Shown one piece after another: positions 1 to 32,865 of a stretch of DNA of 32,865 nucleotides. How positions within the stretch are numbered: the stretch's first letter is position 1; each line of letters begins with the position of its first letter. The notes below the pieces were generated by a model. That model saw only the letters and a program-made list of their open reading frames with translations, made no database searches and was not told where the DNA came from. The DNA lies in IMG/VR virus record IMGVR_UViG_3300020203_000060, positions 1 to 32,865 of that record; one strand, given 5' to 3'. The DNA is from a virus. Position numbers and translations under genes: made by a program.

Positions 1-63
1 CTATTTCTGCCCAGATATAAATTGGCAAGAAAGGGTTAGTTGAGTGGCGTAATTCAAAGGCTC

Positions 64-92
64 GCCCCCTCTGGAATTTAGTAGGGCTTTTT
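64..92 (+). terminator. weak terminator-like hairpin
   Basis: GCCC at 64-67 can pair with GGGC at 84-87, and five T residues follow at 88-92. The stem is only four pairs with a long loop, so this is a poor intrinsic terminator. Its place just upstream of the 136 promoter would suit insulation of the early block from transcription entering from the left. Bases 1-63 show no other feature except a short open frame ending at the TGA at 41-43. Confidence 0.2.
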
Positions 93-135
93 AAGTGTTG
101 CTCTAAATAATAATAAAAAGTAGTATAGTTTTTGC

Positions 136-164
136 TTGACATGTCTGTAATTATATACTAGATT
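136..164 (+). promoter_or_regulatory. sigma70-type promoter of the right-reading (early) block
   Basis: A perfect -35 TTGACA at 136-141 is followed after exactly 17 bases by TAGATT at 159-164, which fits the -10 consensus at four of six positions. An 8-base palindrome, GACATGTC (138-145), overlaps the -35 box and could be an operator. The first gene starts at 197, giving a leader of about 25 bases. The promoter is inferred from sequence only. Confidence 0.6.
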
Positions 165-196
165 AGACTAAAATGTAAATAGAATAAAGGAAAAAT

Positions 197-460
197 ATGA
201 CAACAGAATTTCTTAGGCATCTAAATGAAATAGTTGGAATGATATTAAGAGCAAAAAACAGCGCAGAAAAAATAGGATACTCTCCACGATACGAAGCGGC
301 GGACTTGCTTTTAGATTGTATAAACAGTGGCTTGGAGGAAAGCAATTATAAAAAGTGCGCTTGTAATCGTTGGCACGATGAGCAAGGAGATCTTTGCGAC
401 GAATGTCAAAACTTTGCAAGCGCACTTTTAAAAGATCGGCTTGCTTGGCTTGGAAAATAA
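197..460 (+). CDS. small Cys-rich protein, possible zinc knuckle (87 aa)
   Basis: First gene after the 136 promoter, with a good ribosome site (AAAGG, seven bases before ATG). The N-terminal half is helical. Residues 54-70 contain C54, C56, H60, C67 and C70, spaced like a small metal-binding knuckle. No family is recognised. Its position ahead of the RecT-like gene suggests a role in early DNA metabolism or control, but this is inference from position. A longer frame for the next gene overlaps its end, but that gene's better start lies downstream at 484, so the two need not overlap. Confidence 0.7.
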   Translation: MTTEFLRHLNEIVGMILRAKNSAEKIGYSPRYEAADLLLDCINSGLEESNYKKCACNRWHDEQGDLCDECQNFASALLKDRLAWLGK

Positions 461-483
461 TAAATAATAAAGGAATAAAAAAA

Positions 484-1362
484 ATGAAAAATGAAATAAT
501 AGCTATAGATTATAGCTCAAAGGAAACAATAGAAGTTTTGAGGCAAATTCTAGCAGTGGGAGCGACTGATACAGAGCTATCCCTCTTTATAGAAATATGT
601 AAATCAACTGGATTAAATCCCTTCAAGAAGGAAATTTGGTTTATTAAAACTAAGGGGAAAAAATACAAAGACGAAATGGGAAACTGGCAGGAAGGCGCAG
701 CGAGACTGCAAATTATGACAGGGATAAACGGCTTTCTTGCCATTGCTAATAATCATCCTCAATTTGATGGCTTAGAGTGTGACGTATTTTATGCAGCAGA
801 TAAAAAAACGCCGTTGTCAGCGGTTGTTAAGGTACATAGAAAAGATCGTAAATTCCCGAGTGTGGCTACTGCCTTGTGGCACGAATACTATAAGCCCAAC
901 AAATACGGAAACGTTGGAATTTGGGAACAAATACCCAGTATCATGATTGCAAAGTGCGCTAAATCTCTAGCCCTGAGGGAAGCTTTTCCTCAGGAGCTAA
1001 ATGGTTTATACACGCAGGAAGAAATGAGCGCAGAAGATTCGCCGAAGGTTGAGACTGTAAAGCCTGAGCGTGCAAAACTAGAGACTATAAAGCCTTTACC
1101 CTTTGAAGACGATCAGTTGCCAGATTTTGAGCAAGAAAAAGCACAGAAGAAAGCAGGAGAAGAAACACAAGTAGAGACATGGACGGAGCCTAGCGGTGTT
1201 TATTTTCAATATAATTTAGAAACGTATCCTCATAAGACGGCGGAGCATAAAGGAATGTTTTTTAAAAAGTTGACGCAGAAAAAAGGGGTAGAGGTATCTT
1301 TGAATATTTGGGAAGTACCCGAGCTAATCGAAGGTCTTAAACAATATTTAATTAAAGGGTAA
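484..1362 (+). CDS. RecT/Bet-family single-strand annealing recombinase (292 aa)
   Basis: Belongs to the phage RecT/Bet annealing proteins, which bind single-stranded DNA and promote annealing and strand invasion during phage recombination. The family pattern is clear in residues 1-185: a helical start, then SLFIEICKSTGLNPFKKEIW, a reference to testing a small-molecule-like core (RLQIMTGINGFLAIA), and a helix near IMIAKCAKSLALREAFPQ. The remaining ~100 residues are an acidic linker and a separate small domain not usual for the shortest Bet proteins. ATG 484 is chosen because AAAGGAATAAAAAAA precedes it; the upstream start at 394 would overlap the previous gene by 67 bases. A coiled-coil gene and SSB follow, a common recombination trio. 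No paired exonuclease is seen in the window unless the small nuclease at 8247 fills that role. Confidence 0.9.
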   Translation: MKNEIIAIDYSSKETIEVLRQILAVGATDTELSLFIEICKSTGLNPFKKEIWFIKTKGKKYKDEMGNWQEGAARLQIMTGINGFLAIANNHPQFDGLECDVFYAADKKTPLSAVVKVHRKDRKFPSVATALWHEYYKPNKYGNVGIWEQIPSIMIAKCAKSLALREAFPQELNGLYTQEEMSAEDSPKVETVKPERAKLETIKPLPFEDDQLPDFEQEKAQKKAGEETQVETWTEPSGVYFQYNLETYPHKTAEHKGMFFKKLTQKKGVEVSLNIWEVPELIEGLKQYLIKG

Positions 1363-1368
1363 AACAAA

Positions 1369-2025
1369 ATGGAAATAGTAGAATTTAAACCAATTAAAAA
1401 CTGGGATGACGCTAATAAACTTTTAGAATTAGTTTATGAAAAATTTAGCGTTATCCCTCAAGTGGAAATTAAAGACGAGATCGTGAGGTGCGACGTTGGA
1501 AATCTCATGAGAGAGGTTGCACACATGAGCAAGCAGCTTGACGTAGTTTCAAAGCAGTTGAAACAGCCAGCAAAGGATTATGTAGAGCAAATAGATTTTA
1601 AAATAAATCCTTGCCTTGACTCTTTAGAGATTGCTAAAGAGGCTTATAAAACAAGCGTTATAGCGTGGGATAATAAAAAAATGGAGTTGCTCAGAGTCGC
1701 AGAAATTGAGAGGGTAGCCAAAGAAAAAGAAAGACTCTTGGAAGAGCAAATACTTGCGGAGATGGAGGGGAAAAAAGCTGAGGTAAGACACATAGAAAGA
1801 GTGTCCGAGGCATTAGAAGTTAAGGAGATTAAAAACATAATCAAAGAAGAGGCGGCAGGTGTGACTATAAGAAAGATTAAGAAATTTAGAATAGTTGACG
1901 AGAAATTAATCCCAAAAGATTATTTATTAGTCAATGAGACTAAAATAAGAAAAGCAATGCACGCTAATTTAGCAGTTGAAGGCGTTGAGTATTATGATGA
2001 ACAAACGACTAGCGTAAGAATTTAA
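1369..2025 (+). CDS. coiled-coil recombination-module protein, DUF1351-like (218 aa)
   Basis: Starts six bases after the RecT-like stop. The middle (about residues 55-160) is charged and helical, likely a long coiled coil. The C-terminus (about 170-218) has a compact pattern with IPKDYLLVNETKIRKAM, a Val-rich turn and a final aromatic/Arg strand. This resembles the DUF1351-like proteins found beside recT and ssb in many temperate phages, whose exact role is not settled. A part in recombination is inferred from neighbours. No catalytic motif is seen. Confidence 0.65.
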   Translation: MEIVEFKPIKNWDDANKLLELVYEKFSVIPQVEIKDEIVRCDVGNLMREVAHMSKQLDVVSKQLKQPAKDYVEQIDFKINPCLDSLEIAKEAYKTSVIAWDNKKMELLRVAEIERVAKEKERLLEEQILAEMEGKKAEVRHIERVSEALEVKEIKNIIKEEAAGVTIRKIKKFRIVDEKLIPKDYLLVNETKIRKAMHANLAVEGVEYYDEQTTSVRI

Positions 2026-2049
2026 ACAATATATAAAGGAATAAAAAAA

Positions 2050-2487
2050 ATGAGCTATCAAAAATTAATTATAGTTGGATCGCTAGGTGCAGAGCCAGTG
2101 AGTAAAGTAACGCCGCAGGGCAAGGCAGTTAGTCAATTTAACGTAGCAGTCAATGATACGAAGGACTTAGTTACTTGGTTTAAAGTTGTGGCGTTTGAAG
2201 GACAAGCTGAAAACTGTAACAAGTTTCTTCATAAAGGATCTAAGGTGCTAGTAGAGGGGCGGTTAAAGTTTGACAAATACACCGACAAAAATGGCGTAGA
2301 AAAAACTGGTCATAGCGTAGTAGCCTCGCAGGTTAAATTTTTATCAAGTAAATCAGAGAGTCAAGCTGAGCCGTTTTCTCAAGTGCCAAGCAGTGATGAG
2401 ATAAAGCAGCAGAATTTTGGAGAGCTTAAACTTAAAGATGCAGGTAAGGCTGAGCTATCGTTTGAAGACTTCGAGATCCCCTTTTAA
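2050..2487 (+). CDS. ssb: single-stranded DNA-binding protein (145 aa)
   Basis: An OB-fold SSB of the bacterial type. Residues 1-100 carry the family landmarks: LIIVGSLGAEPVSKVTPQGK, the FNVAV strand, TWFKVVAFEGQAENCNKFLH, and GSKVLVEGRLKFDKYTDKNG. A flexible linker follows, and the protein ends in DFEIPF, matching the acidic DDDIPF-type tail by which SSB recruits partner proteins. It would coat single-stranded DNA for replication and for the RecT-like annealing protein two genes upstream. AAAGGAATAAAAAAA precedes the start, almost the same leader as that of the RecT-like gene. Confidence 0.93.
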   Translation: MSYQKLIIVGSLGAEPVSKVTPQGKAVSQFNVAVNDTKDLVTWFKVVAFEGQAENCNKFLHKGSKVLVEGRLKFDKYTDKNGVEKTGHSVVASQVKFLSSKSESQAEPFSQVPSSDEIKQQNFGELKLKDAGKAELSFEDFEIPF

Positions 2488-2500
2488 AAAGAAGAATTAT

Positions 2501-2761
2501 ATGAAAGGAAAAGAAGTTTTAGAAAGTAGAGCTACATTAACGTTACCGAACGGATTTCAAATTAGAATTTGGAGAGACGAGGAAGTTAGCTTAGATGTGG
2601 ACAGGTTGGAAAATAAAGATGTTCACATAATCTTTGATAAGATAAAGCCGTATTTTACGCTTAAGGATATGTTAGAAATATTAAAAACTATCCCTAGAGT
2701 TGTAGCGATTGAAATCACTGACAGCAGGGGCGAGGGTATTGTTTGGTATGATTGGTATTAA
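2501..2761 (+). CDS. hypothetical protein (86 aa)
   Basis: Not recognised. The start at 2501 follows the SSB stop by 13 bases, with a modest AAGAAG site; a longer frame starting inside ssb at 2417 is unlikely. The sequence alternates strands and helices (LTLPNGFQIRIWRDEEVSLD, then LKDMLEILKTIPRVVAIEI) and ends with an aromatic tail, YDWY. It is soluble, with no membrane segment. It separates the recombination trio from the paralogue arrays. Confidence 0.65.
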   Translation: MKGKEVLESRATLTLPNGFQIRIWRDEEVSLDVDRLENKDVHIIFDKIKPYFTLKDMLEILKTIPRVVAIEITDSRGEGIVWYDWY

Positions 2762-2775
2762 TAAAAGGAAATATT

Positions 2776-2997
2776 ATGAAATCAAAATCAGCGTTAGTTC
2801 TAGAGTGGTGTAAGGAAAATCGAATAGTAAATTTAATCACTTTTTACGAGGGTGCGTTGTCACACTACGATGATGTATACGGAACAACAGACGAATGTGC
2901 GGACACTATAATAGGTGGCTTTGATGCCGAACAGAATTATCACAAATTGCCAGAGAATATTTTTAAAGAGAAAGTTAGCAATAGGAAGAAGAAATAA
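2776..2997 (+). CDS. family A small protein, copy 1 (73 aa)
   Basis: First of three tandem paralogues. Shared core: (L/I)xEWCKxNxIVxLITFYEG, then HYxDVYGTTDE, VIGGFD and KLPxxIFKxKV. The start at 2776 (AAAAGGAAATATT before ATG) makes it align from the first residue with the other copies; the longer frame from 2752 overlaps the previous gene. Across the LITFYEG to YGTT stretch its DNA differs from copy 3 at only about six of 64 positions, closer than to its neighbour copy 2. Function unknown. The fold is probably a small alpha/beta domain. Confidence 0.75.
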   Translation: MKSKSALVLEWCKENRIVNLITFYEGALSHYDDVYGTTDECADTIIGGFDAEQNYHKLPENIFKEKVSNRKKK

Positions 2998-2998
2998 A

Positions 2999-3361
2999 AT
3001 GAAATCAATTGGCGAGTTACTCTTTCAGGTGCTTCCAAGCGGTGAGTACCCAACAGCGATTAATAGGTGTAGATGGTCTGAGGATATAAAGAAAGCTATC
3101 TTCCCATCACAGGAAATTAAAGGAAATAATATTATGAAAACAAAAACAGAGCTAGTTATAGAATGGTGTAAAAAAAATAAAATAGTAGATTTAATCACGT
3201 GCTATATGGGTGGAATATATCACTACAAGTACACAGACGGAACAACAGATGAGGATGCAAAGCTCGTCATAGGCGGCTTTGATGATAAAAGGAATTATTA
3301 CAAACTGCCAGCCGATATTTTTAAAGTAAAAGTTAGTAAGAAGAAAAAGGAAATAAAATGA
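2999..3361 (+). CDS. family A small protein, copy 2, with extra N-terminal stretch (120 aa, or 75 aa)
   Basis: Two starts are plausible. ATG 2999 (AGGAAGAAGAAATAAA before it) gives 120 residues, beginning MKSIGELLFQVLPSGEYP. ATG 3134 (AAAGGAAATAATATT before it) gives a 75-residue protein that aligns from its first residue with copies 1 and 3. The extra 45 residues resemble nothing else here and may be what remains of a small gene whose stop was lost. The core differs from the other copies (CYMGGIYHYKYTDGTTDEDA). Its stop overlaps the next start as ATGA. Confidence 0.7.
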   Translation: MKSIGELLFQVLPSGEYPTAINRCRWSEDIKKAIFPSQEIKGNNIMKTKTELVIEWCKKNKIVDLITCYMGGIYHYKYTDGTTDEDAKLVIGGFDDKRNYYKLPADIFKVKVSKKKKEIK

Positions 3362-3729
3362 AAACAAGAAAAGAATTATTGCGAGAGTGGTGGAACGATA
3401 GGGGAATAGTACGTTTAATCACTTTTTATGAGGGGACGTGGTCACACTACGCTGATGTATACGGAACAACAGAAGAAGATGCGAAACATGTCATCGGTGG
3501 CTTTAATGACAAACAGACTTATTATAAGTTGCCTGATAATATTTTTAAAGTAAAAGTTACGAAGAGTCAAGAAGCTTACGTATCTGATTATGCCCTTACT
3601 AGACTTAAATCAGAGAAGAGGTGTCAGGGAATTTTCGCCACATTACATGAAAACTCTTTTTATCCCTATGTAGAGTCTGAAGTCAACAAAGTTACAATTA
3701 CCTGGGAAGAATTGGAAGAAATAAAATGA
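3358..3729 (+). CDS. family A small protein, copy 3, with C-terminal extension (123 aa)
   Basis: Residues 1-70 are the family A core (EWWNDRGIVRLITFYEG, HYADVYGTTEEDA, VIGGFND, KLPDNIFKVKV). About 50 more residues follow, with a Ser/Tyr-rich patch and an acidic end (ITWEELEEIK), not present in copies 1 and 2. It overlaps both neighbours by ATGA, so translation is probably coupled. DNA similarity to copy 1 suggests recent duplication or gene conversion. Function unknown. Confidence 0.75.
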   Translation: MKTRKELLREWWNDRGIVRLITFYEGTWSHYADVYGTTEEDAKHVIGGFNDKQTYYKLPDNIFKVKVTKSQEAYVSDYALTRLKSEKRCQGIFATLHENSFYPYVESEVNKVTITWEELEEIK

Positions 3730-4010
3730 AAAGAAAATTTTACGGATTCCAAAGTAAGAATTATATAGACTTATCTTTTGTCGCCTACATCGGAGCAGGG
3801 AGTAAAACGGTGGAAGTCCGAGACAAGAACATGTCTGTCCTGTGGCGTACAGAATTTGACACAATAGATGAGGGTGATGCTTATGCACAGAATTTAATTA
3901 GACTCATAGAAGACACGACAGAAGATAAGAGCCTTGTGGAGGAGGTGAAATTTCTTACTTTTATGGTTGTAACGATCGGAATGTTGATATTTTATACTAA
4001 TTTATTATAA
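3726..4010 (+). CDS. family B small protein, copy 1, with C-terminal membrane anchor (94 aa)
   Basis: Residues 1-65 are the family B core: MKRKFYGFxxxxYIDLSxVAYI, a central strand pair, LWRTEF, then a helix DAYAQNLIRLIED. Unlike copies 2 and 3, it continues into a hydrophobic segment (about residues 75-94, FLTFMVVTIGMLIFYTNLL) that looks like a C-terminal membrane anchor. That tail resembles the anchors of both family C proteins downstream, which also end in TNL(I/L). It overlaps the previous gene by ATGA. Function unknown. Confidence 0.72.
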   Translation: MKRKFYGFQSKNYIDLSFVAYIGAGSKTVEVRDKNMSVLWRTEFDTIDEGDAYAQNLIRLIEDTTEDKSLVEEVKFLTFMVVTIGMLIFYTNLL

Positions 4011-4019
4011 GGAGAGTTT

Positions 4020-4232
4020 ATGAAAAGAAAATTTCACCAGTTTGACACCAATTTTTATATAGACTTGTCTGCGGTTATACATATCAAGGTAGCTATTTAT
4101 AACAAAGATTATCATGAGGTAGTTGTCCGAGGCATAGACCGTCAAAAACTTTGGGAAGCGCGATTTACTACGGCAGAAGATGCTCATGCTTACGCAAAAG
4201 ATTTAATTAAATTAATGGAGGAAATAGAATGA
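4020..4232 (+). CDS. family B small protein, copy 2 (70 aa)
   Basis: Starts behind a strong AAGGAGAG site. It has the same layout as its neighbours: MKRKFHQFDTNFYIDLSAVI, a beta pair around YHEVVVRGIDRQ, LWEARFTT, and the helix DAHAYAKDLIKLMEE. It ends without the membrane tail of copy 1. Likely a small cytoplasmic beta-beta-alpha protein. It resembles the broad class of short phage proteins of unknown role. Its stop overlaps the copy 3 start by ATGA. Confidence 0.75.
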   Translation: MKRKFHQFDTNFYIDLSAVIHIKVAIYNKDYHEVVVRGIDRQKLWEARFTTAEDAHAYAKDLIKLMEEIE

Positions 4233-4438
4233 AAAGAAATTTTTACGATTATGCGGATTGCGAATATATAGACTTATCTTTGGTTGCTTATGTCAAAGTG
4301 AAGAAATACCCACCTGATATTTTTGAGGTATGTACTCAAAATAGAGATCGTGAAGAGCTTTGGTATGAAAGGTTTAAAACACGAGAAGACGCCGCAGCCT
4401 ACGCAAATAGGTTAGTAGCCTTAATGGAGGAACGATAG
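4229..4438 (+). CDS. family B small protein, copy 3 (69 aa)
   Basis: Third family B paralogue: MKRNFYDYADCEYIDLSLVA, a beta pair around IFEVCTQNRDRE, LWYERFKT, helix DAAAYANRLVALMEE. GGAGG stands ten bases before the start, inside the end of copy 2. The conserved LW-(x)-(x)-RF and DAxAYAxxL residues define the family; the middle loop varies most, as expected if the copies have taken on different targets. Function unknown. Confidence 0.75.
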   Translation: MKRNFYDYADCEYIDLSLVAYVKVKKYPPDIFEVCTQNRDREELWYERFKTREDAAAYANRLVALMEER

Positions 4439-4439
4439 A

Positions 4440-4778
4440 ATGAAAGCTAAAACCAAAAGACTTACACTTAAAGACCTCAATGCGAGCTTGCGATCTCTAG
4501 GAGATGAGGTGTATCGGAATGAGAAAGCACAGAGCGACAGAGCCGCAGAGATGCGAGGAAATCACGTAAAACTACTTAGGGAAGTTGAGAAATGGAAGCG
4601 TGATCTGTTGGGTGATGTAAAGAATGAGAAATGGTTTAACGAGCAGAGAAACGAAGCCGAAATAGAAATCAAGAACAAATTGACTAATCACATTCTTGAA
4701 AATAGAAGACTTAAGAATCTTTTCTATTATGGATCTTTACTGATTGTTTTGTTGCTGATTATCACTAATTTAATTTAA
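4440..4778 (+). CDS. family C tail-anchored coiled-coil protein, copy 1 (112 aa)
   Basis: Starts one base after the previous stop. N-terminus MKAKTKRLTLKDLNASLRSL, then a charged helical stretch (about residues 25-90), then a hydrophobic segment near residues 92-112 (YYGSLLIVLLLIITNLI) that ends the protein. This is a C-terminally anchored membrane protein with a cytoplasmic coiled coil. Such a layout resembles XhlA-type or superinfection-exclusion proteins, but no family is recognised. Its first ~13 and last ~20 residues closely match copy 2; the middle has diverged. Confidence 0.75.
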   Translation: MKAKTKRLTLKDLNASLRSLGDEVYRNEKAQSDRAAEMRGNHVKLLREVEKWKRDLLGDVKNEKWFNEQRNEAEIEIKNKLTNHILENRRLKNLFYYGSLLIVLLLIITNLI

Positions 4779-4787
4779 AGGAAATTT

Positions 4788-5111
4788 ATGAAAGCTAAAA
4801 CCAAAAGACTTACAATTAAAGACCTCAAAGAATTAATAGACGAGTTGTCACAAAGAGGGTATAGGAACGAAGAAGCGGCACGCGAAAGAATAACGGAAGA
4901 CGCACGCAGGGCTGAAAACCTAAGGGCAGAATTACTACGATGGAAATACGAAATGCAAGAAGCGTTAGCAAAAACGAGACTTGAGCTTACTATGGAAAGA
5001 CTTGCAGATACTAGAACGAGTAGGGAGGGCTTGGTGCAGAAACTTAAGAATCTTTTCTGTTACGGATTTTTGCTCATTGTTTTAATACAAATTGTTACTA
5101 ATTTAATATAG
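4788..5111 (+). CDS. family C tail-anchored coiled-coil protein, copy 2 (107 aa)
   Basis: AAAGGAAATTT precedes the start. N-terminus MKAKTKRLTIKDLKELIDEL is nearly identical to copy 1, and so is the C-terminal anchor (LKNLFCYGFLLIVL...VTNLI). Between them lies a strongly charged helix rich in Arg and Glu (about residues 25-85) with little direct similarity to copy 1. Conserved ends with a diverged middle suggest that membrane position is fixed and partner choice varies. Function unknown. Confidence 0.75.
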   Translation: MKAKTKRLTIKDLKELIDELSQRGYRNEEAARERITEDARRAENLRAELLRWKYEMQEALAKTRLELTMERLADTRTSREGLVQKLKNLFCYGFLLIVLIQIVTNLI

Positions 5112-5119
5112 GGGGATTC

Positions 5120-5443
5120 ATGAAAATAACTTTAGGCTTCCTTAAAGCGTGCAAGGCTTGCGATGGGTTTATCAAGTGGTTTAAAAAACAAAAGTCAAAA
5201 GAATTGGTCGACTTAATGAACACGCTGATAAAAGAAAGGCGGCACTACTGGGCTTGCAGGCTAATGAGGGAGTCCTTCAGCATGGAGCAAACTAAGCGGT
5301 ACCTCGAATATGAATATAAAGTCCGCAAGTCTCTTAGGTACGCCGATTATATTACTCGCGAGGCAGCGATGCCTGGCTACTTGCAGTATGGATTAAGTTT
5401 AATTAAAGAGGGGGAGTATGAAAGTAACACTAAAATTTCTTAA
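5120..5443 (+). CDS. family D helical small protein, copy 1 (107 aa)
   Basis: Starts behind AGGGGGATTC. It is all-helical, with the pattern MKITLGFLKACKACDGFIKWF, LVDLMNTLIKER, HYWACRLM and LEYEYKVRKSL. This recalls a widespread phage/prophage domain with a GACxxxxxWF start and a WAxWLI helix, usually of unknown function; the match is from memory and is not close. It ends YGLSLIKEGEYES, a tail shared in part with copy 2 and with the 40-residue gene at 5928. The next start lies inside its last 26 bases. Confidence 0.72.
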   Translation: MKITLGFLKACKACDGFIKWFKKQKSKELVDLMNTLIKERRHYWACRLMRESFSMEQTKRYLEYEYKVRKSLRYADYITREAAMPGYLQYGLSLIKEGEYESNTKIS

Positions 5444-5720
5444 AGAAAGAGGGGCTTGCGACGAGGGTGTAGATTGGCTTAGAAAACGAAAGACGAGAGA
5501 TTTAGTAGAGGTATTAAAATTGCTAATTAAACAAAATAGACTCGGCTGGGCTGAATGGTTGATCCAGAAGTTTTTTAAGTTTGAAGAGATCCAGCAGTAC
5601 CGAGAGTTCGAATACGAAGTTAATATAGCCCTCAAGTCTGCCAATTGCTCTACGCAGCGTGCAGCCAGGGCTTTGGTACTACTCTACGGAATAGATTTAA
5701 TTAAAAGAAGTGATTCATGA
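5418..5720 (+). CDS. family D helical small protein, copy 2 (100 aa)
   Basis: The start lies inside copy 1, behind AGAGGGGGAGT, so the site doubles as coding sequence. Pattern: MKVTLKFLKERGACDEGVDWLRKRKTRDLVEVLKLLIKQ (read in two parts), WAEWLIQKFF, YREFEYEVNIALKSA, and end YGIDLIKRSDS. It fits the GAC...W...WAxWLI phage domain better than copy 1. Predicted soluble and helical. Function unknown. Confidence 0.74.
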   Translation: MKVTLKFLKERGACDEGVDWLRKRKTRDLVEVLKLLIKQNRLGWAEWLIQKFFKFEEIQQYREFEYEVNIALKSANCSTQRAARALVLLYGIDLIKRSDS

Positions 5721-5941
5721 AACCGAAAATACACTATCAATTAGTTAGCAAAGACGGCTTAACCTCAGATCCTAAGCCCTTAAAACAAGTAGTCCCTTAT
5801 ATCACGCAGGCTTTTTGTCGGATGAAAAACGAAAAAATAGAGATACAACCATTTCCAGATATGGGAACGCCCTTCACGTATGAGAACAGGTTTTATAAAC
5901 TTAAAGAAATAATGGAGGTTTACATTTATGAAGAAGAATAA
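5717..5941 (+). CDS. family E small protein, copy 1 (74 aa)
   Basis: Overlaps the previous stop by four bases. It begins MKPKIHYQLVSKDGL and ends YKLKEIMEVYIYEEE, and both ends recur in the second copy at 6050. The middle is variable. The alternating pattern suggests a small beta-rich fold. No family is recognised. A ribosome site for the next small gene lies inside its last codons. Confidence 0.7.
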   Translation: MKPKIHYQLVSKDGLTSDPKPLKQVVPYITQAFCRMKNEKIEIQPFPDMGTPFTYENRFYKLKEIMEVYIYEEE

Positions 5942-6050
5942 CGAGGAAATAAAAGAATTAGTAAAGGAAGTACGGAGGATAGGCAAGCTACTCTATTTGC
6001 AATTCTTGGTTATGCAATACGGAATAGAGTTGTTTAAAGAGGGGAAATGA
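5928..6050 (+). CDS. 40-residue small protein
   Basis: A short frame between the two family E copies. It starts behind a strong GGAGG nine bases upstream of the ATG, overlaps the end of the previous gene by 14 bases and shares one base with the next start (TGATG). The N-terminal half is charged (KKNNEEIKELVKEVRR) and the C-terminus, LVMQYGIELFKEGK, resembles the tails of both family D proteins (QYGLSLIKEG, LYGIDLIKRS). It may be a real small protein or a shortened family D relative kept for coupling. Confidence 0.55.
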   Translation: MKKNNEEIKELVKEVRRIGKLLYLQFLVMQYGIELFKEGK

Positions 6051-6277
6051 TGAAACGAACAGTACAGTATCAATTATTAAGTAAAGACGGTTTAAAATCC
6101 GAGTTTAGAGCAATGGAGACAGAGGGAGGCATTAGAGATTGCATAACAACAAGCGTAGCAAAAGATTTAGCTTACAGTGCAGAGCCTTATACGGTGGGAG
6201 AGCTTACTAATTACGAAACTAGAAGCTATCAACTTTCAGAGGTTAGAGAGATTTTTATTTACAAGGAGGTATTATGA
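6050..6277 (+). CDS. family E small protein, copy 2 (75 aa)
   Basis: Paralogue of the gene at 5717: it begins MKRTVQYQLLSKDGL and ends YQLSEVREIFIYKEVL. ATG 6050 is preferred over the adjacent ATG 6047, because the GAGGGG site is only two bases from 6047 and because 6050 aligns with copy 1. Its 3' end contains AAGGAGG for the next gene and overlaps it by ATGA. Function unknown. Confidence 0.72.
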   Translation: MKRTVQYQLLSKDGLKSEFRAMETEGGIRDCITTSVAKDLAYSAEPYTVGELTNYETRSYQLSEVREIFIYKEVL

Positions 6278-6462
6278 GCGAAGAAAAACCAGCTAAGACA
6301 GCAGAAGAAATATTAGCTTATCTTAAGGAAGAAATTGACAACGTATGCCACGACTTTGACGATAAACACGAGTTTTTTAAGGGCTACTCGACAGGGATAA
6401 CGGACACCTTAGAAGACGTTAAGACGTTTGTTTTGGGGGGTTATGACGGAAAAACCAGTTAG
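6274..6462 (+). CDS. family F small protein, copy 1 (62 aa)
   Basis: Carries the family F layout in its simplest form: EEKPAKTAEEILAYLKEEI at the N-terminus, then FFKGYSTGITDTLEDVKTFV and LGGYDG at the end. The K-T-A-E-E-I start is found at the front of many short phage proteins, with unknown meaning. AAGGAGG lies seven bases before the start. Probably two helices, soluble. Its end overlaps the start of the broken copy 2 by 20 bases. Confidence 0.72.
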   Translation: MSEEKPAKTAEEILAYLKEEIDNVCHDFDDKHEFFKGYSTGITDTLEDVKTFVLGGYDGKTS

Positions 6463-6640
6463 AACAATATAAGAAGTTTCGGAAGAGTTAATAAAAGCAA
6501 CTGGAAGGCTGTTAGAAGATTCTTACGTAATCTCCGAGCCAAGAAGAATGAGACAGTTTTCAGCAATTCATGCAGAGATTGTGCTAGAAACACTAATGAG
6601 GGTTAGGAAGTTTATTTTAAAAGAAGAAGAGGAAATATGA
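6443..6640 (+). pseudogene. family F copy 2, interrupted by one stop codon
   Basis: A full family F frame from ATG 6443 to TGA 6638-6640 is intact except for TAA at 6470-6472. The frame reads TEKPVRTI-stop-EVSEELIKATG, and the double-length copy at 6975 has KPVKTIEEVLEYL at this place, so one GAA to TAA change explains the defect. The rest stays open for 55 codons, ends VRKFILKEEEEI, and keeps the ATGA overlap with the next gene. TAA is a normal stop elsewhere in this genome, so recoding is unlikely. A recent mutation or a sequence error fits. Confidence 0.75.
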
Positions 6641-6978
6641 ACAAAAAGAAATCAGTTAAAAATATTGAGGACGCATTAGCTTGTGTTACCGAAGAAGTTG
6701 ATGTCGTGGAGTACAGGAAGAGCCTATTGTCCGCACTAAAGAAAGTTGGGAAGTTTATTTTAAGCAAAGAGGGATCTTATTTTAAGGATTATAAAAATAA
6801 ACCAGTTAAAACAGCCGAGGAAATATTAGAATATATTAGAAAAGAAATTGCTAGGAACAATAAAGAAATAAGCACCGATCGTTTTAGCCAAGGCGACTTT
6901 TTTATGGCTTATAGTAAGGGCATTGAGGACGCATTAAGATATTCCAAGAATTTTATTTTAGGAGAAGGCGAATCATGA
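6637..6978 (+). CDS. family F double-length protein, copy 3 (113 aa)
   Basis: Looks like two family F units in one frame. Residues 1-46 (KKKSVKNIEDALACVTEEV ... KVGKFILSKEG) form one shortened unit. Residues 55-113 (KPVKTAEEILEYIRKEI, DFFMAYSKGIEDAL, KNFILGEGES) form a complete unit. This suggests in-frame joining of neighbouring copies. It overlaps both neighbours by ATGA. Function unknown; the doubling could make a built-in dimer. Confidence 0.72.
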   Translation: MNKKKSVKNIEDALACVTEEVDVVEYRKSLLSALKKVGKFILSKEGSYFKDYKNKPVKTAEEILEYIRKEIARNNKEISTDRFSQGDFFMAYSKGIEDALRYSKNFILGEGES

Positions 6979-7358
6979 AAGAAAATAAACCAGTTAAGAC
7001 AGCAGAGGAAACTGAAAAAAAATTAGATGAGCTATTCCTTGAGTTGCGAGAGATTAATAATGTTTTTGCAGCAGCAAGGAAGGATCTAAAACCGCTAGGA
7101 GAGGAATACAGCGAGAGGTTGATAAGAACGCAAGAAATATGCGAAGAAATAACAGAGCTAAAGAAGCCGCTAGTCGAATACTTAAAAAAACCAGTTAAAA
7201 CCATAGAAGAAGTATTGGAATATTTAGACAAAGAAATGGAGGCGGTGATAAGGGGAAAGGTCAAGCGTCCAAGTAGCGACAACGAAACGCACACCGATGG
7301 CGAGCTTATGGCTTTGGAATTTGTCAGAGAATTTATTTTAGGACAAGGCGAGGAATGA
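6975..7358 (+). CDS. family F double-length protein, copy 4 (127 aa)
   Basis: Contains two KPVKT starts, ENKPVKTAEETEKKLDELF near residue 3 and KKPVKTIEEVLEYLDKEM near residue 71, so it is another joined pair. The first unit has lost the FILG ending and become a charged coiled coil (about residues 10-65); the second is complete and ends FVREFILGQGEE. It starts behind AGGAGAAGG and overlaps neighbours by ATGA. Function unknown. Confidence 0.72.
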   Translation: MKENKPVKTAEETEKKLDELFLELREINNVFAAARKDLKPLGEEYSERLIRTQEICEEITELKKPLVEYLKKPVKTIEEVLEYLDKEMEAVIRGKVKRPSSDNETHTDGELMALEFVREFILGQGEE

Positions 7359-7591
7359 AAAAAACACTATTAAAACTACTTAACAAACTAGGACTCTACA
7401 CATCGGCGCAATTGAAGAAGCTACGCGATCAGAATTATTCGGCCTTAAAGCTTATAATTGATCAAGCTTTTACGATGAGGGCTCAAGCTTCTACCATACG
7501 AACGCAAAAGGAGCAGATAGAAACCTTAAAAGAAGATCTAGACAGAGAAGAACGAATGCAGCGAGAACAAGAAGAAATGGACGGAATGTAA
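7355..7591 (+). CDS. small coiled-coil protein (78 aa)
   Basis: Overlaps the previous gene by ATGA, with AGGCGAGGA before the start. The N-terminus is basic (MKKTLLKLLNKLGLYTSAQL), followed by a continuous charged helix rich in Gln, Glu and Arg to the end. No membrane segment. The pattern suggests a small oligomeric coiled-coil adaptor. No family recognised. Confidence 0.65.
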   Translation: MKKTLLKLLNKLGLYTSAQLKKLRDQNYSALKLIIDQAFTMRAQASTIRTQKEQIETLKEDLDREERMQREQEEMDGM

Positions 7592-7593
7592 AA

Positions 7594-7833
7594 ATGAAAA
7601 ACTCACAGAAAACGATTAATAAACTTTGGGATCAGGTAAAAGAAAGCTACTCACAGGAAGGATCCGATCTAAAGAAAGATAAAGCATTGTTTATACAAGG
7701 AGTAGACTTTGGCATAGCGCACTGCTTAAGCACACTAGATCTTAAAAGATTTATCTTAGCAGCAAGCAATCCCGGAGTTTCTGCACAATTAACCGCAGCG
7801 TTGGTGCTGCTTAAAGAGGAATTAGAAAAATGA
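7594..7833 (+). CDS. hypothetical helical protein (79 aa)
   Basis: Starts two bases after the previous stop. It appears all-helical, with a central FIQGVDFGIAHCLSTLDLKR stretch and an Ala/Leu-rich helix near the end. The FxxGxxxGIxxxL spacing faintly recalls the second half of family F (GYSTGITDTL), but the start differs and no firm relation is claimed. It overlaps the next gene by ATGA. Confidence 0.65.
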   Translation: MKNSQKTINKLWDQVKESYSQEGSDLKKDKALFIQGVDFGIAHCLSTLDLKRFILAASNPGVSAQLTAALVLLKEELEK

Positions 7834-8156
7834 GTCAATTAATATTAGACCTATACCCAGTTAGCCCGGGATTTAAAAGAGAAGGTACCTCCGAGCTATC
7901 AGCAAAGCAATCCTCTTGTAATTCTAGAAAGCTTCAAGCTCTAGTTTTACATCAACTAGAAAGAAGCGATTTAACAGCGGATGAGTGCGCCTTTAGACTC
8001 GGAGAAGATAAGTTGTCAATCAGACCAAGATTTTCAGAGCTGCAAGCAATGGATCTTATAGTAGAAACGGATTTAAGACGAAAAAACGAATCAGGGAAAT
8101 CAGCAATAGTATGGAAAATAAAACGCGCCGCTGTGAATATTGTGGTGACAGAGTAA
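7830..8156 (+). CDS. winged-helix DNA-binding-like protein (108 aa)
   Basis: Residues 38-98 fit a winged-helix pattern common in short phage proteins: LVLHQLERSDLTADECAFRL (first helices), SIRPRFSELQAMDLIVE (recognition helix), and a wing ending SGKSAIVWKI. The first 35 residues are a Ser-rich leader. Such proteins are often annotated as helix-turn-helix regulators or replication-linked proteins; which applies here cannot be told. It lies near the end of the early block, just before a possible zinc-finger frame and a nuclease. Confidence 0.72.
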   Translation: MSQLILDLYPVSPGFKREGTSELSAKQSSCNSRKLQALVLHQLERSDLTADECAFRLGEDKLSIRPRFSELQAMDLIVETDLRRKNESGKSAIVWKIKRAAVNIVVTE

Positions 8157-8353
8157 ACAGTGAGAAAAAGAAGCTAGGCTCAGATAGAATCTTCACATGT
8201 CAGAAGGCTTTATGTTTAAATAACTATATAGAGGAAAAATCTATATATGAGCATAAACCGATACAACCCCCAGACCGACAAAGCCCAAAAAGACATAGTT
8301 TTAGCATTAAGGAAGCTCGGATATTCGGTGGAAATAATAAAACTACCGCTTGA
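8111..8353 (+). CDS. possible zinc-finger small protein (80 aa), overlaps both neighbours
   Basis: C8, C11, C30 and C35 are spaced like a small zinc ribbon (RRCEYCGDR ... TCQKALC). The frame overlaps the previous gene by 46 bases and the next by 107, and its ribosome site is weak, so support rests on the cysteine pattern and on filling the otherwise empty 8157-8246. The C-terminal part lies wholly over the nuclease frame and is low in recognisable structure. It may be translated by coupling, or be chance. Confidence 0.45.
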   Translation: MENKTRRCEYCGDRVNSEKKKLGSDRIFTCQKALCLNNYIEEKSIYEHKPIQPPDRQSPKRHSFSIKEARIFGGNNKTTA

Positions 8354-8537
8354 TTTATTAATCGGCAAAAATGGAATTAACGTTTTAATAGAAATTAAGA
8401 ATCCAAAAGCTGTAGGTCAAACTGCTGGGAAGTTGAGCGAGAAGCAAGAGAAGTTTTTTCAAACTTGGCAAGGTCAGTGCGCTGTGGCTTCAAGCATTGA
8501 GGAAGTGCTGATAAATTTAAAAGCCCTAGGGGTTTAG
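8247..8537 (+). CDS. VRR-NUC-type PD-(D/E)XK nuclease (96 aa)
   Basis: A compact phage VRR-NUC domain. D36 in LPLDLLIG and E49-x-K51 in VLIEIKNP form the PD-(D/E)XK metal-binding and catalytic set, and the C-terminal helix with LSEKQEKFFQTW and the AVASSIEEVL ending match the family. Stand-alone VRR-NUC proteins act on branched or flapped DNA and are common in phage replication/recombination modules. Here it may serve the RecT-like system, which lacks a visible exonuclease. It starts behind GAGGAAAAA and ends with its TAG directly against the last late gene on the other strand. Confidence 0.85.
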   Translation: MSINRYNPQTDKAQKDIVLALRKLGYSVEIIKLPLDLLIGKNGINVLIEIKNPKAVGQTAGKLSEKQEKFFQTWQGQCAVASSIEEVLINLKALGV

Positions 8538-8750
8538 TTACTTAACCGTAAGGCGTTTATTCTGAGAGAAAAGACGCCGCAAAATAATCAATACACCGCC
8601 CACACTAGAAACTATAGCTGCCACTTGTGGGGTTAATATTGGCGTCACTTGCTCAACTAAATTGGGTAATTCTGCTACAATCAATGGGATGAAAGTTAGA
8701 AGAGAGCTCCAAATTGTAACACTTTGCACTACTGGTTTTGTTGTTGTCAT
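8538..8750 (-). CDS. holin-like small membrane protein (70 aa)
   Basis: Last gene of the left-reading block. It shows a short polar N-terminus (TTTKPVVQSVTIWSSLL), two hydrophobic helices (about residues 13-30 and 42-58) separated by a Glu/Pro/Gln turn, and a basic tail (RRLFSQNKRLTVK). This layout is typical of the two-helix phage lysis-associated membrane proteins that start with a T-x-W motif. It is likely a holin or holin-like protein making lesions in the inner membrane, but sequence alone cannot prove it. No strong ribosome site is seen. Confidence 0.65.
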   Translation of the reverse strand: MTTTKPVVQSVTIWSSLLTFIPLIVAELPNLVEQVTPILTPQVAAIVSSVGGVLIILRRLFSQNKRLTVK

Positions 8751-8792
8751 ATATTAAAATCTTACAATGTTTTTAGAAATCTGTTAATAGTG

Positions 8793-9362
8793 CTATTTTG
8801 TACCCCTTCGAGGAAGGTCGTTATAAAGCTCTACTAGCGTATTTATAGCCGCATTGTAGCTAACACCCGAAAACTTAACTAAAACGTCTCTAGCGTAATC
8901 CTCGAACGTCTGAGCGACTATTAAAGAGCACTTGCGAATTTCTTCATTGCTCGAATTATCCATCAAAAACCTGCGCTTGGAATAATAACGAATTGAAAAC
9001 TCTTCTACCAAAGTACTATTAAAACACTGCAAGTCATGAGGTCTAAGTCTGTCCTGTATCTGCAAAAATCTTCTCCCCTGTCCTCTATTAGTAAACTCAT
9101 GCTCTAAAATAATTGGGTGATACTCAACTATCGTGTCCTTAATTCTAAAATCTGCCGTTGACTTATTTAACAACGGCACTTGAAATGTTTCCCCAGCCAC
9201 ACATTGCCAGTTAGGAATTAATCTTTCATTGGCTAGCGCACAAGCTGCCTCAGAATACGATGCAAATTGAATTTTTTTTTCTGCAAAACTAGGGAAAAGG
9301 GAAGTCTCAAGAAGCGTTTTTTCATATAATCCATTTCTTAGAGAAACTTCAATCTTTGCCAT
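8793..9362 (-). CDS. hypothetical protein, possible nuclease-like fold (189 aa)
   Basis: Not firmly recognised. Residues ~60-95 contain DFRIKDTIVEYHPIILEHEF, where an acidic residue followed by a beta strand and VEYHP resembles the core of PD-(D/E)XK nucleases; a matching lysine was not found, so catalysis is uncertain. A basic helical part (RRFLQIQDRLRPHD, YYSKRRFLMD) follows. It starts directly after the stop of the upstream gene (TAATATG). It sits among lysis and tail genes, which does not settle its role. Confidence 0.6.
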   Translation of the reverse strand: MAKIEVSLRNGLYEKTLLETSLFPSFAEKKIQFASYSEAACALANERLIPNWQCVAGETFQVPLLNKSTADFRIKDTIVEYHPIILEHEFTNRGQGRRFLQIQDRLRPHDLQCFNSTLVEEFSIRYYSKRRFLMDNSSNEEIRKCSLIVAQTFEDYARDVLVKFSGVSYNAAINTLVELYNDLPRRGTK

Positions 9363-9363
9363 A

Positions 9364-10419
9364 TTATTTTGGTCTGCTTCTCAAGTACCCATCAATTAAA
9401 GGTAATCTTCTACTACCTGAGCGAATTTCAATCAGAGCTGAACCTGTATTTTTTACCGCCTTATCAGCTATTTCTACTGCATACTTGCCTGAGTAATATC
9501 TTCTGCCTTTAGGCGTATCTTTGTGGTCTGGTAAAACTCTTCGCATCGTGTCAATTTTATTTCCTTTCGAGTCAAACACTTCTGCAATTCTATCTCCCCC
9601 ACCCTTACCTATGATTACTAATAATTTATTATCCTTAGTAGGTGGCTTAGCTCCGTGGTCATCAGAAAAAGTTTTGAGCAAGTCTTCTTTATTGTAAGAC
9701 TGTACGCCTTCTCTGACTTTCAAACTCATTCTGTACCCTCTCAAGTAATTAACCTCTGGGAAATGTTTTCTCTGGTCTCTTGCTGCTGGGTCTTTAATCG
9801 CATCCCACTTACCGTTATGGCGAGAACCCCACGCTCTAATATGTCTAGCTGTTGCATATTTAATTAAAACTTTCTGCATGTCAGCATCAACCATAGCCTC
9901 AGGATGTCTTTTGTTTCCTCCGAATCCATCTAAGGAAACGGTATACTCGCCTCTTGGCGCTGATGGTAATCTCGCAGTAGTTTCAATATGTATCTCTGTA
10001 CATATCCCATCTATCTGCTCGCCTCTACCCCAAATGGAATTAACCATTACGCAAGAGGGCGCAATACGTTTCAATTCATTAAATATAGGAATCATAACCC
10101 TTCTAGGATGCTGATGTTCGCAGAACGGAGAAATCATTATTATGTTAGTAGGGTAAGCGTTTGCGATGTACTCGCAGAATTTAGCATCTTTATAAATCTG
10201 AGGTAAATTCTTTTTTAAATCGTATCTATGCGAACTATCAAACGGAGCCAAGTGATCTACTATTTCAAAAAACTTTCTTGACTTTGCAAATTCTTCTAAG
10301 GCTTTAGAACCGTCTCCAAATGTTCTATGAAACAATCCAAGAACATCGCCTGGGTATGCTGCTGCAATGACTTCTTTAATATATTTTGGTGCGGCTAATG
10401 CATCGTTTCCTATTCTCAT
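9364..10419 (-). CDS. hypothetical late protein, possible TIM-barrel-like enzyme (351 aa)
   Basis: Well-supported start behind TTGGAG. The N-terminal 225 residues alternate strands and helices (NIIMISPFCEHQHPRR, SCVMVNSIWGRGEQID, YTVSLDGFGGNKRHP, HIRAWGSRHNGKW) in a way that suggests a barrel-like enzyme. The C-terminal ~110 residues carry a Gly-rich strand (LLVIIGKGGGDRIAEVFDSK) and many basic residues. Its place between an XhlA-like protein and a holin-like protein makes a cell-wall hydrolase or tail-spike role possible. No catalytic motif of known endolysins is seen, so this is speculation. Confidence 0.6.
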   Translation of the reverse strand: MRIGNDALAAPKYIKEVIAAAYPGDVLGLFHRTFGDGSKALEEFAKSRKFFEIVDHLAPFDSSHRYDLKKNLPQIYKDAKFCEYIANAYPTNIIMISPFCEHQHPRRVMIPIFNELKRIAPSCVMVNSIWGRGEQIDGICTEIHIETTARLPSAPRGEYTVSLDGFGGNKRHPEAMVDADMQKVLIKYATARHIRAWGSRHNGKWDAIKDPAARDQRKHFPEVNYLRGYRMSLKVREGVQSYNKEDLLKTFSDDHGAKPPTKDNKLLVIIGKGGGDRIAEVFDSKGNKIDTMRRVLPDHKDTPKGRRYYSGKYAVEIADKAVKNTGSALIEIRSGSRRLPLIDGYLRSRPK

Positions 10420-10420
10420 T

Positions 10421-10633
10421 TTATTTACTCCAAAGATGACTAATTAACCAACCCATACACGTGCCTACTACCGACCACACTACAATTAAAATCCGTATTT
10501 GTGCAGCCTGTATATTTTTATAATCTTCCAAAATTCTAATCTTGTCATGCAATTCCTCAGTGGCAAACTTGTTTTCTTCTAACTGCGAAACCACTAGCCT
10601 TTTGTAAAACTCCCACCCCTCTTCTTCTGTCAT
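10421..10633 (-). CDS. XhlA-like coiled coil plus membrane anchor protein (70 aa)
   Basis: A charged helix (about residues 12-43, with LEENKFATEELHDKIRILED) leads into one hydrophobic segment (about 47-66, ILIVVWSVVGTCMGWLI). This matches the layout of XhlA/hemolysin-type phage proteins that sit in the inner membrane and assist holin-driven lysis. AAAGGAGATC precedes the start by about ten bases. The start lies 77 bases inside the upstream gene, in another frame. Confidence 0.65.
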   Translation of the reverse strand: MTEEEGWEFYKRLVVSQLEENKFATEELHDKIRILEDYKNIQAAQIRILIVVWSVVGTCMGWLISHLWSK

Positions 10634-10790
10634 TTTCTATGATCTCCTTTAATTTCTGCAACGCATTTTCTTCGTGCCGATAGTCTGCCAGCATCGCCTT
10701 TAAAGCTGTGAGTCTGTCGCAAGCAACAATTGGATCCCCCACTTTATAAGTTGTTCCAATCGCGTGTTTTAATTTTAGTAATGTATTCAT
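10557..10790 (-). CDS. hypothetical protein overlapping the XhlA-like gene (77 aa)
   Basis: Begins MNTLLKLKHAIGTTYKVGDP at ATG 10790, two bases after the previous stop; a TTG at 10796 is the only alternative. The first 50 residues look like a normal helical protein (RLTALKAMLADYRHEEN). The last ~25 (DRRRGVGVLQKASGFAVRRK) lie over the start of the XhlA-like gene in another frame and are unusually basic. Either the overlap is real, as in some lysis cassettes, or a frame error has extended the end. No family recognised. Confidence 0.55.
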   Translation of the reverse strand: MNTLLKLKHAIGTTYKVGDPIVACDRLTALKAMLADYRHEENALQKLKEIIENDRRRGVGVLQKASGFAVRRKQVCH

Positions 10791-10792
10791 AA

Positions 10793-11176
10793 TCAAGGTG
10801 TGTATTGCACGTATCGCATGTTTAAATATAAAGTTCCGCCATTGGTAAGGTTAGTTCTTAGATTCTCACTTAAAACGCTTTCAAATAAACCCGATTCAGA
10901 AAATTGAAACTCTTTCCCTGACTGAATTGAATCAAAATACCCCGACCACTTAGCCCCCCCTGTTGCGGAATTAAGCTCTACGTAAGCTTGCGTTGCGGTC
11001 GTAGAAAACCATAAAGACAGTACCCGAATAACTTGTCCAGATATTCCAGTAATTGCCGTTACGATAGTAACAGGTGCAACAAAGATATAGGTAGCCACAT
11101 GCGTTTGGACAGGAACCACTTCTTCCGATCCATTTCTGATATTTAAAAAAACTCCATCTCTATAAACTAATGCCAT
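10793..11176 (-). CDS. hypothetical virion-type protein (127 aa)
   Basis: Beta-rich and Thr/Ser-rich, without signal peptide or clear membrane span (the VAPVTIVTAITGISG stretch is only moderately hydrophobic). The composition (VRVLSLWFSTTATQAYVELN, GTLYLNMRYVQYTP) resembles small virion or tail accessory proteins. It follows the transglycosylase gene with AAGG seven bases before the start. No family is recognised, so the structural role is inferred from place and composition. Confidence 0.65.
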   Translation of the reverse strand: MALVYRDGVFLNIRNGSEEVVPVQTHVATYIFVAPVTIVTAITGISGQVIRVLSLWFSTTATQAYVELNSATGGAKWSGYFDSIQSGKEFQFSESGLFESVLSENLRTNLTNGGTLYLNMRYVQYTP

Positions 11177-11178
11177 TT

Positions 11179-13263
11179 TTAAACCTTAATATTTCTTACT
11201 TTACTAGCCGCATCTGCCTTAGTGATAATGCCGTCTTTATCTTTGTCTAAACCTTTATTTTGCTTATACGCAATAGTACCTTCTCTAAATAAAACATAAT
11301 CAGAATCTTTCCCGACGGCTTTTGGATATAACACCGCCATATATAAATCATCTAAGTTTTTTATTTTATTCTTATACGGCTCTAGATGTTTCTGCACTAA
11401 ATCCAACTGTTCCGTTGGTGTCATTTTTTCCAAAATAGAAATTGCTTCCGCCCCTGTTTCTGTTCCTAATAATCCTTTAGCAGTCGCAGGCATAAACTGT
11501 ATTAATCCAGTAGCCCCCGATCCTGCTTTGTTCTTTTGAGCACTATCAAAACTACCGCCTGTTTCAAAGTTCATAACTTTTAATAAATCCTTATGATCTA
11601 TTCCTAGATCATTAGATATTTCTTTGACTCTCGGTAGAAATGTTTCGTCTGGTTTAACCACTGTAGCCTCTTGTTTTGTTGGGTTTTTAAAAACTTCTTG
11701 AATAATATTCTTACTAGAATTATCGTTGTAATCCATAGGCTGCACTGTATCTTGGTCTAGAGCTTGCGCCGTCAAACTTCCCGACGATAGCCCTGGTGTA
11801 TATTTTCTCGCTCTGGCTCCTGCATTTAAAACCTTACCACCCACGTCAGACAATCCACCAAAGACCTCACCTATTACGGACATGCCCTTTTCTGATCTAC
11901 TGGCTGCTAAAAGAGGGGCAAGCGCCATCTCGCTAATTCCTGGCATTTCTTTCCCTAGTAAAATAGGTACCCCAGCCCCCCCAGTGGTTGCTCCGCTTCT
12001 TATTATTTTATCGGTTATCATCTCAGGAGCAAAATCTTTTGATACCTTGCTTGAATAAGTATTCTGCAAAGTTTGAAGATCTCCAAACTCTTTATTTAAA
12101 GCTGTAAACTCGTCCGCTCTGGCTGTGCTTCCCAACTTAGAGGCTATCTTTCTTTCTGATAGCTCCTTTAAGTCTGTTCTAAGTGCTGTTTGTAACGATG
12201 CAACATAAGGAGTAAATTGCGAAGTTGCGCCAACATTATTTAAGTATCTCTTTTCATCTAATATCTGCTTTACCGTTCCTGCTTCTCTTATATTTTTTGT
12301 GATTCCAGAAATGCGACTTGTTAATTCATCTTTAACCGCCTTATGCTCTGCACTTCCTGGGCTAAAGTTTTCAAGATATTTATAAGCATTTGGAAAATCT
12401 GATTGAGTAGTAACCCAAACTTTCTTGCCAACAGTGTCAGCCTCATCCGCTATTTTTGTAAGGTTTTCAAATTTAGTATTTTTAGCATTTTCTAAAGTTA
12501 AAATTCTCTCAAGCCCTGATTGTCCTGGCTCTATTAACCCGTCATCTGCCGCCTTTGTTACTTGCCTAATTATCTCTGGCTCTTTTAACTTTAGTTTAGT
12601 GTTCATTTTAGATCGAACACTTTTCTTAACGTCCATGCCGTCAATTCCTAGAGACTTTAATTTAAATTGCTCTGAGAAATCACCTAGTTTATTAACTAGT
12701 GGCTTTGCTACTTTGCCAACAGTGCCGAACAAACTTTGAACAATACCTGATAAAACACCGCTATTATTTGCCTGTTGTACACGATCTTCTTCTCCTGACA
12801 AATAACCTGTTACGGTACCAGTGCCTATAGCACCTAAAATCTTACCGCCAAAAGTTTTAGCAATTCCCCCAGGAGTAGCCAAGGAACCACCCACCTCTGT
12901 TAGTGTGCCTAATATTGGATTAGCTTGTTTAAAATCTTTAACTGAGCTTCTAGCCTCAAACAGCCCTTGATCGTAACCTGCGCCGTAATTACCGCCGCCT
13001 AACATAGACTCTACGCCTGCCACTGCTCCCTCTACCTCATCTGCTCCCCCAAGAGTCAGCCCTTGTAGGATACTTCTAGCCCCTCCCAATATGTTTTGTT
13101 TGGTGCTTAAAGTTGGAACACTATCTGCAAAATCCTGCTCAGAAAAAACTCTTGTCGCAGCTCTTGGAGTACTTAGCCCAATAGTACCTAGATCAGTGAT
13201 AACCCTCGCCGAAGACTGAGAAGCTCCATCTGCAAAATCTTGTTCGGAAAAAACGCGAGCCAT
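11179..13263 (-). CDS. ejection protein with lytic transglycosylase domain (694 aa)
   Basis: A large internal virion protein. The C-terminal part (about residues 550-660) is an SLT-type lytic transglycosylase: E567 in NFETGGSFD is the likely catalytic glutamate, followed by GATGLIQFMPATA. Such domains let short-tailed phages cut the peptidoglycan during DNA entry. After it, DKDKDGIITKAD at 673-684 is a canonical EF-hand-like calcium loop, known at the end of related phage lysozyme-like proteins. Residues ~60-180 are Gly-rich, and the middle is helical. The N-terminus repeats RVFSEQDFAD (3-12 and 38-47). Strong AGAGG ribosome site. Confidence 0.85.
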   Translation of the reverse strand: MARVFSEQDFADGASQSSARVITDLGTIGLSTPRAATRVFSEQDFADSVPTLSTKQNILGGARSILQGLTLGGADEVEGAVAGVESMLGGGNYGAGYDQGLFEARSSVKDFKQANPILGTLTEVGGSLATPGGIAKTFGGKILGAIGTGTVTGYLSGEEDRVQQANNSGVLSGIVQSLFGTVGKVAKPLVNKLGDFSEQFKLKSLGIDGMDVKKSVRSKMNTKLKLKEPEIIRQVTKAADDGLIEPGQSGLERILTLENAKNTKFENLTKIADEADTVGKKVWVTTQSDFPNAYKYLENFSPGSAEHKAVKDELTSRISGITKNIREAGTVKQILDEKRYLNNVGATSQFTPYVASLQTALRTDLKELSERKIASKLGSTARADEFTALNKEFGDLQTLQNTYSSKVSKDFAPEMITDKIIRSGATTGGAGVPILLGKEMPGISEMALAPLLAASRSEKGMSVIGEVFGGLSDVGGKVLNAGARARKYTPGLSSGSLTAQALDQDTVQPMDYNDNSSKNIIQEVFKNPTKQEATVVKPDETFLPRVKEISNDLGIDHKDLLKVMNFETGGSFDSAQKNKAGSGATGLIQFMPATAKGLLGTETGAEAISILEKMTPTEQLDLVQKHLEPYKNKIKNLDDLYMAVLYPKAVGKDSDYVLFREGTIAYKQNKGLDKDKDGIITKADAASKVRNIKV
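13123..13152 (-). repeat. RVFSEQDFAD-coding repeat, second copy
   Basis: Encodes residues 38-47 (RVFSEQDFAD) of the transglycosylase ejection protein. The same ten residues occur at 3-12, encoded at 13228-13257 with several synonymous differences, so selection has kept the peptide while the DNA drifted. Confidence 0.8.
13228..13257 (-). repeat. RVFSEQDFAD-coding repeat, first copy
   Basis: Encodes residues 3-12 of the transglycosylase ejection protein, at its extreme N-terminus. Pairs with 13123-13152. A doubled short motif at the end of an internal virion protein could be a packaging or docking signal (inference). Confidence 0.8.
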
Positions 13264-14532
13264 TTATTCAACCTCTTGAAATTGTCCGTTAGGTAATTTA
13301 ATTACTTTAACACTAGTGCCATCTGATAAAAGTCTGGTCATCACATTAGACTGCGTTGCGGCTTTTTCTAAGATACTATCAAGATTACCGCTTTTCGCTG
13401 CTTGCGCCTTAGCTCTAGCAAAGTCTAAGCCTTCCTCTAAAGTTCTTTCCATCGTCGCCGCTGCCTTCTTGTTCTCTGCCTTTGTTTTGTCTCTAGATGG
13501 AAGCCTTGCTACGAATCTTAGAGCATCCGCATCTGAAACTTGCCCCTCTCCTACCTCTCTAAATAAACTAACAGCTGCTCCCTTTAGATTATCTAAATCT
13601 TGGCGCCCCTGAACCGTCCTGTCTGCCGAAGAGTCTTCACCGTCAAAGTTAGAAATAACTTTCTGTATCGCTCCACCTATAGCAGAGTAACCAAATAGCC
13701 CTGTATTGCCTGCGTTTTCAATCGTTTGATCTATGCCTGAAAGGAGAGAGCTGGCTCTTTGTGTTTTGTCAATTTGAGCAAGTGATGACGTTGTTAGCTC
13801 TTTGCTTAGCTGTGCGTATGGCGCTGCTGCCAATGAAGCAATTTCCCTAGCTGCTGCTGGTTCCATATCATCATTTATTGCCTTAAAATAAGCACTAGAA
13901 TAAATTTGCTCTGCTTTTGTTTTATTTTCTGCTGTCTCTTGCGTAGCTCCAAGTTGAGAATTAGCACTGTTTGAATATAAAGTTTTCGCCTCTTTCTCTC
14001 CTGCAAACTTTCCAAAAGCTTCGGCTTTGGCTGTTTGCCCTTTGCCGAATATATCTTGAATTAAACTGTCTTGAGATTGCTGCAACAAAGCTTCTTGCTG
14101 TGCTTTTTTTACAAGAGCTGTAGTTCTTAGATTATTAGTAGCAGAAATATCTAGCCCCTCAGGGAAAACTACATTAGTCGGATCTTTATATAACTCAGGT
14201 AATATGCTTGATACTTTGGCCACTTGATCAGCGACTTGGCTTTTTCCGTAATTGCTCATTAGCCCACTTAAGAAAGCTTGTCCTGCTGACACTCCTAAAT
14301 TCTGACCAATTCCCCAACCACTTCGGTCAAACTTAGTTCCTGCTATTGCTGGGGCTATTTGATTAAAAATATTATTCTGCTGCGCTTCTTGCTGAAAACT
14401 TTGTAAGTCTTGAGCATTTAAAAGAGCGGCTAATGACGTATTAGTTTTATTTCCAAGTAAAGAATTAGTAATCCCTGCACCTGCGCCATTAATGCCGCCT
14501 GAGAGTAAAGCGTTTAAAAAATCATCTGCCAT
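13264..14532 (-). CDS. internal virion (ejection) protein (422 aa)
   Basis: Long, helical, Ala/Gln/Ser-rich protein with a Gly-rich N-terminus (LLSGGINGAGAGITNSLLG) and a GQNLGVSAGQAFLSGLMSNYG segment. These are features of podovirus internal proteins that leave the capsid to form a channel across the cell envelope. It lies between a 269-residue protein of the same type and the transglycosylase, the usual grouping. No enzyme motif. The function is inferred from composition and neighbours. Confidence 0.7.
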   Translation of the reverse strand: MADDFLNALLSGGINGAGAGITNSLLGNKTNTSLAALLNAQDLQSFQQEAQQNNIFNQIAPAIAGTKFDRSGWGIGQNLGVSAGQAFLSGLMSNYGKSQVADQVAKVSSILPELYKDPTNVVFPEGLDISATNNLRTTALVKKAQQEALLQQSQDSLIQDIFGKGQTAKAEAFGKFAGEKEAKTLYSNSANSQLGATQETAENKTKAEQIYSSAYFKAINDDMEPAAAREIASLAAAPYAQLSKELTTSSLAQIDKTQRASSLLSGIDQTIENAGNTGLFGYSAIGGAIQKVISNFDGEDSSADRTVQGRQDLDNLKGAAVSLFREVGEGQVSDADALRFVARLPSRDKTKAENKKAAATMERTLEEGLDFARAKAQAAKSGNLDSILEKAATQSNVMTRLLSDGTSVKVIKLPNGQFQEVE

Positions 14533-14543
14533 AAATTACCTAA

Positions 14544-15353
14544 TTAAAATGCGTTTCCACCATCAATAGGCGTAGTGCTTGAGCCTGCGCCACTTCCTGA
14601 CTTACCACCTCCGCCCTTAGAGGCAAGAGCTTGTCTTACTTTCCATTTCTCAAGAGCCACGCCCTGGCCAAATTGTTTAACCTCTTCTTGAAACTGTTTA
14701 TCTTGCTGCGCTAACTGTAAGGCTCCTGAGCTAATGCCTGTGAGAGAATTAGCAAACTCTATAGGTTTGCCAAAAGAATTATTGTAAGCCCCAACCGTTG
14801 AATCATAGGCTGCTTTTTGTACATTAAATTTATCATTAGCTATTCCCTGCGCTGAAACTTGTGCTTGATTCCTGCCGTCGACTCTGTAATCTTCGTATGT
14901 CTGCCCAAGCTCTTTAAACTGCTGTGTGTATAAATCTGAACCTAAAGGGATCCCTCTTTCTGCTAATTTCTGCTCATACGCCGCCCTATCCTTTTCTTCC
15001 TTGGCGTCTAATCCTTTAGTTGCGTTAGCTAGTGCTGCATTAAAAGCAGTATCATAAGAGCCTTGATCGTAGGTAGGAAGCAGATTGTCAAATTGTCTAA
15101 TATTGTAAGCTTCCTTAGGAATCGCGCCTATAAGGTTCCCTGCTGCGTCCGTTGCGCCCTTTGATAGGTCTAGCTGACCTTGCACATTACCTGCTACTGT
15201 AGCCCCTGTGGCTCCATTAAGAGCGGCTCCTGCGGTAGGTGTTCTCGCAGGCTTAGCGGCTGCCTTACCTGGATCATTAGCTGATTTAACCGTTGCTCCT
15301 GTTTTATTATTTCTCCAAACCCCAGGGCTTAATCTTGTGAATGTGTCTGCCAT
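14544..15353 (-). CDS. tail/internal virion protein (269 aa)
   Basis: Begins ADTFTRLSPGVWRNNKTGAT, then Ala/Gly-rich and helical, with many Gln residues (ALQLAQQDKQFQEEVKQFG). The middle has the YDTAFNAALANATKGLD pattern and RGIPLGSDLYTQQF, seen in short phage virion proteins between tail hub and ejection genes. It ends in a Gly/Ser-rich tail. AGGTAAAAATT precedes the start. Likely an ejection protein or tail accessory; exact role unknown. Confidence 0.65.
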   Translation of the reverse strand: MADTFTRLSPGVWRNNKTGATVKSANDPGKAAAKPARTPTAGAALNGATGATVAGNVQGQLDLSKGATDAAGNLIGAIPKEAYNIRQFDNLLPTYDQGSYDTAFNAALANATKGLDAKEEKDRAAYEQKLAERGIPLGSDLYTQQFKELGQTYEDYRVDGRNQAQVSAQGIANDKFNVQKAAYDSTVGAYNNSFGKPIEFANSLTGISSGALQLAQQDKQFQEEVKQFGQGVALEKWKVRQALASKGGGGKSGSGAGSSTTPIDGGNAF

Positions 15354-15373
15354 AATTTTTACCTATCTTAATC

Positions 15374-16945
15374 CTACCTTAGTCCGCCCGATTCTGTTAG
15401 TACTGTAACCGCAAAAATTGTATTTTGATCCGTCGTTGAAGAGGTGGTGCTTAAAGTTAATTCAAATTGGACATAAGGAGCCACAGAACCCACATTGTAA
15501 AAAGGATTATTGTAAGCGGCTACTAAACTATTAGGGCTTGTAACGTTGGTTTTAGTCCTTCCGAAGTTTTCCACCAAGGAAACTCCTATATTGTTACTCA
15601 CAGAAGTGTCAGAAATATAACTATAAATACTTAAACCGCTTATCTTTTGAAGCTGACCACTTTCTAAATACCTCGAAATAGGAGCCGAAAGCATAGTACA
15701 AAGAAGGTTCGCTGTGCCCCCTGTTGAAGATACGTAATCACGATAGGTACCCACGCGCTCTATAGTCACCGCACAAGCGTATTGTGCCGCAACAATTAAA
15801 TTGTCATCAAATACTGCCATAAAACTTAGGGTGTCAATGTCGTATGTGTGAAATTTCCAGGTGTTGTATATTGTGCTATATACTAAAAAAATACTTCCCA
15901 CCGTAACGTTAGTTTTATTAAAATAATTATTATTTCTTATCAGTTTATTAGGGAAAGAAACATAAATATTCCCTGTTTTTGGTACATATTTAACATTAAC
16001 AGCCTGTAAAGAGCTAGAGCCGATCAGTATAGAGGTGATAGTTTGCCAATAGGCGTCTATGTCCTTAGAAACAGTTTCATAGCCGCCTTCTGAGCTATTC
16101 GTTTCTACTCTCTTGCTAAGGGAAACCAGTCCGCTAGTAGTGGCTAAAAGAACGTCGCCTTGAAAAAAACAATAAGCGTAAGCGTTTAATGGCTTTCCTA
16201 TTATAAATCTATAGCGCAAGTTCCAATCTGGGGAAGCTGGGTAAGATCCGCCATAAACTAAAACTTCCCCTTGGGTTGATACGAAAGCTAAGCATTGCTC
16301 AACTAAGGATCCTGAAGAAAGCGAAATAGGGAAGACATTTAAGATCCCACCACCTAACTGTAATAAGGATGAGACGTCCCAAGATTGCATCGCCCCTGAG
16401 AATCTATCCACTCCACCATACCAAGTGATAGCTGTGTCTCTTTCAACTAAATACAGTCTTGCCTTATAGGAATTTCCTGTGATTAAATTGTCTGCCGAGC
16501 TAGGCCCTGTAAAAGCGATAGGCGCCCACGAGGTGCCATCATAAACCGCACCAGTACTAGATCCGTCGAGCAAGTAAAGCCTGTCACGAAAAGTAACAAA
16601 GTTTACCTTGTTGCTATAAGAATAAGGAGAGCTGCTTACAGTTGCAACGGTACTGGTAATGTCGTAAATAGCAGAAAGGGGAGAGCTTGAATAACCAAAG
16701 AGTTTTTTAGTGCCGTTTGTATAATAGTAAGGAGACATAGCCGAAAAGAATTGACCAAGTCCTCCGCCCGACACCTTCGATCTTAAAAGACTGCCAAGCC
16801 TCGAGTAAAGGGCTTGTCCATTAATTTCAAAGTTTTCTAACCATACGGCTTTAGTCGGTGACAATAAGGGTGCAGGAGTTTTGAGATCCACGCCCTCAAA
16901 GGGAAGATAAACAGCAACATTACTAGAGGTTCTAAATCCTGCCAT
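15374..16945 (-). CDS. P22 gp10-like tail hub / DNA stabilisation protein (523 aa)
   Basis: Beta-propeller-like protein of the P22 gp10 (packaged DNA stabilisation) type. The diagnostic stretch is in the middle: LAFVSTQGEVLVYGGSYP, then WNLRYRFIIGKPLN and a repeat-like DVLLATTSGLVSLSK. The N-terminus (PFEGVDLKTPAPLLSPTKAV, ENFEINGQALYSRLGS) also matches tail hub proteins that bind below the gp4-like neck and plug the packaged DNA. Its start shares one base with the previous stop (TAATG), so translation is coupled. It supports a short-tailed virion. Confidence 0.8.
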   Translation of the reverse strand: MAGFRTSSNVAVYLPFEGVDLKTPAPLLSPTKAVWLENFEINGQALYSRLGSLLRSKVSGGGLGQFFSAMSPYYYTNGTKKLFGYSSSPLSAIYDITSTVATVSSSPYSYSNKVNFVTFRDRLYLLDGSSTGAVYDGTSWAPIAFTGPSSADNLITGNSYKARLYLVERDTAITWYGGVDRFSGAMQSWDVSSLLQLGGGILNVFPISLSSGSLVEQCLAFVSTQGEVLVYGGSYPASPDWNLRYRFIIGKPLNAYAYCFFQGDVLLATTSGLVSLSKRVETNSSEGGYETVSKDIDAYWQTITSILIGSSSLQAVNVKYVPKTGNIYVSFPNKLIRNNNYFNKTNVTVGSIFLVYSTIYNTWKFHTYDIDTLSFMAVFDDNLIVAAQYACAVTIERVGTYRDYVSSTGGTANLLCTMLSAPISRYLESGQLQKISGLSIYSYISDTSVSNNIGVSLVENFGRTKTNVTSPNSLVAAYNNPFYNVGSVAPYVQFELTLSTTSSTTDQNTIFAVTVLTESGGLR

Positions 16946-18255
16946 TACGATGCTCTTTGAAAAGGTTTACTGTTTCTAACGGCTGGATTTTCTTTATTTC
17001 CTACTCCTGGCTTTTTTACTGCTGGATTCGATGGCATGCCGAATAATCCTAATGCATCTACTACCGCTTTAGCCTTAGCTTCATCTTTGATGATAACTTC
17101 GCCCTTTTTGCTATCATATAAATCAGCATTTATTAATGCCTGTGTTGCTTGCTTTTGTTTTTCAAAATCTAACCCCGTCCACTCTTTGCCAAAGGTTTTA
17201 ATATTGCCAAAAACCCCAGTTAAATCTCCTGCTTCTAATCCTGCTTTTTTGTACTCTGTAAAATTAGCGTACTTTCCTGCGAATGGTTTAGATGGATCTG
17301 GTGGGGCTTGGTTTGATTGCTGGCGCATAGCTTTAACGTACGATTGATAGACGGGATCATCTTTGTTCTGCTTCAAAAGCTTGACGGTGTTTTCCTGTGC
17401 TTTCTGTCTTGTTGTTTGTCTTGGTGTTAAAAGTCCTAGCTTCTTCAAAAGTAACCCTGAGCCTCCTGTCATTAAACCAAGCGCAATATCGTTTTTTATT
17501 CCGTCCCCTTGTAGCCCATACCCTACGATGTTCCCAGCCACCGCCCCAGCGCCAGCTCCTATAGGCCCACCTATCAAGCCGCCTATCCCAGCCCCTGCTG
17601 TGGTTAGACCCGACCGCATGCCTTCGCCTCCATTGTCAAAGCCTTTAATCGTGTCATAGGTTCCCTTGACTGCTGCTATTCCGCTGGCAATGTTAGCCCC
17701 TGTAAAGCCGTTTTGATAGGCCAAAGTATTTGTAGCAGCTGTCGGAGCTGCTGCTGCTGCCGTCGAGGCGTTAGCCGCTGAATTATATGCAGCTTGCCCT
17801 GTAGCTGAACCTGATAGCCCAGGAGTCATCATAGTAGGAACCGAGGGAGCTAGAGCCGCTGGGGCTGCTGGGGCCGCTGCTGCTACTGCCGGGGCTTCCA
17901 CTACTAACGGCGTTAAAACTTCTGGGGCTGCTGTCGTGGCTCCCATGTTCGAAACTTGATTAGCTAAATATAGTCCTCCTATAGAACCTGCTAATGGAGC
18001 CAATTGATTTATTGGATTACTAGCGTTCTCTTGAGCTTTTTTCTGATCGCTTATAGCTTTCTGTTGCGTATCGTATTCTGCTTTATTGTTATTAAATAAA
18101 ACAGGTCTTCCCCTTTGCCCCGATAAGAAAGGATCGTAAAGTTTATTAGAATTAGGTACCTTGTAAAGTTTAGTTCCGTCAGGTCTAGTGATAGGCTCCC
18201 AAGTTTGCCACTGTGTATAATCGGGTACGAACCCATACGCTGCATTTGCTGCCAT
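16945..18255 (-). CDS. Ala/Gly-rich protein with glycine zipper, likely ejection protein (436 aa)
   Basis: Residues 108-175 are dominated by Ala and Pro. Residues ~215-250 contain a glycine zipper (GAGIGGLIGGPIGAGAGAVA), which packs into membranes. The remainder is Lys-rich and helical. This combination is typical of podovirus ejection proteins that insert in the envelope; a tail-hub partner is the alternative. It lies between the neck and tail hub genes. AGGAG lies upstream of the start. Confidence 0.65.
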   Translation of the reverse strand: MAANAAYGFVPDYTQWQTWEPITRPDGTKLYKVPNSNKLYDPFLSGQRGRPVLFNNNKAEYDTQQKAISDQKKAQENASNPINQLAPLAGSIGGLYLANQVSNMGATTAAPEVLTPLVVEAPAVAAAAPAAPAALAPSVPTMMTPGLSGSATGQAAYNSAANASTAAAAAPTAATNTLAYQNGFTGANIASGIAAVKGTYDTIKGFDNGGEGMRSGLTTAGAGIGGLIGGPIGAGAGAVAGNIVGYGLQGDGIKNDIALGLMTGGSGLLLKKLGLLTPRQTTRQKAQENTVKLLKQNKDDPVYQSYVKAMRQQSNQAPPDPSKPFAGKYANFTEYKKAGLEAGDLTGVFGNIKTFGKEWTGLDFEKQKQATQALINADLYDSKKGEVIIKDEAKAKAVVDALGLFGMPSNPAVKKPGVGNKENPAVRNSKPFQRAS

Positions 18256-18268
18256 AAATTAAAAACTC

Positions 18269-19186
18269 CTAGTACCAACTACCGTCAGGGATTCTTGGTA
18301 TTCCGTCAAAATAAACATCTGGGGCTTGATTTACTTTTGCTACTCCCTCGAATCTAGAAAACGAACCTTTAGCAACATTTGCAAACTGCCTAGTAGCTGC
18401 TTCATTATCTAAACCTTTAGAAAGTTCAAAAGCCCAAGCTAACCCACGAACCATTAAATCTTCGTCAAATAAACATCTATCGTTATCATTTAACAAAGCG
18501 TTACTCGTAGAAATTAAATAAGGCTCGGTGTAAACCCTCCAAGTCACTGTTCCGTCTACTACCGTTCCTGTTTCTACTATCGGTCTAGTAGTTCCTGATG
18601 TGCCATTATTAGTTGCTACGTATAAATTATTATTACCCACTACGATATTGCCAGTAGTGTAAGCAGTTGAAGCAATCCAAGAAGTTGTAGGCCAGATATA
18701 GCTTGCAGAAATATACCCCATCGCTAAAACATCAGTACTATTTAAAGCCGCTTGATCTAGCTCAAAAGAACCGCCACTTCTTTGAGTGTAGGGAGAAGTA
18801 TTATACAAGTACTCGGTCGCTCCCCTTATTTGATAGCCTCTTCTAGTCGTGGTGCTAATTACTGAGTACTGTCTCAAGGCTGCAAAAGCATCACTAACAG
18901 GGCCATTTAAACTAAACTGATTACTAGTATCCCACTGAGTGCCCAATAAAAGCTTGTAAAAGTCCCCAGGCAGTTGATAGCGAGATATTCCTGTAGCAGT
19001 AGTGAATAAAAACGTGCGCTTAAGCTGAGGCCATAGGAGTGGCATATTACGCAAGTAGTCGCCTACTTTTTTAAATAAATATAAAAGCTGCTTTGCTGCT
19101 GGATCTGTATTATTTACGTAAGTTGTATAAGATGGAATATTTGTTTCGGCACAATAAGCATCTATCGTTTCTTTTATTGTCGCCAC
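18269..19186 (-). CDS. P22 gp4-like neck protein with inserted binding domain (305 aa)
   Basis: Residues 1-130 and 225-305 match the P22 gp4-like head-to-tail adaptor type: a helical start, LLWPQLKRTFLFTTATGISR, YQLPGDFYKLL and later LMVRGLAWAFELSKGL. Such proteins bind under the portal. Residues ~170-220 are an insert (WIASTAYTTGNIV, NNLYVATNNGTSGTTRP, VDGTVTWRVY) resembling the small carbohydrate-binding modules common in phage tails. The start is GTG 19186, with GGGAG about ten bases before it; no ATG suits. Confidence 0.72.
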   Translation of the reverse strand: MATIKETIDAYCAETNIPSYTTYVNNTDPAAKQLLYLFKKVGDYLRNMPLLWPQLKRTFLFTTATGISRYQLPGDFYKLLLGTQWDTSNQFSLNGPVSDAFAALRQYSVISTTTRRGYQIRGATEYLYNTSPYTQRSGGSFELDQAALNSTDVLAMGYISASYIWPTTSWIASTAYTTGNIVVGNNNLYVATNNGTSGTTRPIVETGTVVDGTVTWRVYTEPYLISTSNALLNDNDRCLFDEDLMVRGLAWAFELSKGLDNEAATRQFANVAKGSFSRFEGVAKVNQAPDVYFDGIPRIPDGSWY

Positions 19187-19206
19187 TGAACACTACTCCC
19201 ATAAAG

Positions 19207-19506
19207 TTATTTGACTAAATCTTTCAAAGCCTTTGCTACTGAGCCAGCTGATAGTTTAGAGGCTTTTTTGTTCTCAACTACAACCTCCGACTCTGTTAGA
19301 AATTTTTCGTATTCTACAAAATACTCAGTTTTATGTTTCTCTGTAGCTCTATCTAGAAAATGAAAAGTAGGAACACCCAAAGGGCTAATGCCGTCTTTTC
19401 TTTCAAACATCAAAACATCTTTCTCAACGTAGGTATCGCCCTTCTTAAGGTTTTCTTTATCTCTTTGTAGCAAGTGGCTAAAGTCTGTTTTATAAAATCG
19501 TATCAT
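19207..19506 (-). CDS. hypothetical small virion-cluster protein (99 aa)
   Basis: The start at 19506 (MIRFYKTDFSHLLQRDKENL) has AGGAATAATT before it and lies eight bases past the previous stop; a longer frame from 19548 would overlap that gene. The middle has short strands (DVLMFERKDG, TFHFLDRATE), and the C-terminus is Ala/Lys-rich (KKASKLSAGSVAKALKDL). No family recognised. Confidence 0.62.
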   Translation of the reverse strand: MIRFYKTDFSHLLQRDKENLKKGDTYVEKDVLMFERKDGISPLGVPTFHFLDRATEKHKTEYFVEYEKFLTESEVVVENKKASKLSAGSVAKALKDLVK

Positions 19507-19514
19507 AATTATTC

Positions 19515-20561
19515 CTAATTCGCTGAGGTGTATCCTGCTGCGCAACAAACTGTTGAGGTTACGGCGACTGCTGTATTAAAATTTATTGCTGTATTTACTG
19601 TGCCACGTATTAACGGCAAAGAAGAGCTAATAGCAAAAGAGCCGTTGCTAGTAGTTGCCATCTGAGAAACTCCGCCTACTGCTCTCGTTGTTGCGCCATC
19701 TTTGAAATTTAGATTAGTTGCTACTGTTGCTGATGAATTGCTGCAAGTAATAGAAGTTACATAATGCCTTTGACCTGCTATAGCTGCGACTATCTCAACG
19801 TCAGAGGTTACCCCTGTAGCGGTGCCGCATGAATGAAACATTGCGTTTGCGCTGGCTAGTGAGGTAATTTGCTCGCCTCTCATGCCTAGAGTAATAGGAG
19901 AGTAGTCACCGTCTGCTGCTGTGTTGTTATCTCCCGCTCTCTGCACTCCGCCGACTGCCACTATTGCATCACCGTTACCTGCTACTGCATCTTCTAATTT
20001 CCCCAGCTGTCTAGCATCTAAAACGTTTGAGTTGTACATTGGAATACCCAAAGCTTGCCCCGCAGTTGTTAAAGACTGCGCTATATAATCACCGTTGGCG
20101 GCTAACGCTGTAGCCGATTCGTTAGCAACTCCGAGGGTGAAAACACCTGCATCACCGCTGCCTGCTACTGCATCTTCTACCTGAGAACCTGCAACAAAAA
20201 GACCGCCTGAGACGTTTCTCTTTAAAACACCATAACGGCCATCTGACTCCCCTGACCCCTGCGCTAAACTGTTTTGAATTAAAGCAACCGCAGGCACGCC
20301 CACATCTCCTGTTCCATAAGTAGAACTCGCCGCTGCTGTGGCTACTGTTTTACCTAGGCTGGTGGCTCCTGCTCCTGCATTTATAAATATCTTCCCTTGA
20401 GAATCTACAGAACCCAGCGATATTTGCTTATCACCATTACCAATAATATTGGCAGTTGAAGGCGTAGAATTTGCGCCATCGTTTCTTATGTAACTAGTCT
20501 GTGCCAAAGAAAAGCTAGAAAAAACTAAGACAAGAGAGATAACTTTAACTATGTTTTTCAT
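19515..20561 (-). CDS. exported protein with GDxGV/DGDY repeats (348 aa)
   Basis: Starts with a textbook Sec signal peptide: MKNIVK, hydrophobic core VISLVLVFSSFS, and likely cleavage after SLA at residue 20. The mature part has three ~55-residue repeats marked by GTGDVGV (83), GSGDAGV (134) and GNGDAIV (195), each followed by a DGRY/NGDY/DGDY element (107, 156, 217). These elements are common in phage virion and fibre proteins. The last ~110 residues contain four Cys (HSCGTATG, ITCSNSS, STVCCAAG), fitting disulfides outside the cytoplasm. A signal peptide on a protein of virion type, within a head cluster, is odd. Confidence 0.75.
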   Translation of the reverse strand: MKNIVKVISLVLVFSSFSLAQTSYIRNDGANSTPSTANIIGNGDKQISLGSVDSQGKIFINAGAGATSLGKTVATAAASSTYGTGDVGVPAVALIQNSLAQGSGESDGRYGVLKRNVSGGLFVAGSQVEDAVAGSGDAGVFTLGVANESATALAANGDYIAQSLTTAGQALGIPMYNSNVLDARQLGKLEDAVAGNGDAIVAVGGVQRAGDNNTAADGDYSPITLGMRGEQITSLASANAMFHSCGTATGVTSDVEIVAAIAGQRHYVTSITCSNSSATVATNLNFKDGATTRAVGGVSQMATTSNGSFAISSSLPLIRGTVNTAINFNTAVAVTSTVCCAAGYTSAN

Positions 20562-20573
20562 AACTTTAATTTA

Positions 20574-21032
20574 TTAAGCGCAAATCCAAGTAGCCGCTGC
20601 TGTTACGTAACAGATTATAGGTTTAATGCCAGTAAGAGCTGCAAATACTGCATCAGCTGCAGCGCCGTTGATAGTTCCGCCTGTCTGTGGAAATAAATTA
20701 GCTACACCAGCAGTCGTATTTAACATAGTAAATATGTTGCCGATATCATTCGCCGTTACTACTGGCAAAAGCCATGCAACAGTACCGTTAGCCCCTGTTA
20801 ATCTTTTGACAGCAGACAAAACAGAAATAGGCGCAGCTGTTGCTTGATTAGTTCCTGTCCCTGCTACTGTTTCAAAACTGGTTTGGATTTGTATTTTTCT
20901 TAGTCCTCTATCGCAAAGAATCACCGCTTGCTGTCCTACAAATGCAGGAACCAAAGAAGCACTACAAGAATCAGCCTTCGCTACGCTTGCTGTTACTATT
21001 AAAATTGTTAATATCGCTAAAATCTTTTTCAT
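20574..21032 (-). CDS. exported protein of the head cluster (152 aa)
   Basis: Clear signal peptide: MKK, hydrophobic ILAILTILIVTASV, and likely cleavage after AKA at residue 20 just before DSC. The mature part has Cys at about 23, 40, 141 and 151, possible disulfides. The C-terminus (TGGTINGAAADAVFAALTG ... TWICA) resembles the end of small decoration-type phage proteins with NG-x-A-A-x-A-V-F. It lies next to another exported protein, so the pair may work together outside the cell. Its weak ribosome site lies in the Lys-rich end of the upstream gene. Confidence 0.72.
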   Translation of the reverse strand: MKKILAILTILIVTASVAKADSCSASLVPAFVGQQAVILCDRGLRKIQIQTSFETVAGTGTNQATAAPISVLSAVKRLTGANGTVAWLLPVVTANDIGNIFTMLNTTAGVANLFPQTGGTINGAAADAVFAALTGIKPIICYVTAAATWICA

Positions 21033-21034
21033 AA

Positions 21035-21733
21035 TTATTTCTTTTTCTTTGTTATTATCGGAGCTTCTTCAAACTCTAAAGTTTCTTCTTCTGCTGCAAC
21101 CTCAACCTTAGTTAATCTTTTCATTTCCTCTTCTAGCTCTTGAGCACTTAACATATAAGCTTGTTTCTGTTTTCGCTCTTCTGCTAATTCTTGTTTTAGT
21201 GCTTGCATGTCGCTAGTTTGAGAATTTTCAAGGTTAGCTTCTAACTGAGCCTTTGCTTGCGCTCTAATTCTGCTACCGTCCGCAATCCCTTCAATATCTA
21301 AATCACTTGCTAAATTTAATTGCTCTAGTGATACGATGCCTCTTACTCTCAACTCTAAAAGGCTTGAAGGCGACAAAAACGATAAACCTGTTAGTGGTGT
21401 CCCTACTGGACGCCCACCACCTTGCACGAATTTGCGATACTGACCAAAGAAATCTTCTTTGTGTGCATCAGTTGCAATATCGTCCACCTCGTTCTTGTCG
21501 CCTTGGTTTATGACATTAATAAATAACTTAGTAGTCTTTCTAGGTTCGTACTTTACTACTTTGCCGTTAGCATCTAGTACTGCATGAGAGTCCGTTATTT
21601 CTTTATTATAAAATCTAACGTACTGCCTTGTTTTATCCCCTGAAATTCTTTCTCCTTCTTGCACATTTGATAAATCAAAATTCTGCAATGTTTGAGATCC
21701 AAACGTGTCTATTTCTAAGTTACCTATTGTCAT
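21035..21733 (-). CDS. conserved phage head-associated protein (232 aa)
   Basis: Residues ~85-160 fit a recurring phage pattern near capsid genes: QGGGRPVGTPLTGLSFLSPS, LLELRVRGIVSLEQLNLASD, and GIADGSRIRAQAKAQL, a helix-hairpin-like arrangement. The C-terminus is a charged coiled coil ending in KKKK. Homologues sit between capsid and tail genes and are thought to be virion parts, but their role is not known to me. Good AAAGGATT site. Confidence 0.65.
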   Translation of the reverse strand: MTIGNLEIDTFGSQTLQNFDLSNVQEGERISGDKTRQYVRFYNKEITDSHAVLDANGKVVKYEPRKTTKLFINVINQGDKNEVDDIATDAHKEDFFGQYRKFVQGGGRPVGTPLTGLSFLSPSSLLELRVRGIVSLEQLNLASDLDIEGIADGSRIRAQAKAQLEANLENSQTSDMQALKQELAEERKQKQAYMLSAQELEEEMKRLTKVEVAAEEETLEFEEAPIITKKKK

Positions 21734-21759
21734 AATCCTTTGACCTTTTATTTAATTAA

Positions 21760-22248
21760 TTACGCGTTACCAATCGTCAGCTTAGTTAATGCCCAAGCTG
21801 GCGTTGCTACTGTTGTACCCGCTGCATTAGTAGATTTTAGAAATAACCCTTGTATCAAAGTTGTTACTGCGTCATCTACTCCCCCAGCTGTGGCACTAGT
21901 ATATTGTTTCGTATTAACTGCATCTAGGGTAAGAGCATTAACCAATACACTAGTTGCATTGTCAGCACGTAATCCAAATGGCCCACATGGTGCCCAAAAG
22001 TATTCACCTGATGCTACTGCAAACTGTGGAATCACTACCTCCGCCCCAACCTGAGCACTTGCCAAGGCTGTAGTTAGAGGTGCTGCTTTTCCATCTATCG
22101 CAACAATACAAGCTTGATAAGCTGTAATTGTAGCAGATGCTTGAACGTACATGTGCGTAGTACCCTTAACATCTTGCGTTTGTCTTAACTGCGCAACGTC
22201 GGTAGCTCCCGAGCTTGTAACCGTATTCGCTCCCATTCTTGAACTCAT
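21760..22248 (-). CDS. head decoration-like protein (162 aa)
   Basis: Directly downstream of the major capsid gene. Small, Ala/Thr/Val-rich and beta-rich, with no signal peptide. The stretch VGAEVVIPQFAVASGEYFWA and the APCGPFGLRADNATS loop resemble small capsid-decorating proteins of tailed phages. Strong AAAGGAAATTT site, as expected for an abundant protein. The role is inferred from place, size and composition. Confidence 0.7.
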   Translation of the reverse strand: MSSRMGANTVTSSGATDVAQLRQTQDVKGTTHMYVQASATITAYQACIVAIDGKAAPLTTALASAQVGAEVVIPQFAVASGEYFWAPCGPFGLRADNATSVLVNALTLDAVNTKQYTSATAGGVDDAVTTLIQGLFLKSTNAAGTTVATPAWALTKLTIGNA

Positions 22249-22270
22249 AAATTTCCTTTAATTATATTTA

Positions 22271-23251
22271 TTATGCGTCGTAAGCAACAAAGTTAACCGC
22301 TGGGTTATTAGTAGTAAATTGACCAATACCCACGAGGATAGAAGCTTCAATTAACTGATTAACCGCAGTACGTTTTTTTACTGGCTCAAAATTGTACCCT
22401 TTGTACATTCTTAAACGCATGGTACTAGTATTAATTCCGTATGCTCTTTTAGCTCCAATTCTAGCAAGTCCGGAAAATGATTTTCCTGTTGCCAAAACTG
22501 CATCCATTCCTGCAATACTAAATGTTTCAAAGCCTGCATCAACCATAGCTTGATTTTGAGTGTATCTTTGTTTAGCAGATACAGCATCAGCAGCGTAGTT
22601 GAAGAAGTCTTCTCCAAGTAACAACAAATCAGGGCCTTTACCGTTCAATACTACTTTATTCTTATTGAAGCGCAATCTTGATTCGATATTGCTCGCATCT
22701 GTTGCAGAACCGAAAACGGTTCCTAATAGACTTGATTCGTTTCTTAACTGAGTGAAAGTAACTCTTGAAAGTCCGCCCACTGTGCCAGTGCTGTTCGATG
22801 TAGGAATGTAAGTCTGAATCCCTGCAAAGCCTTTACCACCAAACGAAGTACCGTCTGACTGTAAATCAAACTCTACCGCATTTTGCAATGAAGCTTCTGC
22901 TACTTCTGATCTTTCAGAAAGTAAATCTGCCACTGCTGCGTCACCTTGATTCTGTGCCATTTCTAAATCAGTTATGATTGTAGGTACAACAATTATTTTA
23001 GGTGTATAAATAAACTCACTTAAAACTGGATTAGTTCCTAGATCAATTTCTTCTGTTTCATTGATTCTTTGTACGAACGCATTTTGAGCAAATCTTGTAG
23101 GCTCTAAAATGTTTTTTCCACCTGGGATAACTTTAATGTTCCCCTTTTTCTTCATGTGGTAGAGTATCGGATCATTATCCGATACTAAATCAGAAAGTTT
23201 CTTCTCACGAAACTCCCAAGTTGTTGCTAATAGTTCTTCTGCTGATGCCAT
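22271..23251 (-). CDS. major capsid protein, HK97-fold type (326 aa)
   Basis: Follows a scaffold-like gene and precedes a decoration-like gene, the standard order. The sequence fits HK97-fold capsid proteins: N-terminal arm, E-loop/spine region with FVQRINETEEIDLG and the LSEFIYTPKIIVVPTIIT strands, a central helix (LLSERSEVAEASLQNAV), LQSDGTSFGGKGFAGIQTYI, and late A-domain elements (GPDLLLLGEDFFNY, KKRTAVNQLIEASILVG). The strongest ribosome site in the late block (AGAGGAGAA) suits a major protein. Confidence 0.85.
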   Translation of the reverse strand: MASAEELLATTWEFREKKLSDLVSDNDPILYHMKKKGNIKVIPGGKNILEPTRFAQNAFVQRINETEEIDLGTNPVLSEFIYTPKIIVVPTIITDLEMAQNQGDAAVADLLSERSEVAEASLQNAVEFDLQSDGTSFGGKGFAGIQTYIPTSNSTGTVGGLSRVTFTQLRNESSLLGTVFGSATDASNIESRLRFNKNKVVLNGKGPDLLLLGEDFFNYAADAVSAKQRYTQNQAMVDAGFETFSIAGMDAVLATGKSFSGLARIGAKRAYGINTSTMRLRMYKGYNFEPVKKRTAVNQLIEASILVGIGQFTTNNPAVNFVAYDA

Positions 23252-23256
23252 ATAAA

Positions 23257-24315
23257 TTATTCTCCTCTGTGTTTACGAATCGCTGCTAATGCAGCATCTC
23301 TTCTATCAGCATAAAGTGGCGTTGCTCCGCCTGTCTTTGCTGCTAAGGCTGTGCGCCCTGGTACGGATGCACTTGCTCTAATGTTATTTGTTTTAAATTG
23401 ATTGCTTTTTGGTACCTGTGGCAACTCACGTGATTCAGAAACCTTTCCTCCAAAATACTTGTATGCCTGAATTAGCGCATCAGTATAGGTAGCATCGGGA
23501 TTCTGCGTTCTAACGTTGGATAGAAACTGTTTTGATAATTCAGTTTGTCCGCCTACGAGGGAACCGATATTGCTGGCTAGTTTAATTCCTTCCTCTGTAT
23601 TACTAATACTCGGGAATTTCTTACTGCCTGCTTCATTTGTAGTATTCTCAAAGTCACTCCAATGAGATTCAAAAGATGTCTTAAACAACTCTTGAGATTC
23701 TCGATCTTCCGCTTCTCTTCTACTACTCAATTCATATTTTATATCGGATATATCTTTTTGTATAGTAGGATCCGAAATTATTTTCTCTGCTGCATTTTCT
23801 GCCTGCGTTTTAGTCCAACCATCAAGCTGCTTAGCTTTTACAAACTCTGATATAAATTCGTTCGGGTTACTCTCTGCTGCTTTGTAAAGTTGAATAGCTT
23901 TGAACATAGCAGTACGAGGATCTACTCCTTTGCCGTCCATAGCTTTTAAATATGGCGCAACATCTTGCTCCATTTGTCGATAATGCTTTACGTCTTCTGC
24001 TTCTTTTCTAATGGAATCAAACCATTTTTGTCTTTTTGAATGTAGCTTTAAAGTAGCTTCTTGTTGTTTGCGTGATAAGACTTTAAAATCTTCTTTGTCT
24101 TCTGATTCCCATTCTGCTGGTGCGTTTAAAGAAGGTTCTTCTGCTACAATCTCAGCCTTAGGCTCCTTAGCTTCTGTTTCTTCTTTGTTCAGCTTAGAGA
24201 TGGCTTTCTCCATCGCTGCACGCCTGTCATTGTGTACCTCTTCTCTCCTGTCACTAGGTGCTGCTTTTTCTTCTGTGTTCTCTACTACTTCACTTCCCTG
24301 TAATTCCGTGGTCAT
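23257..24315 (-). CDS. scaffolding-like protein (352 aa)
   Basis: Acidic, highly charged and largely helical, rich in Glu, Lys, Ala and Ser, directly upstream of the capsid gene. The first ~75 residues are disordered (EKAAPSDRREEVHNDRRAAM). Helices follow (KHYRQMEQDVAPYLKAMDGK, FKAIQLYKAAE), and the C-terminus is basic (LYADRRDAALAAIRKHRGE), the usual capsid-binding end. These are hallmarks of procapsid scaffolds, which guide capsid assembly and then leave. No protease motif is seen. Confidence 0.78.
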   Translation of the reverse strand: MTTELQGSEVVENTEEKAAPSDRREEVHNDRRAAMEKAISKLNKEETEAKEPKAEIVAEEPSLNAPAEWESEDKEDFKVLSRKQQEATLKLHSKRQKWFDSIRKEAEDVKHYRQMEQDVAPYLKAMDGKGVDPRTAMFKAIQLYKAAESNPNEFISEFVKAKQLDGWTKTQAENAAEKIISDPTIQKDISDIKYELSSRREAEDRESQELFKTSFESHWSDFENTTNEAGSKKFPSISNTEEGIKLASNIGSLVGGQTELSKQFLSNVRTQNPDATYTDALIQAYKYFGGKVSESRELPQVPKSNQFKTNNIRASASVPGRTALAAKTGGATPLYADRRDAALAAIRKHRGE

Positions 24316-24691
24316 TTATCATCTCCATTGTTATTTGTTTAATATACTCTGCCGTTATTCGTTCTCTCTTTTCTCTCCGCTCTGAGATTGATAGATGTTT
24401 ATCCTGCGCCTCTCTTCTTAAACTTTCTTTATACGCTGGACTTCTCGGGTGCATGCCATTTTCTAATGCGGATTTTGCTTTTCTCATGGCTTGTAATCTA
24501 TCTAGTTTTAATACGCCTTTTTTTTCTTCTATGTTTTCTTTCCTTGCTCTCTGTACTGTGCCTGATGTTACATAACCAGTTTCCTTATCCCACTTCGCCC
24601 ACTGACTGCGAGACTCTGTATAAAGCCCTGTTCCTGGGTGTATTGCTGCTGGGATTGTGTCTTGAATTACAAAGTGCGTTCTATTCCTCAT
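24290..24691 (-). CDS. hypothetical basic protein (133 aa)
   Basis: Three consecutive ATGs follow a GAGG site; ATG 24691 has the best spacing of six bases. The gene overlaps its neighbours by 11 and 26 bases. Residues ~30-60 include SQWAKWDKETGYVTSGTVQR, and a Lys/Arg-rich helix follows (RLQAMRKAKSALENGMHPRS). The end is helical (ITAEYIKQITMEMINDHG). No family recognised. Placed just before the scaffold, it may aid head assembly. Confidence 0.6.
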   Translation of the reverse strand: MRNRTHFVIQDTIPAAIHPGTGLYTESRSQWAKWDKETGYVTSGTVQRARKENIEEKKGVLKLDRLQAMRKAKSALENGMHPRSPAYKESLRREAQDKHLSISERREKRERITAEYIKQITMEMINDHGITGK

Positions 24692-24875
24692 CATCATCCT
24701 CAATTAATAGCGTTAATATTATATCTAAATCTTTTTTCTTCTTTCTCTCTAGCCGTCTTCTAGTTGTAACTTCTCGTAGCTTATGAATCCCTTCATGTTC
24801 TAAATTAGGCGCAGGCGTAGGGCTGGGGAAATTACCGCTGCCGCTTCTACTACGCAAATAAAACAAAAGCGTCAT
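24681..24875 (-). CDS. hypothetical small protein (64 aa)
   Basis: Hydrophobic/basic start (TLLFYLRSRSGSGNFPSPTP), a basic centre (TTRRRLERKKKKDLD), and an acidic end (IEDDDEE). The opposite charges within one short chain suggest self-pairing or nucleic-acid contact. It starts three bases after the previous stop with no clear ribosome site, so coupling is likely. No family recognised. Confidence 0.5.
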   Translation of the reverse strand: MTLLFYLRSRSGSGNFPSPTPAPNLEHEGIHKLREVTTRRRLERKKKKDLDIILTLLIEDDDEE

Positions 24876-24878
24876 ATT

Positions 24879-25067
24879 TTAGCCGAATAAATGCCCCATT
24901 AAAAACCCGATGCTAAAAGGAATTACTGCGTATCGTTTTGATAATCTAATAATAGTTTGAGAAATAGTATTATCATCTACTCTGTCGGCGTATAAAAAAA
25001 CATCCCATAGCAAGGCTATGATAACTATTAAACCCAATGTTACTTCTACTAAATGAACGCTGTTCAT
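24879..25067 (-). CDS. small two-helix membrane protein (62 aa)
   Basis: Two hydrophobic segments (about residues 6-27, VEVTLGLIVIIALLWDVFLY, and 47-61, YAVIPFSIGFLMGHLF) with a charged middle (DRVDDNTISQTIIRLSKR). The layout suggests an inner-membrane protein, perhaps holin-like or an exclusion factor. Its place in the head cluster, far from the lysis genes, is unusual. Its ATG overlaps the stop of the 45-residue gene upstream (ATGA). Confidence 0.6.
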   Translation of the reverse strand: MNSVHLVEVTLGLIVIIALLWDVFLYADRVDDNTISQTIIRLSKRYAVIPFSIGFLMGHLFG

Positions 25068-25201
25068 TTAGTTTCTTCCTTTTTTAATGCTTGCTGCTTT
25101 TGCATCTCTATCATGATTGCTTGATTCACATGCTTTAATTGCTCTTGCAACATCTCAAGCTTTGTAATTATCTCACCTTTTTTCTGGTATAATTCTTCCA
25201 T
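25064..25201 (-). CDS. 45-residue coiled-coil small protein
   Basis: A short gene with a good AAGGAAACT ribosome site and an ATGA overlap with the next gene. The protein is one continuous charged helix, MEELYQKKGEIITKLEMLQE at the start and a Gln/Lys-rich end. Hydrophobic residues recur at coiled-coil spacing. It probably dimerises, perhaps with the coupled membrane protein downstream. No family recognised. Confidence 0.6.
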   Translation of the reverse strand: MEELYQKKGEIITKLEMLQEQLKHVNQAIMIEMQKQQALKKEETK

Positions 25202-25208
25202 AGTTTCC

Positions 25209-26033
25209 TTAATATAAATTATTTACCGTACCGCCCGAATCTTTGTACACTAATTTACTCGCCGTTGTCGAGTAGTAAACAGAATCGTTCGCCGCGTCTG
25301 CATTAGCCAAACTTGCTGGCTGCAAAGCTCCGTTAAATCTGATTGTTTCCGAAATTATTAAACGTGTAAGGTTATTAGTCATCAATCTAATTTCATTCTG
25401 AAACGTGGCTGCAATTTTTAATCCTACAGCTTGATTTTTTTCGTATGAAATATAAGCGTACTCTACATCTAATTCAGTAAAACTTATTTTACCTAAGCTA
25501 TCCAGTCCACAGTTTAAAGTAAAAGTTGAATTTTGAACGGTTACATTACTCGCAAATTTAAAAGCATTTCTGTCTGCACATTTTAAAATAATATTTTCTG
25601 CGCCGTCTGTTGTGTCTGGAAATAAACCAGTATATCCGCTCGGTCCGTTTCTTGTAAAAAACGGTGCAATTAAACCTGAGGTAAAGATAGGTGTGGAATT
25701 AAAATTAACATCACCTGAAACGTCCATCGAATTAGTAACTAGCAAAGATTTTGCAACAAAATTATTATAGGATCTTACCTCTCCGTTAGATGAAGAAATA
25801 TGTAAATCGGGGAATGCTTCCGTAGGTCTTGAAAACAATAAAGCCGTATCGCCATCAATTGCCCCCGTTCGAATTATATGACTGTTGTTTGTCGCAACAA
25901 AAGTTAAAGGTTCAGCACCCCAATTTTTAGTCATGTTTGCAAGAGGCAATACTCCGGTAACTCCGCCCGCAAGATTAACAGGGGATCCATTATCATCAGG
26001 TAGTCCAGTATATAAATTCGTGATGTACGCCAT
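25209..26033 (-). CDS. fibre-like or receptor-binding virion protein (274 aa)
   Basis: Beta-rich and Asn/Thr/Ser-rich. The C-terminus has the pattern common in phage fibres and appendages: FNGALQPASLANADAAND, then SVYYSTTASKLVYKDSGGTV, a short 'display' strand pair. The N-terminus (YITNLYTGLPDDNGSPVNLA) is of virion attachment type. It lies between the portal and scaffold genes, not with tail genes, so a head fibre is also possible. No enzyme motif. Confidence 0.65.
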   Translation of the reverse strand: MAYITNLYTGLPDDNGSPVNLAGGVTGVLPLANMTKNWGAEPLTFVATNNSHIIRTGAIDGDTALLFSRPTEAFPDLHISSSNGEVRSYNNFVAKSLLVTNSMDVSGDVNFNSTPIFTSGLIAPFFTRNGPSGYTGLFPDTTDGAENIILKCADRNAFKFASNVTVQNSTFTLNCGLDSLGKISFTELDVEYAYISYEKNQAVGLKIAATFQNEIRLMTNNLTRLIISETIRFNGALQPASLANADAANDSVYYSTTASKLVYKDSGGTVNNLY

Positions 26034-26034
26034 T

Positions 26035-26334
26035 TTATGTGTAAGTTAAAGAAGCTCTATTATTCCAAATCTGATCAAAATTAAAAGGATCGGATGCAAA
26101 TCTTCTTTTTAATGTCGAAGCTTGATCTCTGATAATAAACCAAGAGGCAGTAGAGTCCGCGGAGCCTCTTACTGCATAGCCTGTATATGTAAAATCTCCT
26201 GACACTGCTTGATTAGAAATAAACGGTAGAATAGCGCAAATAGATTGTACTTCCGCATTATCGCTTAGCTTAGCAACGGCTACTGGGTAGCTGCTAAGCG
26301 GTGTATTCCCTACAGATTGAAACGTACTAGCCAC
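26035..26334 (-). CDS. conserved small virion-associated protein (99 aa)
   Basis: Starts with GTG 26334 behind GGAGAGTTAATTA; no ATG suits. The sequence fits a small phage protein pattern: GYAVRGSADSTASWFIIRDQ, then a basic strand, then FNFDQIWNNRASLTYT at the end. Homologous-looking proteins (xPGxxxxxxxWxI ... F...WdxRasxxY) occur near fibre and portal genes in many phages, with an unknown role. Probably a virion component paired with the fibre-like protein. Confidence 0.68.
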   Translation of the reverse strand: MASTFQSVGNTPLSSYPVAVAKLSDNAEVQSICAILPFISNQAVSGDFTYTGYAVRGSADSTASWFIIRDQASTLKRRFASDPFNFDQIWNNRASLTYT

Positions 26335-26337
26335 TAA

Positions 26338-28893
26338 TTAACTCTCCTTGTCGTCGTCTTGCTGCGTTGATTCTGCTCCCAAAATCTCGCCTTTAGAATC
26401 TCTAATTATCGTTGTAATTTTCTTAGTCTTTTTTGGTGTTGGCACCTGAACCGTTATCTGTGGAGCTGGTATCTTAGCTGATAATTTAGTATCCATTTCT
26501 TGCTGCTTATTCTTAATACTAATCATACTATGCAGAACATTAAACTCATGCTCAGATTGTAATCTCTGCTCTGTCATTAGTTTTTCTTTCTCGTCCATTT
26601 CCACTTTGTAAGCCTTGAGAGATAATTCTACTTCTGCAAGCTGTTTATTCTCGTCCGCTATTTGTTTATCAAGCGCAATCTTAAATTGCTCTAGCTGTGA
26701 AGCCGTTGAGCTGTCTTGTGCTTTTAGCAATAACTCTTCTCTCTTTAAATCTATCTGTGCTTTGCTTAACTCAATATCTGCGTTAATTCTTGCAATAGAT
26801 TGCTGTAGTTTAGCGTATTCTATGCTTTGAAGTCCTTGCTGTTTCATCTGCTCCATCTGCGTTTCGATAGATACAATTCTTTCAGCCTGTTGTAACTTCA
26901 TCATCTCTACTTGCTGCGCTTGCTGCTCAATTACTACGCTATCTTGAATTTCTCTAGTCTTTACTGCTTTATCAAATTCAAATTTAGCAATTTCTAACTC
27001 ATGACTTGCTGCATCTTTATCAAACGGTGGAGGTTGATTAGCGGCTGCTTCTGCGTTCTGCTTTGTTTGCTCAATTGCATCATCAATACTTGCAGTAATT
27101 TCCGTTTGGAAAAGCTTAGACTGTCTATAGCCTTGAATTAAATACTTCATGGCGTGTAGATTTACCTTTGCTATTCCTGGGGCTTGCTCTACACTTGCAT
27201 TAGTTTTCTCAATTGCTGTAGTAATTGCATTCACTAAATCCTTTCTCATTTGAATGTCATACGCTTCGTTCATCGCAATCATAGAATCAGTTTGTAGCTC
27301 TACTCTAAACCTTCCTCTTCTATCATCTTGCAATAATTTTAAATCATTTTGATAAGTACCTTGTGCTTCTGGGTCTAAAGTTTCAGGCATAATGTAGCGT
27401 TCTAAAGTTTCGTCTGAGAAATTCTTTAACGCCATTTCGCACATTAATTCAATAGTGTTTTGCGCAAATTCTTGCATTTTATATTGCATCGTAGCAATTT
27501 GATTTAGAGCGTACTTTTCTTTTAGCTGCTGCTCTCCAAATGTTCTTTCAACTCCATCAGTTAAACCTCTAAGTAAATCAGATGTTCCGGTTTGCTGGTA
27601 ATAATCTTGTAAAACGGCTGAAAACTGCTCTGAGATAATGCCTAAAGATGCGGCTAACTCTTGTGTCGGTAAGTACTGGAGAACTCCTTGTAGAGAGCCG
27701 CCTTCTGCTGCTAATGCTTGTGATAGATTCGTAACTGCGTAGGCATCCATAGTAGCAGATTCGCTTAGAGCTGATTTTAATCCTTCAATGTTAGAATCAA
27801 AAAGACAAACGGCTTTTACTGCCTTAGCCATCGCTCTACGTTTTTGGAATAAAACATTAGCTATATTTAATAAATCTTCTACTTGATAATGTTCAGGGGT
27901 AGGCCAAAACTCATCGGTTGATTGATTAATGATCATCGGTGGAGGACATGGAAAAAATCCTGATAGTTTATATAATCCGCTTGGCTTAGCTTCTTGCTGC
28001 CCTTCTGTTTCTTCCTTATTCTCGTCTAAATCTTTAATGCTCAAAGGTTTAATAAAGTCTCTTCCACCATCTAGGAACCAAACTACTTCCTTCTCTAACT
28101 CATCCCATAGCTCTATCACTTTAAAGCTCTTGTCGTCGTTATTTGAACGTCTAGAGTCATCTTCTGAGCGTGTTTCTAAGGCTCCTTTGCCGTAGATTTT
28201 TATAAATTCTCTTTTGGAATAATGATTCTCAAAAAACACTTGCTTAGTGTTAGATCCATCCCATCGTGTTACGTCTCCTGAGATCTTAAAGTTTTTATAA
28301 TAAACTGACTCTAAAATAATTCTTTCATTTTCTACGGTTACGTAGTTGTCAGTTTGAAGATAAACTCCGTTCCTATCTTGTTGTAACATCTGTGGGTTTA
28401 TCTGCTGACCACTTGGATCTAAATAAATAGGCTGCTGTGTTTGCTCATCCATAGCCGCAGGCTGTAGGTATATCTTTTCTTTTTCTTCTGACTCTTCAAC
28501 CCTATAGTAAGTTCTGCACGTGGAAAAATTAGTAGCTAAAAAATCGTCTCGGCTGCAACTCATTACGTCATAAAAATTAGTGTCTTTAATCAGTCCTAAA
28601 GATAATCTCTCTTTTAAAACTGCGGCTCTTGCTCCCTGTCCGTCTCTTCCGTCTTGAGTAGTATCTAGCCCAATTGGAATTGGTATTCTGCTAAAAACTA
28701 TCGGTTGACGTATCTTAAAAGTGCTATACCATAAGGGAAATCTAGGGTTTAGTTTATTTTCGGCTAATAGTTTTCCATCTTTGCCACGTCGCTTAATTTC
28801 TCCCCAGGATCGATCTGCTAGCGCAAGAAAGTCTTCCGCAAATTCTTTTGCGTTCAAATACCCAGCGTTTGCTTCTTCAATTGTAAGTTCCAT
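26338..28893 (-). CDS. portal protein, P22-type (851 aa)
   Basis: Long portal of the P22 gp1 class, forming the ring through which DNA is packaged and released. Family features: RFPLWYSTFKIRQPIVFSRI near residue 55, the wing region with tandem strands, FFPCPPPMIINQSTDEFWPT near 330, and DLLRGLTDGVERTFGEQQLK near 460. Residues ~620-800 form a long charged coiled coil, consistent with a C-terminal barrel as in P22. Its length exceeds the usual ~725 residues of P22 portals. Its start overlaps the terminase end by 17 bases, with AGCAGGGA as ribosome site. Confidence 0.88.
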   Translation of the reverse strand: MELTIEEANAGYLNAKEFAEDFLALADRSWGEIKRRGKDGKLLAENKLNPRFPLWYSTFKIRQPIVFSRIPIPIGLDTTQDGRDGQGARAAVLKERLSLGLIKDTNFYDVMSCSRDDFLATNFSTCRTYYRVEESEEKEKIYLQPAAMDEQTQQPIYLDPSGQQINPQMLQQDRNGVYLQTDNYVTVENERIILESVYYKNFKISGDVTRWDGSNTKQVFFENHYSKREFIKIYGKGALETRSEDDSRRSNNDDKSFKVIELWDELEKEVVWFLDGGRDFIKPLSIKDLDENKEETEGQQEAKPSGLYKLSGFFPCPPPMIINQSTDEFWPTPEHYQVEDLLNIANVLFQKRRAMAKAVKAVCLFDSNIEGLKSALSESATMDAYAVTNLSQALAAEGGSLQGVLQYLPTQELAASLGIISEQFSAVLQDYYQQTGTSDLLRGLTDGVERTFGEQQLKEKYALNQIATMQYKMQEFAQNTIELMCEMALKNFSDETLERYIMPETLDPEAQGTYQNDLKLLQDDRRGRFRVELQTDSMIAMNEAYDIQMRKDLVNAITTAIEKTNASVEQAPGIAKVNLHAMKYLIQGYRQSKLFQTEITASIDDAIEQTKQNAEAAANQPPPFDKDAASHELEIAKFEFDKAVKTREIQDSVVIEQQAQQVEMMKLQQAERIVSIETQMEQMKQQGLQSIEYAKLQQSIARINADIELSKAQIDLKREELLLKAQDSSTASQLEQFKIALDKQIADENKQLAEVELSLKAYKVEMDEKEKLMTEQRLQSEHEFNVLHSMISIKNKQQEMDTKLSAKIPAPQITVQVPTPKKTKKITTIIRDSKGEILGAESTQQDDDKES

Positions 28894-30355
28894 TCCCTGC
28901 TTCTTTCATAATGTCCATCGGCGTTCTTTTTTGCTTAATGGCTTTTTTAATTTGTAACCCTGTAGGTATCGGCGCATCTCTAATAATTGTGTGAGCTATT
29001 GAGCCGTACCTAACAACGTCGGCAATATGTGTAGCTTCTCCATGCTCTGATGCATCTTCTCTTGCTTTATTTTCTGCTGGGTGACGTGGAAGCATGGGGA
29101 TATAATCTCTTGTAAATTTACACGATTGCATTACATATAATAGAGGGTATCTCGTTTTGTCTTCTTCGTCCAGAGTGATACCAATTAAACGATCTCTCAT
29201 CATCGACCAACCTGCTACTCGTGCGTCATTTGCTAAAGTTAATGGTACTAAGTTTTTTAAAAACTTTCTTGCAATTGTTTCTTCTCCTCTATCAGCAAAT
29301 GGAAATCTGTCTGTAAGCGTTGGTTGTTTCCAATATTGTTTTTCAGTGCGCTGTAAAATTCCTGTGGCAATATCTTCGTTTCTCATTCTTATCCCCTTGG
29401 AGCTGTCATCAGGATCGCACCCGTACCATTCTCGATACGCTATTAAAGAACCTCTAGGAATATAAGTTTTTCCAAGTCTCGCACCGTCTGAGTAAGCAAA
29501 CCAAATAACTGCAAACGGATCTCCTGAACCCCAATCGAAGGCTCGAAATCTAAACCAGTGATCTGGAATTTTTGCATCTGGAATAACATGCCTGGCTTCA
29601 TCCCATTCAGGGAAGAAATCACCCATAGGCGCATCCCAGTCGCCCTCAATTAAAGCCTTAGCTGTGCCTGCATCAAAGGCTGCTAATCGTCCTTTCTGCG
29701 CTGCTTTGTCTGCTGATGGATTGTCATCAATTCTTGAGGGAATAAACTGCCGTAAAAATCCATCTACTGGCTCAATCTCCCACGCTGGACGAGCTTTGAT
29801 AAACGCTCTTCTAAAATATCCCAAGGAGGCACCAATAGGATTAGCTGTGTAAATAATTTTAGGGAATTGGTCTTTATATTTAGCTGGAAGAGTGGCTTTA
29901 AATTCTGCCGACATTCTGCACCAACCACGAAATGCATTAATTAATCTTGCACTTATTTGAGTAGCCTCATCTATTACGATTACGTGAGTGCCTGAACCTT
30001 GCGCTGTTGTAAACTGTCTCTCATCTTGGCAATGCTGCAAGAAAATCATTGAGCCGTTAAAAAGAAACTTGATGCTGTCCTTAGTAATGGAAACTAATCC
30101 CACTTTAACTAGTGGAGCAAGTAGCACTACAAAGCCGTCATCTCCGTAGACATGATTTTTTAAAATATCTGAAAATTTCTTTCTAATTAAAGTGCATTGT
30201 AAGTTAGAAATTTCTATACACCATCTACTGAGTGCTCGCCTTGCAAATGCGCTTTTACCCCCCTCCGAAGCACCGCCGAAGAGTGTTTCTGTCGATTTAG
30301 ACCGAAATGCTTCGAGCTGGCGAGGGTGCATTGATAAATCTAAAGTTAAGTCCAT
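28877..30355 (-). CDS. terminase large subunit (492 aa)
   Basis: The DNA-packaging motor. Walker A is GGASEGGKS at 27-35, a variant with Glu-Gly-Gly before the Lys typical of one terminase group. Walker B is VIVIDE, with D129 and E130. The nuclease domain starts near FRAFDWGSGDPFAVIWFAY, its Asp being a metal ligand, and a late Asp in HIADVVRYG completes the site. Length is normal for the family. It follows the small terminase gene with no spacing and precedes the portal. Confidence 0.93.
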   Translation of the reverse strand: MDLTLDLSMHPRQLEAFRSKSTETLFGGASEGGKSAFARRALSRWCIEISNLQCTLIRKKFSDILKNHVYGDDGFVVLLAPLVKVGLVSITKDSIKFLFNGSMIFLQHCQDERQFTTAQGSGTHVIVIDEATQISARLINAFRGWCRMSAEFKATLPAKYKDQFPKIIYTANPIGASLGYFRRAFIKARPAWEIEPVDGFLRQFIPSRIDDNPSADKAAQKGRLAAFDAGTAKALIEGDWDAPMGDFFPEWDEARHVIPDAKIPDHWFRFRAFDWGSGDPFAVIWFAYSDGARLGKTYIPRGSLIAYREWYGCDPDDSSKGIRMRNEDIATGILQRTEKQYWKQPTLTDRFPFADRGEETIARKFLKNLVPLTLANDARVAGWSMMRDRLIGITLDEEDKTRYPLLYVMQSCKFTRDYIPMLPRHPAENKAREDASEHGEATHIADVVRYGSIAHTIIRDAPIPTGLQIKKAIKQKRTPMDIMKEAGNGTYN

Positions 30356-30688
30356 CTATTTGGATTCTTGAATTGATATTTTTATCCCTTCCGCCGCTGT
30401 TAAAGCTACCTCCGTTTTCTCTCGCCACTGTAGACGTGTTTTACAAAGAAATATAATCATTGCTATGTTCCCCCTGCTTGCTGCTCCAAACGCCCAACCT
30501 GCAACCTTAGCGTTCGCCGTTGCTATCCCTCTTTTCAATTCTGTTGGGAAATATTTTTGTATTGTACATTCTCCGCATTCCATAATTGTGGCTATTTGGT
30601 CGGCTGGCAAGCCTACGCCTGCAAGTGATTCTACTTTTCGTTTGTCTTCTGGCGTGGCTTTTGAGTATTTATGTGGTTTGGGTGCCAT
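30356..30688 (-). CDS. terminase small subunit-like protein (110 aa)
   Basis: Helix-turn-helix at residues ~17-50: KRKVESLAGVGLPADQIATI, then the recognition part with CTIQKYFPTELKRG. The second half (ANAKVAGWAFGAASRGNIAM, FLCKTRLQWREKTE) matches the common small-terminase pattern in which a DNA-recognition head is followed by an oligomerising helix pair. It would choose the packaging start and pass DNA to the large subunit. It overlaps the upstream gene by 20 bases with GAGG ahead of the start. Confidence 0.85.
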   Translation of the reverse strand: MAPKPHKYSKATPEDKRKVESLAGVGLPADQIATIMECGECTIQKYFPTELKRGIATANAKVAGWAFGAASRGNIAMIIFLCKTRLQWREKTEVALTAAEGIKISIQESK

Positions 30689-31430
30689 TGAATACCTCGC
30701 CGTTGATTTGTTGGAGCGTATCGGTCGGTATTGCGCCGCCTTTTCCAGCCTGGGGAGGCTGCTGTTTTACTTTTAAACTAGATACGCATTTTTTACCCAA
30801 GTACATTTTTGCTCCCCTGCGCTCTATTTCTGAATATGGCAGAATCGGAACGGTTAAATCTTTCTGTTTCTCAGGATCTAGAAAGTAGATGTATTTAATT
30901 TGAAAGCCTTCAATTGGCTCGCTTTTTATTATTGAACTTAAATATCTTCCGTTGATCCTTTTATCATCTAGCGACCTTTTCACTACGATCCGACCATTTT
31001 CTAATCGCCTTATACTCGTATTCTTTTTTATGGCGATTAAGTAAAACCCTACTGCTCTATAAATTGTGCCATCCCCACACTGACAACAATCGGCAAAAGT
31101 CTGAATCCACTTAACATGCGGATACTTCTTTTTAATCATCCTTAGTGCAATCGCTAGGCATCTACTTTCTGCATTTTTCGGTAAACTAGGAGCGAAGGCC
31201 ATGCGGTTAAGCTCTAGCATTCCGCCCCATTCCGTATTTTTGACTATTCCGATCGCTTTATTCTTGTCCATCGGGCTGCCAAAGGACATAGCCCCCATGA
31301 GTGCTTTGCCCTTAAATACTCCAAAGTGTAGGTTGCTGTTCATCACCACCTTGCCCGAATAGTGATAGCGTTTGACTATAGCGTTCGCGGACTTGGCATC
31401 AATTAAATTAATTATTAAATCTTTAACCAT
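30669..31430 (-). CDS. Mom-like DNA modification protein, GNAT-type (253 aa)
   Basis: Resembles phage Mu Mom and its relatives, which modify adenines in phage DNA (methylcarbamoyl group) and so protect it from host restriction. Recognisable parts: LHFGVFKGKALMGAMSFGSP near residue 35, LELNRMAFAPSLPKNAESR near 73, and a core with WIQTFADCCQCGDGTIYRA near 108. The last ~50 residues include the GKGGAIPTDTLQ tail also seen in other phage proteins of this kind. No Com-like activator is visible. A ParB-like gene overlaps its start by eight bases and the small terminase start lies inside its end, so it is expressed with the packaging genes. Confidence 0.72.
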   Translation of the reverse strand: MVKDLIINLIDAKSANAIVKRYHYSGKVVMNSNLHFGVFKGKALMGAMSFGSPMDKNKAIGIVKNTEWGGMLELNRMAFAPSLPKNAESRCLAIALRMIKKKYPHVKWIQTFADCCQCGDGTIYRAVGFYLIAIKKNTSIRRLENGRIVVKRSLDDKRINGRYLSSIIKSEPIEGFQIKYIYFLDPEKQKDLTVPILPYSEIERRGAKMYLGKKCVSSLKVKQQPPQAGKGGAIPTDTLQQINGEVFNGTQTT

Positions 31431-32004
31431 TTTGGGTTATCCACGTTGAGCAGATGGCCGCAAGTGCCGCTGCGTTCTTATTCCCTTCTGTGTCTGCTAT
31501 TTTTGATGCGCTTAGAATTGCCCTATCCACTTCCTCAGCCTGTTCTTTTGTCAAACAAAATCTTCTTGTGTAATCGCTTTCACGATTTTCTCCGCCTATA
31601 TCTACGTCATCCAAGATGGTAGGCTGAACTATTAGTTGATCAAGACCCCAAGGCTCAAGCTCAAACCCATTATCCTCAAGAAACCCAAGCTCTAAATCTA
31701 AATTATCAAATTGCCAGGTTGAATCATTTTGTAATTTATTATCTAAAATTCTATATGCTTTTTTTTGCACTTCCGTTAGCCCTGTGATTTTGTACGAGGG
31801 TACTTTGTCTAGATTTAAAGACTTGGCTGCATATAGACGACCATGACCGACTAGCACTATATTATTTTCGTCAATTACAATAGGCTGATTGAATCCGAAC
31901 TCCCTTATAGAGGATGCGATTCTAGAGATCTGCTCTTCACTGTGTTTTCTGTTGTTAAATTCGTACGCATTAATTAGATGCGTTTCTGTTTCAATAATAT
32001 CCAT
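31423..32004 (-). CDS. ParB/Srx-like domain protein (193 aa)
   Basis: Residues ~10-110 form a ParB N-terminal-like domain: FNNRKHSEEQISRIASSIRE, NQPIVIDENNIVLVGHGRLY, with the GHGRL box at 53-57, then LNLDKVPSYKITGLTE. Phage proteins of this kind are often adjacent to, or fused with, DNA methyltransferases or Mom-like genes and may bind DNA or nucleotide. No methyltransferase domain follows here. The C-terminal 80 residues are helical. A link with the Mom-like protein is inferred from overlap and order. Confidence 0.8.
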   Translation of the reverse strand: MDIIETETHLINAYEFNNRKHSEEQISRIASSIREFGFNQPIVIDENNIVLVGHGRLYAAKSLNLDKVPSYKITGLTEVQKKAYRILDNKLQNDSTWQFDNLDLELGFLEDNGFELEPWGLDQLIVQPTILDDVDIGGENRESDYTRRFCLTKEQAEEVDRAILSASKIADTEGNKNAAALAAICSTWITQNG

Positions 32005-32005
32005 A

Positions 32006-32392
32006 TTAATTGATTATAAGCTTTCTTAAATTTAAGTATTGCTCCAAAGATTTTAGCTCTTGAGCATAAACTCTTTGTACTTTATTTACAAAGGTTTTTG
32101 GTTCCACTTGAGACATTTCGGCACACCAAGAAAGTGTCCAAGCTTCTTGTCCTGTTTGGTAGTCTGCGCTTAGCCAATCTAATAATAGCACTAAATTTTG
32201 ATGTCCGAAAAGTTTTATTTGGTGGAGGTTATTATTTATGTAATATTTATGAATATTTCTTAGGTCTGTAACTGCCTGTTGGATAATAGATAAGTAGAGT
32301 AGCTCTTCTGGCGTTGCTGCTGGTGTGGCGTGTTCGTCTGTTCGATTTTTAAGCATTTTAATATATTCCGATTCTTTAGCTATTTTGCTCAT
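32006..32392 (-). CDS. hypothetical helical protein with possible helix-turn-helix (128 aa)
   Basis: Mostly helical. Near residue 91, WCAEMSQVEPKTFVNKVQRV has the spacing of a helix-turn-helix core, so DNA binding is possible. The motif SQVxPKT recurs in the frame at 32524-32700. It starts inside the previous gene with a 17-base overlap, with AAGAGATAATAG before ATG. No family recognised. As the first long gene of the late block, it could be a late regulator (inference). Confidence 0.65.
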   Translation of the reverse strand: MSKIAKESEYIKMLKNRTDEHATPAATPEELLYLSIIQQAVTDLRNIHKYYINNNLHQIKLFGHQNLVLLLDWLSADYQTGQEAWTLSWCAEMSQVEPKTFVNKVQRVYAQELKSLEQYLNLRKLIIN

Positions 32393-32540
32393 CTATTATC
32401 TCTTGAGAGGTTTGAGCTATTGCGATTTTTAAGATGGGATTTTGAGCGGCTACTTCCTTCATGTATTCGTCATAGGTCAAATAGTACATAGTGCCGTTGA
32501 TCATAAGCGAAATTGTTGGATGCTCAGGATCGTTCCCCAT
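32376..32540 (-). CDS. 54-residue small protein, head of the late block
   Basis: A short gene with a clear ribosome site (AAAAAGGAAAT, then ATG). It begins MGNDPEHPTISLMINGTMYY, giving a short beta pair, and continues into a helix (DEYMKEVAAQNPILKIAIAQ). It overlaps the next gene by 17 bases, so translation is probably coupled. No family recognised. Soluble, acidic. Confidence 0.68.
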   Translation of the reverse strand: MGNDPEHPTISLMINGTMYYLTYDEYMKEVAAQNPILKIAIAQTSQEIIDEQNS

Positions 32541-32700
32541 ATTTCCTTTTTAGATGTGGGTATCTCTCTTGTAGTTTCAATAATTTTGCTAATTGTCTCA
32601 CCCATCTGTTTCTATGGGAGAAGGAAACAAGCGCGCTATTATATTTAACTATGGGTAGTTTCTGTGTATCTAGTGCTTGGCTGGCGGTTTTAGGATTCAC
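32524..32700 (-). CDS. possible 58-residue basic protein, GTG start
   Basis: Open from at least 32745 down to TGA at 32524-32526, with no ATG; GTG 32700 is the best start, without a good ribosome site. The end, NRWVRQLAKLLKLQERYPHL followed by KRKYGERS, looks like a real basic helical protein. It overlaps the next start by 17 bases. SQVNPKT, straddling the assumed start, matches SQVEPKT in the gene at 32006 in the same frame (18 of 21 bases). A competing 34-residue frame starts near 32610. Treat as tentative. Confidence 0.38.
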   Translation of the reverse strand: MNPKTASQALDTQKLPIVKYNSALVSFSHRNRWVRQLAKLLKLQERYPHLKRKYGERS

Positions 32701-32770
32701 TTGAGACGAGTATAAACTAGATTTGGAAAAAGATCTACATTTATTTTTTTACAAAAACAAAACTTTATTA

Positions 32771-32799
32771 TTGAGCGAAAATAATAATAAGAGTATGAT
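32771..32799 (+). promoter_or_regulatory. possible right-reading promoter
   Basis: TTGAGC at 32771-32776 and TATGAT at 32794-32799 are separated by 17 bases, matching the sigma70 consensus at four and five of six positions. It would transcribe to the right, out of the window. The AAATAATAATAA stretch in the spacer resembles 105-116 upstream of the early promoter. Confidence 0.4.
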
Positions 32800-32808
32800 G
32801 ACTGTCAC
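32781..32808 (-). promoter_or_regulatory. possible left-reading promoter for the late block
   Basis: On the minus strand, GTGACA (32803-32808) lies 16 bases from TATTAT (32781-32786), matching consensus at five of six positions each. It would give a leader of ~75 bases to the GTG at 32700 and drive the late block. It overlaps the right-reading candidate face to face, so the two would compete. Confidence 0.4.
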
Positions 32809-32865
32809 AGTACCAAAAAGAAAGGCTGCTAGTCTCCTGCAAAGAAACACTAGCAACCAAAGAAG
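32795..32865 (+). CDS. possible start of a gene running out of the window
   Basis: ATGATG at 32795-32800 opens a frame (MMTVTVPKRKAASLLQRNTS) that is still open at the last base. AAGAG stands just upstream. If the molecule is circular, the frame continues in phase into base 1 and stops at TGA 41-43, giving 37 residues. It conflicts with the promoter reading of 32794-32799. Weak. Confidence 0.2.
   Translation, partial: MMTVTVPKRKAASLLQRNTSNQR
32801..32811. promoter_or_regulatory. 11-base palindrome, possible operator
   Basis: ACTGT-C-ACAGT is a perfect inverted repeat around one base. It covers the -35 box of the left-reading candidate and the expected start point of the right-reading one, so a bound regulator could switch both. 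No repressor gene is seen in the window. Confidence 0.4.
32824..32858 (+). other. stem-loop near the window end
   Basis: GGCTGCTAGT (32824-32833) pairs with ACTAGCAACC (32849-32858) with one mismatch; the inner seven pairs, TGCTAGT/ACTAGCA, are perfect and the loop is 15 bases. There is no T run, so it is not an intrinsic terminator. It could be a protein-binding site or leader structure in the control region. Bases 32701-32770 hold only A+T-rich sequence. Confidence 0.45.

Follow-up and report, generated by a model that had tools for sequence, protein, structure and literature searches.

Why should a phage keep, side by side, diverged versions of each of six unrelated kinds of small gene, how did they come to be neighbours, and what might the collection be for? 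The question is posed by the left end of the stretch of DNA analysed here (the window), a 32.9-kb metagenomic contig that is the whole of IMG/VR virus record IMGVR_UViG_3300020203_000060 (32,865 nucleotides).

The island and its surroundings

Terminase, portal, capsid and tail genes are all on the minus strand of the window, and its left end is a plus-strand block in which recT, an exonuclease-like gene and ssb (Table 1) are followed by small genes as far as a VRR-NUC-like gene, 8247-8537. Between these recombination genes and the VRR-NUC-like gene lies the island, 2776-7358: small accessory genes arranged like an operon, downstream of the RecT/Bet-type gene and transcribed the same way. A preliminary description, made from the letters alone, had filled the space between ssb and 7358 with six tandemly amplified small-gene families (A to F) joined by ATGA overlaps or short gaps; alignment Z-scores and BLASTP bear out the coordinates and the paralogy, and the overlaps and short gaps are where it saw them. 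Promoter and terminator scans of the sequence gave results at or below chance.

Some neighbouring sequences deserve mention in their own right. The stretch 2999-3133, in frame from the ATG at 2999 (MKSIGELLFQVLPSGEYPTAINRCRW...), has an A-like start region and may be a further A remnant or belong to a longer A2. A distant F member may lie two places past F3, where the gene at 7594-7833 weakly resembles F1 (Z 5.5, with 16/50 identities).

Table 1. Features of the plus-strand block at the left end of the window
Feature	Position	Strand	Evidence or remark
RecT/Bet-type single-strand annealing protein	484..1362	+	PF03837 E=1.4e-30, phrog_2780 E=1e-40
Exonuclease-like gene, weak match to phage 'exonuclease' PHROG	1369..2025	+	phrog_10477 E=2.9e-10
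ssb, single-strand DNA-binding protein	2050..2487	+	phrog_44 E=2.9e-31
A1	2776..2997	+	A2/A3 paralogue, 55-60% identity
A2	3134..3361	+	A paralogue; ATGA overlap with A3
A3, 48-aa C-terminal extension	3358..3729	+	A paralogue; ATGA overlap with B1
B1, C-terminal hydrophobic segment	3726..4010	+	B paralogue; hydropathy 2.02 at residue 74
B2	4020..4232	+	B paralogue
B3	4229..4438	+	B paralogue
C1, charged middle, C-terminal membrane-anchor-like tail	4440..4778	+	C paralogue; hydropathy 2.18
C2, orthologue of C in L007	4788..5111	+	C paralogue
GGGATTCATGAAAATAAC junction at D1 start	5113..5130	+	exact at three consecutive gene starts in L007
D1, orthologue of Db in L007 (89-93% identity)	5120..5443	+	D paralogue
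D2	5418..5720	+	D paralogue; six-helix model, mean pLDDT 93
E1	5717..5941	+	E paralogue
40-aa ORF, D-type tail LVMQYGIELFKEG at its end	5928..6050	+	Z 8.6 versus Da of L007
E2, orthologue of E in L007 (70%)	6050..6277	+	E paralogue
F1	6274..6462	+	F paralogue
F-like copy with in-frame TAA, between F1 and F2	6441..6636	+	51-nt repeat with F2/F3; translation; Z 5.0 to F3, stop omitted
F2, two F-type starts (6644, 6794)	6637..6978	+	repeat analysis
F3, two F-type KPVKT starts (near 6972 and 7183)	6975..7358	+	repeat analysis

Six families of diverged neighbours

There are three copies of A, three of B, two of C, two of D plus a remnant, two of E, and three of F plus a broken copy. Within families, local alignments score far from shuffled sequence (Z 33-48 for A, 19-30 for B, 23 for C, 32 for D, 18 for E and 8-19 for F), and outside them no gene pair comes near this range of 8-48. 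Amino-acid identity is 55-60% in A, 36-49% in B, 42% in C, 40% in D, 37% in E and 33-48% in F. How exceptional is this? By all-against-all BLASTP, neighbouring same-strand paralogue pairs hold 14/16 island ORFs, or 26% of all ORFs in the window. The same procedure gives 5.2% for T4, 3.3% for RHph_I3_18 and 0 for Mx8, PMBT14, BUCT555, 45A6, phiKX1 and Xp15, so that the island lies far beyond the usual range of these eight control phages (0-5.2%), and none of 200,000 random orders of 15 genes reached the observed adjacency. Each of the six unrelated families arose through tandem duplication.

The preliminary description had also held that the ends of the proteins are conserved and their middles vary. 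Quarter-by-quarter identity shows this for B, C, E and F. D fits at its N-terminus alone, no quarter but the first standing out, and A goes the other way with a conserved core. At the level of codons, identical residues in island copies use the same codon in 0.75 of cases near gene 5' ends versus 0.50 in the middle, from which gene conversion might have been read. That reading was dropped: terS, parB, the 8793-9362 gene and three virion genes compared with their relatives have the same pattern (0.76 versus 0.46), and a signal shared with ordinary genes cannot speak for gene conversion in these copies.

Decay is visible beside duplication. A 97-nt repeat (5673-5769 and 6006-6102) covers a D tail and an E start and, together with the D-type tail of the ORF at 5928-6050, points to duplication of a D-E unit with most of the third D since lost; that ORF is probably, to judge from these letters, the remnant of the third D gene. 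The two F-type starts in each of F2 and F3 indicate that F has multiplied inside genes too. The unit of duplication is thus one gene, or a pair such as D-E, and junction repeats of 97 nt and 41 nt are present within the window. In most within-family pairs synonymous sites are near saturation, so the copies are old and no fresh amplification is in evidence.

A sibling array, contracted and re-joined

A scan with D found a sibling, IMGVR_UViG_3300020180_000098 (28.4 kb; L007 below), through a match 93% identical to D1, and the comparison rests on this one contig, whose end falls within the array. It keeps the family order of the window, A/B-C-D-D-E-F, with about half the copies. First comes what seems to be a fusion, the last part of an A gene running into an ending of B type (YHKLPKDFFKEEL...LIALMEKQ; Z 9.9 for the A match and 3.7 for the weak B match); C, Da, Db, E preceded by an E1-type start stub, and F follow, with unrelated genes after them. 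The preliminary description had suggested comparing copy number in related phages, and it does differ, L007 having fewer C, E and F copies; the order of copies differs also. C2, D1 and E2 have clear orthologues in L007, so the duplication is older than the split of the two arrays.

Individual genes of L007 have ends of different affinity. Da has a D2-like start (23/24) and a Db-like end (24/24), while the first 24 nt of F match F1 (23/24) and its last 24 nt match F2 (24/24). The 18-nt sequence GGGATTCATGAAAATAAC recurs exactly at C|Da, Da|Db and Db|E, where 0.03 occurrences were expected. The re-joined ends and exact junctions are the imprint of repeated recombination where genes meet, and a contracted, re-joined array with one junction sequence at three gene starts suggests that the array expands, contracts and re-assorts by recombination. 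As a separate observation, the L007 gene after F (1546-1710) has an F-type beginning, ATGAGCGAAGA, and continues as an unrelated hydrophobic protein, like a cassette joined at the start codon.

The two phages also have in common terS, a ParB-like domain and the 8793-9362 gene, and their virion genes differ. Conversely, G003 is a genome whose capsid and neck genes are related to those of the window (30-56% identity), and it has neither the island nor neighbouring paralogues. An island common to the first pair and absent from the third travels with accessory genes, not with the virion.

Two features of the shared accessory genes may be noted in passing. The protein of 8793-9362 (minus strand; 189 aa) is 92% identical in L007 despite the different virion genes, and had no match in Pfam or PHROG. 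In the window the gene with the ParB-like domain is followed by a Mom-like DNA modification gene (30669-31430 and 31423-32004, both minus strand; phrog_1384, E=3.5e-46), and in the same place in L007 one ORF, 3858-4982, joins the ParB-like domain to an apparent DNA methyltransferase: one site, two different DNA-modification genes.

Selection on the copies

Between the window and L007, dN/dS is 0.51 for C2 (0.72 in its middle), 0.42 for E2, 0.55 for F1 (interval 0.00-1.27) and 0.09 for D1, with 0.14 for terS, 0.21 for ParB and 0.06 for the 8793-9362 gene. C, E and F evolve faster than the shared core genes. In no pair examined did dN/dS exceed 1, and positive selection was found in none. For the conflict with variable host targets that had been proposed for the island these ratios cut both ways: C, E and F are faster than core genes, but none is above 1, and the strong constraint on D1 makes D a poor fit to a simple arms race. 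Synonymous divergence from L007, taken as point estimates, is 0.40-0.47 for C2, D1 and E2 versus 0.71-1.01 for terS, parB and the 8793-9362 gene, a difference which hints that the island has been exchanged more recently than the core genes the two phages share.

The D family and its relatives

Is D multiplied elsewhere? An otherwise unrelated 62.9-kb viral contig (L008) has at 5273-8587 a tandem set of four longer, Ala-rich D-type proteins, and since these are tandem in a second, unrelated phage the D family has multiplied more than once. D relatives are single in a further viral contig (L016) and in Komagataeibacter phage phiKX1. L008 has in addition a second tandem pair, at 4017-4692, of genes of no recognised kind.

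Among known proteins, those nearest to D are of PHROG 38757 and Imm5_like (PF21805). With the tandem proteins of L008 and the single one of L016, the D proteins of the window share an N-terminal region (MKxTLxFLK...W...WA) and a YGxxLI tail; they are without the long Ala-rich part and without a PF21805 match. By the test used for Imm5_like, in which the score of the whole protein has to exceed 25 bits, the curated cut-off, L008:7409-7939 passes (38.9 bits), L008:7949-8584 scores 23.6, and D1 and D2 have no match at E<=1. To PHROG 38757, L008:7409-7939 matches at 3.6e-26 and D2 over positions 7-78 of 170 (E=1.1e-4), and D1 has no match.

Searches for function

The preliminary description had recognised no function in A to F, and profile searches in Pfam, PHROGs, NCBIfam and PADLOC agree, giving no convincing match. 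The island proteins scanned have no Pfam match above cut-off and no recognised immunity domains; no family matches known defence or anti-defence proteins (PADLOC and profile searches), the sole PADLOC match being that of F3 to JetA, of coiled-coil type (15.4 bits, E=0.0014 over 46 residues). No island gene was recognised as a homing endonuclease. Hydropathy places hydrophobic tails at the C-terminal end of C1, C2 and B1.

Structure was no more forthcoming. Profiles of A, B, D and E found nothing significant among the sequences of solved structures. The D model, a high-confidence one, consists of six helices, and that of A has pLDDT 74; Foldseek found nothing in PDB or BFVD at E below 0.001 for the D model, nor anything in PDB for the A model. 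Likeness of D to clamp-loader collar helices was considered and set aside, the best VIA-align Z of 6.5 being within the range common for helical proteins; no claim is made here to a fold, whether familiar or novel. In scans of viral contigs A and B had no match, C and D led to L007, and D also to L008 and L016; tblastn against phage records gave nothing for A3, E2 and F2 and one chance-level match for B3. No host emerged when genomes were scanned with the D alignment and the 8793-9362 gene.

Likeness to known amplification systems

The nearest known process is segmental amplification of anti-defence genes in T4 and T6. Under toxIN, recombination between short repeats lets T4 amplify the one segment dmd-tifA to varying copy number, and the copies are recent, identical and laboratory-selected (PMC9391042). 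The island resembles it as a set of small early accessory genes whose tandem copies come via recombination and vary in number, and its units are likewise bordered by short repeats, of 18 nt in L007 and of 97 nt and 41 nt in the window. It differs in having six families of old copies diverged to 33-60% identity instead of one near-identical segment. In T4 and T6, SegB drives amplification of anti-defence loci, and the accordion-like expansion and collapse needs homologous recombination (PMC13096335); similar expansion and collapse are suggested here, with a RecT-type protein and SSB upstream, in a putative role, instead of a homing endonuclease. Polyimmunity loci of bacterial polymorphic toxin systems, read as an inhibitor store, likewise have tandem paralogous small proteins from several unrelated families (PMC3482391), but carry recognised immunity domains where the window proteins have none. 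What was observed is real and unusual, a diverged six-family array, whereas in known cases one segment has been amplified recently. By analogy, the T4/T6 and polyimmunity cases make a host-directed reading plausible here without establishing it.

How the array may have arisen, and what it may do

Our preferred explanation, with a probability of about 0.5 taken whole, is a recombining array that encodes host-directed proteins. Its evolutionary part is very probably correct: tandem duplication, divergence, decay, and re-joining by recombination at gene starts and ends, with varying copy number. Single genes or pairs such as D-E duplicated in tandem, and their copies diverged, decayed and were re-joined at gene starts and ends; short junction repeats would serve as substrates for expansion and contraction, perhaps through the RecT-type annealing protein that the phage itself encodes. 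Keeping several diverged copies could provide both dosage and a spread of specificities. Of the earlier interpretation, tandem amplification stands, copy number does differ in L007, and the conflict role is still inferential. That the proteins are host-directed, for takeover or counter-defence, we infer with a little less than even odds, from an island present in two phages with different virion genes and absent from one with a related virion, from the faster change of C, E and F than of shared core genes, and from the resemblance of the locus to loci amplified under defence pressure (PMC9391042, PMC13096335). A bolder version is doubtful: a long-lived 'accordion' in which six host-directed families, held as diverged tandem copies and re-assorted at their junctions between the phages of one host, would be a store of variants with no need of fresh amplification.

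Could the array instead be what recombination leaves behind? Repeated junctions in a recombination-prone early region would gain and lose copies, and diverged copies would drift under relaxed constraint with little selection for diversity. Junction repeats are indeed present, broken copies persist (the F-like 6441-6636 and the D remnant 5928-6050) and dN/dS is below 1 throughout. Yet almost every copy retains its open frame and start signals and has dN < dS although synonymous sites are close to saturation; such copies are kept though genome length costs packaging, and D1 is strongly conserved between phages. We consider this account unlikely. Less likely again is specialisation without conflict, the paralogues of a family being subunits of one complex (C1 and C2, for example, as paired tail-anchored coiled-coil-like proteins). 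Genes that overlap or lie close together would suit co-translation, four families have conserved ends, and C has a charged middle and a hydrophobic tail, but the fewer C, E and F copies of L007 are hard to fit with fixed subunit roles. Misassembly, for which only the metagenomic origin of the contig speaks, is rejected as extremely improbable because the copies are strongly diverged, 40-65% of their amino acids being different and synonymous sites being near saturation, and the independent contig L007 has the same families in the same order.

Returning to a recombining array of host-directed proteins, what would it mean? Laboratory phages amplify one anti-defence gene transiently, and a natural six-family locus would show the long-term residue of such amplification, with families A to F as a compact candidate set for host-interaction screens. 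Even should the proteins turn out not to be host-directed, the island still shows with unusual clarity how genes are born and decay in tandem within a small phage genome.
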